Part shown: positions 1 through 64,000 of the stretch, in pieces
Numbering within the stretch: the first letter of the stretch is position 1
How the letters are laid out: the number at the start of each line of letters is the position of its first letter
Source of the DNA: a gamma proteobacterium symbiont of Taylorina sp.
Lineage (GTDB): Bacteria > Pseudomonadota > Gammaproteobacteria > GRL18
Reading direction: 5' to 3'
NCBI GenBank assembly: GCA_025655455.1
Contig: JAHXIV010000050.1
Coordinates: 174,338 to 238,337, forward strand
Length of the DNA: 64,000 nt
Made by a program: the position numbers and the translations under genes
The notes under the pieces: model-generated
The model's input: the letters and a program-made list of their open reading frames with translations, nothing else
Database searches by the model: none
Told to the model about the DNA's origin: nothing

Positions 1-533
1 CAAAAGAAATCCTAAATGATGAATTACAATTTAATATCAGCGAGAAAAGCTATAACTGGCTTGGTGATGGAGTTTATTTTTGGGAAAATAATTATGAACG
101 TGCCTGTCAGTATGCAGAAGAAGATAGTAAACGCCAAGAATCAGAAATAAAAACCCCTTTTGTATTGGGTGCTGTTATTGATCTCAGTAATTGCCTTGAT
201 ATGTTAGATCAAAAATATATAGACTTTGTAAAAGAAACTTATGATGATTTATATTCTTTTTTTAAATCTAAAGAACTTGATTTGCCTAGTAATACAGGAT
301 TTGGCGAAAAGGATTTTGATTTTAGAAAGCGTGAATTAGATTGTATGGTAATTCGTGCTGCACACACACTGGCAAGTAATAATAATGACACTTTTGATAC
401 TGTGCGGGCTGTGTTCCCAGAAGGAAATTGTTTATATCCAGACTCAGGGTTTAGAGAAAAGAATCATATTCAAATAGCAGTAAAAAACCCAAACTGCATA
501 AAAGGGATATTTCTACCAAGAGAGAAAATTTAA
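1..533 (+). CDS. Partial hypothetical protein, possibly ADP-ribosyltransferase-like fold
   Basis: The reading frame is open from the left edge (codons in phase with position 3) to a TAA at 531-533, so the N-terminus lies outside the window. The visible part contains NWLGDGVYFWENN followed by a run ending IKTPFVLGAVIDL and, near the end, GFREKNHIQIAV. I recognise this pattern from a widespread uncharacterised family in phages and islands. The glycine/tyrosine-rich segment recalls PARP/ADP-ribosyltransferase folds, but that is inference and no catalytic triad can be confirmed. It sits left of the prophage repressor, so it may be a moron (accessory) gene or a gene in the integrase-proximal arm. 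Confidence 0.7.
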   Translation, partial: KEILNDELQFNISEKSYNWLGDGVYFWENNYERACQYAEEDSKRQESEIKTPFVLGAVIDLSNCLDMLDQKYIDFVKETYDDLYSFFKSKELDLPSNTGFGEKDFDFRKRELDCMVIRAAHTLASNNNDTFDTVRAVFPEGNCLYPDSGFREKNHIQIAVKNPNCIKGIFLPREKI

Positions 534-856
534 TCCCCCATAACCATCATTAAGAAAATACAAGGCCTTTTTCTTAATTTCAATAAACTCCCGATACTCT
601 AAAACTTTCTTGTCTTCAATATTTCTATGATGCGTGTCTGTAGGAAAAGTCTTCTTTTGTTAGACTGATCACAGAAAATACCTGTATCACCTACCTATAA
701 TCCTATTGAGGTTGTGCTATATCACTCGTGTAATTTTTATTACAACAAAATCAGCAAATTCTTACATGATTTTCAGAAAATTCTTACATCAGAAAATATA
801 ATATCTGCCGTATAAATCATTAACGTTTAATAACATAATAATAGAAGGGGTTTGTA
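534..856. promoter_or_regulatory. Non-coding region with palindrome and paired repeats
   Basis: No convincing gene is seen. A perfect palindrome with arms GTAAT/ATTAC lies at 730-743. The 12-mer AAATTCTTACAT occurs at 756-767 and again at 778-789, spaced 22 bp (about two helical turns), as expected for a regulator binding site. The promoter of the small gene starting at 857 presumably lies here, and the repeats may be its operator. Confidence 0.4.
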
Positions 857-1039
857 ATGGGGGAAGTTGTAAAGTTTCCAGTAAGGATGCGAGATAAAGT
901 ATCCAGACCTGATGAGTTGTTAATTAGATTTGCTGAAGCTGACGCGATAAATGATAATCATGAACAGATTGAGGTTCTGACAGAATTAAGAACAGCTATT
1001 TTGAATTATGTTTATCTTGAACTCTATCGGAAATATTAG
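857..1039 (+). CDS. Small hypothetical phage protein (60 aa)
   Basis: ATG is preceded by AGAAGGGG at a normal ribosome-binding distance. The product is 60 residues, mostly helical and acidic in the middle (RFAEADAINDNHEQIEVLTEL). It has no domain that I recognise. Its 3' end overlaps the 3' end of the convergent repressor gene by 44 bp, which is plausible for compact phage DNA. It could be an early or lysogenic accessory gene. Confidence 0.5.
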   Translation: MGEVVKFPVRMRDKVSRPDELLIRFAEADAINDNHEQIEVLTELRTAILNYVYLELYRKY

Positions 1040-1508
1040 TAATATTTTTAACTGTTTTATTTTTTGATGTGGAATTAATGATTTTTATCAAGCCAATGGT
1101 AAATTCTTTATTCTCTGGCCTTGAGGTAAATTCAAGAATATGTTCCTGGTCTGGTGTAATTTCAAAACTATCTACAATATCACCACCACCAGATGCTATT
1201 TCAGTTGGAACTTTAACTGTGCCAGCACCACTAATCATTGAAGGTTGTGATGAGATGTTTGCATTTCCATGCACAACCGTTCTGTCCATCAGCTCATCCA
1301 TTGATAAATCGAGACAATCAGCTAAAGCAACTACTTGGATAATACTTGCGTTTCTTCGACCCCTAAAATAATGTCCCACTGAGCTATCAGATGCCACATT
1401 AAAAACTTCAACAAGATCCTTTTGCTTAAGACCTACCTTGCGCATTCTTTTTTTTGCAATTGGTGCCCATACTGGCGGTGTGTATTTTTGTTCAATTTCT
1501 CTATTCAT
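996..1508 (-). CDS. Phage repressor, XRE/CI-like helix-turn-helix protein
   Basis: This is the probable prophage repressor, 170 aa from the chosen ATG at 1508 (MNREIEQKY). An upstream in-frame ATG at 1544 would add 12 unlikely residues. The N-terminal half is a Cro/C1-type helix-turn-helix with GLKQKDLVEVFNV as the first helices and SVGHYFRGRRN as the recognition turn. The C-terminal half is short and lacks a recognisable S24 self-cleaving peptidase domain, so induction by RecA-type autocleavage is doubtful. It is divergent from the Cro-like gene at 1604 with a shared operator between them, the classic lambdoid immunity layout. Confidence 0.85.
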   Translation of the reverse strand: MNREIEQKYTPPVWAPIAKKRMRKVGLKQKDLVEVFNVASDSSVGHYFRGRRNASIIQVVALADCLDLSMDELMDRTVVHGNANISSQPSMISGAGTVKVPTEIASGGGDIVDSFEITPDQEHILEFTSRPENKEFTIGLIKIINSTSKNKTVKNITNISDRVQDKHNSK

Positions 1509-1520
1509 AATTAAATCATA

Positions 1521-1593
1521 CAATATGTACAGTTTATAAATCATAGCAATATGTACATTTATTTATTGACAATTGTGTACATAACGTACACAA
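1521..1593. promoter_or_regulatory. Repressor/Cro operator region and early promoter
   Basis: A near-perfect dyad TTGTGTAC-(5 nt)-GTACACAA lies at 1573-1593. CAATATGTACA is repeated at 1521-1531 and 1547-1557, both carrying the same TGTAC core. A TTGACA -35 hexamer at 1566-1571 abuts the dyad, which fills the spacer toward the rightward gene at 1604. Binding there would block the early promoter. This is the expected O_R-like switch between the divergent regulators. Confidence 0.7.
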
Positions 1594-1603
1594 TAAAATC
1601 ACT

Positions 1604-1825
1604 ATGAAAAATAATATACGCATTTTTAGAAAAAAAATTAAAATTCCAAGTCGGATTTTGGGTGATTTCATTGGTACTTCCCCAGAAGCAGTCCTGCATT
1701 ATGAAAATGGAAGGCGAAATCCTGACTTGAAAACGTGTAGAAAAATAGTTAGCTTTTTTCAATCTCATGGGTGTGGTGATGCAACTCTGGAGTCTGTTTT
1801 TCCACCTACCCAACAATCTGCATAA
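1604..1825 (+). CDS. Cro-like helix-turn-helix regulator
   Basis: The product is 73 aa, the normal size for Cro proteins. The segment IPSRILGDFIGTSPEAVLHYENGRRNP is a helix-turn-helix of the XRE/YdaS type, and the rest is a short C-terminal helix. It is the first gene right of the divergent operator, and its -35/-10 region overlaps the dyad at 1573-1593. Its role is inferred to be shut-off of the repressor promoter during lytic growth. Confidence 0.8.
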   Translation: MKNNIRIFRKKIKIPSRILGDFIGTSPEAVLHYENGRRNPDLKTCRKIVSFFQSHGCGDATLESVFPPTQQSA

Positions 1826-1839
1826 GGGATGTTTAAATT

Positions 1840-1943
1840 CCATGGCAAACAGAATAACAACACGAACAATTTAAGGGAAACGAAATTACAGGACATCCAT
1901 AAATCCCATGGCAAACAGAATAACAACCCGAACAATTTAAGGG
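1840..1943. repeat. Pair of 38-bp direct repeats
   Basis: Positions 1840-1877 and 1906-1943 are the same 38-mer with one mismatch. It begins CCATGGCAAACAGAATAACA and ends AACAATTTAAGGG. The centre-to-centre distance is 66 bp. They lie between cro and the next early gene, where lambdoid phages place nut sites or secondary operators. No boxA/boxB hairpin was recognised in them. Confidence 0.8.
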
Positions 1944-1944
1944 T

Positions 1945-1969
1945 ATAAGCAAAAAGGCGTAAAAGTGAG
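1945..1969 (+). repeat. 25-bp leader repeat, copy 1 (second copy 2610-2634)
   Basis: A 25-mer beginning ATAAGCAAAAAGGCGTAAAA and ending in GTGAG occurs here and identically at 2610-2634. In both places it includes the GTG start codon of a gene for a related basic protein (starts at 1965 and 2630). The AAAGG stretch is the likely Shine-Dalgarno. This marks a duplicated leader and gene start. Confidence 0.8.
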
Positions 1970-2480
1970 TAAAAAAAATGTAAAAAAAATGGGATCTCAC
2001 ACAAAAAAGAGGAGAAGACATTTGTCAACTATTGAAGAAAGTCGCTTAAATATGATGAAAGCAGAGAAAAAGCTTCTTAAACATAAAATCAAACAGCTCA
2101 AAGGTGTTTGCTTTGAGGGCTGCGAGCTAATGGATATCCCCAAGGGTTTTATACAAGCAACAACCAGACAATGCTCAAGAAGTGTTAACCATCTATGGAG
2201 ACTTGGGTTTGATTTAGAGTCTGGTGAAGTTGTCCGTCTGGCAATAGATGATGATAGTGCTTTTTGGTTAAGAGACTGCTTGAACGAATTTATCGAGCTA
2301 AGAAAACTGGTTCCCAATCAGAGAAATCATCCGGAATTGCCAGTTCTTCTGGATCGAAACCCTCCGAAGGCCACGAACAATGACCACCCACCAGATCGTC
2401 TAATGCAGCATGAAAACTTGAATAAGGATCCAGATATTCGTCCTCAAAATAAAGGCGAACACCATTCTGGTATTGAATAA
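1965..2480 (+). CDS. Hypothetical early phage protein, basic coiled N-terminus
   Basis: It starts at GTG within the 25-bp leader repeat. The first ~50 residues are strongly basic and helical (HLSTIEESRLNMMKAEKKLL) and resemble the start of the protein at 2630. A middle part with ESGEVVRLAIDDDSAFWLRD looks like a folded domain of unknown function. The last ~55 residues overlap, on the other strand, the 3' part of a gene ending at 2290 and look low in complexity. The original stop may have been near 2310, with later run-on. The function is unknown. Confidence 0.6.
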   Translation: MSKKNVKKMGSHTKKRRRHLSTIEESRLNMMKAEKKLLKHKIKQLKGVCFEGCELMDIPKGFIQATTRQCSRSVNHLWRLGFDLESGEVVRLAIDDDSAFWLRDCLNEFIELRKLVPNQRNHPELPVLLDRNPPKATNNDHPPDRLMQHENLNKDPDIRPQNKGEHHSGIE

Positions 2481-2535
2481 TCCGGAATATACCTTTTGAT
2501 GATTGATATTGATAACCGACTTTGGTTCGAGACAT
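2290..2535 (-). CDS. Small conserved phage hypothetical protein
   Basis: The product is 81 aa from an ATG preceded by AAGGAG on the minus strand. Its features are YFEDEYLDPYSSFHAALDDLVGG and a C-terminal IPDDFSDWEPV. This pattern of a short modulator-like protein with a Gly-Gly-His and Trp-Pro-Ser stretch is familiar from other prophages, although I know no function. It overlaps the 3' end of the plus-strand gene at 1965 by about 190 bp, tail to tail. Its good ribosome site and coherent composition make it the likelier functional frame in the overlap. Confidence 0.55.
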   Translation of the reverse strand: MSRTKVGYQYQSSKGIFRIIQYQNGVRLYFEDEYLDPYSSFHAALDDLVGGHCSWPSEGFDPEELAIPDDFSDWEPVFLAR

Positions 2536-2629
2536 AAAGGAAACTCCTTGTTGTTTTGTGATTGGGGAATTTCAGTATATCACAGGGGTTTTCAATCTAA
2601 TTTAAGACCATAAGCAAAAAGGCGTAAAA

Positions 2630-2824
2630 GTGAGCAAGAAAATAAAAAATTGGCGGAGACATCTGATTTCTGTTGAAGAAAACAAATTAAATCTTTTGGA
2701 AGCAAAAATAGAACTTCTTAAAATGCAATTCAAATGTCTCAAAGAAGATTATAAATTGCGCGCTTCTTCTGGCAAAGTCCATCCTGACATGGTTTCAGAT
2801 AAAACAAAACCAAGATCATCATGA
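2630..2824 (+). CDS. Small basic hypothetical protein, paralogue of the 1965 gene
   Basis: The product is 64 aa starting at the GTG inside the second copy of the 25-bp leader repeat. The N-terminus (WRRHLISVEENKLNLLEAKI) matches the corresponding segment of the protein at 1965 in spacing of RRHL, EE and LN residues, so the two arose by duplication. It is a helical, Lys-rich protein with no known domain. DNA binding is possible but unproven. Confidence 0.5.
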   Translation: MSKKIKNWRRHLISVEENKLNLLEAKIELLKMQFKCLKEDYKLRASSGKVHPDMVSDKTKPRSS

Positions 2825-3009
2825 GTCATGGATTTAACGACAGAGGGCAACCATTTAAATTTGTGGACAATATAAAAATGAATAGCGTCAATTCCTTTGT
2901 TTTTCATATTTGAAAACTCCTATTTTTGTTTGTTATTTTGAGGTTGAGGAATTGAATTATAGCACAATGGATTTTCAATCTTATTACTGCAGGTCAGAGA
3001 GGTAAAGCC

Positions 3010-3489
3010 ATGAATACAGGCATCAAAGCGACTTTTACCGGCAATGAAAAAGACTGGGGACTGTACTCACCAGCAGAATGGAATGTTTTTTTAAAGCGTT
3101 GTGAAGGTTACCCCAAAAAAGCAATTGCGGATTATGTGTGCCGATCACCTGATACGGTTCGTACTCAAGAGCAAAGTATCCGAAAAAAGTCCGGTACTCA
3201 CTCAATGACTCAGGCAGTGTTAAAAGCGGTTGCCAAGGGCATAGTAACACTATCCACTCTTTGCATAGTGATGATGAATGTCATTGTTGGTTTTTATGAA
3301 TCTCAGGCAGTGCTGAAAGTGATAACAAAAGGGATAGTGTCACTATCTACGCTATGTATAGTAATGATTAGCATTACTGCTGGTTTTGAAACAAACAATG
3401 AAGAACGAGATCAGCGAGATCTTAGACGCTTTCCGAGGACTGTAAGAGTGAGCCGTGCCAATCGTTCCTATAGAGATTATATCGTTTGA
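3010..3489 (+). CDS. LuxR-type HTH fused to two duplicated membrane segments
   Basis: The first ~62 residues contain a LuxR/GerE-like helix-turn-helix (YSPAEWNVFLKRCEGYPKK, then ADYVCRSPDTVRTQ). These are followed by two tandem copies of a ~32-residue unit (QAVLKAVAKGIVTLSTLCIV and QAVLKVITKGIVSLSTLCIV), each with one hydrophobic stretch long enough to cross the membrane. The C-terminal tail is basic. RBS AGAGGTAAAGCC precedes the ATG. A membrane-tethered DNA-binding protein is the literal reading. The duplicated unit could also be the result of a recent DNA duplication. Confidence 0.6.
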   Translation: MNTGIKATFTGNEKDWGLYSPAEWNVFLKRCEGYPKKAIADYVCRSPDTVRTQEQSIRKKSGTHSMTQAVLKAVAKGIVTLSTLCIVMMNVIVGFYESQAVLKVITKGIVSLSTLCIVMISITAGFETNNEERDQRDLRRFPRTVRVSRANRSYRDYIV

Positions 3490-3603
3490 GTGTTGAAAAA
3501 TATGCGAGTTTACCAACCAAAAAATTACTCAAGGCGTTGGCGATGCGGATTGTTCTGGATATTGTTTCTGCGATTAAATGGTTATTTAAGAGGTCAAAAT
3601 AAT

Positions 3604-4746
3604 ATGGTTATCAATCAACACAAAGTGGATGAAATTAATGTTCGCAAGGCAGAACGTCTAATTGAATGTGAATGCATTATTTTAACAGGTTTAGGACAAT
3701 TGGCATTGGTTGCTGACGCACTGATTGAAATACGTGAAACAAGGCTGTACATAGAAAATTATGATAATTTTGAAGACTATTGTAAAGACAAATGGAGTTT
3801 TTCTGGTCGTCATGCTCGAAATTTAATGGCTGCATCAAAAGTATTAAATAATATGACCGGAACCGTGGTTCCGCTCCATGAAAGACAAACCAGAGAACTG
3901 TCAAAACTACCGCCAGAAGAACAGGAATCAATCTGGAAAGAAACTCAGGAATCAACGAGCAAAGAGCAACCGACTGCGAAAGAAATCAAGACAATCATTG
4001 ACAGTAAAAAAATACCAGAATCAGAAAGCTGTATGAAACTGGTGGTTGATAATGATAATACTGACGAGTCAGAAACTGACACATATCAGTATGATCAAGT
4101 GTTATATGACAAGGCTGAGCGTTATGTAATTGATAAGCAGGATGCATCTATATCACGATTATCAAGATTTTTAGATATTGCTGATAACAGAGTTGTGATG
4201 CTGTTGGAGGACATGGAAACAAATGGTGTTGTGAGTGAACCTCAATCCCCCGGGGGAACAAGGATTATTTTGCATTTGAATTCACTTCCAAAGATATCTA
4301 AACCAGAATCTCATAAAGATTTGTCAGCAGAAGCCTCCAAAAAACTTGAAAAAAACATAGAGAATTATTGTCTGCAGAGAAAAAAAACTGCCGAAAAGTC
4401 AAATCCAGAACCAGAGCAAGAATCAGAAGAAGATCTTTATTACAAAATAACTGAATTTCCTTTTTCTTATCCTGATTTTCAACCCGCTGAATTGGCAGGT
4501 TATTATAAGATTTCAATTGAAAAAACTTTGTCTTTTATCAAAAAAATGGAAGCTGAAGGTGTTATCTCAATAGCAAACGAAGAGGGTTATAGAACCCTGG
4601 GTGCCAGACCTGCACACCCTAAAATTAAGCGTCTTAATCTTGATTTTAACGGAGATATTGATTTTTCCACCAAAATGGATAAAGGAACTTTTTACGGTGA
4701 CTTTAGCAAGTCAGATTTATTGAAAATTATAGAGATAATGGATTAA
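3604..4746 (+). CDS. DNA-binding phage protein with two FtsK-gamma-like winged helices
   Basis: The start was taken at ATG 3604, after AGAGG, giving 380 aa. The frame is open back to 3490, but the extra 38 residues look non-coding. Residues 1-80 resemble plasmid/phage Kfr- or ParB-associated N-termini (GRHARNLMAASKV). Residues ~164-222 (YDKAERYVIDKQDASISRLS, then LLEDMETNGVV) match the winged-helix gamma domain of FtsK, which reads KOPS motifs in chromosome segregation. A second, weaker copy spans ~278-332. A charged linker separates them. There is no ATPase motor, so a role in DNA partition, dimer resolution or replication control is inferred. Confidence 0.65.
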   Translation: MVINQHKVDEINVRKAERLIECECIILTGLGQLALVADALIEIRETRLYIENYDNFEDYCKDKWSFSGRHARNLMAASKVLNNMTGTVVPLHERQTRELSKLPPEEQESIWKETQESTSKEQPTAKEIKTIIDSKKIPESESCMKLVVDNDNTDESETDTYQYDQVLYDKAERYVIDKQDASISRLSRFLDIADNRVVMLLEDMETNGVVSEPQSPGGTRIILHLNSLPKISKPESHKDLSAEASKKLEKNIENYCLQRKKTAEKSNPEPEQESEEDLYYKITEFPFSYPDFQPAELAGYYKISIEKTLSFIKKMEAEGVISIANEEGYRTLGARPAHPKIKRLNLDFNGDIDFSTKMDKGTFYGDFSKSDLLKIIEIMD

Positions 4747-4753
4747 CGCCAAT

Positions 4754-4993
4754 ATGAGAATTTGTAATGAATGTGACTGGACAGGCAATAATGCTGAATG
4801 CGTAAAGTTGGGGCAGATTGAGTTTTTATGTCCTGAATGCAATGAAACCACACACAAGCCAAATCCTCATGATTATGACGATGAAGCTATTTGTAATAAA
4901 TGTGGGTTAGATGGTGGAGAAGCTGATTATTACAGTAAACGTGGGTATGCACATGAGTACCCAACATTGCACGATTGCCCAGGACGTAGATAA
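4754..4993 (+). CDS. Small zinc-ribbon protein
   Basis: The product is 79 aa with a CxxC...CxxC arrangement (CNECDW, then CPECNE) and a third pair CNKCG plus a late His-Asp-Cys. This fits one or two zinc-binding knuckles. It starts 7 bp after the stop of the preceding gene and so is probably co-transcribed. Such phage zinc-ribbon proteins often touch nucleic acid or RNA polymerase, but nothing here shows which. Confidence 0.6.
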   Translation: MRICNECDWTGNNAECVKLGQIEFLCPECNETTHKPNPHDYDDEAICNKCGLDGGEADYYSKRGYAHEYPTLHDCPGRR

Positions 4994-5288
4994 TGTTTTT
5001 GTTTTTCCTTCAATTATTAATCAACATAAGGACTGATACTGTCACGAAGTTTAGTAGTTCTTTAGCTGCTGAACCTCGCATAGTTGTCATGGTAAGTAAT
5101 CATGCCATTCCAGCCCCTGATACTTAGCTTTTCTCCGGCATGTTAGAACCTCCTTATTGTTAGGATGCAGTGTCCTCTCCAGCCCTGCATCTTAGCTTTT
5201 TGCGAGCTGTAATTCCAATTCGATAGTAAAAAATTTAGCCAGGAATGGTTAAGGAATTCCCTTTGTCTGTAGAAAATAAAAAATAAAA
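4994..5288. other. Non-coding stretch with two tandem hairpins
   Basis: No gene is seen. Hairpin 1 pairs CATGCC (5101-5106) with GGCATG (5137-5142). Hairpin 2 pairs GATGCAG (5164-5170) with CTGCATC (5185-5191). Both carry the same internal motif (CCAGCCCCTG or CCAGCCCTG), and TTAGCTTTT follows in each unit. The stretch precedes the replication initiator and could be a leader RNA, an attenuator or part of the origin. Confidence 0.45.
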
Positions 5289-6110
5289 ATGAAATATACA
5301 ATCTTGATTAATCAGCAAGCTGTAGTTAATGCTGGTCTGCACAACGAAACGGACTTAAATGACTGGGCGATTCTCGAATATATCCATGGTTGGTTGTGTC
5401 ATCCAAAGGCCACAATCAATGATGGTTATGTCTGGATAAACTATGCTTTTCTGCTTAAAGAGATGCCATTACTGATTGTTAAAAGCAAATCTTCATTGGC
5501 CGGACGAATTAAAAAACTGACTAAGCTAAATTTGATTGACACATGGCAGGATGAAGATGGCAGAATTTTTATAAAAACACTGGATTTATATTACCAATCT
5601 GTTCAGTTTTCAGATGATAACACCCCGTTCGCCCAGACGAACACCCCGTTCGCCCAGACGAACACCCCCGTTCGCCTAGACGAACATACAATAAACTATA
5701 AAGGATCAAACTATAAGAATAAAAGATCCTTGTCGAAGAAAATAAATTTCTCCGACGATGATATGAAATTATCAAAATTTATCTATAAAAAATTATTAGA
5801 ACTCAATCCAAACAAACCAGTACCAAATTTTGAAAAATGGGCAGATACAATCAGGCTGATGAGAGACCGGGATAAGCTCACCCATAAAAAAATACAGAAT
5901 GTGTTTTTGTTTGCAAACAATGATGAATTATGGCGAGTGAATATTTTATCACCCAGCAAGCTTAGGGATAAATTCGATGCACTGGAAACCAAAATGAGAA
6001 ATCCACCCAGGCAGAGAATCATGGTTTCTGAAGCTGATATTAAAAAATATGCTAAACCCGGTGATAGTCGTGATAAGGCAATATCAAGAGCACAGGAGGC
6101 AATGCCATGA
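5289..6110 (+). CDS. Phage replication initiator (O-like)
   Basis: The product is 273 aa. The N-terminal ~100 residues look like a winged-helix DNA-binding domain (ILEYIHGWL ... SLAGRIKKLTKLNLI), as in phage O and plasmid Rep proteins. The centre is a linker encoded by tandem DNA repeats (NTPFAQTNTPFAQTNTPVRL). The C-terminal ~130 residues resemble the helicase-loader-contacting part of replication proteins (PNFEKWADTIRLM...NVFLFANNDELW). The position after early regulators and before the antiterminator matches gene O in lambdoid phages. It is inferred to bind the iterons inside its own gene and recruit host helicase. Confidence 0.7.
   Translation: MKYTILINQQAVVNAGLHNETDLNDWAILEYIHGWLCHPKATINDGYVWINYAFLLKEMPLLIVKSKSSLAGRIKKLTKLNLIDTWQDEDGRIFIKTLDLYYQSVQFSDDNTPFAQTNTPFAQTNTPVRLDEHTINYKGSNYKNKRSLSKKINFSDDDMKLSKFIYKKLLELNPNKPVPNFEKWADTIRLMRDRDKLTHKKIQNVFLFANNDELWRVNILSPSKLRDKFDALETKMRNPPRQRIMVSEADIKKYAKPGDSRDKAISRAQEAMP
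5619..5682. repeat. Three 21-22 bp iterons, probable phage replication origin
   Basis: Copies lie at 5619-5639, 5640-5660 and 5661-5682. Each contains the dyad GTTCG-(6 nt)-CGAAC, the CGAAC arm being completed by the first bases after each unit. The third copy has an extra C and one substitution, which changes the protein frame but leaves the dyad intact. AT-rich DNA with several A-tracts follows (5683-5760). Lambda has the same design: four iterons inside gene O beside an AT-rich unwinding region. Confidence 0.75.
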
Positions 6111-6304
6111 CTGGCATGCATCGAGACCCAACATTCGATGAAGTACTCTGGCTTGAGTGTCAGGATATTAAAAATCATGATGGTTGTTCAAGCTGTGAGA
6201 ACCGGGGAGAAAATCTGGCATGGGATGAATACGATTGCAAATTAAAAAACCAAAAGAACAAATTCGGCTCATGCCGAGCTTGGCAAATCAAAGAGGATGA
6301 ATAA
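6107..6304 (+). CDS. Small Cys-rich hypothetical protein
   Basis: The product is 65 aa and overlaps the initiator stop by ATGA, which indicates translational coupling. It has five cysteines, in the order CQDIKNHDGCSSC, then DCKL, then GSC. This is a possible small zinc- or disulfide-bound fold of the NinX or protease-inhibitor size class. No function is recognised. Confidence 0.6.
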   Translation: MTGMHRDPTFDEVLWLECQDIKNHDGCSSCENRGENLAWDEYDCKLKNQKNKFGSCRAWQIKEDE

Positions 6305-6306
6305 AT

Positions 6307-6660
6307 ATGTCTGTGAAAAAAGAATTTCCAAAGGCTGATCCAAGGTTGAGGGAGTGGGTTGATTGGAACAGAAAGGGAGGTTATTCCAAAGAGTTAGAAT
6401 TACCATCACAGTCATCACATCTGAATATGTCAGGTGGTAGTTATAACCAGATATCAGGGAACGAGAGAGCAGAAGAGATGGATAAGCTGGTTTCTCGCAT
6501 CAATAAACTATGGCCAGAAACAGAACAGGTGATTGAGCTTTTTTATGTTAAGGGGTATGATTCTATTAGCGAAGCATCAGGATTAAGTGATTATTCAAGA
6601 ACAACATTTGACAGATATTTTCAACGAGCCATGGGTTGGTTTGAAGGTGTTTTAAAATAA
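6307..6660 (+). CDS. Q-like late antiterminator / RNA polymerase sigma-like regulator
   Basis: The product is 117 aa. The C-terminal half (LWPETEQVIELFYVKGYDSI followed by a Thr-Phe-Asp-Arg-Tyr helix) is a sigma-70 region 4-like helix-turn-helix, as found in phage antitermination Q proteins. The N-terminal part has the ADPRLREWVDWNRKGGY element seen in such proteins. It is the last gene before two strong tandem terminators and the late operon, exactly where Q and its target lie in lambdoid phages. Confidence 0.75.
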   Translation: MSVKKEFPKADPRLREWVDWNRKGGYSKELELPSQSSHLNMSGGSYNQISGNERAEEMDKLVSRINKLWPETEQVIELFYVKGYDSISEASGLSDYSRTTFDRYFQRAMGWFEGVLK

Positions 6661-6725
6661 ATTTTAAAAAAATGTTGACATTTTGCTTAGCAAAGATTTA
6701 AGCTAATAAGCAATTAATCATAAGA

Positions 6726-6757
6726 GCCACTTGGGAAACCCCAAGCGGCTTTTTTTG
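6726..6757 (+). terminator. Intrinsic terminator 1 after Q-like gene
   Basis: A stem GCCACTTGGG/CCCCAAGCGGC with a short loop and one mismatch is followed by seven T residues. It lies between the antiterminator gene and the terminase operon and is a likely target of antitermination (tR'-like). Confidence 0.85.
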
Positions 6758-6770
6758 TGCAAAAAATAAA

Positions 6771-6800
6771 AGCTGATCAGGAAACTGATTGGCTTTTTTT
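6771..6800 (+). terminator. Intrinsic terminator 2
   Basis: The stem AGCTGATCAG/CTGATTGGCT with a GAAA loop (two G-T pairs) is followed by a T-run. It is in tandem with the preceding terminator, so transcription of the late genes at 6832 onward probably depends on the Q-like protein. Confidence 0.8.
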
Positions 6801-6831
6801 ATGCCTGGAATAAATAGATTGGAAATAAATT

Positions 6832-7431
6832 ATGGAGACTAACAATCTTTATCAGTTAAATCTAAAGCCTAATCTGCATAATGCTGTGTCCGATTGTAAA
6901 GTAACAGCCAAACACAGAAATTTAAGTGAACGTTTAAAAAAAGGTTTCAAATTAATAGGCTATTCTGAGCCTGTTTGGGATAAGTTTATTCCTCAGGCTC
7001 TGGCCAATAACATTCTTGATAAAAAAAATATTGATACCTGGTGTGAACACTGTGCCAAAGAATTAAAGCCAGAACTAAAACCATTGGAAGGACTCATTTG
7101 GGATACATTGATTGCCATGGCGATTGAAGATGGTCGGTTTAGAAAGTTACACACCGATGTCTGGAAAGAATATTGTATTGTCAGATCTCACATGGATAAG
7201 TTCAGGTTAGAGCTTAATGGTTCAACATGGACGTATTCTGTTGATACTCGCAATGGTAAACAGCAGAAGTCCAAGCCAGAGGTTGCGCAACTCAATGAGT
7301 CTATCAGGCAATGGCATTGGTTGGTGGCTCAGTTAGGTCTTGGTGTTAAATCAGAAAAAGAACTGGAAGCTATTGGAGCAATCCACCAGCAGCTTACTTT
7401 AGGTTTTGATAATCTTGAGGATTTTGTTTAG
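6832..7431 (+). CDS. Phage protein resembling P27-family small terminase
   Basis: The product is 199 aa. The C-terminal segment (SKPEVAQLNESIRQWHWLVA then QLGLG) resembles the conserved end of P27-family small terminase subunits. The middle is helical, with many Trp and Leu. However, a Nu1-type small terminase lies three genes on next to the GpA large subunit. This protein may therefore have another packaging or morphogenesis role. RBS quality is poor but the start follows both terminators directly. Confidence 0.55.
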   Translation: METNNLYQLNLKPNLHNAVSDCKVTAKHRNLSERLKKGFKLIGYSEPVWDKFIPQALANNILDKKNIDTWCEHCAKELKPELKPLEGLIWDTLIAMAIEDGRFRKLHTDVWKEYCIVRSHMDKFRLELNGSTWTYSVDTRNGKQQKSKPEVAQLNESIRQWHWLVAQLGLGVKSEKELEAIGAIHQQLTLGFDNLEDFV

Positions 7432-7440
7432 GGGAATATT

Positions 7441-8133
7441 ATGCCAAGCATCGAAGTCAAAGGTCTTGATGAAGTCATAAAAGGTATGGAGGAGTTTGGC
7501 AAGCAAGGCCGTTTTGCTTTAGCTCTTGGCATGACAAACACTGCCATGGTTGTAGAAGCTGCTGAGATAAATGAAATAGGCAGAGTGTTTGACAGACCGA
7601 CAAGGTACACACTGAATTCTTTGTATGTAAAACCGGCAACCAAAACCAGATTGCAGTCAGTAGTAAAGATTAAAGACTTTTCATCTAAGGCGGTGCCACC
7701 ATCAAAATACTTATACGCTCAAGTTCATGGTGGAGCAAGATCATACAAGCGGTTTGAAGTGCTTTTACAGAATATTGGGATACTTCCAAAGGGAATGTAT
7801 TTAGTGCCAGGATATGATGCAAGACTAAACCAGTATGGCAATATCACAAGGGCGATGATTCAGAAAATACTATCTGATCTCGGAGCTCAGTTTGATAACC
7901 GTCAAAACAGTTGGGGTAGTGAGGGTAAGTATTTCGTTGATAATTCAAGTGGAAAATTCCACATATATCAGCATGTTGGTGGTGACTTAAAGTCTATTAT
8001 GTTTGGTGTGCGAAATACAAATTATAAAAAGAGATTTGATTTCTATGGTGTAGGGATGGGTATTGCTAACAAACATCTAGTAAAAGAAATAGACAAAGCT
8101 CTGATTGTTGCACTTGATACAGCGTGGAAGTAG
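7441..8133 (+). CDS. Minor tail protein Z-like / tail completion
   Basis: The product is 230 aa with an N-terminal IEVKGLDEVIKGMEEFG typical of tail-completion proteins (gp10/gpZ families), followed by YAQVHGGARSYKRFEVLLQN. The C-terminal part has KSIMFGVRNTNYKKRFDF. I infer a role at the head-tail or tail-terminator junction. Its position upstream of the terminase genes is unusual, since gpZ normally lies with the tail genes, so the name is tentative. Confidence 0.55.
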   Translation: MPSIEVKGLDEVIKGMEEFGKQGRFALALGMTNTAMVVEAAEINEIGRVFDRPTRYTLNSLYVKPATKTRLQSVVKIKDFSSKAVPPSKYLYAQVHGGARSYKRFEVLLQNIGILPKGMYLVPGYDARLNQYGNITRAMIQKILSDLGAQFDNRQNSWGSEGKYFVDNSSGKFHIYQHVGGDLKSIMFGVRNTNYKKRFDFYGVGMGIANKHLVKEIDKALIVALDTAWK

Positions 8134-8144
8134 TAGGGAAAAGG

Positions 8145-8188
8145 TACTCCTGTAGGGGTGCCCGGTAGGGGGTAATTCGAACCCCGAC
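8145..8188. other. Candidate cos region upstream of terminase
   Basis: A GC-rich island in AT-rich DNA contains GTAGGGGTGCCCGGTAGGGG and an inverted repeat GGGGT-(7 nt)-ACCCC. It lies in the 161-bp gap just before the Nu1-like gene, the position of cos in lambda. GpA-type terminases normally cut cos ends. The exact nick site cannot be read from the sequence. Confidence 0.35.
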
Positions 8189-8294
8189 ATTTTTCTAATT
8201 CCCAACTTTTTAAGGTTGATTTCGGTTGTAGGTGATTTATAGAAAAAACCATTTATAGATAAGCAGAATAATGGATTTAGAGATTTAAAATATC

Positions 8295-8786
8295 ATGAGT
8301 TCAAAATCAGAACCTTCTTATCCAGTTTCTTTTTATGCGCAATTATTTAAATTATCTGAGAGACGAATTCAGCAATTAGCAAAAGATAAAATCATCCCAA
8401 AAGAAGTCCGGGGGATGTATCCTTTGATTGGCACAGTGCGGGGATATGTTCTGTTTTTACAAGGTCAGGAATTAAGTCCGGAAGGTGGTTCAAGCGATTA
8501 CCAAATTAATAGGAATCGTTTAATTGCTGCTCAGGCTGATGCTCAGGAAATGAAAAACAAGGTGGATGCCAAGACGTATGCACCTGTGGTTGTCATTGAG
8601 TCAGTCATTGGCAATCTTGCATCTAAAATTGTGTCGCTTACTGATTCTATACCTATAAAAATCAAATCAAGATTACCGCACCTTAAATCAAAAGAGATTG
8701 ATATTGTTAAGCGTGAGGTAATAAAAATAAGAAACGAGGCAAGCAAAATAGAGATTAATTGGGATGAAATATCAGGAGCCAATTAA
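8295..8786 (+). CDS. Terminase small subunit, Nu1-like
   Basis: The product is 163 aa. The N-terminus (FYAQLFKLSERRIQQLAKDK) is a winged helix-turn-helix like lambda Nu1. The rest is helical, with the SSDYQINRNRLIAAQADAQ segment conserved in Nu1-like proteins. It recognises packaging sites and positions the large subunit. Its end overlaps the start of the large terminase by 23 bp, the usual Nu1-A arrangement. Confidence 0.8.
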   Translation: MSSKSEPSYPVSFYAQLFKLSERRIQQLAKDKIIPKEVRGMYPLIGTVRGYVLFLQGQELSPEGGSSDYQINRNRLIAAQADAQEMKNKVDAKTYAPVVVIESVIGNLASKIVSLTDSIPIKIKSRLPHLKSKEIDIVKREVIKIRNEASKIEINWDEISGAN

Positions 8787-10701
8787 TAAGAGAGCTAAAA
8801 CCGCATTAGGAATTCTTGAAACTGTTGAACCCATGCGCTTGTCAGAATGGATGGAAGAATATTTTTATCTATCACCTGAAAGTTCGAGTGTTGAAGGTGC
8901 ATGGGAAAATATTCCGTATCAAGTCGGGATTATGGATTGCATTTCTAATGATGACATCGAAGTGGTTACATGGCGAAAAAGTGCACGAACAGGGTATACA
9001 AAAATAATTGTCGGTGCGGCTGGATATTTTGCACAACATAAAAAAAGAGGCGTTGTTATCTGGCAGCCGACGGATGGCGATGTCAAAAGTTTCGTTAAAG
9101 ATGAAATAAATCCCATGACGAGGGATGTGTCTGTTATTCGAGATATTTTCCCCTGGTATGACAAGAAAAGTGAAAACAACACGATCAATAAAAAGTCGTT
9201 TATTGGTTCAACACTGGATATTCTCGGTGGAACAAGTCCTAAGAATTTTAGAAGATTAACAAAAGATGTGGCTGTCTATGATGAACTGGCAGCCTTTGAT
9301 GCTGACATCGGTGGTAGTTCAGATGGTGAAGGGGATGCCACTTCTCTGGGGGATGTCCGCTTAACTACTTCCAGTTTTCCAAAATCAATCAGGGGTTCCA
9401 GCCCTAAAAATGAAGAAAGCTGCCAGATAACAAAATCTCTGGAAGATGCTGATCTAATCTTATATTACAAAGTGCCATGCCCGCTATGTAACACAATGCA
9501 GGTATTGAAATGGGGAGGTAGTAAAGCAAAATTTGGGATGAGATGGACGGATGGTGATCCCGATTCTGCTCATTATTGCTGTGAGTCTTGTAAAGGATCT
9601 TTTACTTATGACTTGTTACCTGAAATGTTAGATGAGGGTAGTTGGTATTCTGAAGATGGCAGCATAAAGCTTGAAAAAGATGGTTCTTTTTACCAGGAGG
9701 GAAAAGTAATAGACCCGCCTTATCATGTTGGCTTTGATCGATTGTGGGCAGGGTACTCTGTTTTTTTGTCGTGGGTAAAACTGGTTAAAGAATATCTTAA
9801 GGCACTTGAAAAAAGCAAATCGGGCAATGTTTCAAAATTAAAAACTTTTGTTAATACCCGGCTTGGTGAAACTTGGCAAACTGATGTAGGGGAGAAAATT
9901 GACAATACCTCACTTTATGCCAGGCGTGAACACTACGAAGCGGAATTACCAGAAGGTGTTCTTTATTTAACTGCTGGTGTTGATACTCAAGATGACCGTT
10001 TTGAATTTCTGGTTGTTGGTTGGGGGGATAATGAGGAATCATGGGCAATAGATTATGTCAGGTTGTATGGTGTTTTATCAGAAGATGGAATCTGGGATGT
10101 ATTAGCTGAAAAGCTAAGAAAAACATACAAACGTAAAGATGGAATTGAATTATCTATTGAAACTATTTGTCATGATTCAGGAGGTCATTTCCCTGATGGA
10201 GTTTCTAATTTTAGTAAAAAAAATGGATTGTTTTGGTCTGTTCCAATTTTTGGTTCAAGTCACGCTGGCAAAACAATCATTAATTTCCCCAGAAAAAAAA
10301 ATAAAAAAGGCGTTTATTTAACAGAAATTGGGACTATAAGTGCGAAAGATGTAATTTACAACCGACTTAAAATACTCGAACCAGGTCTTGGTTATTGCCA
10401 TTTCCCAGTAAAAGATGAATTTAATGAAACATTTTTTGAAGAACTAGTCGTAGAAAAGAAAACACTGTCTTACACGAGGGGTAAAAGAGTTTTCATTTAT
10501 GATTGCCCTAATGGTCGTAGAAATGAACCCTTAGATTGTTTTGTTTACGCTTTATCAGCTCTAACAATTGCTAAAGAAGTTAAAGGCGTGGATTTGAATC
10601 AACTGGCAGAAACTTTTAATAAGCCAAAGCCAGTGAAGCAAGAAAATAAACCACCGCAAAATAATAGTTTTATTAACAGCAAAGAAAATTGGATCAAATA
10701 A
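8764..10701 (+). CDS. Terminase large subunit, GpA family
   Basis: The product is 645 aa, the normal size for lambda gpA. The N-terminal ATPase has TWRKSARTGYTK, the GpA-type P-loop variant. Around residue 235 two CxxC pairs (CPLCNTM, then CCESC) match the zinc-like insertion common in the family. The C-terminal nuclease begins near TAGVDTQDDRFEFLVVGWG, which holds the first acidic metal ligand. It packages DNA into proheads and cuts the concatemer. Confidence 0.92.
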   Translation: MKYQEPINKRAKTALGILETVEPMRLSEWMEEYFYLSPESSSVEGAWENIPYQVGIMDCISNDDIEVVTWRKSARTGYTKIIVGAAGYFAQHKKRGVVIWQPTDGDVKSFVKDEINPMTRDVSVIRDIFPWYDKKSENNTINKKSFIGSTLDILGGTSPKNFRRLTKDVAVYDELAAFDADIGGSSDGEGDATSLGDVRLTTSSFPKSIRGSSPKNEESCQITKSLEDADLILYYKVPCPLCNTMQVLKWGGSKAKFGMRWTDGDPDSAHYCCESCKGSFTYDLLPEMLDEGSWYSEDGSIKLEKDGSFYQEGKVIDPPYHVGFDRLWAGYSVFLSWVKLVKEYLKALEKSKSGNVSKLKTFVNTRLGETWQTDVGEKIDNTSLYARREHYEAELPEGVLYLTAGVDTQDDRFEFLVVGWGDNEESWAIDYVRLYGVLSEDGIWDVLAEKLRKTYKRKDGIELSIETICHDSGGHFPDGVSNFSKKNGLFWSVPIFGSSHAGKTIINFPRKKNKKGVYLTEIGTISAKDVIYNRLKILEPGLGYCHFPVKDEFNETFFEELVVEKKTLSYTRGKRVFIYDCPNGRRNEPLDCFVYALSALTIAKEVKGVDLNQLAETFNKPKPVKQENKPPQNNSFINSKENWIK

Positions 10702-10889
10702 TGGCATTTTCACAAGTTCAGTTATTGGCACTGGAAGAAGCAATCGCATCAGGTGAACTGGTTGTTAAATATGATGGAATGGAAACAACCTATCGAAACA
10801 GTGATGATTTAATGAAAACCTATCGTTTTGTCAAAGAGCATCTGGACACCATTAAAAGAAATCCTACCTCAGTGGTTAGTTTTTCATGA
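10701..10889 (+). CDS. Head-tail joining protein, gpW family
   Basis: The product is 62 aa from the ATG at 10701, which shares TAATG with the terminase stop. A start at 10689 would only add shadow residues. MAFSQVQLLALEEAIASGEL and the following VKYDGMETTYRN match the gpW fold, which plugs the portal and allows tail joining. It lies between the terminase and portal genes, exactly as in lambda. Confidence 0.85.
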   Translation: MAFSQVQLLALEEAIASGELVVKYDGMETTYRNSDDLMKTYRFVKEHLDTIKRNPTSVVSFS

Positions 10890-12352
10890 ATATTATTGAT
10901 GCAGTAGCCCATGCTATTTCTCCCAAGTGGGCTTTAAATCGTGAAGTGGACAGAACTCGTTTAAATAATTATTACGAGGCAACAAAAGGAACTCACCTCA
11001 GAAAAAGACGGACTTTTGGTGAGTCAACCGCTGATGGGGAGGTTAATCCCAGTCTTGTTGAGATGCGTGAATTAAGTCGGGAACTTGATCGCAATCATGA
11101 TATGGCCAGAGGTGTATTGACCACGTTGGTCACAAGAATTGTCGGTGCCCAGATCCTGCCTCAGCCGCAAATCAGGGATATTGAAGGTAATTTGCTGGTT
11201 AATGTTAATCGTGACATTTTAAAAAAGTTCAAAAAGTTTGCTTATCGTCCAGAAGTAACAAAAACCATGTCATGGGGGAAAGCAGCACGACTTTCCTGCA
11301 GAACATGGTTAAGAGATGGAGAAGTTTTAACAAAAGACATTATTGGCGATGTGAGAGGTTATAACCACAGCACCTCAATTCCTTACAGTTTCGAGCTAAT
11401 AGAGCCTGACTTTCTTCCGGTTGATTATGATGATGAAAAACAAAATATCAAAGCTGGAATCAAATTCAATATATGGGGTGAGCCTAAAAAATATTGCCTG
11501 CTCAAATCTCTAAATAGTATCAATTTTATTGTAGGTCGTTATTCCAGCAGTGATGTCAGGATGGTTCCTGCCAGTCAAATCACTCATTTGGCGATGAAAG
11601 ACAGGATTCATCAAACCCGGGGGATGTCAATTTTTGCATCAGTCTATACCCGTCTGGATGATATTAAAGATTATGAAGAATCCGAAAGGATAGCTGCTCG
11701 TGTTGCGGCGGCAATGACATCCTTTATTAAACGGAATCCGGAAGTTTATACCAGTGGAAAAGGAGCATCAACTGAAACTCGTCACTATGAGATGCAACCA
11801 GGCATTATTTATGATGACTTGTTGCCTGGTGAAGAACCAGTGTCCATGCAGTCAAACAGACCCAGTGGATTATTGGGGGATTTTAGAAATGCCATGCTGA
11901 AAATGGTTTCTGCAGGTACAAATGCTGGTTATTCAACTATCTCTAAAAACTATGACGGCACTTATTCTGCACAGCGTCAGGAATTAGTTGAGCAAAAGGG
12001 TGTTTATGACATTCTGATAGAAGAGTTCAACAGTGGTTGGACTATGCCAAGGTGGATCAACATTATCAGGGCAATACTACTCTCTGGCTATCAACTTCCT
12101 CCGGAAACAGATATGGAGACAATCTTTGATGTTCATTTTCAAAATCCTCCAGTGCCATGGATTGACCCAAAGAAAGAAGCTGATGGTAATCGTGAACTGA
12201 ATAAATTAAAAGTCAAAACCCGCTCAAAAATCATCAGGGAATTGGGAGAGAATCCGGATGATGTTATGGATGAAATCTTAAAAGAAGATGAAAAGATGGG
12301 TGCTGCTGATGGTGAACAAACAATGGAGTTAGATGATGAAGAAAAAGAATAG
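10886..12352 (+). CDS. Portal protein, lambda gpB family
   Basis: The product is 488 aa, starting in an ATGA overlap with gpW. MNIIDAVAHAISPKWALNRE, the ARRxxR-like stretch and VEMRELSRELDRNHDMARG are typical of the lambda portal family. The TRGMSIFASVYTRLDDIKDY segment is the conserved clip/stem region. It forms the dodecameric DNA channel at the capsid vertex. The acidic C-terminus overlaps the following protease-capsid gene by 20 bp. Confidence 0.92.
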   Translation: MNIIDAVAHAISPKWALNREVDRTRLNNYYEATKGTHLRKRRTFGESTADGEVNPSLVEMRELSRELDRNHDMARGVLTTLVTRIVGAQILPQPQIRDIEGNLLVNVNRDILKKFKKFAYRPEVTKTMSWGKAARLSCRTWLRDGEVLTKDIIGDVRGYNHSTSIPYSFELIEPDFLPVDYDDEKQNIKAGIKFNIWGEPKKYCLLKSLNSINFIVGRYSSSDVRMVPASQITHLAMKDRIHQTRGMSIFASVYTRLDDIKDYEESERIAARVAAAMTSFIKRNPEVYTSGKGASTETRHYEMQPGIIYDDLLPGEEPVSMQSNRPSGLLGDFRNAMLKMVSAGTNAGYSTISKNYDGTYSAQRQELVEQKGVYDILIEEFNSGWTMPRWINIIRAILLSGYQLPPETDMETIFDVHFQNPPVPWIDPKKEADGNRELNKLKVKTRSKIIRELGENPDDVMDEILKEDEKMGAADGEQTMELDDEEKE

Positions 12353-14363
12353 CTGGTATGACATCACAAATAAGGGCGGCAAGGCTGAGATCTTTATTTA
12401 TGATGAAATTGGTTACTGGGGTATTACAGCCAAGCAGTTTATTAAAGATTTAAAACAGGTCAAAGATGCTGACTCAGTCACACTCAGGATTAATTCTCCG
12501 GGCGGCAGTATCACAGATGGAAATGCAATTTATAACGCTATCAAAGCATTGAAAGTTGAGGTGGCGGTACAAATTGATTCACTGGCTGCATCGATGGCAA
12601 CCGTGATCGCGTTGGCTGGTAATAGCGTCAAAATGGCAGAGAACGGATTCTTTATGATTCACAATCCACATGGTGGTGCTTATGGTGAATCAAAAGATTT
12701 AAAAACCATGGCTGATCTCATGGATAAGATGAAAACCAATATTCTCAATGTGTATGCCAAAAAATCAGGAAAAGAAACAGATGAAATCAGTGACATGATG
12801 GATGATGTGACCTGGATGACTGCTCAAGAGGCACTTGATGAAGGTTTTATTGATGAGATTACAGATGAGGTTGTTATTGAAAATTCGTTCGATATGAAAA
12901 ACCTTGAAAAGATTCCTGCACAATTGGTGCAGAATGCCGGTGTTAGCCCTGTGGCTAGTGCTAATTCTAAAACTCCAGAAGAGGATGAGATTATGACTGT
13001 TAAAGTCAAAAAAGAACCACAGCCACAGGATGAAAAGCCTGAGGGTGTTGTTGATCAAGATGCTGTTAAAGCAAAGTTCATAGCGGAAGAAACGCAGCGG
13101 AAAACTGATATTAAAGCAGTTTTTGTACCTTTTCAGGGTGAACATGAAAAGCTTATGAATAAATGTCTTGATGATATGAAATGTGATGAGCAAAGTGCCC
13201 GTGATTTATTGCTTAAAGCACTCGGTAAAGGGGTTGTTCCAATTGCAGGAACTGCTGGGGCACAAGTTGTAGAAGATCAGTCAGAAAAATTTATTAAAGG
13301 TGTTACAGCTGCCTTGTCTGCCCGTGCAGGTTTGGAAAAAGATGATACAGCCAATGAACTGCGGGGCTATACTCAGTTTGAAATGGCGCGTTTATGTTTA
13401 GAGCGTAATGGTATCAGTACGGCTGGGATGGATAAAATGGTTCTGGTTGGTCGTGCTCTTATGCCTGCTAATTCAATGCATTCCACCAGTGACTTTGCAA
13501 ATGCTTTGAAAAATACTGCTCACAAATCAATGCTAAAAGGCTATGATGAGGCAGAAGAAACTTTCCAGTTGTGGACAACTAAAGGCACTTTGTCTGATTT
13601 TAAAGTGGCTGACCGAATTGACTTAAACCTCTTTGGGGAGCTTGAGAAAGTACCGGAAGGCGGTGAGTATCATTATGGTACGATTGGGGATCGCGGTGAA
13701 CAGGTTCAACTAGCCACCTTCGGTAAAATGTTTTCCATTACTCGTCAGGCAATCATTAATGATGATTTAAGAGTGTTCACACAGATTCCACGCAGAATGG
13801 GGCGTGCTGCTATTCGAACTGTGGGGAATTTGGTTTATTTACAGTTAACCTCAAATCCTGTAATGGGTGATGGTACTGTTTTATTCCATGCTGATCATAA
13901 AAACCTGGCTGCTGTTGGTGCTGCTCCAAGCACTGCCACTTTTGATGCTGCCCGTGTTGCAATGGGAACTCAAAAAGATCCAGATGGTAAAGCGACTCTG
14001 AATATTCGTCCTGCTTATGCAATTGTACCTCTGGCATTGCTTGGTACTTCCAATGTTGTTGTTGGTTCTGAAACTGAAATCAAAGCCAATCAGAATAATT
14101 CTAAAATTCCAAATTCAGTGCAGGGAATGGTTGAAGTTATTTCAGATTCTCGTCTTGATGATGCCAGTGCTTTTTCCTGGTATATGGCAGCCAATCAAAA
14201 CATGCATGATACAGTCGAAGTGTCATATCTTGATGGTAATAGCACCCCCACGCTTGAACAGCAAAGCAACTGGTCAATTGATGGTGTTGACTTCAAGGTT
14301 CGTCTTGATGCTGCTGTTAAACCTTTGGAATATCGTACTATGTACAAGAACCCAGGCCAATAA
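12333..14363 (+). CDS. Fused ClpP-like prohead protease, scaffold and major capsid protein
   Basis: The product is 676 aa. Residues 1-190 are a ClpP/S14-type protease: NSPGGS at ~54-59 forms the oxyanion turn, Ser87 sits in SLAASMA, and His110 in FMIHNPHGG. Residues ~195-330 are charged and scaffold-like. From ~330 on, the sequence resembles Mu gpT-type major heads (VADRIDLNLFGELEKVPEGG, then FGKMFSITRQAIINDDLRVF). One reading frame thus encodes protease, scaffold and shell protein. A strong internal start (SD AGAGGA, ATG at 12993, Met221) could give the scaffold-capsid part alone. Autoprocessing must otherwise release the capsid domain. Confidence 0.88.
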   Translation: MMKKKNSWYDITNKGGKAEIFIYDEIGYWGITAKQFIKDLKQVKDADSVTLRINSPGGSITDGNAIYNAIKALKVEVAVQIDSLAASMATVIALAGNSVKMAENGFFMIHNPHGGAYGESKDLKTMADLMDKMKTNILNVYAKKSGKETDEISDMMDDVTWMTAQEALDEGFIDEITDEVVIENSFDMKNLEKIPAQLVQNAGVSPVASANSKTPEEDEIMTVKVKKEPQPQDEKPEGVVDQDAVKAKFIAEETQRKTDIKAVFVPFQGEHEKLMNKCLDDMKCDEQSARDLLLKALGKGVVPIAGTAGAQVVEDQSEKFIKGVTAALSARAGLEKDDTANELRGYTQFEMARLCLERNGISTAGMDKMVLVGRALMPANSMHSTSDFANALKNTAHKSMLKGYDEAEETFQLWTTKGTLSDFKVADRIDLNLFGELEKVPEGGEYHYGTIGDRGEQVQLATFGKMFSITRQAIINDDLRVFTQIPRRMGRAAIRTVGNLVYLQLTSNPVMGDGTVLFHADHKNLAAVGAAPSTATFDAARVAMGTQKDPDGKATLNIRPAYAIVPLALLGTSNVVVGSETEIKANQNNSKIPNSVQGMVEVISDSRLDDASAFSWYMAANQNMHDTVEVSYLDGNSTPTLEQQSNWSIDGVDFKVRLDAAVKPLEYRTMYKNPGQ

Positions 14364-14409
14364 TAGTTAAATTGCTTTAGCTTTCATTAAAAGTTTATAG
14401 GAAAAAATT

Positions 14410-14751
14410 ATGAAAAACTATTTACAAAACGGTAATACGATTACTTTACCTGCACCATACGCTGTTATCTCTGGTGATGGTTTGTTGGTTGGTAATATTT
14501 TTGGTGTGGCATCCGGTGATGCTTTAATTGCAGAAGATGTTGAAGCTGCAATAGTGGGATGTTTTCAGTTACCAAAAAAGACGACTGATACGCCGGCTGA
14601 TGGTGTTTTAGCTTATTGGGATAATACCAACAAAGAAGTTACAACCACTTCAACATCAAATGCATTAATCGGTACTTTCTTAAAAGCACAAATTAATGGT
14701 GACACAATCTGTGATGTACGATTGAATGGAGCGTTTACAGCAATCGTTTAA
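14410..14751 (+). CDS. Capsid decoration protein, DUF2190 family
   Basis: The product is 113 aa. The pattern MKNYLQNGNTITLPAPYAVI, GDGLLVGNIFGVA and a C-terminal ICDVRLNGAF is typical of DUF2190, a small beta-rich protein found after major capsid genes. It probably stabilises the capsid surface. It is followed directly by a strong terminator, which ends the head-gene transcription unit. Confidence 0.85.
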   Translation: MKNYLQNGNTITLPAPYAVISGDGLLVGNIFGVASGDALIAEDVEAAIVGCFQLPKKTTDTPADGVLAYWDNTNKEVTTTSTSNALIGTFLKAQINGDTICDVRLNGAFTAIV

Positions 14752-14774
14752 TTTTTAAAATAGTAGTAAAAATA

Positions 14775-14806
14775 AAAAGCCCTGCCAGAAATGCCAGGGC
14801 TTTTTT
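14775..14806 (+). terminator. Intrinsic terminator after head genes
   Basis: The stem AAAGCCCTGCCA/TGCCAGGGCTTT with a 4-nt loop is followed by six T residues. It separates the head genes from the lysis cluster. Confidence 0.92.
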
Positions 14807-14860
14807 ATTGCCAATATGAAAGATTATTGCACTTAAAATCTGGAAAACGAGGAAATTTAA

Positions 14861-15427
14861 ATGAAAAAGTTATGGGTATTAATGCCATTATTGTTTTCAT
14901 CTTTAGTATTAGCACAAGACTTTTCTTTACAACTTGAAAATAAATATGATTCTGTTTATGAGTCATTGTCCGGTGTCATAGTTGTATCAGATGATGACTG
15001 TAATGTCCCGGATTACACGACAGTAAATCTTCATTACTACGGCAGTCCTGCAGATCTATCTGCTGTGGCAGGTGTATCGTATGGCTTGATTGATAACTTC
15101 ACGTATAAAGTAGAAGAACCAGTAATTATAAAGTATGAGGCCTGTCCGCCTGATATTGGAGCTTGTGTAGAAGAGCCATTTTTTGAAGCATATATTGATT
15201 ATCAAAATGTGACTAAAAAATGTAATGTCTATGGTGTTGCAAAATTGAGAGGATTAAGTCAAACAGTAATTACTTCGACCAGTCGATCAGTTTATGACGC
15301 AACAAGCCAGAGGCTATATTTGTATGATACTGAAATCTACAAAAATTTACTTGATACAAAAACAGTAATCAGTTTTGTTCAATTGCATTTTATTGATGGG
15401 CAGTTTGAATTAGAAGTAGTTGAGTGA
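14861..15427 (+). CDS. Secreted hypothetical protein in lysis region
   Basis: The product is 188 aa. The first ~19 residues (MKKLWVLMPLLFSSLVLAQD) form a Sec signal peptide with a signal-peptidase I-like site after LAQ or LA. The mature part is beta-rich with four to five cysteines (DDDCNVPD, then ACPPDIGACVEE, then KKCNVYG), suggesting periplasmic disulfides. No domain is recognised. It directly precedes the phospholipase-like, holin-like and endolysin genes, so it may be a lysis accessory or a superinfection-exclusion protein. Confidence 0.65.
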   Translation: MKKLWVLMPLLFSSLVLAQDFSLQLENKYDSVYESLSGVIVVSDDDCNVPDYTTVNLHYYGSPADLSAVAGVSYGLIDNFTYKVEEPVIIKYEACPPDIGACVEEPFFEAYIDYQNVTKKCNVYGVAKLRGLSQTVITSTSRSVYDATSQRLYLYDTEIYKNLLDTKTVISFVQLHFIDGQFELEVVE

Positions 15428-15432
15428 AGTAA

Positions 15433-15831
15433 ATGAAATCACTTGTTGAATTTTTATATGATATCGAAAAATATGATCTGGATGTGTCTGATATAAAAAA
15501 TTTACAAGTGGCTTATTCGTATGCAAACGGCTGTGGTTCATCATTTAAAGTGCCAACAACAATGTGGGGCTTAAATATAGAATCTGCTTGTATTTTGCAT
15601 GATATCCGTTGGACGATTGCAAAATGCTGGGCTGATTTAGTTGAGGCAAATCAAAAATTCAAAAGAGATTTAAAGCGCATTATCAAATTAGCATCCAACT
15701 GGTTTATGACTCGATTGAGATATACCCGTGCTTTCTTGTATTCGTCAATAGTCAAAGTTTTTGGCACAAGATCCTATGCTAAAAAACGTGATTTTGACTT
15801 GCCTGTTTTTTGGGATGTTAGTTGGTGGTAA
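15433..15831 (+). CDS. Phospholipase A2-like protein
   Basis: The product is 132 aa and starts 5 bp after the previous stop. The central part reads NGCGSSFKVP ... IESACILHDIRW ... ADLVEANQKF. A Cys-x-x-x-His-Asp signature with an upstream Gly-Cys-Gly turn and a downstream acidic/Asn helix is the layout of the phospholipase A2 active site (His-Asp dyad). The usual Tyr after HDxx is Trp here, and most disulfide cysteines are absent, as in viral and bacterial members. The basic C-terminus could contact membranes. A lysis role is inferred from the neighbours. Confidence 0.5.
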   Translation: MKSLVEFLYDIEKYDLDVSDIKNLQVAYSYANGCGSSFKVPTTMWGLNIESACILHDIRWTIAKCWADLVEANQKFKRDLKRIIKLASNWFMTRLRYTRAFLYSSIVKVFGTRSYAKKRDFDLPVFWDVSWW

Positions 15832-15859
15832 TTTTTTATATTAATTGTGAGAGAAAAAA

Positions 15860-16078
15860 ATGCAAGATCAGATAAATAAGCTTAATTGGGAAGTTGAATT
15901 ACTTAAAGAGTCTCACAAAAATTTTAAAACAGAGCAAACTGCTATTAACAAAAAATTAAGCACAATAACAAAAGTTATTTTTCAGCTTAAATGGTTAGTT
16001 ATTGGTGCTTTGTCTTATGCGGTTTTGACAGAATTCGGTGTTATATCTGCAATAAAAACGATTGTTTCACTGGGGTAA
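15860..16078 (+). CDS. Holin-like protein (XhlA type)
   Basis: The product is 72 aa. A short amphipathic coiled segment (LNWEVELLKESHKNFKTEQT) is followed by one membrane-spanning stretch (LVIGALSYAVLTEFGVISAI). This is the layout of hemolysin XhlA-like phage holins. It sits directly before the endolysin gene. RBS GAGAG precedes the ATG. Confidence 0.65.
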   Translation: MQDQINKLNWEVELLKESHKNFKTEQTAINKKLSTITKVIFQLKWLVIGALSYAVLTEFGVISAIKTIVSLG

Positions 16079-16082
16079 AAAA

Positions 16083-16421
16083 ATGAGCGAATTATTAGAC
16101 AAACAACATCAATTTACCAGAGCTTATCCGTTGTTGATGCTGTACGCACAGTATCTTGGATATGAGTTGAGTGATGGTGATGCTTATCGTGATAGTCGTT
16201 GTCAGTACGGTCATCCGGACTCAACACATAGAAGTCGGTTAGCCAGAGATTTTAATATATTTGATGATATTGATAGTGATGGTGATGAAGATTATCTAGA
16301 GGATGAAGAGGCAGAAGAAGCTTTTAATTTGCTGCATGATTTTTGGGACATGCTGGGTGGTTCAGAGCGTATTAAAAATGATCTCAGACATTTTAGTTTT
16401 GAGCATAAGGGAGTCAGATAG
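16083..16421 (+). CDS. Endolysin, M15-family peptidase
   Basis: The start is the ATG at 16083; the frame's earlier start at 16062 lies inside the holin gene. The product is 112 aa. GDAYRDSRC, then HRSRLARDFNIF (a His/Asp metal-ligand motif) and the C-terminal HFSFEHKGVR match the short M15_4 L-alanyl-D-glutamate type peptidases. These cut peptide cross-links of peptidoglycan. The acidic insertion DDIDSDGDEDYLEDEEAEEA in the middle is unusual. Confidence 0.8.
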   Translation: MSELLDKQHQFTRAYPLLMLYAQYLGYELSDGDAYRDSRCQYGHPDSTHRSRLARDFNIFDDIDSDGDEDYLEDEEAEEAFNLLHDFWDMLGGSERIKNDLRHFSFEHKGVR

Positions 16422-16828
16422 TGACAATTAAACGCACAACTCCAATTACGAGACCGGCATTGAATTATGACAAGGATCATGTCGACCATTTTATCTTGAA
16501 AATCTCAAGGAAAACTCAAAAATTAGATATCAATATGCATACGGTTCCTTATGCAAGTGATGGTGAAACTCGCTTGTTTGTAGATAAAGAACATGAAGAG
16601 GATATGTCTGACCCTGATTTTGAAGCCACAGCAATTAGTTATGCAGTTCAGTCTGGACAAGCAGTAGATTTAGCCGATGCTTTGGAAAAAAGTGCTGCAG
16701 CAAAAGTGGCTGTTCAGAGCGAAATTGACTTATCTGGTATTGATATATTCACCCACTTTGCACGTTTTGAGGCTGCCTTAGCCGAGATTAAAAATATTTT
16801 AGGTGATAGTACCAGTGGAATTAGCTAA
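16421..16828 (+). CDS. Hypothetical phage structural/accessory protein
   Basis: The product is 135 aa from a GTG that overlaps the endolysin stop. It is followed without gap (TAATG) by the next gene. The composition is balanced, with a C-terminal helix (FARFEAALAEIKNILGD). No domain is recognised. Its place between lysis and adaptor genes suggests a structural or assembly role. Confidence 0.6.
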   Translation: MTIKRTTPITRPALNYDKDHVDHFILKISRKTQKLDINMHTVPYASDGETRLFVDKEHEEDMSDPDFEATAISYAVQSGQAVDLADALEKSAAAKVAVQSEIDLSGIDIFTHFARFEAALAEIKNILGDSTSGIS

Positions 16829-18606
16829 TGGCTGTTGCAATCGACATATCCGGTTCAAGTGGACCCGGACTTGTTAAAGTTTTTGATGCTGAGGCAATAA
16901 CGGAGTTTTCCGGTACATCAGGACAAGCTGATACAACAGAATTTTATCAGGGGAACCAAAGCTACACTTATCAATCTGGCAAAAGTGGTAGAACAAGTTG
17001 TACTTTTATACCCTCAACAAACCAGAACTGGACATCAATTACTGCAACAGAGCCGCATTTTTATTTTTCAATGAAATGTGGGGTTTTTGCCTTTGCAGAG
17101 GCTAAAACTACCGGGACATCCGTACCGTCAGGTTTAACAGTCAGAGTCCAGGATAGTGCAGGAGATTATAAGGAATGGCACGTTGCAGGCAGTGATACAT
17201 GGAATGGTTCATGGAAGCAGTTTGCAATCAACTTAACTTTATCAACATCTGATCCAGAAATATATGCATCTTCTGGTACCTTGGACTTGACCGATATTGA
17301 TATTGTGACCTGGTCTGTGGATTTATCAAATTCAGGGAATATCAGAATTATTGACAATACCTGGTTAGATGTTGGTTATCAGGGTAATGGTTTTGTAGTC
17401 ACAGGTACGGGCGATATTGCAGATGTCTATGCTGCAGCCAACACCACCTCTTTACGTTATCCGATACTTGAGGAAAAAGAAGAAGATTTTTTCTGTCAGG
17501 GGAAAATTCAATTTGGTGATGGTGGAGCTACTTCAACCACCATCACATCAGATAACGAATCGTTAAAGTTTAAGAATATTCCGGTTGCCAGTACTTTATA
17601 TGGTTTTAATGCCGATGGTGCAACCATGAACCTGTCAGCATTACGTCTTGGTGCTGCAGGTTCGAGCGATGTTCAGCGTTATACATTTGATATGAGTAAT
17701 GCAACCGATGTGACAATGACAGGCTCGAATTTAACCAGAGCCGGTTTAATCACAATGGCAGCAGGGCAGGAATACAGTAATACGGTATTTAATAATTGTT
17801 TACAGGCATCAGTTCTGACTGCAACGGTAACAAATTTTACTTTTTCAAATTATGCCGGTACTAATGGCGCAGTTCTGTTGCCAGCAGGAGATACACACAA
17901 TTTAACCAACGGCTCATTTTTAGATAACACCAGAGCAACGGAAATTGATACTTATTATGCCAATGGTTATTCATTCACTGGATTGACCTTTAATGGCAAT
18001 ACCTATGATGTTAATAATACATCAGGCAACACACAAGATATTAATCAGACTGATTCTGATGGTTCGACTTATGTTGGCACTCTGGTCAATTTTTTAACCT
18101 CTGTCACCGCAGGGCTTAAAAACTTAATCCCTGGGAGTGAATACGAAGTGACCCGTGATGATACCGGGGCGGTGGTTATGTCTGGTGAGGTTGATCATGC
18201 CGGGATTGCTCAAACCAGTTATACCACCACGGGACTAAACACTACAGTCAAAGTAAGACGTGGCTCACAGGGTCAAATTGAAAGCGGCACTGTAACCACT
18301 ACAGATACAGATGGAACGGTTTTAATTGATAGCACAGCACAATTTCAGAGCAACAAAGTTGGTCAAGGCGATGTGGTCAGAAATACAACTGACGGTTCAA
18401 AATGTTTTGTTGTCAGTGTTGATTCAGAAATAAAATTAACCACCACTAAATTATCGAGTGGAACAGAAAACGATTATGACTCAGGTGATGCTTATTCTGT
18501 CACTGAGCGAGCTTTTAAACGATATGTTAACTATGACTCAATTACCGCCAGCGGTATGGATCATCAGGTTAATCAAACAATAGATACTTTAATTAAAATA
18601 TCATAA
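16828..18606 (+). CDS. Large Ser/Thr/Gly-rich structural protein, beta-rich
   Basis: The product is 592 aa with long stretches rich in Thr, Ser, Asn and Gly and very few Lys or Cys, as in beta-structured virion surface proteins or fibres. Runs such as TMTGSNLTRAGLITM and TNFTFSNYAGTNG suggest repeated beta-strands or a beta-helix. The last ~200 residues contain LTSVTAGLKNLIPGSEYEV, an immunoglobulin/fibronectin-like beta-sandwich feature. It lies among head-tail genes rather than with the tail fibres, so a capsid-decorating fibre or adhesin is possible. Confidence 0.6.
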   Translation: MAVAIDISGSSGPGLVKVFDAEAITEFSGTSGQADTTEFYQGNQSYTYQSGKSGRTSCTFIPSTNQNWTSITATEPHFYFSMKCGVFAFAEAKTTGTSVPSGLTVRVQDSAGDYKEWHVAGSDTWNGSWKQFAINLTLSTSDPEIYASSGTLDLTDIDIVTWSVDLSNSGNIRIIDNTWLDVGYQGNGFVVTGTGDIADVYAAANTTSLRYPILEEKEEDFFCQGKIQFGDGGATSTTITSDNESLKFKNIPVASTLYGFNADGATMNLSALRLGAAGSSDVQRYTFDMSNATDVTMTGSNLTRAGLITMAAGQEYSNTVFNNCLQASVLTATVTNFTFSNYAGTNGAVLLPAGDTHNLTNGSFLDNTRATEIDTYYANGYSFTGLTFNGNTYDVNNTSGNTQDINQTDSDGSTYVGTLVNFLTSVTAGLKNLIPGSEYEVTRDDTGAVVMSGEVDHAGIAQTSYTTTGLNTTVKVRRGSQGQIESGTVTTTDTDGTVLIDSTAQFQSNKVGQGDVVRNTTDGSKCFVVSVDSEIKLTTTKLSSGTENDYDSGDAYSVTERAFKRYVNYDSITASGMDHQVNQTIDTLIKIS

Positions 18607-18616
18607 GGGAGCCACA

Positions 18617-20389
18617 ATGGCTGATTCAAGCAATATACATTATGACGCAGTAAGACGGGCATTTTATGGAGATGCTACGTTGTACGCATCAAGTGATTTT
18701 GTTGCAGTGGTAGGTGAGGCTGGTTCATTTTATGATCGAGCAATTGACTTAGAAGATGAACAAGCAAACATGGACGATCTGGAATATTTTGAGCTTGCAT
18801 CATCTGTATTGCAACTACAGGCAACGGATGTCTATTTTGAACGAGAGCTGATTGAGCATCTACGTGGAGCCACAATAGAAAGTACAAACTTTACAAGTAA
18901 TATTCGTTATTTGTATCTAGATGCAGGAGGATATGTTTCACCAATCGCATCTGACTTGGGTAAACCTGTTGTTGGTGGCGTTTCTGGTGATGAAGGTATA
19001 CTTTTGGATTTCATCGATTCAGAACGGTGTTTAATTGTTCGCGTCAATCATGGCGGAGCAGTACCTACGGGATTAGAGTTTGATGCTGCCGAAGCAATTA
19101 CGATCACTGGTGGCACGGGAGCAGGAACCTTATCTGGTGCATCCGATACAGGGGAAATGCAACAGGGTGCGATTAAGTCTGTTGGTGCTGTTGCTTCAGG
19201 TGGTGCTTATATTTATCGTGATGACCAAAGCACAAAGCTTACAAACTTTTGGGGGACAGGCAACTCTGATAATAACGGTGAGGTTGCAGGGCTTTATCAT
19301 ATTGATATTTTAATTGAGGCAAAACGTGCTGGTGCATGGATTCAAAATGGATTGGGTTATGTATTTAACCGGCCTTTTGGTACAACTTATGCCCATGCTA
19401 GTTTTGATTTAAAACTGGGTGGTGTGGCTATTGCGGCATTAGCAACAGCGAATGACGATAATATCAGTCTAAGTCAGGCGGCATCTGAAGATTTACAAGA
19501 CGGAACAACAGCAAGTATTGCATTTGCATTTGCTGGTGCGCCTTATACTGCCGATGTAGATGATGATGCATCAGATGAGACTTATGAATTTCAAGGGGAT
19601 CATAATAACCGTTCTGACTCAGATGTTTATCACGTAGCCCAATGGTTGACAGCCGCAGGTCAAACAGTCGTGAATGTTGATGGTATTGTCGGAGAAGCGT
19701 ATATAACTTCTGGTGCTGGTTATACAGTAACTCCAGCCACTCCACTGATTAACCCGGCAGGTCAATATTCTCAGGGTGGTTATGCTGTTAATTCAATTGG
19801 GTCAGCATGGAAATCAAGGGATACCGCAGGTGTTTCCTATTCACCTCCATCAACTCATCCTGTAGGTTGGACTGATGGCTTAAAAGTTGCTGGTGGTGCA
19901 GACCGTATCGGAGCATTTGTTGAGAGTGTGGCCGATTCACAAGTGCCGGATAATGATTTTTTCACATTGTCGGTGGTGGCTGGTGATAATGAAAGTGCTG
20001 ATGGTACTGTTGTCTTTAATGCAGCAATTCCTAAAGATTTTCCAGATTCCGGTGTCTTGCACTTATGGCAAGAATCAACCCTAACAGAGCATGTTTACGA
20101 TTTTGTGAGTTGGGCTGGGGGTACAGTCACATTGTCCGGCATATTATCACAAGCCTATGATGATGGCACATGGACAGCTGCTTTCTGGTATTTCGATGAA
20201 GTGGCAACAGGTACAAACAAAACGGTCAGTGTTCAGCATGTTAGTGCAAGAAATGTTTGTTTAAAAGTTCGCAACAGTTCAACTGGATCGACCAATAAAA
20301 TCAAACGTTCTGCAGTCTCAGGTACGTTAGATTCAGAAAACGGTTTTGCAATCCCAGCATCACGGATACCAGAAACTTTAGCGAGTTAA
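18617..20389 (+). CDS. Second large beta-rich structural protein
   Basis: The product is 590 aa. Its size matches the preceding gene but the sequence is different. The first ~100 residues (HYDAVRRAFYGDATLYASSD) look like a globular base and the remainder is rich in Gly, Ala, Thr and Asp. TGGTGAGTLSGASDTGEM and the C-terminal SSTGSTNKIKRSAVSGT are typical of virion surface proteins. An RBS (AGGGAG) precedes the ATG. It is probably co-expressed with the 16828 gene as a virion appendage pair. Confidence 0.6.
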   Translation: MADSSNIHYDAVRRAFYGDATLYASSDFVAVVGEAGSFYDRAIDLEDEQANMDDLEYFELASSVLQLQATDVYFERELIEHLRGATIESTNFTSNIRYLYLDAGGYVSPIASDLGKPVVGGVSGDEGILLDFIDSERCLIVRVNHGGAVPTGLEFDAAEAITITGGTGAGTLSGASDTGEMQQGAIKSVGAVASGGAYIYRDDQSTKLTNFWGTGNSDNNGEVAGLYHIDILIEAKRAGAWIQNGLGYVFNRPFGTTYAHASFDLKLGGVAIAALATANDDNISLSQAASEDLQDGTTASIAFAFAGAPYTADVDDDASDETYEFQGDHNNRSDSDVYHVAQWLTAAGQTVVNVDGIVGEAYITSGAGYTVTPATPLINPAGQYSQGGYAVNSIGSAWKSRDTAGVSYSPPSTHPVGWTDGLKVAGGADRIGAFVESVADSQVPDNDFFTLSVVAGDNESADGTVVFNAAIPKDFPDSGVLHLWQESTLTEHVYDFVSWAGGTVTLSGILSQAYDDGTWTAAFWYFDEVATGTNKTVSVQHVSARNVCLKVRNSSTGSTNKIKRSAVSGTLDSENGFAIPASRIPETLAS

Positions 20390-20390
20390 T

Positions 20391-20840
20391 ATGTCTACTG
20401 TTATCCGATATGAAGGGCATCCTTCCGGCTATATAGATTTTTACATGGGAGAGGAAACAATCTTCTGTGAAGAAACTATAGATATTCTGACAGCACAGCA
20501 ACTATTGGATGCTGCGCTGGATATTGAGGATGAGCAACTGGCACAAAGTTATAAAGGGATTGTAAGTGGTGCAGGTAAATCACTTCTTGACCCAAACACA
20601 GGTGATAGCAGTGGCCTGGTGGTTACATTTCTGCGTAATTGGCTGATAACAACAGGAAAGACTAGCGGTACTCTGATTGTTAAAAATGGTACGGTGGTGA
20701 ATGCTGTCAAAGGGTTGGATATTTTTGTAGATCCATTTCCCAATAATGTCAGACCGCTTAATTTACCAGAAGCCAATGGTGTGATTTTGAATTTGGGTGA
20801 TGTCTTTGACAAAGTTTGGCACGGGAAAAATTTATCATGA
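20391..20840 (+). CDS. Hypothetical phage structural protein
   Basis: The product is 149 aa and starts right after the preceding stop. The first half (GYIDFYMGEETIFCEETIDI) is acidic, and the second has VVTFLRNWLITTGKTSGTLIV. I do not recognise the family. Its end overlaps the next ATG by 4 bp (ATGA), so these small genes are translated as a coupled series. Confidence 0.6.
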   Translation: MSTVIRYEGHPSGYIDFYMGEETIFCEETIDILTAQQLLDAALDIEDEQLAQSYKGIVSGAGKSLLDPNTGDSSGLVVTFLRNWLITTGKTSGTLIVKNGTVVNAVKGLDIFVDPFPNNVRPLNLPEANGVILNLGDVFDKVWHGKNLS

Positions 20841-21097
20841 CACCAGGTGAATTATTATCTTCTTTGTCAGATGTCAGTAATACAACGCCAGCGATTCATC
20901 TTCAGAATATTACTTCTGGTGGTGATATTTTTGTGGGGCCATCTCTAAAGGCTTCCATTGATGGCAGTAGCTTATCAGCAAATATCAACAGCTCAATGAC
21001 TGCAAAAATTGCTTCAACAAAATTGGCGGCAAAAATCGGCAGTGGATTATCAGCAACTATTAGTGATAAAAAATTAAAGGCAACAATATGTCAATAA
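20837..21097 (+). CDS. Small hypothetical phage protein
   Basis: The product is 86 aa from the ATG at 20837, which sits in an ATGA overlap with the preceding gene. A TTG at 20816 is less likely. The C-terminal half is a quasi-repeat of short beta-like units (SLKASIDGSSLSANI, SSMTAKIASTKLAAKI, SGLSATISDKKLKATI), about 14-15 residues each. This suggests a small repetitive surface protein. Confidence 0.6.
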   Translation: MTPGELLSSLSDVSNTTPAIHLQNITSGGDIFVGPSLKASIDGSSLSANINSSMTAKIASTKLAAKIGSGLSATISDKKLKATICQ

Positions 21098-21432
21098 TCG
21101 TTTTAGGCGATGATTCAAAAAGCCCGACAACTTTAACAAAAGGTGAAGGAAAAAATGAATCAACTTTTGTTATTTCCGCTGATGCTGCAATTAAAGCAGC
21201 AATTGTTGATCCGGGTAAAACAAAAATTCTTGCTGGGCCGGTGACTGTTGATCTTTTAGCAACTGGTACAGATTTGGCAAAATCTCTTGTTATTCTTGAA
21301 TTTTCAAAAACAGAAACTGAGGCAATCAATAAAGAATATGAGGGTGATACGCTTGTTGAGATACAGATTGACGATCCAGACAGAGATACCTGTTGGGCAG
21401 AAGTGACTCTGGTGAGAGGCTTGATTGACTAA
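21088..21432 (+). CDS. Hypothetical head-tail region protein
   Basis: The product is 114 aa, overlapping the neighbours on both sides by a few bases. It is acidic and beta-rich (LVILEFSKTETEAINKEYEG, then LVEIQIDDPDRDTCWAEVTL). Its position and size are those of a neck or adaptor protein, but I cannot name the family. Confidence 0.6.
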   Translation: MSIIVLGDDSKSPTTLTKGEGKNESTFVISADAAIKAAIVDPGKTKILAGPVTVDLLATGTDLAKSLVILEFSKTETEAINKEYEGDTLVEIQIDDPDRDTCWAEVTLVRGLID

Positions 21433-21740
21433 TGGATTTTGAAGCTCAAAAGCAACGAATGGCTGAAACTGCGTTTAGAAAGTTTGGTGTGGATGCTTTT
21501 TATAAATCAAGGTTGAATCCGGTGCCCAAAAAAGTCCGGGTAATTCTAAAAAGAAACTTTGAAAAAAATACTGGTGCTTTGCTCACTGGAATTTCTGAAA
21601 AAGTGACGGCTGTGGATTTCTTATATCGACAAGTACCTGATCCTCGTGATGGTGACACAGTCACTATCAATGGTGAAAAATTCAAAGTATCAGAAGAACT
21701 GGATAATAATCATATTAAAGTTAAAGTTCAGGTGAGATAA
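21432..21740 (+). CDS. Head-tail joining/adaptor-like protein
   Basis: The product is 102 aa. The N-terminal helix (DFEAQKQRMAETAFRKFG) and the following beta segments (KKVRVILKRNFEKNTGALLT, then DTVTINGEKFKVSEELDN) have the layout of gpFII-like or HK97 stopper proteins. Such proteins seal the portal and connect the tail. The assignment is by layout and position only. Confidence 0.55.
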   Translation: MDFEAQKQRMAETAFRKFGVDAFYKSRLNPVPKKVRVILKRNFEKNTGALLTGISEKVTAVDFLYRQVPDPRDGDTVTINGEKFKVSEELDNNHIKVKVQVR

Positions 21741-21863
21741 ATGAAAAAAATATATAAAAATTGGTTTGTTCATAATGTATTTGCTCATCCTTTAATGCAA
21801 TTTCTGAGTGTATTCTCACAGGAATTGGCAGATAAATTACATGATTCAACTTTGCCGGAATAG
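21741..21863 (+). CDS. Conserved phage mini-protein (40 aa)
   Basis: A short gene starts directly after the preceding stop (TAAATG), with GGTGAGATAA as a ribosome site. The product begins MKKIYKNWFVHNVFAHPLMQ and ends DKLHDSTLPE. The NWxxHNxxAHPLM motif is familiar from tiny proteins of unknown function in many tailed phages. It is easily missed because of its length. Motif conservation and perfect spacing to both neighbours support it as real. Confidence 0.65.
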   Translation: MKKIYKNWFVHNVFAHPLMQFLSVFSQELADKLHDSTLPE

Positions 21864-21865
21864 AA

Positions 21866-22324
21866 ATGGACAGTATCAGAGAACAAATTATCCAGGCAAT
21901 TTTTGTCAGACTGGAAACGATTACAACAGCCAATGGCTACAACGTATCTGTTGCTGATAATGCTAATCGTGCCAAAGCTGTACTGGATGAAGAAGATCTT
22001 CCAGCTTTATCTTTATGGGCAGGAACAGAAACCACTACGAGCGAGTATGGTGCTGATGAAAGAAAAATGGTGATTGATATCAATACAGCCATGCAAGTGG
22101 AAGATGAAACTATTTCAGATGATGCAATGACCAATCAGATGATTGCAGATATTCAAAAATGCATGGGAACACATGATACTGATGTTTATAACTTAATTGA
22201 TGGAATGAAAGAAACGAATACCGAACCCATTTATCGAGATACGGACAGTAAGATTCTTTCTGTCTTAGTTACTTATGAGATCACTTATACAACTGTAAAA
22301 GGCGATCCATACTCAAAACCATAA
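21866..22324 (+). CDS. Tail terminator/completion-like protein
   Basis: The product is 152 aa. The N-terminal helix (DSIREQIIQAIFVRLETITT) followed by alternating strands and a C-terminal VLVTYEITYTT strand is the layout of minor tail U-like tail terminators. It is the last gene before a terminator and the tail-tube gene, the usual position. The sequence family itself is not recognised with certainty. Confidence 0.6.
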   Translation: MDSIREQIIQAIFVRLETITTANGYNVSVADNANRAKAVLDEEDLPALSLWAGTETTTSEYGADERKMVIDINTAMQVEDETISDDAMTNQMIADIQKCMGTHDTDVYNLIDGMKETNTEPIYRDTDSKILSVLVTYEITYTTVKGDPYSKP

Positions 22325-22334
22325 CAAATTAACT

Positions 22335-22360
22335 AGCCTGGCATTGACCAGGCTTTTTTA
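22335..22360 (+). terminator. Intrinsic terminator before tail tube gene
   Basis: The perfect stem AGCCTGG/CCAGGCT with a 6-nt loop is followed by a T-run. A weaker hairpin (CTTCAAGGAA/TTTGAGGGC) with a T-run follows near 22381-22410. These probably set the expression level of the major tail protein. Confidence 0.88.
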
Positions 22361-22437
22361 TATTTTTTTAAAACATAAGTCTTCAAGGAATTTTCTTTGA
22401 GGGCTTTTTTTATGCCTATCGAAAAGAGGATATAACA

Positions 22438-23424
22438 ATGTCTACAGCAGAAAATGGCTTATTAAAATTTGAAGGTGGCCGTACTTCATACACAATGGAA
22501 GCATTAAGTGATTCGGGTGATGCAATCACTTTTGATTCAAATGCCATATTATTTAGTGGTTATTCTGGTAGTGAACCAGATATTAAGCCAGATGGTTTAG
22601 CCACTGGTGGAGTTGTCATTGCGGCAGTTAGTGGATCTAATGATGTTGTGGATATTGCAGCATTATCTTGCTATTTAGCTGGTGTAAAAACCGCAGTATC
22701 AGCAGGTATTGATACTGCGATTACTCGTGCTACAGGTGACCTTGGTAGTGTATCCTCAATCACTATTAATAGCTCAGGTGCTTTTGTTGTTGTTCAGGGT
22801 ACGGACAGTACTGATCAAACAGTCAATGGTGTACGTGATTCCGCAGGTGGACCACCATTGATTCCTGTAGGTAGCATTGAAATTGCTCAGGTTCGTACCA
22901 CGACAAATGTTGCAGGTGCTATTACGGCAGCAGAAATATTTCAGGTTATTGGTTTGCATCAGGAGCGTTATGATTCCCCTCAATTCAGAATTGATTCATT
23001 TAATGCTCAGGTAGTGATGTCATCAGCCTTACCATTAATTCACACCGGAAGTTTGCCAAAAGGTGTATCAGCATCTTATGCCGATCCACTCTTTATAGAT
23101 TTACCTAAAACAAATGATTACAAGCCATCTGGGCTTAGTCATTCCCCAGAATCTAAACAATATCATGGTGAGACTGGAGCTTCAACTTCAAGCAGTCTTG
23201 GTGGCGGATCTTTTACAGTTGATTTAAATGATGGTGTTAGCGATAGTCTTGTAAAAAATAAAGACAATATCCTATGGTTTAAGTTTTTTCCAGATCGCTA
23301 TAAGTCTGCTTATATACTTGACCAGGGTAAACTTGGTATGGATATCACATTTCCGTCATCAAGCAATATCAACTCATCTTGTACTATTTCTCCGGCTTCT
23401 GCAGCAGTTGGAGTTGAATCCTAA
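22438..23424 (+). CDS. Major tail (tube) protein
   Basis: The product is 328 aa with RBS AAGAGGAT. It is Ser/Gly/Ala/Val-rich and beta-dominant with few charged helices. The size and place, directly before the tail assembly chaperone and tape measure, are those of a siphovirus tail-tube protein. A middle segment (TTNVAGAITAAEIFQVIGLH) resembles tube-domain helices. The protein is longer than lambda gpV, so an added surface domain is likely. Confidence 0.7.
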   Translation: MSTAENGLLKFEGGRTSYTMEALSDSGDAITFDSNAILFSGYSGSEPDIKPDGLATGGVVIAAVSGSNDVVDIAALSCYLAGVKTAVSAGIDTAITRATGDLGSVSSITINSSGAFVVVQGTDSTDQTVNGVRDSAGGPPLIPVGSIEIAQVRTTTNVAGAITAAEIFQVIGLHQERYDSPQFRIDSFNAQVVMSSALPLIHTGSLPKGVSASYADPLFIDLPKTNDYKPSGLSHSPESKQYHGETGASTSSSLGGGSFTVDLNDGVSDSLVKNKDNILWFKFFPDRYKSAYILDQGKLGMDITFPSSSNINSSCTISPASAAVGVES

Positions 23425-23897
23425 TGGGGTTTAACTCTAATAAGTTTATGAAGCAAGGGTTCGAGCACCGCACTGATTCAGTGTCGGTGCCATCTTTGGC
23501 TGAGTGGTTTGATAAGGATAGTACGCCTGAATTCTTAGTCAGAAACTTAACCGGGACTGAAATGTCTAACGCTCAGGAAGCGGCTGCAAAAAACAAAAAT
23601 GTTGCTGCCATTGCTGAAGCTCTGGTTTCATCCAGTCATCCGGATAAAGTTGCTGCATTAAAGGATTTTGTCGGTACTGGTGACAAAGTACCCAATGAAT
23701 TGGCTAAACGTATGGAGATGATGGTTTCAGGAACAGTTGAACCAGAAGTTGATATGTCAATGACTATCAAGATTGCTGAAAACTTTCCAGTTGAGTTTAT
23801 GCAGATCACGAACAAGATCACTATGCTTACGGGTTTAGGTGCATCTACTTCAAAGCCCAAGCCTTCTGGCAAGATCCAGCCATCAGAAGCTGTTTAG
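23424..23897 (+). CDS. Tail assembly chaperone, gpG-like
   Basis: The product is 157 aa and starts in a TAATG overlap with the tail-tube gene. It is helical and alanine-rich (MSNAQEAAAKNKNVAAIAEA) with an acidic C-terminal third, as in G-type tail chaperones that coat the tape measure protein. The -1 frame is open from 23795 through 24016, leading into the small frame at 23924, which suggests a GT-type extended product. Confidence 0.7.
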   Translation: MGFNSNKFMKQGFEHRTDSVSVPSLAEWFDKDSTPEFLVRNLTGTEMSNAQEAAAKNKNVAAIAEALVSSSHPDKVAALKDFVGTGDKVPNELAKRMEMMVSGTVEPEVDMSMTIKIAENFPVEFMQITNKITMLTGLGASTSKPKPSGKIQPSEAV

Positions 23898-23923
23898 CTT
23901 TATGTAAAGCACACGGGTCTTTC

Positions 23924-24016
23924 ATGTTTGAAGTCAGACCCGACTTGTTTCCAGAAGGCTATTTAACAAACACAGAATTGCTTTTATGGGATTTGTATTA
24001 CACGGAAAATAATTAA
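23924..24016 (+). CDS. gpT-like extension or mini-ORF between chaperone and tape measure
   Basis: The frame encodes 30 residues beginning MFEVRPDLFPEGYLTNTELL. Its TAA directly abuts the ATG of the tape measure gene. It is in the -1 frame relative to the chaperone gene, and that frame is open from 23795, so a -1 ribosomal shift would append it to the chaperone, as in lambda gpG-gpT. No classic X-XXY-YYZ heptamer was found in the overlap, so independent initiation at 23924 is also possible. Confidence 0.5.
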   Translation: MFEVRPDLFPEGYLTNTELLLWDLYYTENN

Positions 24017-26731
24017 ATGGCAGACCTTCAAAAAACTGTGGAGATCATCTTTGGAGGCAAAGATAATCTCTCTCCCACCACAAAATCACTCACCAAAGAA
24101 TTAGGCAGTTTTGATTCTGCTGTTCAGGGTGCTGCAGCACCAATTGGAAACTTCACAGAAAACTTACTAAAAACCGAAGCGGCTATTCTTGCTATGGGTT
24201 TGGCTATGGTTGGCGTTTCATTAAACCAGGCGGGTACTTTTTCTGGTTCTATAGAAGAGATTGGTGTTTTATTTAATGGCACTGAAGAGGAAGTTAATCA
24301 GTTAAGAATAATGATTATGGATTATGCCAGGGATTCATCATCATCCATAGAAGATATCATTAAATCAACCTATAACGCTGTTTCTGCTGGAGCTGAATGG
24401 ACAACCGTAATAACAGATTTATCAGCAGCTGAACAATTAGCTGACGCAGGTGCAAGTGATTTAGCAAAAGCAACAGAAGCTATTGCCAGTGTTATGGCAG
24501 GCTTTGGGCTTGAGTTATCTGAAACCACAAAAGTTGCAGAGGCTTTATTTACTGCAACTCAAACAGGTAAAACAACCATATCAGAACTGGGTGATAACAT
24601 CGGTAAAGTGGCAGCAATAGCTTCTGCATCCGGTGTGTCTTATGAAGACTTGTTATCTGCATTATCATCACTGACTGTTGATAGCGTCAATACAAAACTG
24701 TCAATGACCGGTTTGAAAGCATTATTTAATGAAATGGTCAAACCTACGTCAGCACTGACAACAGCATTGGGCGGAGCATCTTTTGAGACTCATTCTCTTC
24801 AGGAAGTAATGGAGACTTTAAAAGAAAAAACTGGCGGTACTTATGATGGGTTTGCAAAATTATTTGGCAGTGTTGAAGCGGCACGAACAGCATTAATTCT
24901 TGCTAATGATACATCAGGCACTTTTGCAAAAACACTGGAAGCAATGGAGGAACGTACAGGAAAGTTAAAACTAGCTTATGAAAGAATGGCTAAGTCTTTT
25001 GATATTGTTAATCAAAATCTTGTCAATAATCTAAGAGTAACACTCATTCAAACCGGCTTACCGTTGCTTGATGAATATGGTACTGCAGTTAAAGCTCTTG
25101 CTCATATATTTGAAGGAATAGGGGAAGGTGTTAAGGCTCCAAATTTTCAGGAGATTTATTCAGCCATAGAAGTTTTTGTTAATAATTTCTCTGCAAAAAT
25201 GGAAGATATAGCCACTGCATTGCCAGAGGCTATGGGTCAGATTGATTTCTCTGATTTAATCCGCTCATTCAGTGATTTATCAGAAACGGTTGGCGGTGCA
25301 CTGGATGGTATTTTTGGTGATGATTTAGATTTATCAAAACCGGAAGATTTAGCCAAGGTATTACAAAGTGCTGTGAATATTTTAACTTCCTTTGTTGATT
25401 TAACGACCGGTATTGTGACCGGGTTGCAACCTGTTTTTGATATATTAGGAGAGGCTGCGAGTAAAACTGGAACTGTCGGGGAAGAGGCGGCTAAAACTAC
25501 AGGTGAAATCCTTGGTGCAATCACATTATTGCATGAATTTGGTACAGTTCTTGGTGCAACATTAACTCTTATCAAGGAAATAGAAACTGATATTACTAAT
25601 GTATTTTCTACTTTTGAAGGTGCTGCAAGGATAGTTACAAATTCATTTCAAGTTGTTTTCGATGGTTTTATTGCAACAATAACTGGTCTGGCTGCAAATT
25701 TAGCAAGCTCAATGGCTGTGTTCACAACTGGCGATTTAAAAGCATCTTTTCAAAAAGCGGCTGATGATTTAAATGAGATATCAGGCGTTGCTAATAAAAA
25801 TTTACTTAAAAATTCAGCTGAGATGAAAGATGGCTGGAACACCATGGTGTCAGGATTAAGTGGCGACGCGGCAAAAGCAGGAACAGCAATAAAAGATGTT
25901 GGAGATAAAACCAACGAATTAGGAGAAAAATTCTCTAAAGTACAAGGTTCAGCCGATGCAGTTGGAAATGATCTGCAAAATCTTGGCGATAAAGCAGATG
26001 GTGCAAAAACCCCGATTAAAGAATTAACAAAAGATTTAGCTGAAATGGGTGGCGTAGAAGCCGTCCCTTCTACCATTCCTAAAAATATCAAAAAAGTAGG
26101 TGATGAAGCTGTTGTCTCAGATGAAAAATTTAAAGGATTCACAAGAACTATTGGCGAAGATGGCATTCCAATATTTACAGCAACCGGCCAGGCTCTCGAT
26201 GAAGTAAAAACAAAGACAGAACTGTCAGCTGAAGAAGCTGAAAAGGCAGCTATTGCCTTTGCTCAAATGGAAGTCGATCTTGAAAAAATAGCATCCAATG
26301 AACGCATTAAAAGTATGGAATTCTCTGTTGATTTTGCCATTGCAAATGTGGAATCTGATGCCAAAAAAGTGATTGCTGCATTTGAATCAATTTCTGAATC
26401 CTATACTGCTACATCAGATTTAATTGGATCTTTATACGGTGAAAAAAGTGATGTAAGTAGATTTGATCAGTTAGGTATTGATTCATCAATAGATAAAGCT
26501 GAGAAGTTAGCTGATGACCAGTGGAAAACTCAAAAAAAACTAATTGAACAACAAATAAAACAAATGCAGGCGCAAACAAAACGAATGGCCAGTGGTGGTG
26601 CATTAATTACTGTGGATGGTGGTGAGCTACAACCAGAGTTGGAATTAGTTATGCAGGCATTATTTAAAAACATCAGAATAAAAATGTCCTCAGATTATGA
26701 AGATTATTTACTGGCTCTGGGACAAGTTTGA
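24017..26731 (+). CDS. Tape measure protein
   Basis: The product is 904 aa and is the longest tail gene. It has a hydrophobic, alanine-rich N-terminal third (AEQLADAGASDLAKATEAIA, then GDNIGKVAAIASASGVSYED) with the TAATG-like segment of TP901-type tape measures. Central membrane-like stretches and a long coiled C-terminal part (KKLIEQQIKQMQAQTKRM) follow. Its length sets tail length and it helps DNA ejection. It follows the chaperone gene directly. Confidence 0.9.
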   Translation: MADLQKTVEIIFGGKDNLSPTTKSLTKELGSFDSAVQGAAAPIGNFTENLLKTEAAILAMGLAMVGVSLNQAGTFSGSIEEIGVLFNGTEEEVNQLRIMIMDYARDSSSSIEDIIKSTYNAVSAGAEWTTVITDLSAAEQLADAGASDLAKATEAIASVMAGFGLELSETTKVAEALFTATQTGKTTISELGDNIGKVAAIASASGVSYEDLLSALSSLTVDSVNTKLSMTGLKALFNEMVKPTSALTTALGGASFETHSLQEVMETLKEKTGGTYDGFAKLFGSVEAARTALILANDTSGTFAKTLEAMEERTGKLKLAYERMAKSFDIVNQNLVNNLRVTLIQTGLPLLDEYGTAVKALAHIFEGIGEGVKAPNFQEIYSAIEVFVNNFSAKMEDIATALPEAMGQIDFSDLIRSFSDLSETVGGALDGIFGDDLDLSKPEDLAKVLQSAVNILTSFVDLTTGIVTGLQPVFDILGEAASKTGTVGEEAAKTTGEILGAITLLHEFGTVLGATLTLIKEIETDITNVFSTFEGAARIVTNSFQVVFDGFIATITGLAANLASSMAVFTTGDLKASFQKAADDLNEISGVANKNLLKNSAEMKDGWNTMVSGLSGDAAKAGTAIKDVGDKTNELGEKFSKVQGSADAVGNDLQNLGDKADGAKTPIKELTKDLAEMGGVEAVPSTIPKNIKKVGDEAVVSDEKFKGFTRTIGEDGIPIFTATGQALDEVKTKTELSAEEAEKAAIAFAQMEVDLEKIASNERIKSMEFSVDFAIANVESDAKKVIAAFESISESYTATSDLIGSLYGEKSDVSRFDQLGIDSSIDKAEKLADDQWKTQKKLIEQQIKQMQAQTKRMASGGALITVDGGELQPELELVMQALFKNIRIKMSSDYEDYLLALGQV

Positions 26732-27087
26732 TGATAGGAATAAGCTCAAGATTATTTGATTTGAATGGCAGTTTTATTTTTAATCTTCAGGATTATGATG
26801 TGGGTGATGATCTGGATGAAGGAAGCAGACGAGTAACAAGAGCAAAAACTTTAAATGGCGGCGTTTACATTAATGATAACGGTTATGTTGCTGGGGATAA
26901 AACTATCAGTATTCTACTGTTAAATCCAAAAAAAGACCTGGTTAATCGATTAAAAGCACTTCTACAAAATCATGGTGAAGTCACAATCTCAATGAATGAT
27001 GAAGTCTTGCTTTGTGTCCCTGAATCTTATTTATTATCCGGGGGTAATTTTAGAATAATATTTCTTGCAAAGGAGTTGCTTTCATAA
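26731..27087 (+). CDS. Distal tail-like protein
   Basis: The product is 118 aa from ATG 26731 (TGATG overlap with the tape measure stop). It has NGSFIFNLQDYDVGDDLDEG, the small beta domain SRRVTRAKTLNGGVYINDNG and the GDKTISILL strand. Such small proteins after the tape measure form the distal tail ring. The family was not identified with certainty. Confidence 0.6.
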   Translation: MIGISSRLFDLNGSFIFNLQDYDVGDDLDEGSRRVTRAKTLNGGVYINDNGYVAGDKTISILLLNPKKDLVNRLKALLQNHGEVTISMNDEVLLCVPESYLLSGGNFRIIFLAKELLS

Positions 27088-27824
27088 TGGGCTTTAATAT
27101 CAATGCAAGATTATCCGGTGGTAGCTCAAATTCAGATCCCAATTTAAGCTTGGGTGGTGTGATATCAAGCGAAAAAATAAATCATCAATCTATCGATTAT
27201 GGTGGCTCTGGCATTGCAGGCGTTACTATCAACTCCGCGTGGGGGTTTAATGAATCAATAACTTACGATCTTGTGGCTAGTGTTAGTATTATTTATCTGA
27301 TAAACGGTTTAGATAATTCCTTTGTTGACACTGGAAATGTTACTGGCGAATACACCTTAAATCTTTCAAATTCAAATAGTGGTATACAATTTAGTTTTGA
27401 TTCAGCCACTCACAGTGCAGGAAGTGATACTTTAACTGCAACAAATCCATTAACAAATTTATTTAGTGATACAACAGCACAAGAAAGCACCTCCGGTTAT
27501 ACAGATCATCGATGTATTTACCTGCCAAACGATGGGGATGTTACTTCAATATTAGATATAAGCTTGCCTGTCTCAGACACTTTAGAATCATTTAAAATTG
27601 GATTTGATGGTGGTGGTGTGGATGCAACAGCAGTCACAATAGCTGATGAATTTACACCTCCGGCGGGCGTTACATTTACCGCACCTTCTGCATCAGTGCC
27701 GTTAAATGTGACACTGACAGCAGGGCAAAAAATAGCAGTCTGGATTGAAAGAACACTCCTTCCAAATAATCTTTATACAAAAGAGCCTTCAAAGTTTCAA
27801 ATACTTGTCAATATGAGTAGTTAA
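27087..27824 (+). CDS. Tail-tip region structural protein
   Basis: The product is 245 aa and overlaps the preceding stop (TAATG). It is beta-rich and Ser/Thr/Asn-rich throughout (SLGGVISSEKINHQSIDYGG, then DSATHSAGSDTLTATN). The protein is fully extracellular in composition, with few cysteines. It is likely part of the tail tip or baseplate. No domain is recognised. Confidence 0.55.
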   Translation: MGFNINARLSGGSSNSDPNLSLGGVISSEKINHQSIDYGGSGIAGVTINSAWGFNESITYDLVASVSIIYLINGLDNSFVDTGNVTGEYTLNLSNSNSGIQFSFDSATHSAGSDTLTATNPLTNLFSDTTAQESTSGYTDHRCIYLPNDGDVTSILDISLPVSDTLESFKIGFDGGGVDATAVTIADEFTPPAGVTFTAPSASVPLNVTLTAGQKIAVWIERTLLPNNLYTKEPSKFQILVNMSS

Positions 27825-27825
27825 T

Positions 27826-28404
27826 ATGCCAATATATCTGATAGATTTATTTAGTGATATTGCGGCAAAAAAAGTTACTCCCACCAACATACGATTTAAA
27901 GTCGTCTTGACAGGATCAGCAGATAGTTTGCCAGATTATGAATACCCATTAAAAAACTATTCTGGAACTCACTACTCAGGAAAAACCAGCTATCTCAACT
28001 TTGTTATGCCTTATTCTGTTGAAAATTTACAGGCGTACAATGACAGGCCAAACGGAGATATAGAACTTTATAGAATAATTGATATTGGTGGAGAAACAGG
28101 GGAAACATTGATTGCAACAGGCAACCCAGAACTCACTAATTTTTATAAAGGTGCTATTGCCTCATCATTCACAATGAGAGCAACAAAACAAGTCACAAAT
28201 TCAAATCCAAAAACCTACAATTTAGAAAATGTTATTAACATATCCGTAACAACAACCGGAGAAAGAATATTTGAAGTGGTGGGGTTTAATGACATAAAAG
28301 CAGGTGATGATTTTATTTATGAGTCTGAAACAATCACAGCAGAACAAATTGTAATGATAATATCAACAACAAATTTCACATACAAAATAAAAGAATTAAT
28401 CTAA
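27826..28404 (+). CDS. Tail-tip region protein (minor tail L-like position)
   Basis: The product is 192 aa with an ATG one base after the preceding stop. It has a globular composition with IRFKVVLTGSADSLPDYEYP and a YRIIDIGGETGETLIATGNP segment. The size and position resemble DUF1833-type minor tail proteins between the distal tail and hub proteins, but the match is weak. Confidence 0.5.
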   Translation: MPIYLIDLFSDIAAKKVTPTNIRFKVVLTGSADSLPDYEYPLKNYSGTHYSGKTSYLNFVMPYSVENLQAYNDRPNGDIELYRIIDIGGETGETLIATGNPELTNFYKGAIASSFTMRATKQVTNSNPKTYNLENVINISVTTTGERIFEVVGFNDIKAGDDFIYESETITAEQIVMIISTTNFTYKIKELI

Positions 28405-28413
28405 AGGATTATA

Positions 28414-28809
28414 ATGGAGAATTCTACAGCAACACTAAACATTGAGGCTGATGCATGGGGTGCTTTATGCAACGGTGGCTACATAAAATTTTACGATGGA
28501 ACAATACCTGCAAGCCCTCAAACTGCAATAGGCTCACAGAATCTATTATGTACTGTTACATTTGACAATCCTGCCTATCCGACATCAGCATCAAACGGCA
28601 GTATTTCTTTAGATGCAATTATTGAAGCAGTTGTTACAGCAGATGGGACAACTACATGGGCAAGGGAGTTTCAATTAGATGATACAACAGTGATTTGTGA
28701 TGCAACAGTAGCCACAACTTCAGCAGACATTATTGTTGATGATGATGTTTTGGTAACAGGTAATACCTTAAAAGTCCAAACATTAAATTACACCAGACCT
28801 GCAACATAA
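28414..28809 (+). CDS. Small beta-rich tail protein
   Basis: The product is 131 aa with RBS AAAGGAT. The sequence (ADAWGALCNGGYIKFYDGTI, then WAREFQLDDTTVICDATVAT) reads like a single jelly-roll or beta-sandwich domain. I recognise the general style from phage tail-fibre accessory proteins. It probably decorates the tail tip. Confidence 0.55.
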   Translation: MENSTATLNIEADAWGALCNGGYIKFYDGTIPASPQTAIGSQNLLCTVTFDNPAYPTSASNGSISLDAIIEAVVTADGTTTWAREFQLDDTTVICDATVATTSADIIVDDDVLVTGNTLKVQTLNYTRPAT

Positions 28810-28821
28810 AGCTGAAACAAA

Positions 28822-30153
28822 ATGGCTATTGCGTTTACAGTATTAGATAACACGATAACGGATGGTGGAACTTCCATCACTGTAAATCTGATCGATGGAA
28901 CAACTCAAGCCGGTGACGAGTTATTTTGTATTATCACAAAAGATGATGATACCCCAACCACAACAAGACCATCAGAATGGACATTACTGCAAGAGCGTGA
29001 TTCTGGCACGATGCACATGGAGTTGTATCACAAAGTTGCGGTGGAAGGTGATACAAACAGCTCTTATACCTGGAATGGTGATTCTGAAACCTATATCGCT
29101 CAGGTCATTAGAGTTACCGGCGCAGAGACTTACAATACACTACACTATAAAACAGCAATAGGTGATACCGCATCAATATGGTGTTATGAATATTCTCCAG
29201 TTGATACAGGGACTAACAGAGCGTGGTTGCATGGCGGTGGTGGTGATAACGGTACAATGCTGTCGGTAAACAATGACTCCACCTCTGTTAATATTGCTCA
29301 AAATCTTACAGGTACCGGATCTGGTGATGTAGCTTGTAGGCTCTACTCAAAACAATTAGGAATACCGCCATATAATTATCAAGCATACAATAATTCTAAC
29401 GAAAAAAACATCGTTGCATTTGTAATAACTTTCTATGAAGCCTCTGCCACCGAAGTTTTAGCCGATGGAAATCTAACTTCAACCGTTTCAGTTTTATCCG
29501 GGTCAGGATATCAAGCTGTTGACGGACTTATCCCTGCGAATGGAAATCTCACATCAACTGTTTCAACTCTTTCTGGAACAGCAGAAAATATAGCACCTGC
29601 CTTTGATTATGTTGTTGAGCTGTTTTCCAATATATCAAAATCCACAGCCAAACTTGAATCATTAAGATTTACAATGGACATTAATGATATTGACTACCCG
29701 CTCATTGGTTTTACTATACGATCTAAATTGGTTAATTTGGGCATTGAAATAAGCAATATATTAGAGATTCGAGTGTTTTTATCTAATGCAGAAATTGAAT
29801 CACTTATTTCATTAATCGGAACAGCAACGGTTACGATAAAATCAATATATAATTTTGGCAGCACAGATGTTGAAACAATATTTTTTTCAGGCGTGTTGGA
29901 CGATATACAAAAAAGAACCTTATCTGCCTGGTCAAACGTGATAAGCAGCAACAATGAAACTTCTTCTGGTAGTGGTACCCATATCATAGACAACCCCATA
30001 TTATTATCTACAACAATGGCAAGGTTGGAGTTTGACCATACAATAAAACCAAATGATTATATAAGCATTGATGGCTCAAATAGAAAAGCAAATAAAGTAA
30101 CCTCATATAATTATTTAGAATATGGTGCTTTTTCAGAGGTGCATTATGGGTAG
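28822..30153 (+). CDS. Tail hub/adsorption protein with duplicated linker
   Basis: The product is 443 aa. The N-terminal half is beta-rich with VIRVTGAETYNTLHYKTAIG. An internal ~24-residue duplication (ADGNLTSTVSVLSGSG and PANGNLTSTVSTLSGTA) forms a linker, and the C-terminal ~170 residues resemble hub-type domains (YPLIGFTIRSKLVNLGIEIS, then STTMARLEFDHTIKPNDYIS). Its end overlaps the start of the last tail gene by 8 bp. Confidence 0.55.
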   Translation: MAIAFTVLDNTITDGGTSITVNLIDGTTQAGDELFCIITKDDDTPTTTRPSEWTLLQERDSGTMHMELYHKVAVEGDTNSSYTWNGDSETYIAQVIRVTGAETYNTLHYKTAIGDTASIWCYEYSPVDTGTNRAWLHGGGGDNGTMLSVNNDSTSVNIAQNLTGTGSGDVACRLYSKQLGIPPYNYQAYNNSNEKNIVAFVITFYEASATEVLADGNLTSTVSVLSGSGYQAVDGLIPANGNLTSTVSTLSGTAENIAPAFDYVVELFSNISKSTAKLESLRFTMDINDIDYPLIGFTIRSKLVNLGIEISNILEIRVFLSNAEIESLISLIGTATVTIKSIYNFGSTDVETIFFSGVLDDIQKRTLSAWSNVISSNNETSSGSGTHIIDNPILLSTTMARLEFDHTIKPNDYISIDGSNRKANKVTSYNYLEYGAFSEVHYG

Positions 30154-32509
30154 AGCAAAAATAAATTCTAATAAAGGTGAGGGATTGTATGAAATTACTT
30201 ATTATAGGGATACAGATAAGGTTGTTGAACTGATAGCTAATTTGGATGCACAAATAACTTCAATTGATGAAAGAATTACTATATTAGAGCCAGAAATAGC
30301 TTTATGGGAATCACACATAGCAATATTAGCGGATGAGTTAAATACTGCTATAGATGCGTATCAAGCATGTATTGATTCAACAGGGAATCAAGAATCATGT
30401 AAAACAGAATTAGAAGAGGTTACCAGTCGCACAACTCATAAAATAGAGCAGGAGGGGCTTGCAAATTTATTAGTTGATGAGTTGGTGAGGTTAAATATAA
30501 CAAAAGATAGATTCAATCAAGAAGAAATAGCTTTAAATAACGCTCCTTCAAATGAAGAAATAATGGATGTTTGGTGTTTGGATTTATGTGCCAGGCCATC
30601 AGCAGAACCTGAAACTGGTATCTATGAAAATATTGGTGAAGAAATAGCAGTTGACACAGAAGTTGGAATTGTTGAAATATTCAATTGGGAAACAAAAAGC
30701 TACGAACGATGGATTCAACCTGCATCTTATTCCCATGACCCATCTTACATCCCAGCATTACACGGAGTGAGCAAACCATCTTTATCATCAGATCCAGAAG
30801 GATTTGTTTATAACTTTGAGTTAAGATCGCCTACTCAAAATTGGAAAGCAAAATACAAAATAGCTATTGTTGATTCAATTGATAACACCAATGGAAAAAT
30901 GTATGTATCTTATCCAAAATTAAAGGATGAATTAGGGGTATTAATCAGTAATGGGACAGACAAAAATAAAACATCATCAATTGAAGTAGATATTGATTAC
31001 ATGAATTGTAGTAGTCTACTAATGTCAGCAAGTGCTTTTGATATCGGGGATGAGGTAATAATAAGATTTGATGATCCAAATATGTTGAGTCCTGTTTGTA
31101 TTGGCTTTAGATATCACCCAAAACCATGTACAACTTCAGGTGGATTTCTATTGTTTGATAGAAATACAGAAGTCATGATTCAAGCGTATTATGACGAAAT
31201 AAACTTAGAATGGGCTGCGTCTGACATAGCAATGACCCACGGATTGAGATATTGGAACAGGAGGTCAGATGGTGCTTATGTGTCTTTTGGCTCAAGACTA
31301 GGCTTAGGATCATCATTTACATACAACAACTGGTTTAGTTCCCAAAGAAACTTTATTTATATAAATGGAGTAAAGTATACAATTCCAACCACTTATACCA
31401 GTGATGATGAAGAAAATTTATTGGCTTGCTTAGATTCAAATGATGATTTATATGTTCTTCAGGGTCTTGGAACAGAAGATATACCGCACGCAGGATTAAG
31501 ACTAATAAAATATGATTATACTGACTGGACATTAGTTGTTGAATTCACAGATATAGTCGTTGATGGTAAGAAAGGATTTGTTAGTACAACCTGGAGTTCT
31601 GGGTACGATGGTTTTGCAAACGAAAGCGGAACTATGTTTTATTTGACAGGGTTCAGTGGTTACGCAACATTAAGCGCATCAGGAGAGTTCACAGCAATAG
31701 GTTATTATAATTATTTTAAAAGAAATATGTGTACGATTGATGGTGGCGGGGTTCAAGGTTCATCTTATAAGTTGTATTATTCTGCAGGATGGTATATAAA
31801 AAATGACGGTGAGATCGGATTCTTAGGTGATTATGAGGAAAATGGTTCTCAAGAAAGACAAAGTATAAGACCAGATAATCAACAAAACGTAAAACAGAAT
31901 GGTAATTATATTGCACCTACCTTTGATGGGTATTCTCTCAATTGGACATTCACATGGAGTATAGATCAAGATGCGGATATTTATGAAGCATCTGATGATG
32001 CACAATGTGCAATTGACAATTGGAGAAATAACTTTAGCAATTTAACATATAGAGAAGTTATATCAAATTCTCGTTATGTAAAAATAGATGGAGCTACATA
32101 TTCTAGAATTGAAAGAGAGGATTACAGTTTTCAGTATACTTTAGGTAGTGTGATCTTAGATAGTATTACAAATAATTATCCAGCATATTCGGATTACAAT
32201 TCCTTCAGTAAGAGTGAATTAGCACCCAATCCAATTGATGAGAACAGTCTTCCACCTTGCGGTGAACATATAACTGTATCAACTGCACCAAGACCGACTT
32301 ACTTGAATAATAGAAGTGTAGGGGTCAGGTATAATCATAAAAATTGCAATTGGTTCCCTAATGGAGTTTTTATAAGAACAGAAGGGACAGACACTTATGA
32401 GAAAGCATCATTTCAAACTGCTATAAATGGAACGAGTGCCAATGGTAATATATTGTATCTTGATATAATAGGGTTTACTGGTGGTGTAAAAGTATGGGGT
32501 GTAAAATAA
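30146..32509 (+). CDS. Terminal tail protein / receptor-binding candidate
   Basis: The start was placed at ATG 30146 after AGAGG (the frame is open from 30122), giving 787 aa. The N-terminal ~150 residues hold a coiled coil (LIANLDAQITSIDERITILE). The rest is beta-rich with many aromatic residues and cysteine pairs (CSSLLMSASAFDIGDE; then SPVCIGFRYHPKPC). As the last late gene it is the best candidate for host-receptor binding. No catalytic domain is seen. Confidence 0.6.
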   Translation: MGRAKINSNKGEGLYEITYYRDTDKVVELIANLDAQITSIDERITILEPEIALWESHIAILADELNTAIDAYQACIDSTGNQESCKTELEEVTSRTTHKIEQEGLANLLVDELVRLNITKDRFNQEEIALNNAPSNEEIMDVWCLDLCARPSAEPETGIYENIGEEIAVDTEVGIVEIFNWETKSYERWIQPASYSHDPSYIPALHGVSKPSLSSDPEGFVYNFELRSPTQNWKAKYKIAIVDSIDNTNGKMYVSYPKLKDELGVLISNGTDKNKTSSIEVDIDYMNCSSLLMSASAFDIGDEVIIRFDDPNMLSPVCIGFRYHPKPCTTSGGFLLFDRNTEVMIQAYYDEINLEWAASDIAMTHGLRYWNRRSDGAYVSFGSRLGLGSSFTYNNWFSSQRNFIYINGVKYTIPTTYTSDDEENLLACLDSNDDLYVLQGLGTEDIPHAGLRLIKYDYTDWTLVVEFTDIVVDGKKGFVSTTWSSGYDGFANESGTMFYLTGFSGYATLSASGEFTAIGYYNYFKRNMCTIDGGGVQGSSYKLYYSAGWYIKNDGEIGFLGDYEENGSQERQSIRPDNQQNVKQNGNYIAPTFDGYSLNWTFTWSIDQDADIYEASDDAQCAIDNWRNNFSNLTYREVISNSRYVKIDGATYSRIEREDYSFQYTLGSVILDSITNNYPAYSDYNSFSKSELAPNPIDENSLPPCGEHITVSTAPRPTYLNNRSVGVRYNHKNCNWFPNGVFIRTEGTDTYEKASFQTAINGTSANGNILYLDIIGFTGGVKVWGVK

Positions 32510-32803
32510 GCTGTATTAATGCTGCATACATTCCCATATATTTACAAGCAATAAAAATAATTACTTAAATCGTGCTTCTTGTGGGAAAAATATAGGTTAA
32601 GTCTTTGATGTTATTTGGTTATACTCTAGGCTACGAACCTTGTACTCGATTGGCTTTCTGATACCTGATTATTTTGCAAAATTACTGGCAAAACTCAGAT
32701 GTAAGTATTTGATTTATAAAGGCTGATATTGCCGTTTATGCAAAGCTGTTTTAAGGGTGTTTTTCTTTATATTTCAAATAATTATTTACTTTATACGTCC
32801 AAA

Positions 32804-32848
32804 TTGACATGGTGGGGGTCGGTGGTTCGAATCCACTCGCGCCTACCA
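32804..32848 (+). other. Attachment-site repeat: 3' half of tRNA-Val(GAC), left copy
   Basis: These 45 bp run from the anticodon loop (TTGACAT) through the T-arm (GGTTCGAATCC) to the 3' CCA of a tRNA-Val(GAC). The 5' half (D-arm, AGCTCAGTTGG) is absent upstream, so this is not a functional tRNA gene. The identical 45-mer recurs at 42355-42399. The pair bounds a 9.55-kb element with a tyrosine integrase, so these are its att sites. The 294 bp between the last phage gene and this site hold no gene that I can see. Confidence 0.9.
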
Positions 32849-32914
32849 TAACTCTTTGATTTTAAAGATGTTTATGGTAACAAAATATTGGATTTAAAAT
32901 TACACATAGAGAAA

Positions 32915-32941
32915 CCAACCCATAGCCAACTTTTGGCGGTT
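32915..32941. repeat. 27-bp repeat inside the left end of the element (arm-type site candidate)
   Basis: This 27-mer (CCAACCCATAGCCAACTTTT then GGCGGTT) is identical to 42208-42234. It contains TAGCCAAC, which recurs near 42150, 42206 and 42217. Each copy lies 67-121 bp inside one att repeat, as expected for integrase or excisionase arm-type binding sites in attL and attR. Confidence 0.7.
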
Positions 32942-33052
32942 TATTTCTTCTATACTGGTATATTATTAATTCTATGGATTGCCCCAGCTATTAATCTTTA
33001 CCTGCTTTTATCTACCCCACAAAAATTTGTTCCTGAGGTCAATTTTTTGGAG

Positions 33053-33187
33053 GCGGGCTTAACATAATCAGATATTTATAATAATAACTATACACTTCTA
33101 TTTTTAGAATTTGGTATCGAAGCCACACCAGGCTTTAATAGAGAAAGAACATCCCCAGCCTATGACCGTACTGACAAGCCAGAGTTA
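33053..33187. repeat. Imperfect ~130-bp repeat, copy A (copy B near 36990-37130)
   Basis: Shared blocks in order with copy B are GGGCTTAA, ATCAGATATTT, TAATAATAACTA, GAAGCC, ACACCAGGCT, TAATAGAGAAA and TATGACCG. Identity is roughly 65-70 percent by eye. Copies A and B bracket the resolvase, adhesin and reverse transcriptase genes. In P4 satellites, ~120-bp direct repeats form the cis replication region, which is one possible meaning. Boundaries are approximate. Confidence 0.65.
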
Positions 33188-33189
33188 CG

Positions 33190-33756
33190 CTACTGAGGAT
33201 GGATATTATTTTTTTCCAGTAATCTATAGACGCTTGCTTTGCTAATTTTGTACTTGTTCATAACATCTTTAATTAACATCCCACTAGTTCTATCCTGATT
33301 TAGTTCAATAATTTGTTCATCAGTAAGCTTTGCCTTGCGCCCAAATTTTACCCCCTTGTCTTTGGCTTTGGCTATTCCCTCCAGTTGCCTTTCCTTCCTG
33401 ATCTCAGTTTCAAACTCAGCTATGGATGCTAGAATATTAAAGGTTAACTTCCCTGTTGGAGTTGTAGTATCTATATTTTGGTCGGTAACAACAAAGTCTA
33501 TTCCTTTCTCGTGCAAATCATTAACAATCTTTGTTAAGTGATAGGTAGAACGTGCAAGTCTATCAATTTTAGTAATTACGAGAATATCGCCTTTTCTGAG
33601 GTACTCAAGGCAAGCTTTTAATTCTGGTCTATCTGCTGTTGTACCGGTTAGTTTCTCAGAATAAATGGTATCACACCCATGATGATTTAATTTGTCCATT
33701 TGGATTTCAAGGCTTTGACCTCTAGAACTAACTCTTGCATAACCTATGATACTCAT
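33190..33756 (-). CDS. Serine recombinase, resolvase/invertase family
   Basis: The start is ATG 33756, after an AAGGAG site on the minus strand. The product is 188 aa, the usual length for small resolvases and invertases. The N-terminus IGYARVSSRGQSLEIQ carries the catalytic serine. KIDRLARSTYHL holds the conserved Arg residues, and the C-terminus (GMLIKDVMNKYKISKASVYR) is the DNA-binding helix-turn-helix. It could resolve co-integrates or invert DNA, but no paired inversion sites were seen. It lies at the cargo end of the second element, opposite to the tyrosine integrase. Confidence 0.9.
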   Translation of the reverse strand: MSIIGYARVSSRGQSLEIQMDKLNHHGCDTIYSEKLTGTTADRPELKACLEYLRKGDILVITKIDRLARSTYHLTKIVNDLHEKGIDFVVTDQNIDTTTPTGKLTFNILASIAEFETEIRKERQLEGIAKAKDKGVKFGRKAKLTDEQIIELNQDRTSGMLIKDVMNKYKISKASVYRLLEKNNIHPQ

Positions 33757-34235
33757 AACATTCTCCTTATCATATGTCTCATAAATCCTTAGACATTTCA
33801 ATAAAGTATACTTTTTAAGACATTGTTTTTATTTAGGTAAGAATTGTTAGTTTTATACGGGTATATTATTAACTCTATTAATTACTCCAGATTTTGTTTC
33901 TCCATAAAATTATAGTAAGTTCAAAATAATCATACTGGCATATCTCGCACCAAAAATTGTCCGGTTCCGTCCCATTGCACCAATTGGAGGTATTATCAAT
34001 AATATAATTTAGCGTAGAATGCTGCCATTTCAAAATCAATGAAATATTAAGAAAATCAGGATTGTTATTATGATTACTATTACAAACTCCAAGAATTTAA
34101 GGTCGCTGTATGCTAAAAAAGTATAGTGATTACAGTTGATATTTATCAAGCATTACTAATTGAACCTAAAATTAGTACTAAAGTACAGTAGACACTAAAA
34201 ATTATAGTAGTATAATTGGAATGGTTATTACATTT
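33757..34235. other. Non-coding stretch upstream of the adhesin riboswitch
   Basis: About 480 AT-rich bases lie between the divergent resolvase and the adhesin leader. I see no open gene. The adhesin promoter and the resolvase promoter should lie here. A TTGAAC-type hexamer near 34159 and several TATAAT-like boxes (e.g. near 34212) are candidates, but none is decisive. Confidence 0.4.
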
Positions 34236-34310
34236 CAGACAAAGCCTACCCCTCTAATAATGAGGAATCGGAAAGCCACAGGTTTCTATTTGAGACAGCT
34301 GGGTTGCCTG
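34236..34310 (+). promoter_or_regulatory. Probable cyclic-di-GMP-I (GEMM-I) class riboswitch
   Basis: P1 pairs CAGACAA (34236-34242) with TTGCCTG (34304-34310), with one A-C mismatch. A short hairpin CCTC/GAGG follows the 5' CAAAGCC. The segment GGAAAGCCACAGG leads into a second stem (GTTTC/GAGAC) closed by CAGCTGGGTTGCC. The order CAAA-CC, hairpin, AAAGCCAC-GG, hairpin, AGC-GGGTTGCC is the GEMM-I consensus. A small GCTC/GAGC hairpin lies between the aptamer and the start codon. It lies 45 bp before a secreted adhesin gene, a typical target. Ligand choice (c-di-GMP or cGAMP-type) cannot be decided by eye. Confidence 0.6.
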
Positions 34311-34355
34311 TATTTTGCTCATATTGAGCCATATCGTTAGTACGGGGTAAGTATC

Positions 34356-35369
34356 ATGAAGACATATCAATTGTTCCTAACTCTACTGTGCTCTATTTTT
34401 CTCTTTATGAGTACTCAAGCCATCGCTGATGACAATGACCTCGATAAAAGTAAAGCTCTGATGATTTCTGAAATACACACTGCCTATGCTGTGAATGACG
34501 AAGGCGTGGATGTAATCACTTTAACTATCAAAGGGATTAATTTTTTAGATGAAAAAGGTGAAGTACCTTCTATTTCAGTCGGTCATAACCGTTTGGATTA
34601 TACTGTAGATAGTTTCAACGACAACGAGCTTGTATTAACTGCTACCCTAGAAGATGGTGATTACCTGATAATGGTAAGTAGTGATAATAAATTTAAAGAT
34701 GAAAAAACTGCTTTTTATGATTTAACGATTGGTGCTGTAGGACCACAAGGATCAGCAGGTGCTGATGGTACTAATGGTGCTGATGGTGATATGGGTGCTA
34801 AGGGTGATACTGGAGCAACAGGTGCTAAGGGTGATACTGGAGCAGCAGGTGCAACAGGATCAGCAGGTACTGATGGTACAAATGGTACTGACGGGGTATC
34901 AGGTAAGGTGGCATTAGCGGGTCTAATGTGTGGAGAGGATCAATACCTTCAAGGATTTGATGTTAATGGTGATTTAGTTTGTGTTAATAATTCAGCGGGC
35001 GCGACTGTATTTCAGGTAGGAATTACAGGTCCTTCCGGTGGTACGGTGTTTAGGGTATCCCATGACGGTTTGACTGGTGTTGAGGTTAACTTAAATGCAC
35101 AGGGGGTAATGACATGGAATGATGCTAATGATACCGCGACAGCGTATGCTGGTTGGCGATTACCCACGTTGGAGGAATTAGATTTGATTGATCAGATAGA
35201 GCAGTTCCCGAAGTTTGATGTAGTAGGAGAAGCCGCGATTTTTTGGTCGTCAGAATTAGGTGCGGGAGATTATTATTATATGATATGGTATCGAGTTTTG
35301 AGTGGCGTAAAACACGGGCGGGGCGACATGGATTATCTTTTTAACTCAGTATTCGTTAGTGATTTTTGA
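34356..35369 (+). CDS. Secreted collagen-like adhesin with Lcl-type C-terminal domain
   Basis: The product is 337 aa. Residues 1-24 are a Sec signal peptide (LTLLCSIFLFMSTQAIA). Residues ~28-125 look like an IPT/TIG-type beta-sandwich (ITLTIKGINFL). Residues ~129-180 are Gly-X-Y collagen-like repeats (MGAKGDTGATGAKGDTGAAG). The C-terminal ~120 residues match the Lcl_C/DUF1566 domain (GGTVFRVSHDGLTGVEV, AGWRLPTLEELDLI, FWSSE), a C-type-lectin-like fold known from the Legionella collagen-like adhesin. The final ~45 residues, where DUF1566 proteins are most variable, are atypical here. A reverse transcriptase gene points at its 3' end. Confidence 0.88.
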   Translation: MKTYQLFLTLLCSIFLFMSTQAIADDNDLDKSKALMISEIHTAYAVNDEGVDVITLTIKGINFLDEKGEVPSISVGHNRLDYTVDSFNDNELVLTATLEDGDYLIMVSSDNKFKDEKTAFYDLTIGAVGPQGSAGADGTNGADGDMGAKGDTGATGAKGDTGAAGATGSAGTDGTNGTDGVSGKVALAGLMCGEDQYLQGFDVNGDLVCVNNSAGATVFQVGITGPSGGTVFRVSHDGLTGVEVNLNAQGVMTWNDANDTATAYAGWRLPTLEELDLIDQIEQFPKFDVVGEAAIFWSSELGAGDYYYMIWYRVLSGVKHGRGDMDYLFNSVFVSDF

Positions 35370-35396
35370 GTAGCCAGTTTAACGGTTTTTTCAATA

Positions 35397-36527
35397 TTAA
35401 CTTGTTAGACCCAAATTCGGGTTTTGAGCGATGGGTAATTTACAGGGTTTGTTCGTAATATCATTCAATAGGGCGAGTACCGAATCTGTTATTGATTGTG
35501 TTATCCCAATATACCATCCTTTCCACCGCTTGATATACTGACCAAGCCTGTTGTTTCTTTTTGAAGCATCAGGCTCTTGCTCATAAAGCCGGTTCAGTTT
35601 ATCGCTAAAACGCTGTAATGCTTTTTTGCAAGGTAACACAGTCCCTGCCACAAACTGCAATCCTAAAAAGTCAAACCCCTTAGAAATCTTTCCCATACTG
35701 GTTTTATCCGGATGTTGTTTCAAACCCAGTGCTGAGATGATGGCATTAAATTTAGCAATAGCTCTGCGGTTTTTCCAACGGGTTTTCGTTAGTATTAAGA
35801 TATCATCCATATAACGAATATAATAACAATCTTCCTGCTCAAGGGCTTGATCCAGTTCGTACAAATAAAAAGCCCCTAATAACGGGCTTAATGGACTGCC
35901 TCTGGGGAGACCTTTAATTATATCCTGATAAAGTCCACCCCTTTCAACTGTGCGGTGCATACTAAACCAGAGTAAACGCAATAAGAATTTATCTTTAATA
36001 TACAGCGCACTTTTATCTATCAGTTGATGGTGGTCAATGGATTCATAATAATGATAAATATCGGTGCGAAAAACAAATTGATACTCTGGCAGAGCTTGTC
36101 TTATTTCTTTACAGACTTGTTTGATTCCTCCATTACCTTTCAAATGCATACATCTGGTGGAACTGGGTAATAGCTGACTAAGTATTTGAGCCAGTGCTTT
36201 TAATACGATAGCATCGAGTGTACCCCATAGATGAATTGTTTCACCGGATGCTTTTTTTATTCTTTGTAGAGGACTAAAATGATATTGCTGCGTAATAAGC
36301 AGTTGATATAAACGGGGTAACACAACAAGCCAATGAAAACAAACATCCCAAATATCTGTATTGTAGTGATAGTGTCGGCGTTGTTTGCATGCCCACTTGA
36401 AACAGAATTCCAGTAATTCTAAAGAAAATAGTTGGTTTGATATAGGCATTTGTAAATGTTCGCTGTCTGGAAATTTAAGATTGAGTTGTACTGGCTCAAA
36501 ATTGCAGGAATAGTTCATTAGCGTCAT
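35397..36527 (-). CDS. Reverse transcriptase, retron/group-II-like, unclassified
   Basis: The product is 376 aa. RT motifs are in order: motif A VFRTDIYHYYESID, motif B GLPRGSPLSPLLGAFYLYEL, motif C YIRYMDDILIL (catalytic Asp-Asp) and motif D/E QHPDKTSMGKISKGFDFLGL. A short thumb-like C-terminus (YIKRWKGWYIGITQ) follows. There is no maturase X or HNH endonuclease domain, so it is not a standard group II intron protein, and motif B lacks the GNLTSQ typical of diversity-generating retroelements. It converges on the adhesin gene with a 27-bp gap. The template and function are unknown. Confidence 0.9.
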   Translation of the reverse strand: MTLMNYSCNFEPVQLNLKFPDSEHLQMPISNQLFSLELLEFCFKWACKQRRHYHYNTDIWDVCFHWLVVLPRLYQLLITQQYHFSPLQRIKKASGETIHLWGTLDAIVLKALAQILSQLLPSSTRCMHLKGNGGIKQVCKEIRQALPEYQFVFRTDIYHYYESIDHHQLIDKSALYIKDKFLLRLLWFSMHRTVERGGLYQDIIKGLPRGSPLSPLLGAFYLYELDQALEQEDCYYIRYMDDILILTKTRWKNRRAIAKFNAIISALGLKQHPDKTSMGKISKGFDFLGLQFVAGTVLPCKKALQRFSDKLNRLYEQEPDASKRNNRLGQYIKRWKGWYIGITQSITDSVLALLNDITNKPCKLPIAQNPNLGLTS

Positions 36528-36546
36528 GCTACTCTTTGTTTTAAAT

Positions 36547-36688
36547 TGTCAGCAGTTTGGTATTAGGAGATAATTATTTCTTCACTCAATAATATATTAT
36601 TAAAAATATTCATACAATTCATAATCACTGTTATAGATCAAAATTGCCGATGCAAGTTGCAGATAGTAGTAGGGTTAAATTGCTGACA
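36547..36688. repeat. 142-bp segment with 12-bp terminal inverted repeats upstream of RT
   Basis: TGTCAGCAGTTT at 36547-36558 and AAATTGCTGACA at 36677-36688 are inverted copies with one mismatch. The AT-rich segment between them has no gene. It could be a MITE-like remnant or the structured leader or template RNA of the reverse transcriptase that starts at 36527. No target-site duplication was seen. Confidence 0.5.
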
Positions 36689-36705
36689 CAACATATTATT
36701 ACACC

Positions 36706-36909
36706 TTAGTTATCTATCCCACGATAATGTTTCATTCTATATATAGTATTTCTATGACGCCCCAAAATCAACCCCAGTTTATATGCGCTGTATAAGCCTA
36801 TAGCAGGATATATTATATTAGAGTCTATCTGATTGTATCCCCAAAAAAGCCCCGTATATAGGGCTATTTTGACCTTGAGTTCAATTTTTAAACAGTCGAT
36901 AGATACCAA
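36706..36909 (-). CDS. Doubtful small protein with HTH-like segment
   Basis: A 67-aa frame begins with TTG and contains YKLGLILGRHRNTIYRMKHY, which could be a helix-turn-helix. There is no good ribosome site and no family match known to me. It lies between the RT leader and the presumed replication region. It may be non-coding. Confidence 0.25.
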   Translation of the reverse strand: MVSIDCLKIELKVKIALYTGLFWGYNQIDSNIIYPAIGLYSAYKLGLILGRHRNTIYRMKHYRGIDN

Positions 36910-37485
36910 GTTACAATAATTATTATTAAAATTAACTTTTGAACTAAATCCATAATATTAGACAGGTGTATAATTACCTCCCCCCCCTTAGATTTGGGCT
37001 TAAAATAACCATGTATCAGATATTTTTAATAATAACTAGACATTAGTAAAAATATTATCTTGTAGAAGCCGTACACCAGGCTATAATAGAGAAATTATCC
37101 CCCACCTGTATGACCGAACTGTATAGATACACTATATATAGCTATGCTTATTGTTACCCCCGTTTTATACTGCTTGTTATTACTGCCCCGCTTATTTATC
37201 TATTGGTTGCCGTATAGCCCCAGTTCCCCCCAAATTTATGGCCTATAGGAAATATTGTACTCAAGTACAAAATAAGCCAATACTCTAAAATTAGGGGGGG
37301 AAGCTATTAAACATACTACTCCCCCTAATATAGTAATAAGTAGAATAGAGAGAATAACTGGAATAAGTGGCACAGGTCAATAACCACATGGGTTATAACA
37401 CACCAAGCATAGCTATACCCCTCCTTTCTCGGCTTCGCTTATTCCACTTATTCCCTACTCAGGGGGCGGGGTAATACTATATACA
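36910..37485. other. Non-coding replication/packaging region candidate with nested inverted repeats
   Basis: The stretch holds repeat copy B (about 36990-37130), C8 and G7-8 homopolymer runs, and three inverted repeats. These are ATTAGGGGG/CCCCCTAAT (37290-37298 with 37321-37329), GGAATAAGTGG/CCACTTATTCC (37360-37370 with 37444-37454), and ATAACC/GGGTTAT around 37380-37396. It directly follows the primase-helicase gene, the usual place of an origin in satellite elements. No gene is seen. Confidence 0.5.
36990..37130. repeat. Imperfect ~130-bp repeat, copy B
   Basis: This partner of 33053-33187 is in the same orientation. The best blocks are ATCAGATATTTTTAATAATA, then ACACCAGGCTATAATAGAGA and TATGACCGAACTG. 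The spacing between blocks differs by a few bases, so the copies are old or under selection only in parts. Confidence 0.65.
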
Positions 37486-39420
37486 TTAATAAACCCTGTC
37501 ACTCTTGATATAAGTGATTTTATTATTAGCAGGGTGTTTTGTTGCATCCCACAATCTACATGTACCTTTAGAAAAGTAGTCCAAGACTCTTTTAATAGTT
37601 TTCTTCCCGACACTGGCTGTATTATGGCAGTAATTTAAAATATCAATCTGAATATTTTTACCTTGTTCCAAAGCATCAAGAATAGCTAATATGGTATCTT
37701 CATCTTTAGATTTCTGAGCCTCACATCTAAGTGATTCAGAAACATCTTCATAGTCAGTTTGTGATACGTTTCGTTCAGGATCAATTTCAAAAGTAATAGG
37801 AACAAAAGTTCCCCTTGTTTTATCAGGTCTAGTTGAAACGGTTATACTTCCATCAGGGTTCTCTTTTGGGATCATATAAATTAGTTCATCAACATCTGAT
37901 CTTAAATCACCTGTTCCCTCAAATATCAGCTCACCATCATTGATAGTGTATTTGTTAGTATGACACAGTAAGATTATCGTCATACCTTTAGCTGAAAGCC
38001 CTCTGAGGGTTTCATACAGTCTTTTTGACTGAGTCTTATTAATAACATCTGTCATCTTTTTAAGTGTGTCAAAAATAAATAGAGTGTCGTTATAATTCCG
38101 ATCTACCTTGTTCATTTGTTCCAGAATATTAACAATATCAGTCATTGATTTTCCAACTTGCATATCTGGTAATAAAAGTTTAAATCCATATTTGTTTGCT
38201 TGTTGATGATAGTATTTTGCATCAACATCTGGCACATCTGCATTTACATAAAAGACGTTAATATCTTTAGCTAGTTGTCCAGCAATATCCATAAGAATAG
38301 TAGTTTTTCCTCCATTTGAGGGAGCGGGGATTGCTATGACATGGCCTTTAATAATTAGGTTATCAAATAACCATTCTGGATCAGAAATATTCGCCATATC
38401 TTCATCTGAAACAGTAAAATCATCCACCCAAGACATATCTAGAATAGCCTCTGTAGGAATCAGGGTAGTTGATATTTGGGGTAATAATTTATTATATTCA
38501 TCAACTGTTCTACCATCAGGTGCAAGTGAATTCTCTGCAGCATAGATAACAGCCTCATTAAATGATAAATCTAACCTATGCATCATTACATCAAAAGAAC
38601 TATGAGCATTACCATCACAAAGAGGATCGCTTGAGTGATGAGAATACATCATGCTATCTTTAATACTAATACCTGCATTACCTGAATCTGAAGTATGAGA
38701 AAGCCATTTATCACCCTGCTTAGTATCACCTCTCAGTCTTAGCTCATCTTCTATAGTATGTTGCTCGTTATAAGCCTCTATGGGGCTTATTTGGCCATTA
38801 GAAAGACTATTACATACCTTCGGCTTATAATCCCTAAAAGCTTGTTTCTCATCTTCCTTGCACACCCATCCATCTGGTATGTTTTCCTCAAAATAATCTA
38901 TAACCTGCTGAGCATGTTCCACTGTCAGAATAGGAAGCTCATTAAGTAATATGTGAGTTAATTCTTCCAATGGATAATAATAAGGCTCATCAGTATCAGG
39001 GTGAGTACCATAGGCAACAAACTGCTGTCCATCTCCAAGTATTTCTATCTGATTTTTTGTCTCCTGATTTTCACCTGACCAGTAAGTTTTACTGACCATC
39101 TTCTTAAAAGGTTTAACTGTACGGTAAATTAACAGTCTTTTGGGTTTTTGGCCTACTCGAACAACTGTTTTACCAATAAGATCATAACAGAATTGTTGCA
39201 TACGTACAGCAAGCCTTCTGCTTCTAATATCAATATCAATACAGGGAGTATTCTTTGTTAATATTCCAACAGAATAACCTTGATTCTGATATTCTTGTAG
39301 CTCAACATAACTATGATCTTCTTTGTCAGCCCAACCAGATAATATTGGCCTTTTACTGTTTGGGGCGACAGGTGTTAAGGCATAACCGTTTTCTGATAAA
39401 GTATGGAAAGGATAGCTCAT
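37486..39420 (-). CDS. Satellite replication protein: primase-polymerase plus RepA-like helicase
   Basis: The product is 644 aa. Residues 1-190 look like an archaeo-eukaryotic primase/PrimPol domain (NGYALTPVAPNSKRPILSGW; acidic pair in CIDIDIRSRRL; then EILGDGQQFVAYGTHPDTDE). Residues ~350-590 are a RecA-type hexameric helicase with Walker A PAPSNGGKTT and Walker B TLFIFDTLKK, and HTNK near the sensor. The C-terminus is a small helical DNA-binding domain. This matches the multifunctional initiators of P4-like satellites and integrated plasmids. It overlaps the upstream gene by 4 bp. Confidence 0.85.
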   Translation of the reverse strand: MSYPFHTLSENGYALTPVAPNSKRPILSGWADKEDHSYVELQEYQNQGYSVGILTKNTPCIDIDIRSRRLAVRMQQFCYDLIGKTVVRVGQKPKRLLIYRTVKPFKKMVSKTYWSGENQETKNQIEILGDGQQFVAYGTHPDTDEPYYYPLEELTHILLNELPILTVEHAQQVIDYFEENIPDGWVCKEDEKQAFRDYKPKVCNSLSNGQISPIEAYNEQHTIEDELRLRGDTKQGDKWLSHTSDSGNAGISIKDSMMYSHHSSDPLCDGNAHSSFDVMMHRLDLSFNEAVIYAAENSLAPDGRTVDEYNKLLPQISTTLIPTEAILDMSWVDDFTVSDEDMANISDPEWLFDNLIIKGHVIAIPAPSNGGKTTILMDIAGQLAKDINVFYVNADVPDVDAKYYHQQANKYGFKLLLPDMQVGKSMTDIVNILEQMNKVDRNYNDTLFIFDTLKKMTDVINKTQSKRLYETLRGLSAKGMTIILLCHTNKYTINDGELIFEGTGDLRSDVDELIYMIPKENPDGSITVSTRPDKTRGTFVPITFEIDPERNVSQTDYEDVSESLRCEAQKSKDEDTILAILDALEQGKNIQIDILNYCHNTASVGKKTIKRVLDYFSKGTCRLWDATKHPANNKITYIKSDRVY

Positions 39421-39734
39421 ATAACCACCTCTTCATCAGGTGAAGAAATAAGAGTATAAAGAGCAATATTTCTATAAATCCGCCCAGATAGATCAATAAC
39501 CGTAACATAGTGGGTTTCAATATTATATCCTTCTGCAATTAATTCATTTATACGGGCTGATGGGTTTGTAATACCTATATCCCTAAGCTCCAGTGATAAG
39601 CCTGATCCTCCACTATTTAGGATATCTAGTATTAGTTCTTTTTGTCCTACACCCGTATTTTTACCTGATGTTTTACTACTGTAGATAATTTTATAGTGCA
39701 TTTTGCTTCTGTGTTGTTGTTCTATGGACTGCAT
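39417..39734 (-). CDS. Small winged-helix protein upstream of primase-helicase
   Basis: The product is 105 aa. QKELILDILNSGGSGLSLEL followed by DIGITNPSARINELIAEGYN reads as a winged helix, similar to the small helix-turn-helix proteins that precede satellite replication genes. Its stop overlaps the start of the primase-helicase (ATGA-like), so they are coupled. A regulatory or origin-binding role is inferred. Confidence 0.6.
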   Translation of the reverse strand: MQSIEQQHRSKMHYKIIYSSKTSGKNTGVGQKELILDILNSGGSGLSLELRDIGITNPSARINELIAEGYNIETHYVTVIDLSGRIYRNIALYTLISSPDEEVVI

Positions 39735-39846
39735 GATATTATCCTTTGGCAGTGCTACAATAACACCAGCCGTTTATGTAATAGTTTTCGGTTAGACAAT
39801 AGAGGCTCTTATTCTCAGTAAGAGCCTTTTTATTGATGTCAGATAT

Positions 39847-40047
39847 TTAACTGTGAGTATGTTCGTGGGTTCTGCCGTTAATAAAGAATTCTATATCACT
39901 TTCTTTATATCTAACTGCTCTCCCGACTTTTATATATGGTAGATTATATCTGCCAGTACAACGCCATACTGAAAGCGTCCCTTCAGATATATTCAGCTTG
40001 TTTGCGGTTTGTTCTGGTGTTAATAATGCTGGTGTATTGGATACCAT
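39847..40047 (-). CDS. AlpA/excisionase-like helix-turn-helix protein
   Basis: The product is 66 aa. LLTPEQTANKLNISEGTLSV and the wing IKVGRAVRYKESDIEFFI are the typical MerR-like excisionase/AlpA fold. In P4-like elements such proteins activate integrase expression or promote excision. It lies between the integrase-proximal gene and the replication genes, which fits that role. Confidence 0.85.
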   Translation of the reverse strand: MVSNTPALLTPEQTANKLNISEGTLSVWRCTGRYNLPYIKVGRAVRYKESDIEFFINGRTHEHTHS

Positions 40048-40150
40048 GTTGTTACCCCTCTGTAGTTATTGAATATGTAGGGATAGTGTAAATTAAGATG
40101 TTGTGAATGTGTGGCAACTGCCAAAAGATAAATGGCAGAGGAAAGGTTGG

Positions 40151-40876
40151 TTATTTAAGTTGATCTAGGAGTTTTGAGCCTTCATCCATTAGGAGTTTTA
40201 GTCCTATTCCTATTCTATCTCTATTAGTTCTTACGCTTATACCTGTGTCTTGTTCCTTGGGAATGTATGTTGATAATAATTCAGCTATTTTACTATTGTT
40301 AGGTTTGTCTTTAGTCCCATATCCCCCCCCGACATTCTTATCTGCTAGAGCAATAGCTAACAGTCCAATAACTGTTAATAACCTATCCTTTTCTCTATCC
40401 TGTAATGGCTTGCTTGGTGGAGGAGTTGTATTATTGATGTTCAGTAATGGCTTGCTTGGTGGAGGAGTTGTATTATTGATGTTCAGTAATGGCTTGCTTG
40501 GTGGAGGAGTTATATTATTGATGTCGTCAGAATCATTGAGAAAGTTGGGTATAGATAGATTGTTAGTCCTCAACCATGTAACTATATCCTTTTTTAGTAT
40601 ATGAACATTACTGTAGGCATGATCTTTTTTGATGAATAAATCTGAAATACATACTTCACCCTTGATTATCTCTATTTCTATGAGATCCTCAATAATTTTA
40701 AGTTCCCTTGTAGCTATAGCCTCTAATATTTTAGTTAAAATTGATTTGTACTGAGATATGCTTTCATTTGTTTGTAAATCATCAATAGTATCTACATTTA
40801 GAATTATTAGGGCTGTATCTTCAGGAGTAAGGCCACATTCCCCTGTTAAATATTTTAACTTTTCATCATTATTCAT
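40151..40876 (-). CDS. Hypothetical element protein with Pro-rich tandem repeats
   Basis: The product is 241 aa. The N-terminal half is helical and acidic (YLTGECGLTPEDTALIILNV). The middle has three copies of a 14-residue unit (NINNTTPPPSKPLL) encoded by 42-bp tandem repeats. The C-terminal part is a helical domain (RLLTVIGLLAIALADKNVGG). The Pro-rich repeats form a flexible spacer between two folded parts. Its stop is 35 bp left of the integrase 3' end, in the same orientation. The function is unknown. Confidence 0.7.
   Translation of the reverse strand: MNNDEKLKYLTGECGLTPEDTALIILNVDTIDDLQTNESISQYKSILTKILEAIATRELKIIEDLIEIEIIKGEVCISDLFIKKDHAYSNVHILKKDIVTWLRTNNLSIPNFLNDSDDINNITPPPSKPLLNINNTTPPPSKPLLNINNTTPPPSKPLQDREKDRLLTVIGLLAIALADKNVGGGYGTKDKPNNSKIAELLSTYIPKEQDTGISVRTNRDRIGIGLKLLMDEGSKLLDQLK
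40403..40524. repeat. 42-bp tandem repeat (about 2.9 copies)
   Basis: Copies start at 40403, 40445 and 40487, and the last is truncated near 40524. The unit begins TAATGGCTTGCTTGGTGGAG on the plus strand. The unit length is divisible by three, so copy-number change would lengthen or shorten the Pro-rich linker without a frameshift. Confidence 0.9.
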
Positions 40877-40910
40877 TTATTTACACCGTCCAGATAATTT
40901 GAACTTGAGG

Positions 40911-42155
40911 TCAAACCACCGCATTAATAGGTATTACATTACTTGTTTGTTCTGGCAATGCCACATTTAGGATCTTATTTGTGATTGCTTGCATTGGCTC
41001 ACGTAGGCGGTCAATGTCTAAAATAATATAGCCTTCGGTTACATCTGCTTTGCTAATATGGTTCACCAGCCTTTTTAAAGCGTACTCTCTTATACCTATA
41101 CTTTCTGCAATAGTAAGAAAAGTTCTTCTTAGATCATGTAGGGTGAAGGGAATACCAGAATATTCTGCTACTTTCTTAATTACTCTTTTGGGTTCTGCTA
41201 AGTGACCTGATTTACCCGCCCCCTGAAAAACAAACTCACTATTATTACCTGTTCTGGATTCAAATAGATCATAAAGATAGTCTGATAAGGGTAGGGTGTG
41301 AGGGTGTCCATTTTTAGTGATAGGGATATATAAAGTACGTTCTTTAAAATTGATATGATCCCATTTAATACGATCAGCCTCGCGCCTTCTTAACCCCGTG
41401 AATAAGACTACTAGCAGATAATCTCTTACAACTTCATTATTAGGTGAGCCGTTCCAGGCAGATAGAGTTGAAACAGCCTCAAACCATGTTTTCATATCTG
41501 CTGGCTTAATATAGCTCTGCTTACGTTGTTCAGGGAACCATGCTTTTATATGGTTAAGTCTTGTAATAGGGTTATGTAATATTATTGGTTCTCCTTGCTC
41601 ATTTTCATATTGCCCCATAGCATAAGAAAATATAGATCCTAGTGCTTTCATTACATTATTGGCCTGTACGGGTGTTGTTTCCCCAATTGTCCTATGCTTT
41701 CTTTCTACCATATCACGACTAATATCTAACAGAGGTGTTTTACCCCAAGTTTTAAGGTGGTTTTTTAAGGCGAGGTACTTTTCTATTGATCTGGGCTTTA
41801 ATTGGTTATGTGAGGTTATATAGCCGTCTATAGCATCATTTAGCGTTATGCCTCTGGCTCTATCTGCTTTTTTCTTTGCGTTGGGATCTATGCCCTCGCT
41901 CATTTGATTTAGTACTTCTCTGGCTTTCGTTCTAGCCTGCTCAATAGTCATAGCAGGATAACTACCTAGAGTTATATCTCTGGTTTTTCCATTGAGCTTA
42001 CGGATCACCATAAAAGACTTTTTACCCGTGGGGGTTACTCTGAGTTTTAACCCTGATCCTTGCTGGTGCTGATCATGGTATAACATACGCTTTTCAGATG
42101 TGGGTAGGGTATCAAGACGCTTTACTGAGAATATAATTTTGTTCATTCTAGCCAA
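40911..42155 (-). CDS. Tyrosine integrase, P4-like (DUF4102 type)
   Basis: The product is 414 aa, the normal length. The N-terminal domain (SGLKLRVTPTGKKSFMVIRK, then DITLGSYPAMTIEQARTKAR) is the DUF4102 arm-binding domain of P4-type integrases. The catalytic residues are visible: Arg in TGLRRREADRI, His-x-x-Arg in LHDLRRTFLTIAE, the second His in LVNHISKADV and Tyr in TEGYI. It starts 200 bp from the right att repeat and drives integration at tRNA-Val(GAC). Confidence 0.93.
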   Translation of the reverse strand: MARMNKIIFSVKRLDTLPTSEKRMLYHDQHQQGSGLKLRVTPTGKKSFMVIRKLNGKTRDITLGSYPAMTIEQARTKAREVLNQMSEGIDPNAKKKADRARGITLNDAIDGYITSHNQLKPRSIEKYLALKNHLKTWGKTPLLDISRDMVERKHRTIGETTPVQANNVMKALGSIFSYAMGQYENEQGEPIILHNPITRLNHIKAWFPEQRKQSYIKPADMKTWFEAVSTLSAWNGSPNNEVVRDYLLVVLFTGLRRREADRIKWDHINFKERTLYIPITKNGHPHTLPLSDYLYDLFESRTGNNSEFVFQGAGKSGHLAEPKRVIKKVAEYSGIPFTLHDLRRTFLTIAESIGIREYALKRLVNHISKADVTEGYIILDIDRLREPMQAITNKILNVALPEQTSNVIPINAVV

Positions 42156-42207
42156 CCTCTTTTTATAATGAAATAAAGCTATGTAATGCTTTTAGGTTCA
42201 TTCCTAG

Positions 42208-42234
42208 CCAACCCATAGCCAACTTTTGGCGGTT
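42208..42234. repeat. 27-bp arm-type repeat, right copy
   Basis: The sequence is identical to 32915-32941. It lies between the integrase start and the right att repeat, with two more TAGCCAAC motifs just to its left (near 42150 and 42206). This clustering supports an integrase or excisionase binding array. Confidence 0.7.
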
Positions 42235-42354
42235 CATTAGGGTAAGATTGGTTAATGTTGATTAATAATCAATATATCTTAACCTATTGATTTGTTAATG
42301 TAAAGTGGCTACAATTGGTTTTAATTAAAGTTGGTTAAAGTGGTGAGATAATAT

Positions 42355-42399
42355 TTGACATGGTGGGGGTCGGTGGTTCGAATCCACTCGCGCCTACCA
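42355..42399 (+). other. Attachment-site repeat: 3' half of tRNA-Val(GAC), right copy
   Basis: This is the second exact copy of the 45-bp tRNA-Val 3' half (see 32804-32848). Again the 5' half of the tRNA is missing upstream, where only element DNA is found. It marks the right boundary of the element. Confidence 0.9.
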
Positions 42400-42837
42400 A
42401 TTAAATCAATAGCTTAGATGGTTTAGTTGGTATTTCAAAGACTAATCGGTGGTACTTTTGGTGGTACTTCGGTGTTTTGAGTCTCTTCTTAGTGGTACTT
42501 TTTCGTTATATTCAATCTTATAAAATCCATCCATAAATCATAATTATTTAACTTGTTAATGCATTATGAAGTGGATAATAATTTTCATCCCACTTTTTAG
42601 GACGTCCTGCACGTTTTTTATCTTTCATTTTAAAAGTCCTTTAATTTCTAAACCCCAGAAACGCAAAAACCCCCTGCTGATTGCTCAACAGAGGGTTTAA
42701 TCTCACTTTATCTAGTTGTACTACATTTATAGGGCTTTGTCAGTTAGTTTGGGGACTTTTATTTCACAATGCATTTTTTGTTAAATACTCAGCTACTTCT
42801 TTGCCCTTTTTTATGGCGTGACATTTAAAAGGTAAAG
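42400..42837. other. Non-coding flank right of the att site
   Basis: No gene is seen. The motif GGTGGTACTT occurs twice close together (42448-42469), and AGTGGTACTTT recurs near 42490, which may be arm-type sites or debris of another integration event. A minus-strand mini-frame (42556-42630, MKDKKRAGRPKKWDENYY) looks like a cut-off N-terminus of a gene. A terminator-like hairpin (42667-42698) closes the operon to the right. Confidence 0.45.
42667..42698 (-). terminator. Hairpin terminator of the toxin-antitoxin-chaperone operon
   Basis: AAACCCCCTG pairs with CAGAGGGTTT across a short loop with one mismatch. It lies about 140 bp after the stop of the SecB-like gene on the minus strand, which makes it the likely operon end. 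Confidence 0.6.
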
Positions 42838-43323
42838 TTATTCCTCCCTCATTCTTTTAAATGGGATGATAAAATTAGGTAACCGCATTCTGGTTGATAT
42901 GGATGATGCAAATTCTCTCCAATAAGGCCAGACATTAAATCCAACATTAGATGCACCAAATACATTAATTTCTTCTTCTGTCAGTTCCTCTTTCATAAAA
43001 TAAATTGCATTAAATTCTGCTTTTACTTCAACCAAAATACGCTTTTTTAATGATTCTTCATTTGAAGCAATGTCTTCTGGTAAGTCTTTTGGCAATGCTC
43101 TGAACCCAGCCATATAGTGATAGATAATTACATTAACATAATCATCATTATTATTAATATCTCCTAAAGAATGACCAGTAAGCATATTAATAAACTGAAT
43201 ATTCAAAACATCCTTGTTAAAAGTAGGAACAAAGTCATCTTTTTTGCACACATTACATGATGCCAAAGAAATATCATCAATTTCCAATTTCTTTACAGCG
43301 GATATTAATAATTGATCACTCAT
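42838..43323 (-). CDS. SecB-like chaperone of a toxin-antitoxin-chaperone system
   Basis: The product is 161 aa, the size of SecB. The C-terminal part (NVGFNVWPYWREFASSISTR followed by MRLPNFIIPF) matches the SecB signature (cf. FPYAREVIS...FPxxxLxP). The N-terminal half holds the alternating strands of the SecB fold. It is the third gene of an overlapping operon behind a HigB-like toxin and an XRE antitoxin. By analogy with the mycobacterial HigBA1-SecB module it should stabilise the antitoxin and make the cell depend on it. Confidence 0.8.
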   Translation of the reverse strand: MSDQLLISAVKKLEIDDISLASCNVCKKDDFVPTFNKDVLNIQFINMLTGHSLGDINNNDDYVNVIIYHYMAGFRALPKDLPEDIASNEESLKKRILVEVKAEFNAIYFMKEELTEEEINVFGASNVGFNVWPYWREFASSISTRMRLPNFIIPFKRMREE

Positions 43324-43769
43324 TAGCTTTTATACCATTTTGGTTCTTGATTTTCATAATAATGATCATTGCTTGCAAAATTAACTTTCATAGCATTCCT
43401 ACCCTGATTTACATCAACCGGAGCAACGATAAGCCCTTTATTATTGGCTTTATCAATAAAATGATCATCATCATTAAATAAATTGTCAGATTGCTCAGTA
43501 TTTGGCTCAAAACTAACTTTCACTGTAGCATCAAGTGCATAAGCCATATCTGCCAAAGTTCTTAATGTCATATTTCGTGTACCATTTAAAGATTGGGTAA
43601 CATATGATTTTGTTCTGCCAATTAATTTTGATAACTTTGATTTTGTAACATCCATATTTTCCATGAGAATCAAAAAATCTTCTGATGTATTAACAAGCAA
43701 AGATTCTTGTGCATACAACTTTTTAGCTTCTTCTGAATCACCAAACCAACTATTAAAAGTCTTACTCAT
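43323..43769 (-). CDS. XRE-family antitoxin with C-terminal chaperone-addiction extension
   Basis: The product is 148 aa. Residues ~30-95 are a helix-turn-helix (NMDVTKSKLSKLIGRTKSYV, then GTRNMTLRTLADMAYALDA) as in HigA-type antitoxins. An unusually long C-terminal tail (~60 residues) ends in ENQEPKWYKS. In known toxin-antitoxin-chaperone systems such a tail is the chaperone-addiction region, with exposed aromatic residues bound by SecB. It overlaps the toxin gene by 8 bp and the chaperone gene by 1 bp. Confidence 0.8.
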   Translation of the reverse strand: MSKTFNSWFGDSEEAKKLYAQESLLVNTSEDFLILMENMDVTKSKLSKLIGRTKSYVTQSLNGTRNMTLRTLADMAYALDATVKVSFEPNTEQSDNLFNDDDHFIDKANNKGLIVAPVDVNQGRNAMKVNFASNDHYYENQEPKWYKS

Positions 43770-44208
43770 TTTCTATGCCTCTCCAAGTTCTTTTAACCTT
43801 CTCTGTGTCAGCAGAGTCCAATTTTTGTTTTTTCTTATATTTATAATGACTAATAAAAAATACACTAGGAAACTTACTTGAATGCCATCCATAAGCTCTA
43901 ATATTATTATGAGGTTTTACAGCATAAAAGTGTTTTTTATTACCTAGTTTTGCTTCTTTATTAAATTGTTTTGGCATTCTTAGTTTGCCAAATTGTGCAA
44001 GACGCTCCAGCATTGCAAACAATTTAACTTTTATAGATAACGGTGATGCGCCTGTTACATGGCTTAATTCATCGTTTAAATTTTCTGCTGCTTTAATCTT
44101 ATCTTGAGCCTGCCTAATTGTTAATTTAGTGCCAACAATATCTTCCAATTGTTCTGGTTCTGTTGTTTGATCACTAGCATCACCATTGTTGTTAGTATTT
44201 TCTGGCAT
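43762..44208 (-). CDS. HigB/RelE-like toxin
   Basis: The product is 148 aa. The C-terminal ~100 residues fit the RelE/HigB mRNA-interferase layout (FYAVKPHNNIRAYGWHSSKF, VFFISHYKYKKKQK, then a final helix DTEKVKRT). An acidic N-terminal extension of ~35 residues precedes it. It is the first gene of the operon (toxin before antitoxin), the order of the HigBA family. Catalytic residues in this family are not strictly conserved, so activity is inferred. Confidence 0.7.
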   Translation of the reverse strand: MPENTNNNGDASDQTTEPEQLEDIVGTKLTIRQAQDKIKAAENLNDELSHVTGASPLSIKVKLFAMLERLAQFGKLRMPKQFNKEAKLGNKKHFYAVKPHNNIRAYGWHSSKFPSVFFISHYKYKKKQKLDSADTEKVKRTWRGIENE

Positions 44209-44322
44209 TAAATAAATTCTTTTATATAGTTTATATATATATTAACTTTTATGTTTTTTCAAGTCAAACTCCCAAAAGAGATATTATTAACAAAACTGTT
44301 AAATAACTATAAAACTAAAGCT

Positions 44323-44679
44323 CTATTGGATCATTTGTTTTTCTATTAGACATTCGATACACCCCAGCTCAAGTGCATTAAAAATATCGTCAGTTAAAGC
44401 AATATCTCGTTCAGTAGTCTCCTTGCCTGCAATTTGGCGTAACCATAATCTGTGAAAGTTCAGAGTAAAACATTCAATTATTCCCGGTAGAGCTTCCTTG
44501 TACCCCTGACTCCGTGCAAAGTTTTCAAACTCCTCAAGATATTTATCAAAATTCACTAAATCAATATCAAATGCCATTGCTATCTCAAAGAAATGATTTA
44601 TTGAATAAGCCAGTAAGTATTTATTGAAATTCATATCTTGCCTAAACAGAGTGTTGAATGTATGGTTTTCGGTATTCAT
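44323..44679 (-). CDS. Hypothetical protein with start inside a 10-bp tandem repeat
   Basis: The product is 118 aa, starting at the last of three ATGs in the repeat (MNTENHTFNTLFRQDM). It is helical with a hydrophobic core, and no domain is recognised. The only good Shine-Dalgarno (AAGGA, 44706-44710) is spaced for the first ATG at 44699. That ATG opens a 7-codon frame whose TGA overlaps this gene's ATG (ATGA). Translation may therefore depend on reinitiation and on the repeat number. Confidence 0.6.
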   Translation of the reverse strand: MNTENHTFNTLFRQDMNFNKYLLAYSINHFFEIAMAFDIDLVNFDKYLEEFENFARSQGYKEALPGIIECFTLNFHRLWLRQIAGKETTERDIALTDDIFNALELGCIECLIEKQMIQ

Positions 44680-44710
44680 TGGTATTCATTGGTATTCATT
44701 GGTATTCCTT
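44671..44710. repeat. Four tandem 10-bp repeats at a gene start
   Basis: On the minus strand the unit is AATGAATACC, repeated three times after a variant AAGGAATACC that supplies the ribosome-binding site. The unit is not a multiple of three, so gain or loss of a unit changes which ATG is in frame with the downstream gene. This is a candidate phase-variable locus. Confidence 0.9.
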
Positions 44711-44715
44711 GTATT

Positions 44716-45327
44716 TTATACCGCAATTTGCAAGGCGTCTTGCCTGGCCTGGTTAATCTGCTGCATCATTGCATGGTCTCCGCCTTTATCTGGATGATGC
44801 TGTGAAGCAAGCTTTTTAAATGCTCTATTGATTTCTAATTTACTGGAAGTAGAAGCAATTCCCAATAATTTATGACAGGCTTCTTGCTCAATTCCTAATA
44901 ACAACATTGACTGAAGGTTATAACCAAGAATTCCAGTAATAATCCGCTTATTAGTGTCACTGTTGTTACACGCCCACCAATCACGAAAGAATTGACCAGT
45001 CATCCTTTTCTCTCGTTTATCTTCAGGAACACCACCAAAGCTGAATAATGGGTTTGCTACTTTGTGAACTTCATCCAAAAACTTTAATCTTTTATCATCA
45101 AATAACTTTGGTAACAGTGGATGGATCTGTCTGGCATAATCGGGGTAATTTCTAAACCGTGACCAATAATTGTCATGTAAGCGATCACCAAGTTTTGCTT
45201 TATGTTCATCCAGTAGAAGTTGGTACCGGTCTTTGTTGTACCTTAAAGGTCTGGAGGGATTTATTGAACAGTTACTAAATATATTCTTAATATTATGATT
45301 TATATGGATAAAAATAAAAAATTGCAA
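44716..45327 (-). CDS. J-domain co-chaperone-like protein
   Basis: The C-terminal ~60 residues are a J-domain (LGIASTSSKLEINRAFKKLA, then the catalytic HPD in SQHHPDKGGDH) that would stimulate DnaK-type ATPases. The upstream part contains RFRNYPDYARQIHPLLPKLF. The frame opens with a TTG at 45327 and the first ~20 residues are hydrophobic and not family-like. The true start may be further in, or the gene may be truncated at its 5' end. A second J-domain protein of similar layout is encoded at 61731. Confidence 0.7.
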   Translation of the reverse strand: MQFFIFIHINHNIKNIFSNCSINPSRPLRYNKDRYQLLLDEHKAKLGDRLHDNYWSRFRNYPDYARQIHPLLPKLFDDKRLKFLDEVHKVANPLFSFGGVPEDKREKRMTGQFFRDWWACNNSDTNKRIITGILGYNLQSMLLLGIEQEACHKLLGIASTSSKLEINRAFKKLASQHHPDKGGDHAMMQQINQARQDALQIAV

Positions 45328-45435
45328 GTTTTAAATTATTTGCACCTTACTTGAAAGTTATTATTAAATATTAAATTCCAGGAAAAATCTTTTAAATAAA
45401 TTAATTTGTGCTATCATTTGATTACATGTAATTAT

Positions 45436-45765
45436 ATGGTGAATAAAGTGCAATATTTCGGGATTAGAGATTTAAGAGAAAAAATAGGTGATTTTGCCAA
45501 TAGTGCACAGTCAGGGGAAATTAGTATTATTTCTCGTAGTGGAAGACCTTTAACGATAAACATCCCTTTTGATGATGTGCTTATTGAGATGGGGGCACAT
45601 AAATCTTTAGCTATTAAGCTCTATGAGGAGGAAGTTTTATCCTTGAGTAAAGCTGCTAGGTATGCTGGTGTAAAAACAGATGAATTTATAAAATTATTAG
45701 GTGTTGCTGGTATTAGTGTTTTGGGTGATGTCGATTCTCTGAAAAGTGAGTTAAATCAATTTTGA
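45436..45765 (+). CDS. Antitoxin: Phd-like N-terminus fused to UPF0175-like domain
   Basis: The start is ATG 45436 (GTG 45439 is the alternative). The product is 109 aa. Residues ~1-45 (YFGIRDLREKIGDFANSAQS) are a Phd/YefM-type DNA-binding start. Residues ~55-105 (LAIKLYEEEVLSLSKAARYA then GVKTDEFIKLL) match UPF0175 proteins. The fused layout is typical of antitoxins for DUF3368/PIN toxins. It overlaps the toxin gene by 4 bp. Confidence 0.8.
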   Translation: MVNKVQYFGIRDLREKIGDFANSAQSGEISIISRSGRPLTINIPFDDVLIEMGAHKSLAIKLYEEEVLSLSKAARYAGVKTDEFIKLLGVAGISVLGDVDSLKSELNQF

Positions 45766-46313
45766 CTAAAACCAGTTCGATTGATCTTGTTATTGCAGAT
45801 ACGAGTCCATTAATTGTGATTGCAATTATGGATCTATTTCCTGTTTTAAACCAATTATTTGAACGTGTATTAGTACCTGACGCCGTTGTTGATGAATGTC
45901 TGAATGATTTATCCAAGCCCCATTCTCTGGCAATAAAACAAGCATTAAAAGATAAAATCATAGAGCAAAAAAAAATTTCAGATATAGAGTTTTGTCAGTT
46001 ATTAGGACAAGTTTTAGATCCTGGCGAAGCAGAGGCAATTAGTTTAACTAAAGATCTTGATGCAATTGCTTTGATAGATGAAAAAAGTGGTAGGAAGATA
46101 GCCAAAAGAGAAGGAGTTGATTGTATAGGTAGTTTTTATATTTTGATTAAAGCTAAACAAAATGGATTTATTGTATCTGTTGCACCTCTGTTAAAGTGTT
46201 TACTTGATCACGGATATTACCTAAACTCTGCTCTTATAGATACTGTTCTTATTGCCTGTAATGAAATGAACGATGAAAGCAAATCATTATTATCATACTG
46301 TGAAAATAACTAG
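45762..46313 (+). CDS. Toxin: DUF3368 PIN-like nuclease
   Basis: The product is 183 aa, probably starting at a TTG in a TTGA overlap with the antitoxin. The N-terminal IADTSPLIVIAIMDLF carries the first PIN acidic residue. VPDAVVDECL holds the second, and LDPGEAEAISLTKDL with ALIDEKSGRKIAK holds the others. This is the DUF3368 subgroup of PIN-domain ribonucleases. The pair is a type II toxin-antitoxin module. Confidence 0.8.
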   Translation: MTKTSSIDLVIADTSPLIVIAIMDLFPVLNQLFERVLVPDAVVDECLNDLSKPHSLAIKQALKDKIIEQKKISDIEFCQLLGQVLDPGEAEAISLTKDLDAIALIDEKSGRKIAKREGVDCIGSFYILIKAKQNGFIVSVAPLLKCLLDHGYYLNSALIDTVLIACNEMNDESKSLLSYCENN

Positions 46314-46352
46314 CTTTTTAGATGTTTGAAAATAAGTGGGCAGCTACAGCTA

Positions 46353-46379
46353 AACCACCAGAGAAAAACGCTGGTGGTT
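46353..46379. terminator. Bidirectional hairpin between convergent genes
   Basis: AACCACCAG pairs perfectly with CTGGTGGTT around a 9-nt loop. There is no strong T-run, but the site lies between the DUF3368 gene and the convergent integrase remnant and probably ends transcription from the left. Confidence 0.55.
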
Positions 46380-46394
46380 ATCTGAAGTTGTTAT

Positions 46395-46607
46395 TTAAGC
46401 AACTAAGTCTGCAAATTGATTGACCACATCAAGGCTTTCAGTATCCTGTAAATGTGCATAATATTTTATTGTAGTATTAATATTACTATGCCCCATTAAT
46501 TTTGATACAGTATAAAGATCCACTTTGTTTTTAATAAGTCGTGATGCAAAATTATGCCGAAGAGTATATAACACTAAGTCTTCTGGGATATAGGTAAAAA
46601 ACTGCAT
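46395..46607 (-). pseudogene. C-terminal fragment of a tyrosine recombinase
   Basis: The 70-residue frame contains YTLRHNFASRLIKNKVDLYT and LMGHSNINTTIKYYAHLQ. These are the last catalytic boxes (Arg, His and the nucleophile Tyr) of phage-type integrases. The N-terminal ~80 percent is missing. It is evidence of an older integrated element to the right of the P4-like element. Confidence 0.85.
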
Positions 46608-46764
46608 CTTATAGAAACAATGGGACTCATTATGGATGGAGGGGAGGGATTAAATGCTATACAGAAAAGAGTATCAGAATCGGCTAATGACCTTGCTGAA
46701 ATTGCTGATAAAATATAAATTATGAAATAGCTAGAAACAAGGGCTATAACAAAAAGGCTCAAAT

Positions 46765-46985
46765 GAACAAGTTTTAGCCAATAAGTTAGATATTACTGAT
46801 CCTGACGATATGGATGAGGCTGAATTGATTCTTCTTGACAGACTGAGTGATGATATCTTGCTCAATTTGAAGAAGGGTTTCTCAATAAATACACACCTTG
46901 TACAGATTATACAGATGAGAAATTAATAGAAGCTATTGCTATTACTCATATTGAATTTATAAATTCACTTAAGGACGGTTGGTAA
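46765..46985 (+). pseudogene. Frameshifted small gene
   Basis: Codons from 46765 read EQVLANKLDITDPDDMDEAE and continue, but an acceptable continuation needs a frame change near 46855. After it the other frame reads QFEEGFLNKYTPCTDYTDEK and runs to a TAA that overlaps the next ATG (TAATG). The intact ancestor was thus coupled to the 46985 gene. No family is recognised. A short free frame before it (46632-46718) is another remnant. Confidence 0.5.
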
Positions 46986-47362
46986 TGCCTTTAAAACACT
47001 TAAAACAAAGCTCATGGACAATTGAAGAAGCCAATCAACAAGTTAAAAAGGAATATGATGAACGGTATTGGCAATTTCTGGTCAGGCTAATTAATATCAA
47101 AGAGGTTAAATGGAATATTACTGATCACACCATTGATTTTGCCGAGTACATCCCACTAAAAACACTTGTTGATGAAGTACTAGAGAGAATTCCAACAGAA
47201 GAGTTTATGGTTGAAAAATGTCATATATGTGAACATTATTTTAACGTAAACAAAGATGACGGTATATTTGGTGATACCGAAAAATTAACACACTTTATCT
47301 GTGAAAAATGTGCTCATTCATTAACAGCTTGGGAATTCTATCAAAATCATTTGACGACTTAA
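46985..47362 (+). CDS. Hypothetical protein with four-cysteine zinc site
   Basis: The product is 125 aa from ATG 46985 (TAATG overlap with the broken upstream gene). The N-terminal part is helical (SWTIEEANQQVKKEYDERYW). The C-terminal part has CHICEHYF and, 30 residues on, CEKCAH, a likely zinc knuckle. The function is unknown. It may have lost its partner, since the upstream gene is frameshifted. Confidence 0.6.
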   Translation: MPLKHLKQSSWTIEEANQQVKKEYDERYWQFLVRLINIKEVKWNITDHTIDFAEYIPLKTLVDEVLERIPTEEFMVEKCHICEHYFNVNKDDGIFGDTEKLTHFICEKCAHSLTAWEFYQNHLTT

Positions 47363-47488
47363 GATTGCTCTGTTAAAAATCATTACAATAAAAAGGGTTC
47401 TTAATTTCAGGTTATTGGATTCTTGTTAATTCCAGTTAACAAGGATTGGTAATATTTACATCAAAACTTTAAAAGGAATAAGAAAAAT

Positions 47489-47803
47489 ATGGCTTTTATG
47501 ACAGTTCCCGATGGTTATGAAAAAACATCTCTTTCAGATTTACAAGGTGCTTGGGGCTGTTTAATAGATGCTGTTGTTGATTTATATGCTCTTAATGAAG
47601 GTAATAAATCATTTATTCATTCTAGATATTCCGTTGGTGCAAATCTTCTTGAACCTTATAAAGAAATAATATCTGGTGCTCTATATCCTGATATAATGCG
47701 TAATTATACGCTCTACAACAAAATCAAATTGCTGGTGCAGGATTGGATGTTTTATCTGAAGAACCACCAGCCATTGATCATCATTTACTCAATAGTGGCT
47801 TAA
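47489..47803 (+). CDS. Hypothetical N-terminus running into a foreign gene remnant
   Basis: The start has a good RBS (AAAAGGAATAAG). The first ~70 residues (TVPDGYEKTSLSDLQGAWGC, then LLEPYKEIISGALYPDIM) look real. From about 47704 the DNA belongs in another frame to a hydroxyacid dehydrogenase remnant, so the last ~30 residues are out-of-frame sequence. This is a deletion or insertion junction and the gene is probably broken. Confidence 0.5.
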   Translation: MAFMTVPDGYEKTSLSDLQGAWGCLIDAVVDLYALNEGNKSFIHSRYSVGANLLEPYKEIISGALYPDIMRNYTLYNKIKLLVQDWMFYLKNHQPLIIIYSIVA

Positions 47804-47925
47804 AGAATTTGATTGTTACGCCTCATATTGCTTGGGCGAGTCAGCAGTCTCGTCAACGACTACTCGATCAATTGGCAGATAATATTCAAGAATTTAAACA
47901 AGGCAAACCAAGAAATTTACTTTAA
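47704..47925 (+). pseudogene. C-terminal remnant of a D-2-hydroxyacid dehydrogenase (hydroxypyruvate reductase type)
   Basis: The frame reads NQIAGAGLDVLSEEPP and then LIVTPHIAWASQQSRQRLLD. This is the cofactor-binding end and catalytic His region of glycerate/2-hydroxyacid dehydrogenases. About 75 percent of the gene is missing on the 5' side, and the frame opens right at the junction with the 47489 gene. Confidence 0.85.
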
Positions 47926-47937
47926 TTATAAGAACCG

Positions 47938-48204
47938 ATGTTAATGACAAATCATTTTCAAGAATTTAATAGCCTGACAGTAGAACATATTCAACGTAGA
48001 AATAAAGTGCATGAAATATGTCGTCAATATTCTCGTAGTCCATCCAAAGGAGATCTTAATCGTTTAAAAAGTTTATTTAAAAAAGTTGGAGAGGGAGTTT
48101 TTATAGAATCAGGGTTTTATTGTGATTATGGAGATAAAATTTCACTGGGTAATCGTGCCCATACGATTGATAAAGCAGGCAAACCTTATCCGATTTTTTG
48201 TTAA
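47938..48204 (+). pseudogene. N-terminal remnant of a maltose/galactoside O-acetyltransferase
   Basis: The frame reads EGVFIESGFYCDYGDKISLG after a helical start. This matches the beginning of the left-handed beta-helix of Maa/LacA-type acetyltransferases. The frame then leaves the family and stops after 88 codons, against ~185 expected. The 3' part is deleted. Confidence 0.8.
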
Positions 48205-48423
48205 CAGCGAAGATTGAAAAATAGTGCAATAAATTGTAGGTACAAATATTATTATCTGATTCAGCACTCATCATCCTTCTATTTGTTTTGTCTGGCAGGG
48301 TGGAAATGAAGCTTAAATCAGCTAACATTACAGTGATCATACTTTATTAAACTTTTGATGATTGGTATAACTCATCATTAAATTCTAAAGGAATGATTGA
48401 ACCAGTTATAAGGAGTTTTTCCA

Positions 48424-49524
48424 ATGCGTCATAAACTGTTTGAACCATTTACATTAGGGTCTGTTTCTCTAAAAAACCGTACTGTTATGGCACCCATGAC
48501 CCGATGTCGTTCTGGAGAAGGGGATACTCCAACGCCACTCATGGCAACGTATTATTCACAAAGGGCTACGGCTGGATTGATTCTTACAGAAGGCACACCG
48601 GTATCTCCTAAAGCCAGGGGGTATCTCTGGACCCCAGGTATTTATACCCAAGAGCAAATTGAAGGATGGAAAAGGGTATCAGAGGCTGTCCATAATGCCG
48701 GTGGTCAACTCTTTATGCAAATCTGGCATGTGGGTCGTATTTCTCATCAAAGTTTGCAGCCAGATTCTGCTGCGCCTGAAGGTCCAACCAATGAACTGAG
48801 CAATGCAACCGTGTGTTTTGCTTATGATGAACAAGAAAATCCAGGCAATGTGCCAACGACTCAGCCAAAAGCGATTGATGCAGAAGATATTCAACGGATC
48901 AAACAGGAGTTTGTCCAGGCTGCTTTAAATGCCCGGCAATCGGGTATAGATGGTGTTGAAATTCATGGAGCCAACGGCTATCTCTTTGATGAGTTTCTTA
49001 ATTCCATCATTAATACCCGTCAGGATGGCTATGGTGATTCAATAGAAAACCGTTGTCACTTTTTATTAGAAGTGGTGGATGCCGTGTCTGATGCAATTGG
49101 AGCTGATCGAACGGGTGTTCGCATTTCACCCAATGGACGCTTCAACGACATTCCTGAAGATCCACAAATGGAGGCAACCTTTATCTACCTTTCCAGGGAA
49201 TTAAATCAAAGGGAGATAGCATTTCTTCATATCAATGATCAGGGTACTTTTGGCTTGCCTTCCATTCCAGAAGGTTTAATTCCCAAGATCCGTTATGTGT
49301 TCTCTGGCCCCATTATTTTGTGTGGTGGGTATGATGCTGAGCGTGCCAAGGATGCAATTGATCAGGGTATCGCTGATTTGGTGGCATTTGGAGTCCCTTT
49401 TATTGCTAATCCCGATTTGCCAGCTCGTCTTGAGCATGGCTGGTCTCTCAATGAAGCTGATCGTGATACCTTTTATGGTGGTGAAGAGCAAGGATATACC
49501 GACTATCCCTTTTATGAGGAATGA
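48424..49524 (+). CDS. nemA: Old yellow enzyme family alkene reductase (NemA-like)
   Basis: The product is 366 aa, the family length. It is an FMN-dependent TIM barrel: GSVSLKNRTVMAPMTRCRSG at the start, the HxGR-type QIWHVGRISHQSLQP, and the substrate-binding IHGANGYLFDEFLN. The FMN-phosphate loop VAFGVPFIANPDLPARLEHG is near the end. It reduces activated C=C bonds (maleimides, nitro-esters) with NAD(P)H. RBS AAGGAG precedes the ATG. It seems intact although gene remnants lie on both sides. Confidence 0.9.
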   Translation: MRHKLFEPFTLGSVSLKNRTVMAPMTRCRSGEGDTPTPLMATYYSQRATAGLILTEGTPVSPKARGYLWTPGIYTQEQIEGWKRVSEAVHNAGGQLFMQIWHVGRISHQSLQPDSAAPEGPTNELSNATVCFAYDEQENPGNVPTTQPKAIDAEDIQRIKQEFVQAALNARQSGIDGVEIHGANGYLFDEFLNSIINTRQDGYGDSIENRCHFLLEVVDAVSDAIGADRTGVRISPNGRFNDIPEDPQMEATFIYLSRELNQREIAFLHINDQGTFGLPSIPEGLIPKIRYVFSGPIILCGGYDAERAKDAIDQGIADLVAFGVPFIANPDLPARLEHGWSLNEADRDTFYGGEEQGYTDYPFYEE

Positions 49525-49534
49525 CTGACGCTGA

Positions 49535-49681
49535 ATGGCTCCTGCCTTCAATCTCGCCAGGAAAAACAAGATCAACTATAAGATTCATGAAGATGAACAT
49601 GATCCAGTATCTGAATCTTATGGCCTGGAAGCAGCAGAAAAATTGTATATTTCCGAAGCAATAGGAACAAATGGCGGGTAA
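49535..49681 (+). pseudogene. N-terminal remnant of YbaK/EbsC-type Cys-tRNA deacylase
   Basis: The 48-codon frame reads NKINYKIHEDEHDPVSESYG and then LEAAEKLYISE. This is the start of YbaK (cf. HxYEHDPxxxSYGLEAAEKL). The remaining two thirds, with the deacylase pocket, are missing. It is expected to be non-functional. Confidence 0.8.
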
Positions 49682-49809
49682 TCATTCTATCAGGTAACGC
49701 TTTTTTAGTATTTGATGATGGCTCTGATATTACTATTGAAAATAGGAGACTACACTAGCGAAACAAGATGTTTAGTGGTCTTCGGAACAAAAAGAATTGA
49801 CTAACCTTT

Positions 49810-50739
49810 ATGCTTATTAATCGACGATTATTTTTAAAAACACTATATGGTATTGGATTAAGTTTGTTTTATCCTTCTTTGGCGAATACAAATATTAAAA
49901 ATAGTTATCTGACCAGAGAAATTCCAAAGACTAAAGAAAGTATTCCAGTAATTGGTATGGGAACATGGATTAGTTTTAATGTCGGTCATAATCTTAAGGC
50001 AAGAAATGAACGTACCAAAGTGCTTGATACCTTTTTTCAACTGGGCGGAGGCTTGATTGATTCTTCGCCCATGTATGGCTCTGCTGAAGAAGTATTGGGA
50101 TATGCACTGAAGAAAATTGGAAAACCACAACCCACTCTTTTTTCTGCAACAAAAGTATGGACATCATCACTTGCAGAAGGTAACGAGCAATATCATGACT
50201 CACTCAACTTATGGGGGGTTAAACAACTTGATTTGTATCAAATTCACAACCTGCTGGGATGGAAAAAGCATCTCCCGATACTCCAAAATTTGAAACGTGA
50301 TGGGAAAATCCGCTATATTGGAATGACGACCTCTCATGGCAGACGACATGACGAATTAGAAAATATTATCCGACATACTGATATTGACTTCGTACAGTTG
50401 ACTTATAATATCCTTGATCGTGAAGTAGAAAACCGATTATTACCTGCTGCTCAAGATAATGGCGTTGCTATCATTGCCAACAGACCCTTTCAGGGAGGAG
50501 AGTTGTTTTCTCAGTTTGCCCATCAACCATTACCTGTTTGGAGCAAAGAGATTGACTGTCATAACTGGGCTCAATTCTTTCTAAAATTTACCATTTCTCA
50601 TCCTGCTATAACATGTGCTATTCCGGCAACCTCTCAAGTATCTCATATGATAGAAAACATGGGGGCAATGCAAGGACGTTTACCTGATGCAAATATGCGT
50701 ACCCAGATGATTGAATACATCAACAAACTAAATGCTTGA
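49810..50739 (+). CDS. Exported aldo/keto reductase
   Basis: The product is 309 aa. The first ~26 residues (NRRLFLKTLYGIGLSLFYPS) look like a Tat-type signal with RRLFLK and a hydrophobic stretch. The barrel shows GGGLIDSSPMYGSAEEVLGY (Asp/Tyr), ATKVW (Lys) and QIHNLLG (His), the catalytic tetrad of aldo/keto reductases. YIGMTTSHGR and the C-terminal AIPATSQ bind NADPH. A periplasmic location is inferred. The stop overlaps the following membrane protein gene by 8 bp. Confidence 0.85.
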   Translation: MLINRRLFLKTLYGIGLSLFYPSLANTNIKNSYLTREIPKTKESIPVIGMGTWISFNVGHNLKARNERTKVLDTFFQLGGGLIDSSPMYGSAEEVLGYALKKIGKPQPTLFSATKVWTSSLAEGNEQYHDSLNLWGVKQLDLYQIHNLLGWKKHLPILQNLKRDGKIRYIGMTTSHGRRHDELENIIRHTDIDFVQLTYNILDREVENRLLPAAQDNGVAIIANRPFQGGELFSQFAHQPLPVWSKEIDCHNWAQFFLKFTISHPAITCAIPATSQVSHMIENMGAMQGRLPDANMRTQMIEYINKLNA

Positions 50740-51430
50740 ACTACTGAATTTCTCTATTCTTGATATGACGCCTTATAATAGGCAAGCATATTTTAACCTG
50801 CTTGAATATTACAATCAGTCCATTTGGCCACTTCATATTCTAACAGTCTTGATAACAAGCTGGCTTTTGTATTCCTGGTCAAAGAGTCAACAATATATTT
50901 TAAATATAATTCTAGTAATATTTGCCATTGTGTGGATAGCTAATGGTTATCTATATCACCAACAATACTATCTCAGCCTTAATTGGGCAGCGGAGTACTT
51001 TGGCTATCTGTTTATGGTTCAGGGTATATTTTTTTTTATGATGGCGATTTTTCTAAAAGTTAACACAAACTATTCAGAGCTTATACTCAATAGCCAAATT
51101 TCTTATTTTCTATTAGTTTTGGCTCTGATTATTTATCCACTGTCAGGTTTTATTGAGGGCAGAAGCTTTATCCAACTGGAATCATTTGCATTAACTCCAA
51201 CCCCCATTGTGCTCGCATCACTTGCATTGATTTTGAAAATAAATAGAAAGGCAGGATTAGTACTTAGTTTCATTCCATTAATCTGGAGTGTTATTAGCAT
51301 GGGGCTGTCCTGGAAAATACAATTAATAGAGTTTTATATTATAGTGATCGGACTCAGTGTGTTTATTTTATGCTTCTTTTTCTCGACTGATACGATAAAG
51401 ATCTACAATACTGAAAACCCAAAGAAGTGA
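50732..51430 (+). CDS. Multi-spanning membrane protein, DUF6064-like
   Basis: The product is 232 aa with about seven hydrophobic segments. MTPYNRQAYFNLLEYYNQSI, IWIANGYLYHQQYYLSLN and YPLSGFIEGRSF correspond to conserved parts of DUF6064 proteins. The function of that family is unknown. It overlaps the aldo/keto reductase gene and is presumably in one operon with it. Confidence 0.75.
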   Translation: MLELLNFSILDMTPYNRQAYFNLLEYYNQSIWPLHILTVLITSWLLYSWSKSQQYILNIILVIFAIVWIANGYLYHQQYYLSLNWAAEYFGYLFMVQGIFFFMMAIFLKVNTNYSELILNSQISYFLLVLALIIYPLSGFIEGRSFIQLESFALTPTPIVLASLALILKINRKAGLVLSFIPLIWSVISMGLSWKIQLIEFYIIVIGLSVFILCFFFSTDTIKIYNTENPKK

Positions 51431-51717
51431 TAAAATTGTAGTTGCAATTTGTATCTGCAGAGTATCAGTTTGAGTCAGCATATTAGACAAGGTCATTATA
51501 TCAAGTTTCAGAATTTCATTGGCAGGAATAGTATTTAGGATCTCAATAGTTCGTTATAAAAAATAGTTTTGAATTAGCCAATGAAAGACGATACATGTAC
51601 CACTGTATTGGTGGTTATACTCTTCAAGCTAAAACAGGACAGTATTAATTAATGTTAATAATCAGGACAAAATCTCCCTGAAAATCAATTACACCTACTG
51701 CACTCGTAAGCCTGCAA
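51431..51717. other. Non-coding stretch
   Basis: Nothing is recognised in these ~290 AT-rich bases apart from scattered short frames. They lead into a decayed gene on the minus strand. Confidence 0.5.
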
Positions 51718-51944
51718 CTACTTTTGATTACTGAAGACCATTTTTAGATTGCTTTTTAAGTATTGACCTATGCCGTATTTTTTTACTTCAAATTTGAGTT
51801 CCCTGAGACCTTTAGTGGTTTCAGGGAGTTTCAATGCCTGGACAATCGCATTTGCGCTGCCTAGTTGTTCTTTGCCGGTCAGCTCCTTGATATAACCATA
51901 TTTTGATGGGGAATAAATCCCTTAATTTTAAAAAGCTTGTCCAT
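51718..51944 (-). pseudogene. Internally deleted LplT/Aas-type transporter remnant
   Basis: From the ATG at 51944 the frame reads MDKLFKIKGFIP. After a frame change it reads SKYGYIKELTGKEQLGSANA and IVQALKLPETTKGL. These pieces match the start and an internal loop of MFS lysophospholipid transporters of the LplT/Aas type. The ~1-kb body is gone. The reading to the stop at 51718 is not family-like. Confidence 0.65.
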
Positions 51945-51995
51945 AACTGTGTTTCATTTATTTTCAAAAAGCAACCTGGCAGTGCTTTTAAATAC

Positions 51996-52595
51996 TTAGT
52001 TAGAAGTAAATCCTTTTAGATAATTACTGATCAATGATTGGGTTAAATCATCGACTGATTCAACACCGGCTACACCAAGATTACCAGTGATGGCAAGAAT
52101 ACAAATACCGTGAACACCACCCCATATGGCACGGGCTGCATTTTTAATTTCGACTGCTGATTTATGAGGGGCAAGTGCTTGTAAATGCTTTTCAACCTGA
52201 GTAAACATCCGGGTCACGCGTTCCATATACCAATTGGGAGTATGTTCTTCCTCTGAGTGATGCTCAAAAACAATTTTCCAGCGCTGTGATTCTTCATCGG
52301 CAAAACTGATATAAGTTTGGGCAAGCTGGAGCAGGGCGTTCTGACTGTCAGAAGGCAGTGGTTTATCTGCTGTCATTTTTTGATAAAGTCGATCCAGCGT
52401 TCTGGCATTCACATGTAGAATCAAGTCGTCGAGATTTTTAAAGATGAGATAGAGAGTGCCGACGGTATAGCCGATTGCTTGAGCAACTTTTCTTGCGCTG
52501 AGTCCACTTAATCCTTTTTCCAATATCATTTTTTCAGCAGCTATGAGTGCCATTTCCTTGATTTCTTCTCGACTGTGATCGCTTCGTCTTGCCAT
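51996..52595 (-). CDS. TetR/AcrR-family regulator
   Basis: The product is 199 aa. The N-terminal helix-turn-helix (GLSGLSARKVAQAIGYTVGT then LYLIFKNLDDLI) is typical. The C-terminal WGGVHGICILAITGN stretch is the WHG ligand-domain motif. It is divergent from the gene at 52826, and four copies of a TGAACANTGTTCA palindrome lie between, consistent with autoregulation. It faces away from the decayed transporter, which may have been a former target. Confidence 0.9.
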   Translation of the reverse strand: MARRSDHSREEIKEMALIAAEKMILEKGLSGLSARKVAQAIGYTVGTLYLIFKNLDDLILHVNARTLDRLYQKMTADKPLPSDSQNALLQLAQTYISFADEESQRWKIVFEHHSEEEHTPNWYMERVTRMFTQVEKHLQALAPHKSAVEIKNAARAIWGGVHGICILAITGNLGVAGVESVDDLTQSLISNYLKGFTSN

Positions 52596-52634
52596 GATTT
52601 TTTCTCGACTTTTTCTAAAATAACAAAAAATAAT

Positions 52635-52809
52635 TGAACAGTGTTTATTTATATGTTATAACATAACTGAACACTGTTCAAAATACAAGTATATTCTGCA
52701 AATTTGCAGTTTTTTTTAGAGTTTTAATTAAACAGTGTTCAATATGAGCAACCATAAGGAGAATGTATCAGCTTATGGTTCACAGTATTTTTAAATTGAA
52801 CAATGTTCA
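52635..52809. promoter_or_regulatory. Four TetR-type operator palindromes
   Basis: The sites are TGAACAGTGTTTA (52635-52647), TGAACACTGTTCA (52668-52680, a perfect 12-bp dyad with one centre base), TAAACAGTGTTCA (52729-52741) and TGAACAATGTTCA (52797-52809). They fill the space between the divergent TetR gene and the VIT-domain gene. The last site is 17 bp before the latter's start. Confidence 0.8.
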
Positions 52810-52825
52810 TTTAATGGAGAAGATC

Positions 52826-53326
52826 ATGAAAATTATAAAAAACATAAAAAATTTCTGTAACACTATCTTAGTCATGACGCTAATGACACTCAGCCCGGTG
52901 ATTGTTGCTGGTGGCCTGCTAACACCCAGTGATGGCAGTTTACCGCCTCTGGATCTTAAAGATCACCATGTCAAAGTGGTCATTGAGGATGGTTATGCCA
53001 TGACGACGGTGGATCAGATCTTTCATAATCCTCATGCACAGGATTTAGAGGCTATTTATTCGTTTCCAGTGCCTGAGCATGGTGCGGTGAATGAGTTGAC
53101 TGTATGGATAGATGGAAAACCTGTAACTGGTGAAGTGATGGAGAAAAAACAAGCACGAAAAGTGTATGAGGAGGAAAAAGCCGCAGGACGTGAAGCAGGA
53201 ATTACTGAGAAGGATAGTTACAAAACTTTTGACACCTCAGTATCTCCGGTCAGGGCTGGTCAGGATACACGGGTACGGATTGTTTATATACAGCCTGCGC
53301 ATGTTGATACTGGTATGGGTCGTTAA
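52826..53326 (+). CDS. Secreted VIT-domain protein, probably truncated
   Basis: The start is ATG 52826 after GGAGAAG. Residues 1-28 are a signal peptide (TLMTLSPVIVAGG). Residues ~40-165 are a vault/inter-alpha-trypsin (VIT) domain (HVKVVIEDGYAMTTVDQIFH, then EKKQARKVYEEEKAAGREAG, then PVRAGQDTRVRIVYIQP). Full-length bacterial members continue into a von Willebrand A domain and a membrane anchor, both absent. It ends after 166 residues, so this is a truncated gene still under TetR-type control. Confidence 0.75.
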   Translation: MKIIKNIKNFCNTILVMTLMTLSPVIVAGGLLTPSDGSLPPLDLKDHHVKVVIEDGYAMTTVDQIFHNPHAQDLEAIYSFPVPEHGAVNELTVWIDGKPVTGEVMEKKQARKVYEEEKAAGREAGITEKDSYKTFDTSVSPVRAGQDTRVRIVYIQPAHVDTGMGR

Positions 53327-53391
53327 GCAATGCATCTAATGAGGTTATTTTGCCCAGAATTGGTGTCTTTAATGCTGCTATCAATGCATAC

Positions 53392-53592
53392 TTATTCATG
53401 GCTTTTACTATCCTCTACAATTGATTCCCAATTCTTTAAGTAATTATCTGATAATTTACCAATAGTGATTTTTTTATCCGTTATTACCGATACAGGTACA
53501 ACCCAGCACTGTTTAGCAGAACGTCCATATTTTCCATCCGCATTGCCTCGGTAAACCACATCACCTTCATAATTCATCCAGTTTATAGACAA
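53392..53592 (-). CDS. Doubtful small protein or remnant
   Basis: The 66-residue frame (MNYEGDVVYRGNADGKYG, then QCWVVPVSVITDKKITIGKL) has plausible composition and could be a fragment of a larger protein. No ribosome site is obvious and no family is recognised. Confidence 0.35.
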   Translation of the reverse strand: MSINWMNYEGDVVYRGNADGKYGRSAKQCWVVPVSVITDKKITIGKLSDNYLKNWESIVEDSKSHE

Positions 53593-53686
53593 GTTAGTTC
53601 ATCACAGTGAGTCACAAATATATTTCATTCTTGTTGGGTAGGGATTAAACTTTTTATTTACTTAAAAATATCAGAATTTCCCTAAC

Positions 53687-55039
53687 TTATTCTTTTGATA
53701 TCCTTTCATTCAAATCATCAGGTACTATGAAGTAAAAACGTTTCCCTCTTCTTGTTTTTACAAGCAAGTTTAACTTGTCGGACATATCAATTAAATCTCT
53801 CCTTGCTCTTTCATATGAAATTCCATGTGACTGTTGATGTTCTTGAATAACATAACTAAAACGGGGATGTTTTAGTGCATGTCTTAATAAGGCTAATTGC
53901 CTAAAATTAAGTTTTCCACTTAGCCTGGGATTATTAATAAGTAAATGCTCAGCCTCATTAATCCCCTTTACCTTCTTATCAAGATAGATATGTAGTTCAT
54001 CAATTGCTTGATGAATAACTTCTAGTTGGTGAAGAATAAAATAAGTTAAGTCATTATCGTCTGTTTCTGTATATAAAAAAGCTTTGCTATATTGTGCCGG
54101 TGCTAGCTTAATGATTCTCGAAATAGAAATATACTCCATAAGCCAATACCCTTCTTTAGCCATTGACCAATAAAAAAGTGCTCTAGCTGTTCTGCCGTTA
54201 CCATCACAAAATGGATGATCATAAGCTAGCATAAAATGTAAAGCTATTGACTTAATAACTGGATGGAAAAAGCTCTTTTGATTTTTATCATTATTTTGAT
54301 TAGCAAAAAAACATAAGTTATTAAGTCGTTCTTCTAACTCATTAGATGGTGGTGGCTTATGTAAATATTCCTGAGACATATTATCTACAACATAGATTTG
54401 ATCATTTTCAGCTCTAAACCTACCTACCGCACTTTCATCCATAGTGTTATGGGTTAATAAAGTATGTAACTCAAATATAATTGAAGGAGTTAATGGTTCA
54501 TCTTTTATCTCATTAATAAACTGCATAGCATGATAATTGTTAAATATCATTTGCTCACTTTTATCCTTAGGATGTCGGCTTTGCCTTATCATTTCCCTGG
54601 CAACATCTCTAGTAGTGGATGCACCTTCAAGTTGGCTTGAATTTATTGCTTCCTCTATCAATGAGCGTACAAGATAGGTATTTCTTGTTTGTGTGTTACT
54701 GATTGCTTCATTTGATTTAATTGCACCAGCAGCATACCTGTCAAGCCAGTGTAACTCCCTATGAACTTGATCAATAGTTGCAAAATTAAATGGAGAACCT
54801 TGCTTGCTTAATAATGGAATAGGTTGAGATATATTTTTTCTAGCAATTTTTACCTTTAACCACCATTGCTCACTTGAAAGTCCTTCTGGAGTAGATAAAT
54901 GCCGCAATTTGTCCCAATGAAGGTATCTCCCCTTGTCATCAACAGGGCTGTTGTTCTCAAAAAAATCCGCAAGATTATCAGGGCTAGTAATAGAATCAAA
55001 TAACTCATTAATATTGGGAGGTATTACTGGTATTTTCAT
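53687..55039 (-). CDS. Fic-family AMP transferase with N-terminal inhibitory motif
   Basis: The product is 450 aa. The catalytic box HPFCDGNGRTAR lies at residues 275-286 (consensus HxFx(D/E)GNGRxxR). SSQLEG at 134-139 is the S-x-x-x-E-G inhibitory helix of class II Fic proteins, which blocks ATP until relieved. The C-terminal ~90 residues are a winged helix (SYERARRDLIDMSDKLNLLV). Such proteins transfer AMP to target hydroxyls. They can be stand-alone toxins or regulators. Confidence 0.9.
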   Translation of the reverse strand: MKIPVIPPNINELFDSITSPDNLADFFENNSPVDDKGRYLHWDKLRHLSTPEGLSSEQWWLKVKIARKNISQPIPLLSKQGSPFNFATIDQVHRELHWLDRYAAGAIKSNEAISNTQTRNTYLVRSLIEEAINSSQLEGASTTRDVAREMIRQSRHPKDKSEQMIFNNYHAMQFINEIKDEPLTPSIIFELHTLLTHNTMDESAVGRFRAENDQIYVVDNMSQEYLHKPPPSNELEERLNNLCFFANQNNDKNQKSFFHPVIKSIALHFMLAYDHPFCDGNGRTARALFYWSMAKEGYWLMEYISISRIIKLAPAQYSKAFLYTETDDNDLTYFILHQLEVIHQAIDELHIYLDKKVKGINEAEHLLINNPRLSGKLNFRQLALLRHALKHPRFSYVIQEHQQSHGISYERARRDLIDMSDKLNLLVKTRRGKRFYFIVPDDLNERISKE

Positions 55040-55159
55040 GAATAAAACCTTATTAAATCAACACCCTACTGTTTTTTGTATTTTTTATTACTACTTTTTA
55101 AAAAGTAGTATAACAAAAAGGTACTAATTTATAAATTAGAAAATAAAAAAAGCATCATT

Positions 55160-55330
55160 TTAAATGACACCCTGGGATTCAGCACTGTTGGGATTTTCTT
55201 CAACAAAAACAGGTTTTGGAATATTAAATTCCAATAAATAACTATCGGCATCAGGGTACTCAGTCCAGATAAATAAATTATTTTTACCTCCGTAGATTTT
55301 ATCGTTATCAATCGGTAAAACCCATGTCCC
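55160..55330 (-). pseudogene. Fragment of a decayed gene
   Basis: An open frame without a start, entered just after a TAG at ~55331, reads WVLPIDNDKIYGGKNNLFIW, then TEYPDADSYLLEFNIPKPVF and VEENPNSAESQGVI before the stop. It reads like the end of an extracytoplasmic beta-sandwich protein. The 5' part is lost. The ~290 bases to the next gene hold nothing recognisable. Confidence 0.5.
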
Positions 55331-55618
55331 CTATGTTAGGATAGTAATCCCAAAGCCCTTGTTTTTGTCTATTGGATTATCCACCACAAGACTTAAATGG
55401 TAAAACAATGGGCATGGGGATTTAGGGCAGGCAGTTGCAAGAAATGCTAAAGTTTTTGATATGAGGGTTTTGATTGCAAAATGAAATAAAAATGATCATA
55501 GAGACGGTCGGCTTTTACGGAATGAACTACTGCCACAGTTTGATATCTTAACTTTGTATTGTCCATTCCAATCATTAACTGAAGATACTAATTCCATTCT
55601 AATTTAGGATTGATACAA

Positions 55619-56767
55619 ATGAAAAAGCATCAATATCTCCATTTTATAATCACTTTTTGTTTGTTTTTTTCTCTGACTGCAACAGTTAAAGCATCCAAAG
55701 ATATTTATAAGGATAAGGTCAATAACTTTGTACTAGAAGAAGTCGTGAATGGTTTAGGTGTTATATGGGGAATGGCTTTTTTATCCAATAATGAACTCAT
55801 TTTTACACAAAGAAATGGTAAAGCTGGTTTAATAAATACCAAACAAAAAAAACTGACTTGGCTAAAAAATGCACCTTCAGTTTATCATAATGGGCAAGCT
55901 GGTCTGCTGGACGTGGCTGTGCCCAATGATTATGAACAATCAAGTTGGATTTATTTTACCTATAGTAAACAAAATGGTGATAAAAGTGCCACTACCTTGG
56001 CTAGAGCCAAACTTAAACAAAAAAAACTACATCACTGGCAAGAGATTTTAGTCAGTCAATCATTAGAAAAGAGCAACTACCATTATGGTAGTCGTATAAC
56101 CTTTGATGAACAGGGACATGTCTTTTTCTCTATTGGTGATAGAGGTCATCGCTCCAACGCTCAAAATCTATCAAACCATGCAGGTTCTATTTTAAGATTA
56201 AAACTTGATGGAAGTGTCCCAAAAGACAATCCATTTATTAATGATGGTCATGCACTTCCAGAAATATGGAGTTATGGTCATCGCAATCCCCAAGGCCTGT
56301 TTTATGATACAAAGACTCTTCGTCTTTGGTCGATTGAGCATGGTCCGAGAGGTGGAGATGAAATCAATTTAATACTTTCTGGTAACAATTATGGTTGGCC
56401 AATAATCTCTTATGGTCAAGAATATAACAGGCCTGTTGCTGTGGGTGAAGGTACACATAAAAATGGTATGGAGCAACCAGTTAAGTATTATGTTCCTTCC
56501 ATTGCCCCTGGTAGTTTACTGGTGTATTCTGGTAAAGCATTTCCAAAGTGGCAAGGTAATTTATTTGCAGGGGCTTTAAAATTAAAACATCTTAACCGAA
56601 TTATTATTAATGATAAGGCAATGGCTGTTGCTGAAGAGCGTTTATTAAAAAATTTAAATGAACGTATTCGGTGTGTGATAGAAGGCTCTGAAGGTTGGAT
56701 TTATTTTTCAACAGATAGTGGTAAAATCATAAGAATAAAACCGATTGCTTCTAATTACAAAGAGTAA
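55619..56767 (+). CDS. PQQ-dependent soluble aldose sugar dehydrogenase (YliI-like)
   Basis: The product is 382 aa from ATG 55619. The signal peptide (HFIITFCLFFSLTATVKAS) directs it to the periplasm. The six-bladed propeller has GVIWGMAFLSNNELIFTQRN, the PQQ-contacting HNGQAGLLDVAV (His) and ITFDEQGHVFFSIGDRG. The YGHRNPQGL motif with EHGPRGGDEIN follows. It oxidises aldoses to lactones and passes electrons to the respiratory chain. PQQ synthesis genes are not in the window. Confidence 0.88.
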   Translation: MKKHQYLHFIITFCLFFSLTATVKASKDIYKDKVNNFVLEEVVNGLGVIWGMAFLSNNELIFTQRNGKAGLINTKQKKLTWLKNAPSVYHNGQAGLLDVAVPNDYEQSSWIYFTYSKQNGDKSATTLARAKLKQKKLHHWQEILVSQSLEKSNYHYGSRITFDEQGHVFFSIGDRGHRSNAQNLSNHAGSILRLKLDGSVPKDNPFINDGHALPEIWSYGHRNPQGLFYDTKTLRLWSIEHGPRGGDEINLILSGNNYGWPIISYGQEYNRPVAVGEGTHKNGMEQPVKYYVPSIAPGSLLVYSGKAFPKWQGNLFAGALKLKHLNRIIINDKAMAVAEERLLKNLNERIRCVIEGSEGWIYFSTDSGKIIRIKPIASNYKE

Positions 56768-56787
56768 TCACTAAGGATATTATAAAA

Positions 56788-56958
56788 ATGAAAAAAACCG
56801 TGACAATGCAATGGACTAAATCAACTAAGGGTACACAAGTCTATGCCTGTAATGATACAGAAACACCTGTATCCACTATTTACATTAAAAGAAATGCATT
56901 GCCAGATAAAGCCCCTGCAAACATTACTTTGACAATTGAATATGATGAGACTGAATAA
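56788..56958 (+). CDS. Small conserved hypothetical protein (56 aa)
   Basis: The ATG has RBS AAGGAT and lies 21 bp after the sugar dehydrogenase stop. The product begins MKKTVTMQWTKSTKGTQVYA and contains STIYIKRNALPDKAPANI. This pattern occurs in small proteins of unknown function in several proteobacteria. The composition suggests a single beta-hairpin-rich fold. It is too short for automatic frame tables but has regular coding features. Confidence 0.65.
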   Translation: MKKTVTMQWTKSTKGTQVYACNDTETPVSTIYIKRNALPDKAPANITLTIEYDETE

Positions 56959-57026
56959 AATCTAAGCGATAGAAATGAGTACCATGAATAAATATCCCTC
57001 TAAAAATTAAGGAAAGTAGACAGTAG

Positions 57027-57572
57027 ATGAAAGAATCAATATTTGCAGAGTTTCAGTATTATATAAAACGAATCAATAATGCTAGAAAATCTGGTGTTTT
57101 AGAAAAGGGTGATACACTTGAAGATTTAGAAGAACGATTTAGAGTGCAGGTTGAAAATGGCTTAGTGATGACTGATCCGGATTCACAAGAAATTTCTATG
57201 GAAATATTGCTATCAGATCTATCAGAAGATAAGAAAAAGGAATATTTATTAGAATTAAGAAAGACAGGTCACACCTCTTTTGAGATAAAAAAAGAAAAAA
57301 TCACAAAATTACAAAGTAGTGGAAATAAGCAAGTTGATATGGAGCGTGCATTAGATCTAATTGTCAGTGCATTGAAGGCATCAGGTCTACGAGTACAAAA
57401 ACAACCTTTAGGGATGAAAATGTTACAGGCTGCCCATGAACTCGGAGATTTTAGCTATACTGATCCCAGTGATTTAAAACTTCTATTTGTTAATACAATT
57501 AGGCTATCAGGGCATGTTAAAAAAGCGGAGCCTCTAAGATTGGCTGAAACATTTAATCAACTGCTTGTATAA
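57027..57572 (+). CDS. Hypothetical helical protein
   Basis: The product is 181 aa with RBS AAGGAAAG. It is highly charged and helical (ISMEILLSDLSEDKKKEYLL). Its last ~70 residues (VDMERALDLIVSALKASGLR onward) form a second helical part. No domain is recognised. Confidence 0.55.
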   Translation: MKESIFAEFQYYIKRINNARKSGVLEKGDTLEDLEERFRVQVENGLVMTDPDSQEISMEILLSDLSEDKKKEYLLELRKTGHTSFEIKKEKITKLQSSGNKQVDMERALDLIVSALKASGLRVQKQPLGMKMLQAAHELGDFSYTDPSDLKLLFVNTIRLSGHVKKAEPLRLAETFNQLLV

Positions 57573-57589
57573 TCTAATGAAATAAGTCA

Positions 57590-57650
57590 GGTAAAACCAG
57601 ACTAGTCTGAACCAAATAATAATAGTATTAAGTAAGGCAATGGCGTTAGA
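57590..57650 (+). repeat. Copy of an ihfA leader ending at the start codon
   Basis: The segment matches 62345-62406 with blocks AAAAC, AGTCT/AATCT, AACAAATAA, AATAG and ATTAAGTAAGGCAATGGC. It stops matching right after ATGGC, so the gene that once followed is lost. It shows that an ihfA 5' end was duplicated and then disrupted. Confidence 0.65.
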
Positions 57651-57667
57651 AAAATAAAAATGGAAAT

Positions 57668-58300
57668 ATGAAAATAATCATTTATTATGTTCACGACCCA
57701 ATGTGCAGTTGGTGTTGGGGATTCACTGAGACTTATGAAAAATTTATAGGAAAACTGGATGACCAATTTGAAGTAATAAGACTTCTAGGTGGGCTCGCCC
57801 CTGATAGTAATGAGCCTATGAATTATAAAACAAAAGTTATGGTTCAAAATGCCTGGCATAAAATTGAAAGAACAATTCCCGGAATAAAATTCAACTTTGA
57901 TTATTGGAAATTAAATAGTCCAAGACGTTCTACCTATCTGGCTTGCAGAGCAGTCATTGCAGCCAGATTACAAGGTGAATTATTTGATGTAAAAATGACC
58001 AAAGCAATACAAACAGCCTATTATAAAAATGCTCAGAATCCTTCTGATATGAATATTCTGTTACAACTTGCGGTTGATATAGGGCTTAATATTAATAGAT
58101 TTAAAGAAGACATTAACTCACCTGATACACAGGAAATTTTATTAAGTGAAATTAAGCAGACACATAGTTTGAAAGCCAATAGTTTTCCTTCCCTGATACA
58201 AAAAAATAATCAGTCTTTGTACATCATTCCAATAGATTATTTGGATGAAAATGTGATGTTAAAATCCATTCAGCCGGTATTGCCTGAGATCAGGTTTTAG
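57668..58300 (+). CDS. DsbA-family thioredoxin-fold oxidoreductase
   Basis: The product is 210 aa. The active site is HDPMCSWCWGF near the N-terminus, the FrnE/DsbA-like CxxC type. The helical insert and the cis-Pro loop (ANSFPSLI) follow. No signal peptide is seen, so it should act in the cytoplasm, as FrnE-like proteins do. It lies 15 bp before a membrane-anchored thioredoxin-like gene and is probably co-transcribed with it. Confidence 0.85.
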   Translation: MKIIIYYVHDPMCSWCWGFTETYEKFIGKLDDQFEVIRLLGGLAPDSNEPMNYKTKVMVQNAWHKIERTIPGIKFNFDYWKLNSPRRSTYLACRAVIAARLQGELFDVKMTKAIQTAYYKNAQNPSDMNILLQLAVDIGLNINRFKEDINSPDTQEILLSEIKQTHSLKANSFPSLIQKNNQSLYIIPIDYLDENVMLKSIQPVLPEIRF

Positions 58301-58315
58301 AAATAGTTCATAAAT

Positions 58316-58822
58316 ATGTTAAAGCGATTAAAAACAAAACAGTTTTGGAAAATAGTAGCTCGTGATGGCCTGTTATTAATCGCCATCTTTTATAGTTTTA
58401 ACCTGTATCAAACAAGAAATATAGCGGATATTGCACCTGCTTTAAATGCTCAACTCATTTCAGGAGAGCCTGTAGACCTAAGAAAAATGGTTAAACAAAC
58501 CCCGGTTTTAATTTATTTTTGGGGGAGTTGGTGTCCCATTTGTTCTTATACCTCAACAACGGTCACTGAGTTGTCAAAAGAATATCAGGTTTTAACAATA
58601 GCTCTTTCATCTGGCAGTAAACAAGATGTTCTCAGTTATCTTCAAGAAAATAATTATCACTTTCCTGTGATTAATGATCCAGATGGAATAATTAGTAATA
58701 AGTGGGGGGTGTTTGCGACACCCTCTATTTTTATTATTAATAGCAATGGTGAAATTAGCAGTGTCACAGTAGGAGTTGGTAGTGCGTGGGGATTAAGATT
58801 TAGACTTTGGTTAGCTTCTTAA
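58316..58822 (+). CDS. Membrane-anchored thioredoxin-like protein (ScsD/TlpA type)
   Basis: The product is 168 aa. An N-terminal membrane anchor (IVARDGLLLIAIFYSFNL) is followed by a thioredoxin domain with active site WGSWCPICSYT and cis-Pro in FATPSIFII. This is the ScsD/TlpA layout, a periplasmic reductase. It pairs with the DsbA-like gene upstream. The stop overlaps the convergent YaeQ gene by 12 bp. Confidence 0.85.
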   Translation: MLKRLKTKQFWKIVARDGLLLIAIFYSFNLYQTRNIADIAPALNAQLISGEPVDLRKMVKQTPVLIYFWGSWCPICSYTSTTVTELSKEYQVLTIALSSGSKQDVLSYLQENNYHFPVINDPDGIISNKWGVFATPSIFIINSNGEISSVTVGVGSAWGLRFRLWLAS

Positions 58823-59353
58823 CCAAACTTCTGGTTCAATACTGATGGTCTGGCTGGTATCACTCAACCAAATAATACCTTCTTGAATGGTTGCTTGTAA
58901 ATCCATATTGCGAGAGACAAAACTCTGTATTGCCTCAACATCTTCAGATTTGACATTAATGATTTGTAAGTTGTTTAGTTGACTATATTGTGGTTGGTTC
59001 TTTTTCCACCAAATAGATGATTTTTGCCCGGCATGGGTAAAAATGATTACCTGTTTTGAACGCCCAAGAGATTTTCTCAACTGTTTTTCATCAATCTGCC
59101 CCAGACTGATCCATAGCTCTATTTCACCACTTAGATTTTTATCCCATAACTCAGGTTCATCATCAGCACACAAACCCTTGGTAAAACTTAACCTTTCACT
59201 GGCAAATAAGATAAAAGCCAGTAGACGTACCATCATACGTTGCTCTGTTTCAGAAGGGTGACAAGAAATAGTTAATTCATGGCTATGGAAGTAATTGCGA
59301 TCACAGTTACTTATTTCCAGTTTAGCTTTGTAGATGGTTGCTTTAATTGCCAT
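58811..59353 (-). CDS. yaeQ: YaeQ family protein
   Basis: The product is 180 aa, the family length. It starts MAIKATIYKAKLEISNCDRN and contains ERLSFTKGLCADDEPELWDK. The C-terminus is LSDTSQTISIEPEVW. YaeQ has a PD-(D/E)xK nuclease-like fold and was linked to haemolysin expression as an RfaH suppressor. Its biochemical role is unclear. Confidence 0.92.
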   Translation of the reverse strand: MAIKATIYKAKLEISNCDRNYFHSHELTISCHPSETEQRMMVRLLAFILFASERLSFTKGLCADDEPELWDKNLSGEIELWISLGQIDEKQLRKSLGRSKQVIIFTHAGQKSSIWWKKNQPQYSQLNNLQIINVKSEDVEAIQSFVSRNMDLQATIQEGIIWLSDTSQTISIEPEVWLRS

Positions 59354-59566
59354 ATGTTTTATCCATTTTGTACTTTGAGCTCAATAAGATTATACTCTTA
59401 TTATTTATAAAAAATTTGATAGATTGTCTAATTTGTGAATCCAACAATAAAAAAGTATTGCTAAAGTGTAATTCGCCGAAGATAATGACGGGAAAGTTTT
59501 GGGTGATCGAATACTTTATCACCCCCATGTGAATGAACAGCCTTTTACTCGCTATCAAGGGATCGG

Positions 59567-60013
59567 TTGTACCGCTATGTTCTATGGCGTGAATGGGATA
59601 GTAATGAGGGGACTTGTATTTTTATTGGCTTAAATCCATCCACTGCTGATGAAACTGAAGATGATCCAACATTAATATGTTGTATGAATTTTGCTAAAAG
59701 TTTGGGGTTTGGAAAGTGTGTGATGCTCAATCTATTTGCTTATCGTGCAACCGATCCAGATGAACTCAAAAAACAGGATAAACCTGTTGGTTATAAAAAT
59801 AATCACTACATAAAAATACAATCAGCTGACGCAGACTTGGTTGTAGCTGCCTGGGGTAATCACGGTTCATTTTTGAAACGAGATAAGAAAGTGCTTAAAT
59901 TACTCAAAGATATTCCGATAAAATGTTTTAAAGTGACAGTAAAAGGTCAACCAGCACATCCATTATATCAATCAAAAATAGTTAAACTGATTAGTTATGA
60001 ATATAAACTTTAA
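59567..60013 (+). CDS. DUF1643 family protein, 5' end uncertain
   Basis: The product reads YRYVLWREWDSNEGTCIFIG, then LNPSTADETEDDPTLICCMN and GNHGS, the DUF1643 hallmarks. The frame is open only from 59537, and the sole start codon is TTG 59567 with no clear ribosome site. Preceding in-frame residues (AFYSLSRDRL) still look family-like. The native start has probably been lost or is non-standard. The stop overlaps the next gene by 17 bp. Confidence 0.75.
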   Translation: MYRYVLWREWDSNEGTCIFIGLNPSTADETEDDPTLICCMNFAKSLGFGKCVMLNLFAYRATDPDELKKQDKPVGYKNNHYIKIQSADADLVVAAWGNHGSFLKRDKKVLKLLKDIPIKCFKVTVKGQPAHPLYQSKIVKLISYEYKL

Positions 60014-60701
60014 GTCTATACAAAAAACATGTCCTGAAGCAGAAATAATTGAATCTGTTTTATTGTTAAATTATAAAAATATACTGGAGTTAGGTTGTGG
60101 TGATGCTAGTATCACCAGGTTAATTGCGTCATCAGGAGAAGGGAGAATAATTACTGCTACAGAAGTTGATCAAATCCAACATCAGAAAAATCTACAGATT
60201 GATGATCTACACAATGTTGACTTTAAGTTAGCAGGTAGTGAGAAAATACCCGCTGATGATAATACTTTTGATATTGTTTTTATGTTCAAATCCTTACATC
60301 ATGTGCCAATAGATTTAATGGATAAGGCATTACAGGAAGTCAGACGTGTATTAAGAACAAGAGGACTTGTTTATATTTCCGAACCTGTTTTTGATGGTGA
60401 TTTTAATGAAATATTAAGACTTTTTCATGATGAAAAATTAGTCAGACAATCAGCATTTGAAGCAATTAAAAAGTCAGTAGATAATAATGTATTCAGTCTG
60501 GTGGATGAGATATTTTTTTGCTCTCCATTTACTTTCAATAACTTTAAAGAGTTTGAAGAAAGAATTATAGGAGTGACTCATACTGAACATCATTTATCAA
60601 ATGACTTATATACTGAGGTAAAAAAGAAATTTGAATACTATTATCAAAAAAACAGTGGAAATTTCTTGATACCTAATCGAGTTGATATACTCACAAAGTA
60701 A
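59997..60701 (+). CDS. SAM-dependent methyltransferase, class I
   Basis: The product is 234 aa. Motif I is ILELGCGDASITRLIAS, and the acidic end of strand two is TATEVDQ. FDIVFMFKSLHHVP is motif IV, and EVRRVLRTRGLVYISEP is the post-motif of the UbiE/Methyltransf_11 group. The substrate is unknown. It overlaps the DUF1643 gene. Confidence 0.85.
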   Translation: MNINFKSIQKTCPEAEIIESVLLLNYKNILELGCGDASITRLIASSGEGRIITATEVDQIQHQKNLQIDDLHNVDFKLAGSEKIPADDNTFDIVFMFKSLHHVPIDLMDKALQEVRRVLRTRGLVYISEPVFDGDFNEILRLFHDEKLVRQSAFEAIKKSVDNNVFSLVDEIFFCSPFTFNNFKEFEERIIGVTHTEHHLSNDLYTEVKKKFEYYYQKNSGNFLIPNRVDILTK

Positions 60702-60719
60702 AATTATTGGATAGATTAA

Positions 60720-61226
60720 ATGCCTTTTACACCAATCCATATGGGGTCAGGAATACTGATTAAAGCCATTCTTCAAGGAAGTTTTAGTTTAATGGTCTTT
60801 GGTTGGGCTCAAATTATTATGGACATTCAACCCTTATTTGTCATATTGACTGGAGAAGGGCATTTACATGGTTTCTCTCATACCTATATGGGATCATCAT
60901 TACTTGCTATTGTCGCTGCATTATCAGGTAAATATTTATCTGAGTTTGGCTTGATTCTTATTGGAGTGGCAAAGAAAGATAATCCTATAAAAATTGCATG
61001 GCGGGTTACTTTTATCAGTGCCTTCATTGGCACATTCAGTCATGTGTTTCTAGATAGCATTATGCATAGTGATGTTGAGCCATTTTTCCCCTTCTTTCTT
61101 GAAAATCATATGCTGGGAATTCTTACAATTAATCAATTGCATCAATGGTGCTTGTATAGTGGTCTGGTAGGTGTTGCTTTGTACTATTTAACTCAGTGGC
61201 ATATAAAAAAAGATAAGTATCACTAA
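60720..61226 (+). CDS. Inner-membrane protein of the YdjM/metal-dependent hydrolase type
   Basis: The product is 168 aa. It opens MPFTPIHMGSGILIKAI and has HLHGFSHTYMGSSLLAIVAA and SHVFLDSIMHSDVEPFFPF. The regularly placed His and Asp residues in or near four membrane segments match the membrane-bound metal-dependent hydrolase family. Activity is uncertain. Confidence 0.75.
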   Translation: MPFTPIHMGSGILIKAILQGSFSLMVFGWAQIIMDIQPLFVILTGEGHLHGFSHTYMGSSLLAIVAALSGKYLSEFGLILIGVAKKDNPIKIAWRVTFISAFIGTFSHVFLDSIMHSDVEPFFPFFLENHMLGILTINQLHQWCLYSGLVGVALYYLTQWHIKKDKYH

Positions 61227-61331
61227 TGTCTTTGATTATTAAATTTTTAAAAATCATTGGATAAGACTTCAGTTTTAATGAGAAAATAGGATATTACCGC
61301 ATCACTGTCTTAATTTAGGAATAAAAATATA

Positions 61332-61670
61332 ATGTCAAAATATAGGCAGTCTCAACAAGCATCAACTGAAACTATGGATGCAGCCATGACTATTGCTAAA
61401 GGTATTCAAAAACCTAATCAGACTAAGGAGCAAACAAAAATCATTGCTCAAGGGATCCAAAAGGGTATAGCTGAATATAAAAAACAACAAAAAGGTAAAG
61501 CTCGTGAGTTGGATAAGTTAAAAAAGAAAATAATTCATCAGCAGCACAATAGTACAGCGATAGAAATATCAACTGATGAAGAGACTAAATGTAAAGTCCA
61601 ATGGTTGCCGTGGACTTTATTGGTGTTCAGTTGGTTGATTATGTCAATATTTGTAATGAGTGGGGGATAG
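61332..61670 (+). CDS. Hypothetical tail-anchored protein
   Basis: The product is 112 aa. The first ~75 residues are charged and helical (KEQTKIIAQGIQKGIAEYKK). The last ~20 residues form one membrane segment (LPWTLLVFSWLIMSIFVMSG). It is located just before the DnaJ-related gene. No family is recognised. Confidence 0.6.
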   Translation: MSKYRQSQQASTETMDAAMTIAKGIQKPNQTKEQTKIIAQGIQKGIAEYKKQQKGKARELDKLKKKIIHQQHNSTAIEISTDEETKCKVQWLPWTLLVFSWLIMSIFVMSGG

Positions 61671-61730
61671 CCTGTATGGGCTTGATATTTACCTTAGAAC
61701 AATTCATTAGTTTTATTCAAAGTATGTCCA

Positions 61731-62330
61731 ATGAAAAATCCACTAAAACGTGCCATTATTGAGGTATTGAGAAATGCTCATTCTCCAATTAAAGAATATG
61801 AGTTGCATGAAATTCTTGGTGGCAATGCTTTTGAACAATTTGTTGTAGGGTGTAGTCAGGACTTACAGTTGTTTAGACAACATTTTATTGTTATGAATGC
61901 ACTCTATGAATTGCACCATGAACTGTTACCTCAAAATATTTTTTTACATATTTCTGCACTTGATATCAGTATAAGACAAGTTCCTATAGGAAGTCGTTAC
62001 TCAAATAACAAAGAACTCATATCTGAGTTTTATACAAATGAAGGTTTTAACAGGCTTAGTGATTATTATCTGAACTGGGATAATTTTAATAAAACCAATG
62101 ATAAAGATGTAGAAAAGCTATTAAATAATTTTTGGCAGAATTATCTTATCTATAATGAACACGATGATTCATTAGCCTGTTTGAAATTAACTGCCCCATG
62201 TACTTGGCTTGAAATAAAACAAAAATATCGAGAGCTATGTCAAAAATATCATCCCGATAAAGGAGGTGATAAATTATACTTTTTACAAATAAGGCAGGCA
62301 TATGACAATCTCAAACCACTTTATTCATAA
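61731..62330 (+). CDS. DnaJ-related co-chaperone with C-terminal J-domain
   Basis: The product is 199 aa. The N-terminal ~130 residues match the DNAJ-related N-terminal domain (AIIEVLRNAHSPIKEYELHE, then FRQHFIVMNALYELHHELLP). The last ~55 residues are a J-domain with HPD in QKYHPDKGGD. This is the layout of the gammaproteobacterial DNAJ-related protein. It should stimulate DnaK on an unknown client. Confidence 0.88.
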   Translation: MKNPLKRAIIEVLRNAHSPIKEYELHEILGGNAFEQFVVGCSQDLQLFRQHFIVMNALYELHHELLPQNIFLHISALDISIRQVPIGSRYSNNKELISEFYTNEGFNRLSDYYLNWDNFNKTNDKDVEKLLNNFWQNYLIYNEHDDSLACLKLTAPCTWLEIKQKYRELCQKYHPDKGGDKLYFLQIRQAYDNLKPLYS

Positions 62331-62344
62331 TAAATAAAAGTTTA

Positions 62345-62514
62345 TGTTACTGGTAAAACTAGATCAATCTAAACAAATAACAATAGGATTAAGTAAGGCA
62401 ATGGCACTGACAAAAGCAAATATAGCAGAAAAATTATATGATGAGATCGGACTGAATAAGCGAGAGAGTAAAGATCCTTCAGGCCAACATGAATTTGGCT
62501 ACCATCATTTGTAG
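62345..62514 (+). pseudogene. ihfA remnant: leader and first ~24 codons
   Basis: From ATG 62401 the frame reads ALTKANIAEKLYDEIGLNKR and ES, the N-terminus of IHF alpha. It then turns into unrelated residues and stops at 62514. The DNA-binding arms are missing. Its leader resembles 57590-57650. A functional ihfA may exist elsewhere. Confidence 0.85.
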
Positions 62515-62699
62515 TAACATAAAAATGGCTTTAAATCATTTGTGTCAATTTTTTGTTACTCAAGAGTTTGTCGAATCTTTTTTCAATGAATTGAACAGTA
62601 CTTTGGAAAATGAGGAAAAAGTTTAAATTCAACAACACGGATTGTACTGAACTTTTGATAAATAAAAAAGTTCCACTGAAAGTCGAAAGGGGTAAAAAA

Positions 62700-63155
62700 A
62701 TGATAACAGTTTATTTTGTTCAACATGGAATTGCTTTGGCTAAAGATGTTGATGAAACAAGATCTTTATCTGATGCTGGAGCTGATGAAGTGCGCAAAGT
62801 CGCTAACACATTAAAGAATCAAGATGTGTCTATTAGTAAAATTGTCCATAGTGGAAAGTTAAGGGCATTACAAACAGCATCAATTTTTTCTCAGATATTA
62901 GATATCAAAATTGTATCTGAACTAAAAGGGATGGCTCCAAATGATATTCCAGAAAAACTGATTGAGCAAATCACTGAAGATGCTGTGATGTATATTGGCC
63001 ATTTACCCAATATACAAAATGTGGTTTCAAATCTTGTGACTGGTAATAACAACAATAGTATTATCAAATTTCAAAATGCTGCAGTTGCTTGTGTAGAAAT
63101 TAATGAAGATAAAAATCACATCAAGTGGTTTATAACGCCTGAACTGTGCCAGTAG
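62700..63155 (+). CDS. sixA: Phosphohistidine phosphatase SixA
   Basis: The start is ATG 62700 after AAAGGGG; the frame opens at 62610. The product is 151 aa. QHGIALAKDVDETRSLSDAG carries the catalytic His (usually RHG, here Gln-His-Gly), and HSGKLRALQTA and YIGHLPNIQNV carry the remaining pocket residues. It removes phosphate from histidine phosphotransfer proteins. The Arg before the catalytic His, normally a phosphate ligand, is Gln here. Confidence 0.85.
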   Translation: MITVYFVQHGIALAKDVDETRSLSDAGADEVRKVANTLKNQDVSISKIVHSGKLRALQTASIFSQILDIKIVSELKGMAPNDIPEKLIEQITEDAVMYIGHLPNIQNVVSNLVTGNNNNSIIKFQNAAVACVEINEDKNHIKWFITPELCQ

Positions 63156-63332
63156 CTAAAATATAAGCAAACTCAATAATCGTAATAAAAAGGACGGTAC
63201 ACTATGCGAGTACTCTGTCTGGTACTGTGAAAAATTTGCCTGGACACCTGCAATGAGAACATTGGAAGCGGCACCCATTGGCCAGGATCTATAAAGAGTT
63301 TTAATTTTTTTGGAGAATAAACTCCAAAAGCC

Positions 63333-64000
63333 CTAACATTTAATAGACGGCAACTCATTCCACCGACAGGTATAGGATGGTGAGCGATAATCCTGTCGCA
63401 TGGCCCATTTCCTGTGAACACCTTCGGCAGCAACATAGATTGAATTTTTACCATGGATGGTATTGATTTTATCTATGATCTGCATCAGTTGATCTGTTTT
63501 AGCTGATTGCCCAGTCTGGAAAAGATCCAGTTGCTGATGTTTTTTTGAGCTAAGTTCCAATAGACCGATGCCCGCCTTTATATATGCAGTTCCAGGTTTC
63601 ACCAGCTGTCTGATAGCACGTCGAGCCAAATTTGAAATCAAACAGGTATCATCACTGGGATAAGGGAGCTTAATAATTTGCTGACGATGGTCATAATTCT
63701 GTTTATAGCCTGAACTATAGAGTAATACTTGTAATGAGCTGCAGAGGGATTGTTGATTGCGCAGTTTTTCACAAGCTCTGGCGCTGTAGAGGCTAATGGC
63801 TTCTAAAATACTTTGCAGCTGACTTGTCTTTCGTGCAAAAGAGCGGCTGCAGTAAATTTGTTTTTTTACTGCAGGTATTTCTTCCAGTGATAAGCAGGCA
63901 TGACCATTAAGCTCTTCAATAATACGCTCCACACAAACATTAAAATGGCGCCGTATCTGTTTCGGATTGGCATTGGCCAATTCCAGCGCAGTATAAATCT
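63333..64000 (-). CDS. umuC: UmuC, DNA polymerase V subunit, C-terminal part
   Basis: The frame is open through the right edge, so the N-terminal half is outside. Visible are ANANPKQIRRHFNVCVERII, KKQIYCSRSFARKTSQLQSI and the C-terminal little-finger and DUF4113-type tail GKNSIYVAAEGVHRKWAMRQ then SYTCRWNELPSIKC. These are the diagnostic end of UmuC in translesion polymerase V. The stretch 63156-63332 to the left holds no gene. Confidence 0.9.
   Translation of the reverse strand, partial: IYTALELANANPKQIRRHFNVCVERIIEELNGHACLSLEEIPAVKKQIYCSRSFARKTSQLQSILEAISLYSARACEKLRNQQSLCSSLQVLLYSSGYKQNYDHRQQIIKLPYPSDDTCLISNLARRAIRQLVKPGTAYIKAGIGLLELSSKKHQQLDLFQTGQSAKTDQLMQIIDKINTIHGKNSIYVAAEGVHRKWAMRQDYRSPSYTCRWNELPSIKC

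What the first reader, a model, noticed from the sequence alone, without database searches (positions are those of the whole stretch)
34236..36527. Riboswitch, collagen-like Lcl adhesin and convergent reverse transcriptase as one mobile module
The adhesin ends in a C-type-lectin-like Lcl_C/DUF1566 domain, the class of domain that diversity-generating retroelements (DGRs) mutate. A reverse transcriptase with YMDD starts on the opposite strand and ends 27 bp from the adhesin stop. The last ~45 adhesin residues are atypical for the family. Their DNA has a G/C-rich burst (around 35300-35335) in AT-rich surroundings, as adenine-directed mutagenesis could leave. Against a canonical DGR, motif B is PRGSPLSPLL rather than GNLTSQ, the RT is antisense, and no template repeat was found by eye. 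This could be a non-canonical diversification or an unrelated RT function coupled to a surface protein.
Basis: partly seen in the sequence, partly recalled or inferred. Interest (0 to 1): 0.85.

Follow-up and report, generated by a model that had tools for sequence, protein, structure and literature searches.

The report
Adhesin paired with UG4 reverse transcriptase
A small mobile element carries a surface-adhesin gene, probably switched by a signalling-molecule riboswitch, end to end with a reverse transcriptase of an unsolved class (UG4); in other bacteria the same class also sits against changeable surface proteins, so it is not a classical diversity-generating retroelement but may still serve the adhesin beside it.

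Summary
The anatomy is real. A c-di-GMP-I-type riboswitch candidate lies 43 bp before a 337-aa collagen-stalk adhesin, and the adhesin stop is 27 bp from the end of a convergent reverse transcriptase (RT). The module is cargo of a 9.55-kb integrative satellite bounded by 45-bp tRNA-Val att repeats, in tandem with a prophage. The RT is not a DGR enzyme. It is UG4 (PADLOC 375 bits; next class 127), with motif RGSPLSPLL. No template repeat was found here or in the own genome, nor A-biased variation in 13 relatives; the G/C 'burst' is unremarkable.

RT-surface-protein pairing recurs widely. UG4 was known to neighbour fimbrial genes (66%). Here 22 of 26 plasmid UG4 loci have an exported adhesin within about 130 bp of the RT 3' end. 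Partners elsewhere include invasin-like and PEP-CTERM proteins. Klebsiella and Cedecea have RT and fimbrial tip in one open frame. RTs 92-98% identical sit beside unrelated tips, with homology breaking at the RT end. Control operons without RT also have unrelated tips, so a role in tip exchange is plausible but unproven.

The parts
32849..42399 (.). 9.55-kb integrative satellite element that carries the module
   Evidence: 45-bp perfect repeats at both ends, third copy at a tRNA-Val 43 kb upstream, integrase, primase/AAA, AlpA-like HTH
32804..32848 (+). att copy (3' end of tRNA-Val) between prophage and satellite
   Evidence: perfect 45-nt repeat; tRNA-Val(gac) complete only at G000:C2:163731-163807
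42355..42399 (+). att copy at the far end of the satellite
33067..33173 (.). left copy of an imperfect direct repeat flanking recombinase + adhesin + RT
   Evidence: 93% over 28 nt and 76% over 49 nt at the same offset of 3948 bp
37015..37121 (.). right copy of that direct repeat
33190..33801 (-). serine recombinase (resolvase/DNA invertase family)
   Evidence: Pfam Resolvase 8.3e-44, PHROG DNA invertase 1.4e-68
34189..34216 (+). promoter-like hexamers TAGACA-16-TATAAT just before the riboswitch
   Evidence: 11 of 12 matches, best in the region; consensus match only
34235..34312 (+). c-di-GMP-I-GGC riboswitch aptamer (candidate)
   Evidence: Rfam 37 bits, E 2.7e-6, full length, below gathering score; same element before paralogous adhesins
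34356..35369 (+). collagen-like surface adhesin, 337 aa, signal peptide; collagen 34737-34904; weak Lcl_C-like domain 35103-35291
35370..35396 (.). 27-bp gap between the two convergent stop codons
35397..36527 (-). UG4-class reverse transcriptase, 376 aa; YMDD at 35802-35813
   Evidence: PADLOC RT_UG4 E 4.5e-113, 375 bits; RVT_1 1.4e-20; alignment of 21 UG4 RTs; tree
37486..39420 (-). primase-polymerase/AAA helicase-like protein of the satellite
   Evidence: Pfam Prim-Pol 1.3e-7, AAA_25 1.9e-9
39847..40047 (-). AlpA/excisionase-like HTH protein of the satellite
   Evidence: Pfam HTH_17 3.3e-9
40911..42155 (-). tyrosine integrase of the satellite
   Evidence: Pfam Phage_integrase 1.7e-16, Arm-DNA-bind_3 1.8e-19

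Best explanation
A satellite element delivers a surface-adhesion cargo: a collagen-stalk adhesin, probably controlled by c-di-GMP through a riboswitch, and a UG4-class RT whose gene ends against the 3' end of the adhesin gene. UG4 RTs are recurrent partners of exposed adhesins (shown). Inferred mechanism: the RT acts in cis on its own transcript, whose 3' part runs into the adhesin (sense when the genes point the same way, antisense when they converge, as here). The resulting adhesin cDNA enters recombination with other alleles, so that adhesin tips can be renewed or swapped. This is adhesin-directed like a DGR but without a template repeat or adenine mutagenesis. Identity of the parts and the pairing: about 0.9. 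That the RT acts on the adhesin sequence at all: about 0.4. The cis-cDNA version: about 0.2.
For: UG4 by a wide margin (375 vs 127 bits). In 22 of 26 plasmid UG4 loci an exported adhesin lies within about 130 bp of the RT 3' end: co-directional fimbrial tips, or convergent invasin-like proteins L049-L051 and a fimbrial-operon protein L052. Across other genomes: PEP-CTERM proteins L126, L128, L140, L141, L151, L186; Invasin_D4 proteins in Budvicia. RT and fimbrial tip in one continuous frame in L154, L155, L159. Pairs with RTs 92-98% identical lose all homology at the RT 3' end (L056/L058, L055/L088, L087/L088, L058/L085). Salmonella L049/L051: RT region 95%, invasin tips 12% aa identity. Budvicia L144/L146, one genome: RT side about 91%, adhesin N-half 68-98%, C-terminal tip unalignable. 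RT under purifying selection (dN/dS 0.07-0.17 in most Escherichia pairs). No terminator-like site between the two genes here.
Against: Four related fimbrial operons without the RT also have mutually unrelated tip adhesins, so tip variability does not need UG4. PEP-CTERM partners have the conserved sorting signal, not a variable tip, next to the RT. Several UG4s, above all in cyanobacteria, have no recognised surface partner. No template RNA, no cDNA product and no strain-level variation for the window locus itself. The tips differ by ordinary divergence with many synonymous changes, as plain homologous recombination would give.
Confidence: 0.4

Rival explanations
1. The RT is a passenger with an independent job (for example anti-phage defence, or DNA repair like G2L4 RT). 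It sits in exchangeable adhesin loci because these are islands of mobile, recombining DNA; tips vary by ordinary recombination and selection.
For: Control operons without RT have equally unrelated tips. UG4 aligns with group II-like RTs including G2L4; G2L4 RT repairs double-strand breaks (PMC12337344). PADLOC lists UG4 among its DRT models.
Against: The close fit of the RT 3' end to an exported gene in different phyla and partner families, and the RT-tip single frames, exceed what passengers in plastic DNA should show. UG4 has YMDD, not G2L4's YIDD.
Confidence: 0.4
2. The RT regulates the adhesin: cDNA or antisense RNA from the convergent RT gene dampens or switches adhesin expression.
For: Convergent, often overlapping 3' ends (L049, L051, L052, L126, L128, L140, L141).
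Against: The co-directional and fused arrangements in fimbrial operons do not produce antisense RNA; an RT is not needed for antisense control; the window adhesin is probably already riboswitch-controlled.
Confidence: 0.15
3. A canonical or degenerate DGR with the adhesin 3' end as variable region.
For: C-terminal Lcl_C-like domain (weak), a class of DGR target; RT next to it.
Against: UG4 RT, SP in motif B, no template repeat in the module or own genome and none with A bias in relatives; variation by tip replacement.
Confidence: 0.02

Closest known systems
UG4 reverse transcriptases (unknown group 4)
   Same: RT sequence class; neighbour of surface-structure genes (fimbrial domains near 66% of UG4 RTs in complete genomes, PMC8934634)
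   Different: partner is a collagen-like adhesin, genes converge, chromosomal satellite element; deep-branching lineage outside the enterobacterial fimbria/invasin clade
Diversity-generating retroelements
   Same: RT beside a surface protein with a possible C-type-lectin-like C-terminal domain
   Different: RT class, motif B, no template repeat, no adenine-specific variation, convergent gene order
G2L4 group II-like RT (DNA repair)
   Same: group II-like RT of bacteria; its solved structure is a sequence relative (48.6 bits)
   Different: YMDD instead of the defining YIDD; adhesin partner
Lcl collagen-like adhesin
   Same: collagen repeats followed by an Lcl_C-like domain (NCBIfam adhesin_Lcl E 1.7e-12, far below its cut-off)
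   Different: N-terminal domain shared with own-genome paralogues; Lcl_C match weak; tail atypical

Membership tests
UG4 RT | best and strong match to the UG4 profile | tested here: met
   375 bits vs 127 for the next class
UG4 RT | fimbrial genes in the neighbourhood (66% in the literature) | tested here: not met
   neighbour is a collagen-like adhesin, no usher or chaperone seen; a frequent trait, not a defining one
DGR | near-identical template repeat differing from the variable region at A positions | tested here: not met
   A-biased scans of 33000-39500 and 13 relatives; own genome BLAST (a 104-contig draft)
DGR | DGR-clade RT with SQ in motif B | tested here: not met
   RGSPLSPLL; UG4 profile match; no DGR reference RTs were available for the tree
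DGR | Avd accessory protein | not tested
   no dedicated profile search was made
DGR | C-type-lectin fold at the target's C terminus | tested here: inconclusive
   Lcl_C 19.9 bits below cut-off; structure model pLDDT 43
G2L4 RT | YIDD active site | tested here: not met
   YMDD or FMDD in all 21 UG4 rows aligned; definition from PMC12337344
G2L4 RT | RT3a plug with 9-aa insertion | not tested
   no structural alignment was made
Retron | msr-msd RNA next to the RT | tested here: inconclusive
   no Rfam RNA near the RT beyond chance hits; retron RT profiles match far below cut-off
c-di-GMP-I-GGC riboswitch | Rfam gathering score 59 bits | tested here: not met
   37 bits, E 2.7e-6, full length; paralogues 43.7-44.8 bits: likely a divergent member, kept as candidate
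P4-like integrative satellite | integrase, tRNA att repeats, primase-helicase, AlpA-like regulator | tested here: met
   dependence on the neighbouring prophage not tested

The most novel reading that the evidence does not exclude
UG4 is a second, mechanistically different class of RT-based adhesin diversification: an RT that copies the adhesin sequence attached to the 3' end of its own transcript and promotes replacement of adhesin tips, spread across fimbriae, invasins, PEP-CTERM proteins and collagen-like adhesins.
Probability: 0.25. Interest if true: 0.92.

Novelty: new variant of a known kind. Interest (0 to 1): 0.62.

Why it matters
UG4 RTs have no known function. The survey turns 'often near fimbrial genes' into a sharper statement: in many loci the RT 3' end abuts an exposed adhesin, in several unrelated adhesin families and in both deep RT branches, with RT-adhesin single frames in Klebsiella and Cedecea. 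That makes the function testable in laboratory enterobacteria. If the RT acts on the adhesin, it would be a new way for bacteria to change what they stick to.

Tried and rejected
A-biased template/variable repeat scans in the window and 13 relatives: only collagen repeats, gene duplications and RT fragments. Template elsewhere in the genome: nothing beyond short chance matches apart from the locus itself. Viral contigs and the first genome scan with the single protein: no relatives. Phages: only distant RTs. E. coli strain-level comparison: UG4 in 8 of 5,426 genomes with the best query, too rare. AlphaFold of the adhesin C-terminal domain: unusable, so no fold search. Profile comparison of Budvicia tips with Lcl_C: no match. 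Special conservation at the RT 3' end: none. The apparent 98% match after the adhesin in L055/L087 looked like an insertion sequence and was not counted as a flank. The G/C burst was rejected as ordinary.

Full report
WHAT IS THERE. The adhesin (34356-35369, +) and the RT (35397-36527, -) converge with 27 bp between stop codons. The adhesin has a signal peptide, an N-terminal domain, a collagen repeat (aa 128-183, E 5.8e-9) and a weak Lcl_C match (E 9.5e-4, 19.9 bits against a cut-off of 34.9). A c-di-GMP-I-GGC aptamer aligns over its full length at 34235-34312 (37 bits, E 2.7e-6), below Rfam's gathering score. It gains credit from position and from paralogues: two other collagen-like adhesin genes of this genome carry the same riboswitch upstream (44.8 and 43.7 bits) and a third a weaker c-di-GMP-I match. 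These paralogues resemble the adhesin in the N-terminal part and the collagen stalk but have unrelated C-terminal domains, so a constant stalk with exchangeable tips is a general feature of the family here, also without an RT.

THE CARRIER. A perfect 45-nt repeat at 32804-32848 and 42355-42399 is the 3' end of tRNA-Val, whose complete gene lies 43 kb upstream. The stretch between the two window copies holds an integrase, a Prim-Pol/AAA protein, an AlpA-like HTH and a serine recombinase. The stretch before it includes a phage tail gene. So the module is cargo of a satellite integrated in tandem with a prophage. An imperfect direct repeat of about 107 bp (33067-33173 and 37015-37121) brackets recombinase, adhesin and RT.

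THE RT. It matches the UG4 profile at 375 bits; the next class, UG17, scores 127. NCBIfam models (group II, Drt3a, retron) match far below their cut-offs. Motif B is RGSPLSPLL and the active site YMDD. In a tree of 57 UG4-like RTs the window RT is a long, deep branch in a mixed half, apart from the enterobacterial fimbria/invasin half (100/100 split). The labels used on that tree are my own readings of the neighbour genes, and the tree holds no DGR, retron or group II reference rows.

NOT A DGR. Scans that tolerate A-specific mismatches found no template repeat in 33000-39500 nor in 13 UG4 relatives. The own genome, a 104-contig draft, holds no second copy of the adhesin 3' end. The G/C-rich stretch is ordinary for this gene.

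THE PAIRING RECURS. The literature records fimbrial domains near 66% of UG4 RTs (PMC8934634). I looked at the exact junction. In 22 of 26 plasmid loci an exported protein lies within about 130 bp of the RT 3' end. Most are candidate tip adhesins of chaperone-usher fimbriae, transcribed in the RT's direction; two match the MrpH_C fimbrial adhesin domain, one of them below its cut-off. Three Salmonella loci have an inverse autotransporter and one Photobacterium locus a fimbrial-operon protein, convergent with the RT and overlapping it in three of the four. A scan of 84,980 genomes with an alignment brought 80 further loci. There the gene at the RT 3' end is a PEP-CTERM surface protein in six loci, an Invasin_D4 protein in Budvicia, or another exported protein; in Marinomonas eCIS-core or cadherin-like fibre genes lie nearby. 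In Cedecea and two Klebsiella genomes, K. pneumoniae ATCC 13883 among them, RT and fimbrial tip form one uninterrupted frame of 694-720 codons; in the Cedecea one no ATG lies between the two halves, though internal GTG/TTG starts are possible. Exported-like proteins are common in these loci (56% by a lax predictor), so the weight lies on the identity and closeness of the partner, not on export alone. Many loci, the cyanobacterial ones above all, have no recognised surface partner.

THE TIP IS WHAT CHANGES. RT genes 92-98% identical are followed by unrelated tips, with homology ending within a few tens of bases of the RT stop (L056/L058, L055/L088, L087/L088, L058/L085). L055 and L087 are 97-99% identical up to the tip's signal peptide, then fall to about 58%. 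Salmonella L049 and L051 have RT regions 95% and platforms 85% alike but tips of 12% identity; L049 itself holds two adhesin copies identical upstream and diverged at the tip. In one Budvicia genome, copies L144 and L146 share the RT side (about 91%) and the adhesin N-terminal half, while the C-terminal tip cannot be aligned. The RT itself is under purifying selection (dN/dS 0.07-0.17 in most Escherichia pairs).

THE CONTROL. Four fimbrial operons of the same family without UG4 also carry mutually unrelated tips. Tip variability therefore does not require the RT. In PEP-CTERM partners the RT touches the conserved sorting signal. These two facts hold the mechanistic claim down.

READING. Shown: UG4 identity, mobile carrier, recurrent adjacency of the RT 3' end to adhesins, sharp homology breaks there, RT conserved as an enzyme. 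Inferred: that the RT works on the adhesin sequence, perhaps in cis on the 3' part of its own transcript, which holds the adhesin in sense or antisense. The main rival is a passenger RT with another function. I rate the two about equal.

Noticed in passing
32804-32848, 42355-42399; G000:C2:163731-163807: A 43-kb prophage and a 9.55-kb satellite sit in tandem at one tRNA-Val, sharing the 45-bp att sequence.
   Followed up: partly
33067-33173 and 37015-37121: Imperfect direct repeats bracket the serine recombinase, adhesin and RT; perhaps ends of a cassette within the satellite.
   Followed up: partly
32810-32956 (-) and L063:1507-1655 (-): Rfam HPnc0260 antisense RNA hits overlap the tRNA-derived att sites; probably a tRNA-related match rather than an antisense RNA.
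   Followed up: no
L154:4959-7118, L155:4995-7076, L159:4959-7070: UG4 RT and fimbrial tip adhesin form one continuous reading frame in Cedecea and Klebsiella, including K. pneumoniae ATCC 13883.
   Followed up: partly
L145, L153, L162, L163, L165: A UG4 branch in Marinomonas and Pseudoalteromonas; in two of these loci eCIS-core or cadherin-like fibre genes lie nearby.
   Followed up: no
G055 (L043-L048): One Thiotrichaceae genome holds several intact and broken UG4 RTs, one inside DNA that seems to split a leucine-rich-repeat gene.
   Followed up: no
L118:2092-2169, L120:1049-1129, L116:2332-2410: c-di-GMP-I type riboswitches precede other collagen-like adhesin genes of the same genome.
   Followed up: partly
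40402-40527: Three tandem copies of a 42-bp unit inside the 241-aa ORF 40151-40876 of the satellite.
   Followed up: no
35870-35889 (-): Terminator-like hairpin inside the RT coding region, matching an sRNA family weakly.
   Followed up: no

Follow-up and report, generated by a model that had tools for sequence, protein, structure and literature searches.

In the toxin-antitoxin-chaperone (TAC) system of Mycobacterium tuberculosis (HigB1-HigA1-SecB-TA, encoded by Rv1955-Rv1956-Rv1957) the gene order is the same as in the operon described here, and there too the antitoxin carries a C-terminal tail with aromatic residues. Bordes et al. found that an antitoxin owes its need for the chaperone to the tail, and that tails can be transplanted from one system to another (PMC5105189); the mode of tail binding has been shown by Guillet et al. 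(PMC6377645). The Vibrio cholerae MqsRA-TAC and the Methylomonas HicAB-TAC were tested in 2016 and are chaperone-dependent (PMC5105189). Antiphage activity is known for the E. coli TACs CmdTAC (PD-T4-9) and HigBAC. In CmdTAC the chaperone can be drawn away by phage structural protein (PMC11618068), and HigBAC is triggered by the lambda major tail protein (Mets et al. 2024, as cited in PMC11980606). A sequence-only reading of the present locus had called gammaproteobacterial TACs little studied, a judgement that the work on Vibrio, Methylomonas, CmdTAC and HigBAC qualifies.

The operon considered here lies in a 64,000-nucleotide stretch of DNA from a gammaproteobacterial symbiont of Taylorina sp. 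(hereafter the window, meaning the whole stretch analysed). HigBA-SecB-type TACs are a known kind of module; what the window operon adds is a sequence-divergent branch of toxins that no family database recognises. A toxin family lacking a curated model, together with its chaperones, thereby joins the TACs, which are now of interest as phage sensors. The architecture of the locus, the predicted folds and the coupled evolution of two of its parts make a TAC by far the best reading. We hold with good confidence that this is a TAC operon of the HigBA-SecB type, situated in an accessory stretch adjoining a tRNA-Val attachment repeat and working by a presumed chaperone-addiction mechanism.

The sequence-only reading had drawn a parallel with mycobacterial HigBA1-SecB. 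This is supported by the predicted folds of toxin and chaperone, which match HigB1 and Rv1957, at structural-alignment identities of about 12% and 17%, respectively. No likeness was seen, beyond aromatic residues, between the window tail and the mycobacterial binding peptide WHRLSSYRG. HigBAC, compared here by its description, is gammaproteobacterial and resembles the window operon in combining a HigB toxin, a HigA antitoxin and a SecB-like chaperone, HigC; PMC11980606 assigns the HigBAC toxin to Pfam families, whereas the window toxin falls in none. CmdTAC shares the three-part logic, and the window chaperone weakly matches the PADLOC model of its chaperone, PD-T4-9_C (see below). However, CmdT is an ADP-ribosyltransferase, whereas the window toxin model has its matches among HigB/RelE structures; and PMC11618068 portrays CmdA as a pair of helices with an unstructured tail, where the window antitoxin has a predicted helix-turn-helix (HTH) domain.

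Operon layout and predicted folds

Three intact, co-directed ORFs were found on the minus strand at 42838-44208. Neighbours overlap, the toxin and antitoxin ORFs by 8 nt and the antitoxin and chaperone ORFs by 1 nt, in the sequence TAATG. The features of the locus are as follows.

42358..42398, plus strand: last copy of an attachment-type repeat that duplicates the tRNA-Val 3' end; the operon is outside this copy, at a distance of about 440 bp
42667..42698, minus strand: terminator-like hairpin with a 14-pair stem and a T run, 140 nt beyond the stop codon of the chaperone gene
42838..43323, minus strand: SecB-like chaperone gene, 161 aa, containing WPYWREF and LPNFIIPF
43323..43769, minus strand: antitoxin gene, 148 aa, with a predicted XRE/Cro-type HTH at about residues 32-85 and a tail of about 60 residues
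43323..43505, minus strand: part of the antitoxin gene coding for the tail (residues 89-148), candidate chaperone-addiction (ChAD) element
43762..44208, minus strand: toxin gene, 148 aa, predicted HigB/RelE-type (BECR) fold
44228..44247, no strand assigned: imperfect palindrome AGTTTATATATA/TATATATTAACT, a short way upstream of the toxin's start codon and overlapping a promoter-like -10

The identical three-gene order in relatives and the low dN/dS against the closest relative (toxin 0.11, HTH 0.15, chaperone 0.23; rough values, synonymous sites being near saturation) argue that the ORFs are not due to chance. The three overlapping genes of the sequence-only reading are thus confirmed by the ORF map and by their recurring order. 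The AT-rich, 20-bp palindrome (12-nt arms, complementarity 92%) is largely preserved in the closest relative, L014, despite diverged surroundings, and is a candidate operator for autoregulation by the antitoxin. A promoter-like TTGACT-17-TAATAT spans 44267-44239, promoter matches overall being no commoner than in shuffled sequence.

As a single sequence, the toxin finds no family in Pfam (none at E ≤ 1), NCBIfam, PHROG or PADLOC. None of 27 members of its family matches the Pfam RelE-superfamily models (Gp49, HigB, HigB-like, RelE, ParE and others) at E ≤ 1; the distant L005 toxin weakly matches Gp49. Searches of PDB sequences with phmmer and with the toxin profile returned unrelated chance matches only, and a plasmid search with the toxin gave no match. 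The AlphaFold2 model (pLDDT 88.5, residues 1-20 of low confidence) has the topology strand, two helices, four strands, helix. Its top fold match is Streptococcus pneumoniae HigB (6af4; Foldseek E 8.4e-5, VIA Z 13.3, rmsd 3.4), and comparison with HigB1 of the M. tuberculosis TAC (7awk) gives Z 12.9 and rmsd 2.3 Å. Other RelE/YoeB/ParE-type toxins follow at Z 6-9, so that the list consists almost wholly of the RelE superfamily. The toxin is thus predicted to have the BECR (RelE/HigB) fold, and the RelE/HigB-type toxin named from sequence stands on its modelled structure, without support from Pfam.

K98, R104 and K125 are invariant in all 27 toxin-family sequences. In the model K98 closes strand two of the main sheet, R104 is within strand three and K125 comes directly after strand four. 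Reported catalytic residues are K54, R61 and R81 in RelE and R68, R73 and K92 in S. pneumoniae HigB (PMC9098466). Position and spacing of the window residues agree with both sets, making K98, R104 and K125 candidate catalytic basic residues, and HigB-type mRNase activity is likely by analogy. A weak profile alignment with the Gp49-type toxin of a different TAC, L005, to be taken as a lead only, also places the three on basic residues.

The antitoxin matches Pfam HTH_26 slightly below its cut-off (E 3.3e-4; 21.3 bits against 22) and a PHROG regulator family at E 3.2e-8. Its aromatic-ended tail of about 60 residues comprises residues 89-148 (...HYYENQEPKWYKS), in keeping with the XRE antitoxin and tail described by the sequence-only reading. 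In the alignment, F104 of the window tail occupies a nearly invariant W column.

For the third gene, that reading had proposed a search with the SecB model (PF02556) as a check. The window chaperone matches no Pfam family at E ≤ 1, SecB included, and PF02556 is matched weakly by 5 of 21 chaperone relatives (best E 0.0032). The closest PDB sequence is Rv1957 (E 0.02 with the single sequence, 0.0036 with the family profile), while PD-T4-9_C matches the window chaperone at E 3.1e-4 and 12 of the 21 relatives as well. Plasmid-borne and E. coli relatives found by tblastn carry the annotation SecB and occupy the third position behind MqsA antitoxins, and WPYWRE is invariant or nearly so across the 21 chaperones. 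The AlphaFold2 model (pLDDT 90.0) has Rv1957 (5mtw) as its top fold match (Foldseek E 4.2e-8, Z 14.7, 132 residues, rmsd 2.2), followed by SecB of E. coli (Z 12.8) and Haemophilus influenzae, the range being Z 12.2-12.8. The third gene is thus predicted to encode a SecB fold, with a four-stranded antiparallel sheet and a long helix. The absence of such a fold had been named as what would refute the TAC interpretation; with the fold predicted, and Rv1957 as its best match, the interpretation is not refuted on this point. The labels HigB and SecB therefore derive from structure prediction, PDB sequence matches to Rv1957 and SecB-annotated relatives, not from Pfam on single sequences. Across Pfam, NCBIfam, PADLOC and PHROG, the single sequences gave a name to the HTH alone and, weakly, to the chaperone. 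Since a canonical SecB is encoded separately elsewhere in the genome, the operon's SecB-like gene is an extra copy.

Divergence and exchange of tail and chaperone

Toxin scans yielded 13 loci in genomes and 22 in viruses. With the divergent L005 toxin included, a first alignment had too much variation for use in scanning. The antitoxin of locus L036 was taken from the same contig as L004. At every locus found through the toxin, an HTH antitoxin adjoins the toxin and is followed by a third gene downstream. Dereplication leaves 26 distinct operons, whose third genes are of two kinds: type I, the WPYWRE SecB-like proteins, and type II, shorter proteins of about 133 aa.

Type I chaperones also occur with MqsA-type and Gp49-type pairs. 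MqsA-type SecB TACs are found on a Vibrio crassostreae plasmid, on Acinetobacter plasmids and in E. coli prophages, including phage PhiR70_1. Their chaperones are homologous to that of the window (about 28-40% identity over the matched stretch), but the antitoxin is MqsA and the toxin gene is unmatched by the window toxin-family profile.

In the tree, type II third genes accompany one toxin clade, from enterobacteria and lambdoid phages such as HK639. The operons HK639_49-47 and mEp237_036-034 encode the window's toxin family (36-38% identity over the matched stretch) and an HTH antitoxin. Kinship of the type II third genes of lambdoid phages with SecB is unsupported by profile comparison or PDB sequence search; the short third gene of HK639 and mEp237 (L012, L013) may be a diverged SecB-like protein. 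In both phages the three-gene operon sits between cI and the early genes. Searches of E. coli genomes for HK639-type and L035-type operons gave no match.

The closest relative of the window operon, L014, comes from an Aeromonadales metagenome-assembled genome (MAG). Its toxin is 72% identical, its HTH 75-78% and its chaperone 49%, and the two tails appear unrelated (their alignment scores 10, while shuffled sequences average 11.6). A motif consisting of a hydrophobic pair, seven residues and W is present in 15 of 19 type-I clade tails (1.7 in shuffles), many of which end in AA. CmdA ends in LAA, which is recognised by ClpXP (PMC11618068). The window tail has a relaxed form, Y137-x7-W145, near its end, but neither the AA ending nor the complete motif seen in related tails.

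Divergence is faster in the tail-chaperone part than in the toxin and HTH. Moreover, tail identity tracks chaperone identity once toxin and HTH identity are removed (partial r 0.61 for type I and 0.72 for type II; permutation p 0.0005 over the 26 dereplicated operons), while tail against HTH gives, with the same treatment, -0.20 and 0.40. This correlation is support, not proof, because tests of the Mantel type may overstate significance and adjacent sequences may be inherited as a block; the coupled evolution could partly reflect DNA adjacency. Diversifying selection is not shown by dN/dS, synonymous sites being near saturation in most pairs.

Two operons from gammaproteobacterial MAGs, L018 and L021, were compared site by site. 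Within a segment that begins at the end of the HTH and takes in the tail and the chaperone, they differ at 38 of 860 sites, compared with 245 of 1394 outside (chi-square 84; 500 permutations reach 25 at most). At sites informative with a third genome, L023, the grouping L021+L023 prevails outside the segment (62 versus 15), whereas L018+L021 prevails inside it (124 versus 19). The pattern indicates a natural exchange of a tail and chaperone segment of about 860 bp, unless one of the MAGs is chimeric. Such comparative evidence for joint movement of tail and chaperone is a separate ground for seeing the tail as an addiction element. Given the covariation and co-exchange, the tail is very probably such an element, a candidate ChAD, and tail plus chaperone perhaps form a swappable sensor cassette. 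It is conceivable, though we would stop short of calling it probable, that related operons keep the toxin and DNA-binding domain while the tail-chaperone part is swapped or rapidly re-evolved, retargeting the phage protein that frees the toxin; the window and L014 operons would then be two retargeted versions. The prediction is that a single toxin-antitoxin core would respond to different triggers when combined with tail-chaperone cassettes from different operons.

Proposed mechanism and alternatives

In the mechanism we propose, the HTH antitoxin would repress the operon and block the HigB-like toxin. Its C-terminal tail would leave the antitoxin unfolded or protease-exposed unless the operon's SecB-like chaperone holds the tail. 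Should the chaperone be taken away, most likely by an abundant phage structural protein but possibly by accumulated unfolded exported proteins, the tail would be released and the antitoxin degraded; the toxin would then cleave ribosome-associated mRNA, bringing growth, and any phage, to a halt. Chaperone dependence, proteolysis, RNase activity and the phage trigger we infer from characterised relatives, and the phage trigger is the least certain of these steps. Experiments on other systems offer a precedent for every one of them (PMC5105189, PMC6377645, PMC9098466, PMC11618068, PMC11980606). We take phage sensing of the HigBAC/CmdTAC kind as the best working analogy, not solely the mycobacterial stress model.

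A different trigger would be envelope or protein-export stress, with unfolded exported proteins titrating the chaperone as proposed for the mycobacterial system. Such an export-sentinel model was put forward in PMC4257090, and it gains from the ability of SecB-like chaperones of other TACs, including those of Vibrio and Methylomonas, to replace E. coli SecB (PMC5105189). Yet the host retains its canonical SecB. The toxin family, moreover, occurs in temperate phages beside cI (HK639, mEp237) and in other mobile DNA, and tail and chaperone outpace toxin and HTH in divergence; on these two grounds a changing foreign trigger fits better than a constant host one. We regard an export-stress trigger as unlikely.

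The operon might also be a plain addiction module stabilising an island or prophage, its chaperone being a built-in folding aid without sensing. Its position beside the attachment repeat, integrase genes and a second TA-like pair, as well as its absence from genus-mates, would suit that role, which nevertheless does not account for the divergence and exchange of tail and chaperone alongside a conserved toxin and HTH; we consider it doubtful. Finally, a predicted SecB fold is what one would also see if the third gene were a hitch-hiking SecB paralogue serving protein export next to a chaperone-independent HigBA pair. The overlap of the genes, the downstream third gene in the relatives found and the tail-chaperone coupling make this very improbable.

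The tRNA-Val neighbourhood

Besides the last copy of the tRNA-Val 3' end, next to the operon (42372-42394), a further copy lies at window positions 32821-32843, and the intact tRNA-Val (G000:C2:163783) is about 53 kb upstream of the last repeat. Between the repeats are a prophage-like stretch of about 43 kb and a 9.5-kb element that encodes an integrase, a primase-polymerase and a reverse transcriptase. Three tRNA-Val 3' ends in a row indicate tandem integration at one tRNA. A relative of the operon or its chaperone is absent from all 15 genus-mates, so the operon is accessory. Its other flank carries a UPF0175/DUF3368 pair together with an integrase remnant. In the immediate surroundings of the operon, no known defence genes were identified.

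The reverse transcriptase gene (RVT_1) faces a collagen-like gene in which an Lcl_C domain is weakly matched (34356-36527). The arrangement resembles a diversity-generating retroelement, but a search of 34300-37500 for a template/variable repeat pair (30-nt minimum) found none. Beside the TAC operon, the stretch 44323-45327 includes a gene for a protein with a C-terminal DnaJ domain (44716-45327), separated from the operon by a 118-aa orphan gene (44323-44679) for which no match was found. The UPF0175 and DUF3368 genes (45406-46313) overlap and form an antitoxin/PIN-like pair adjoining the TAC.
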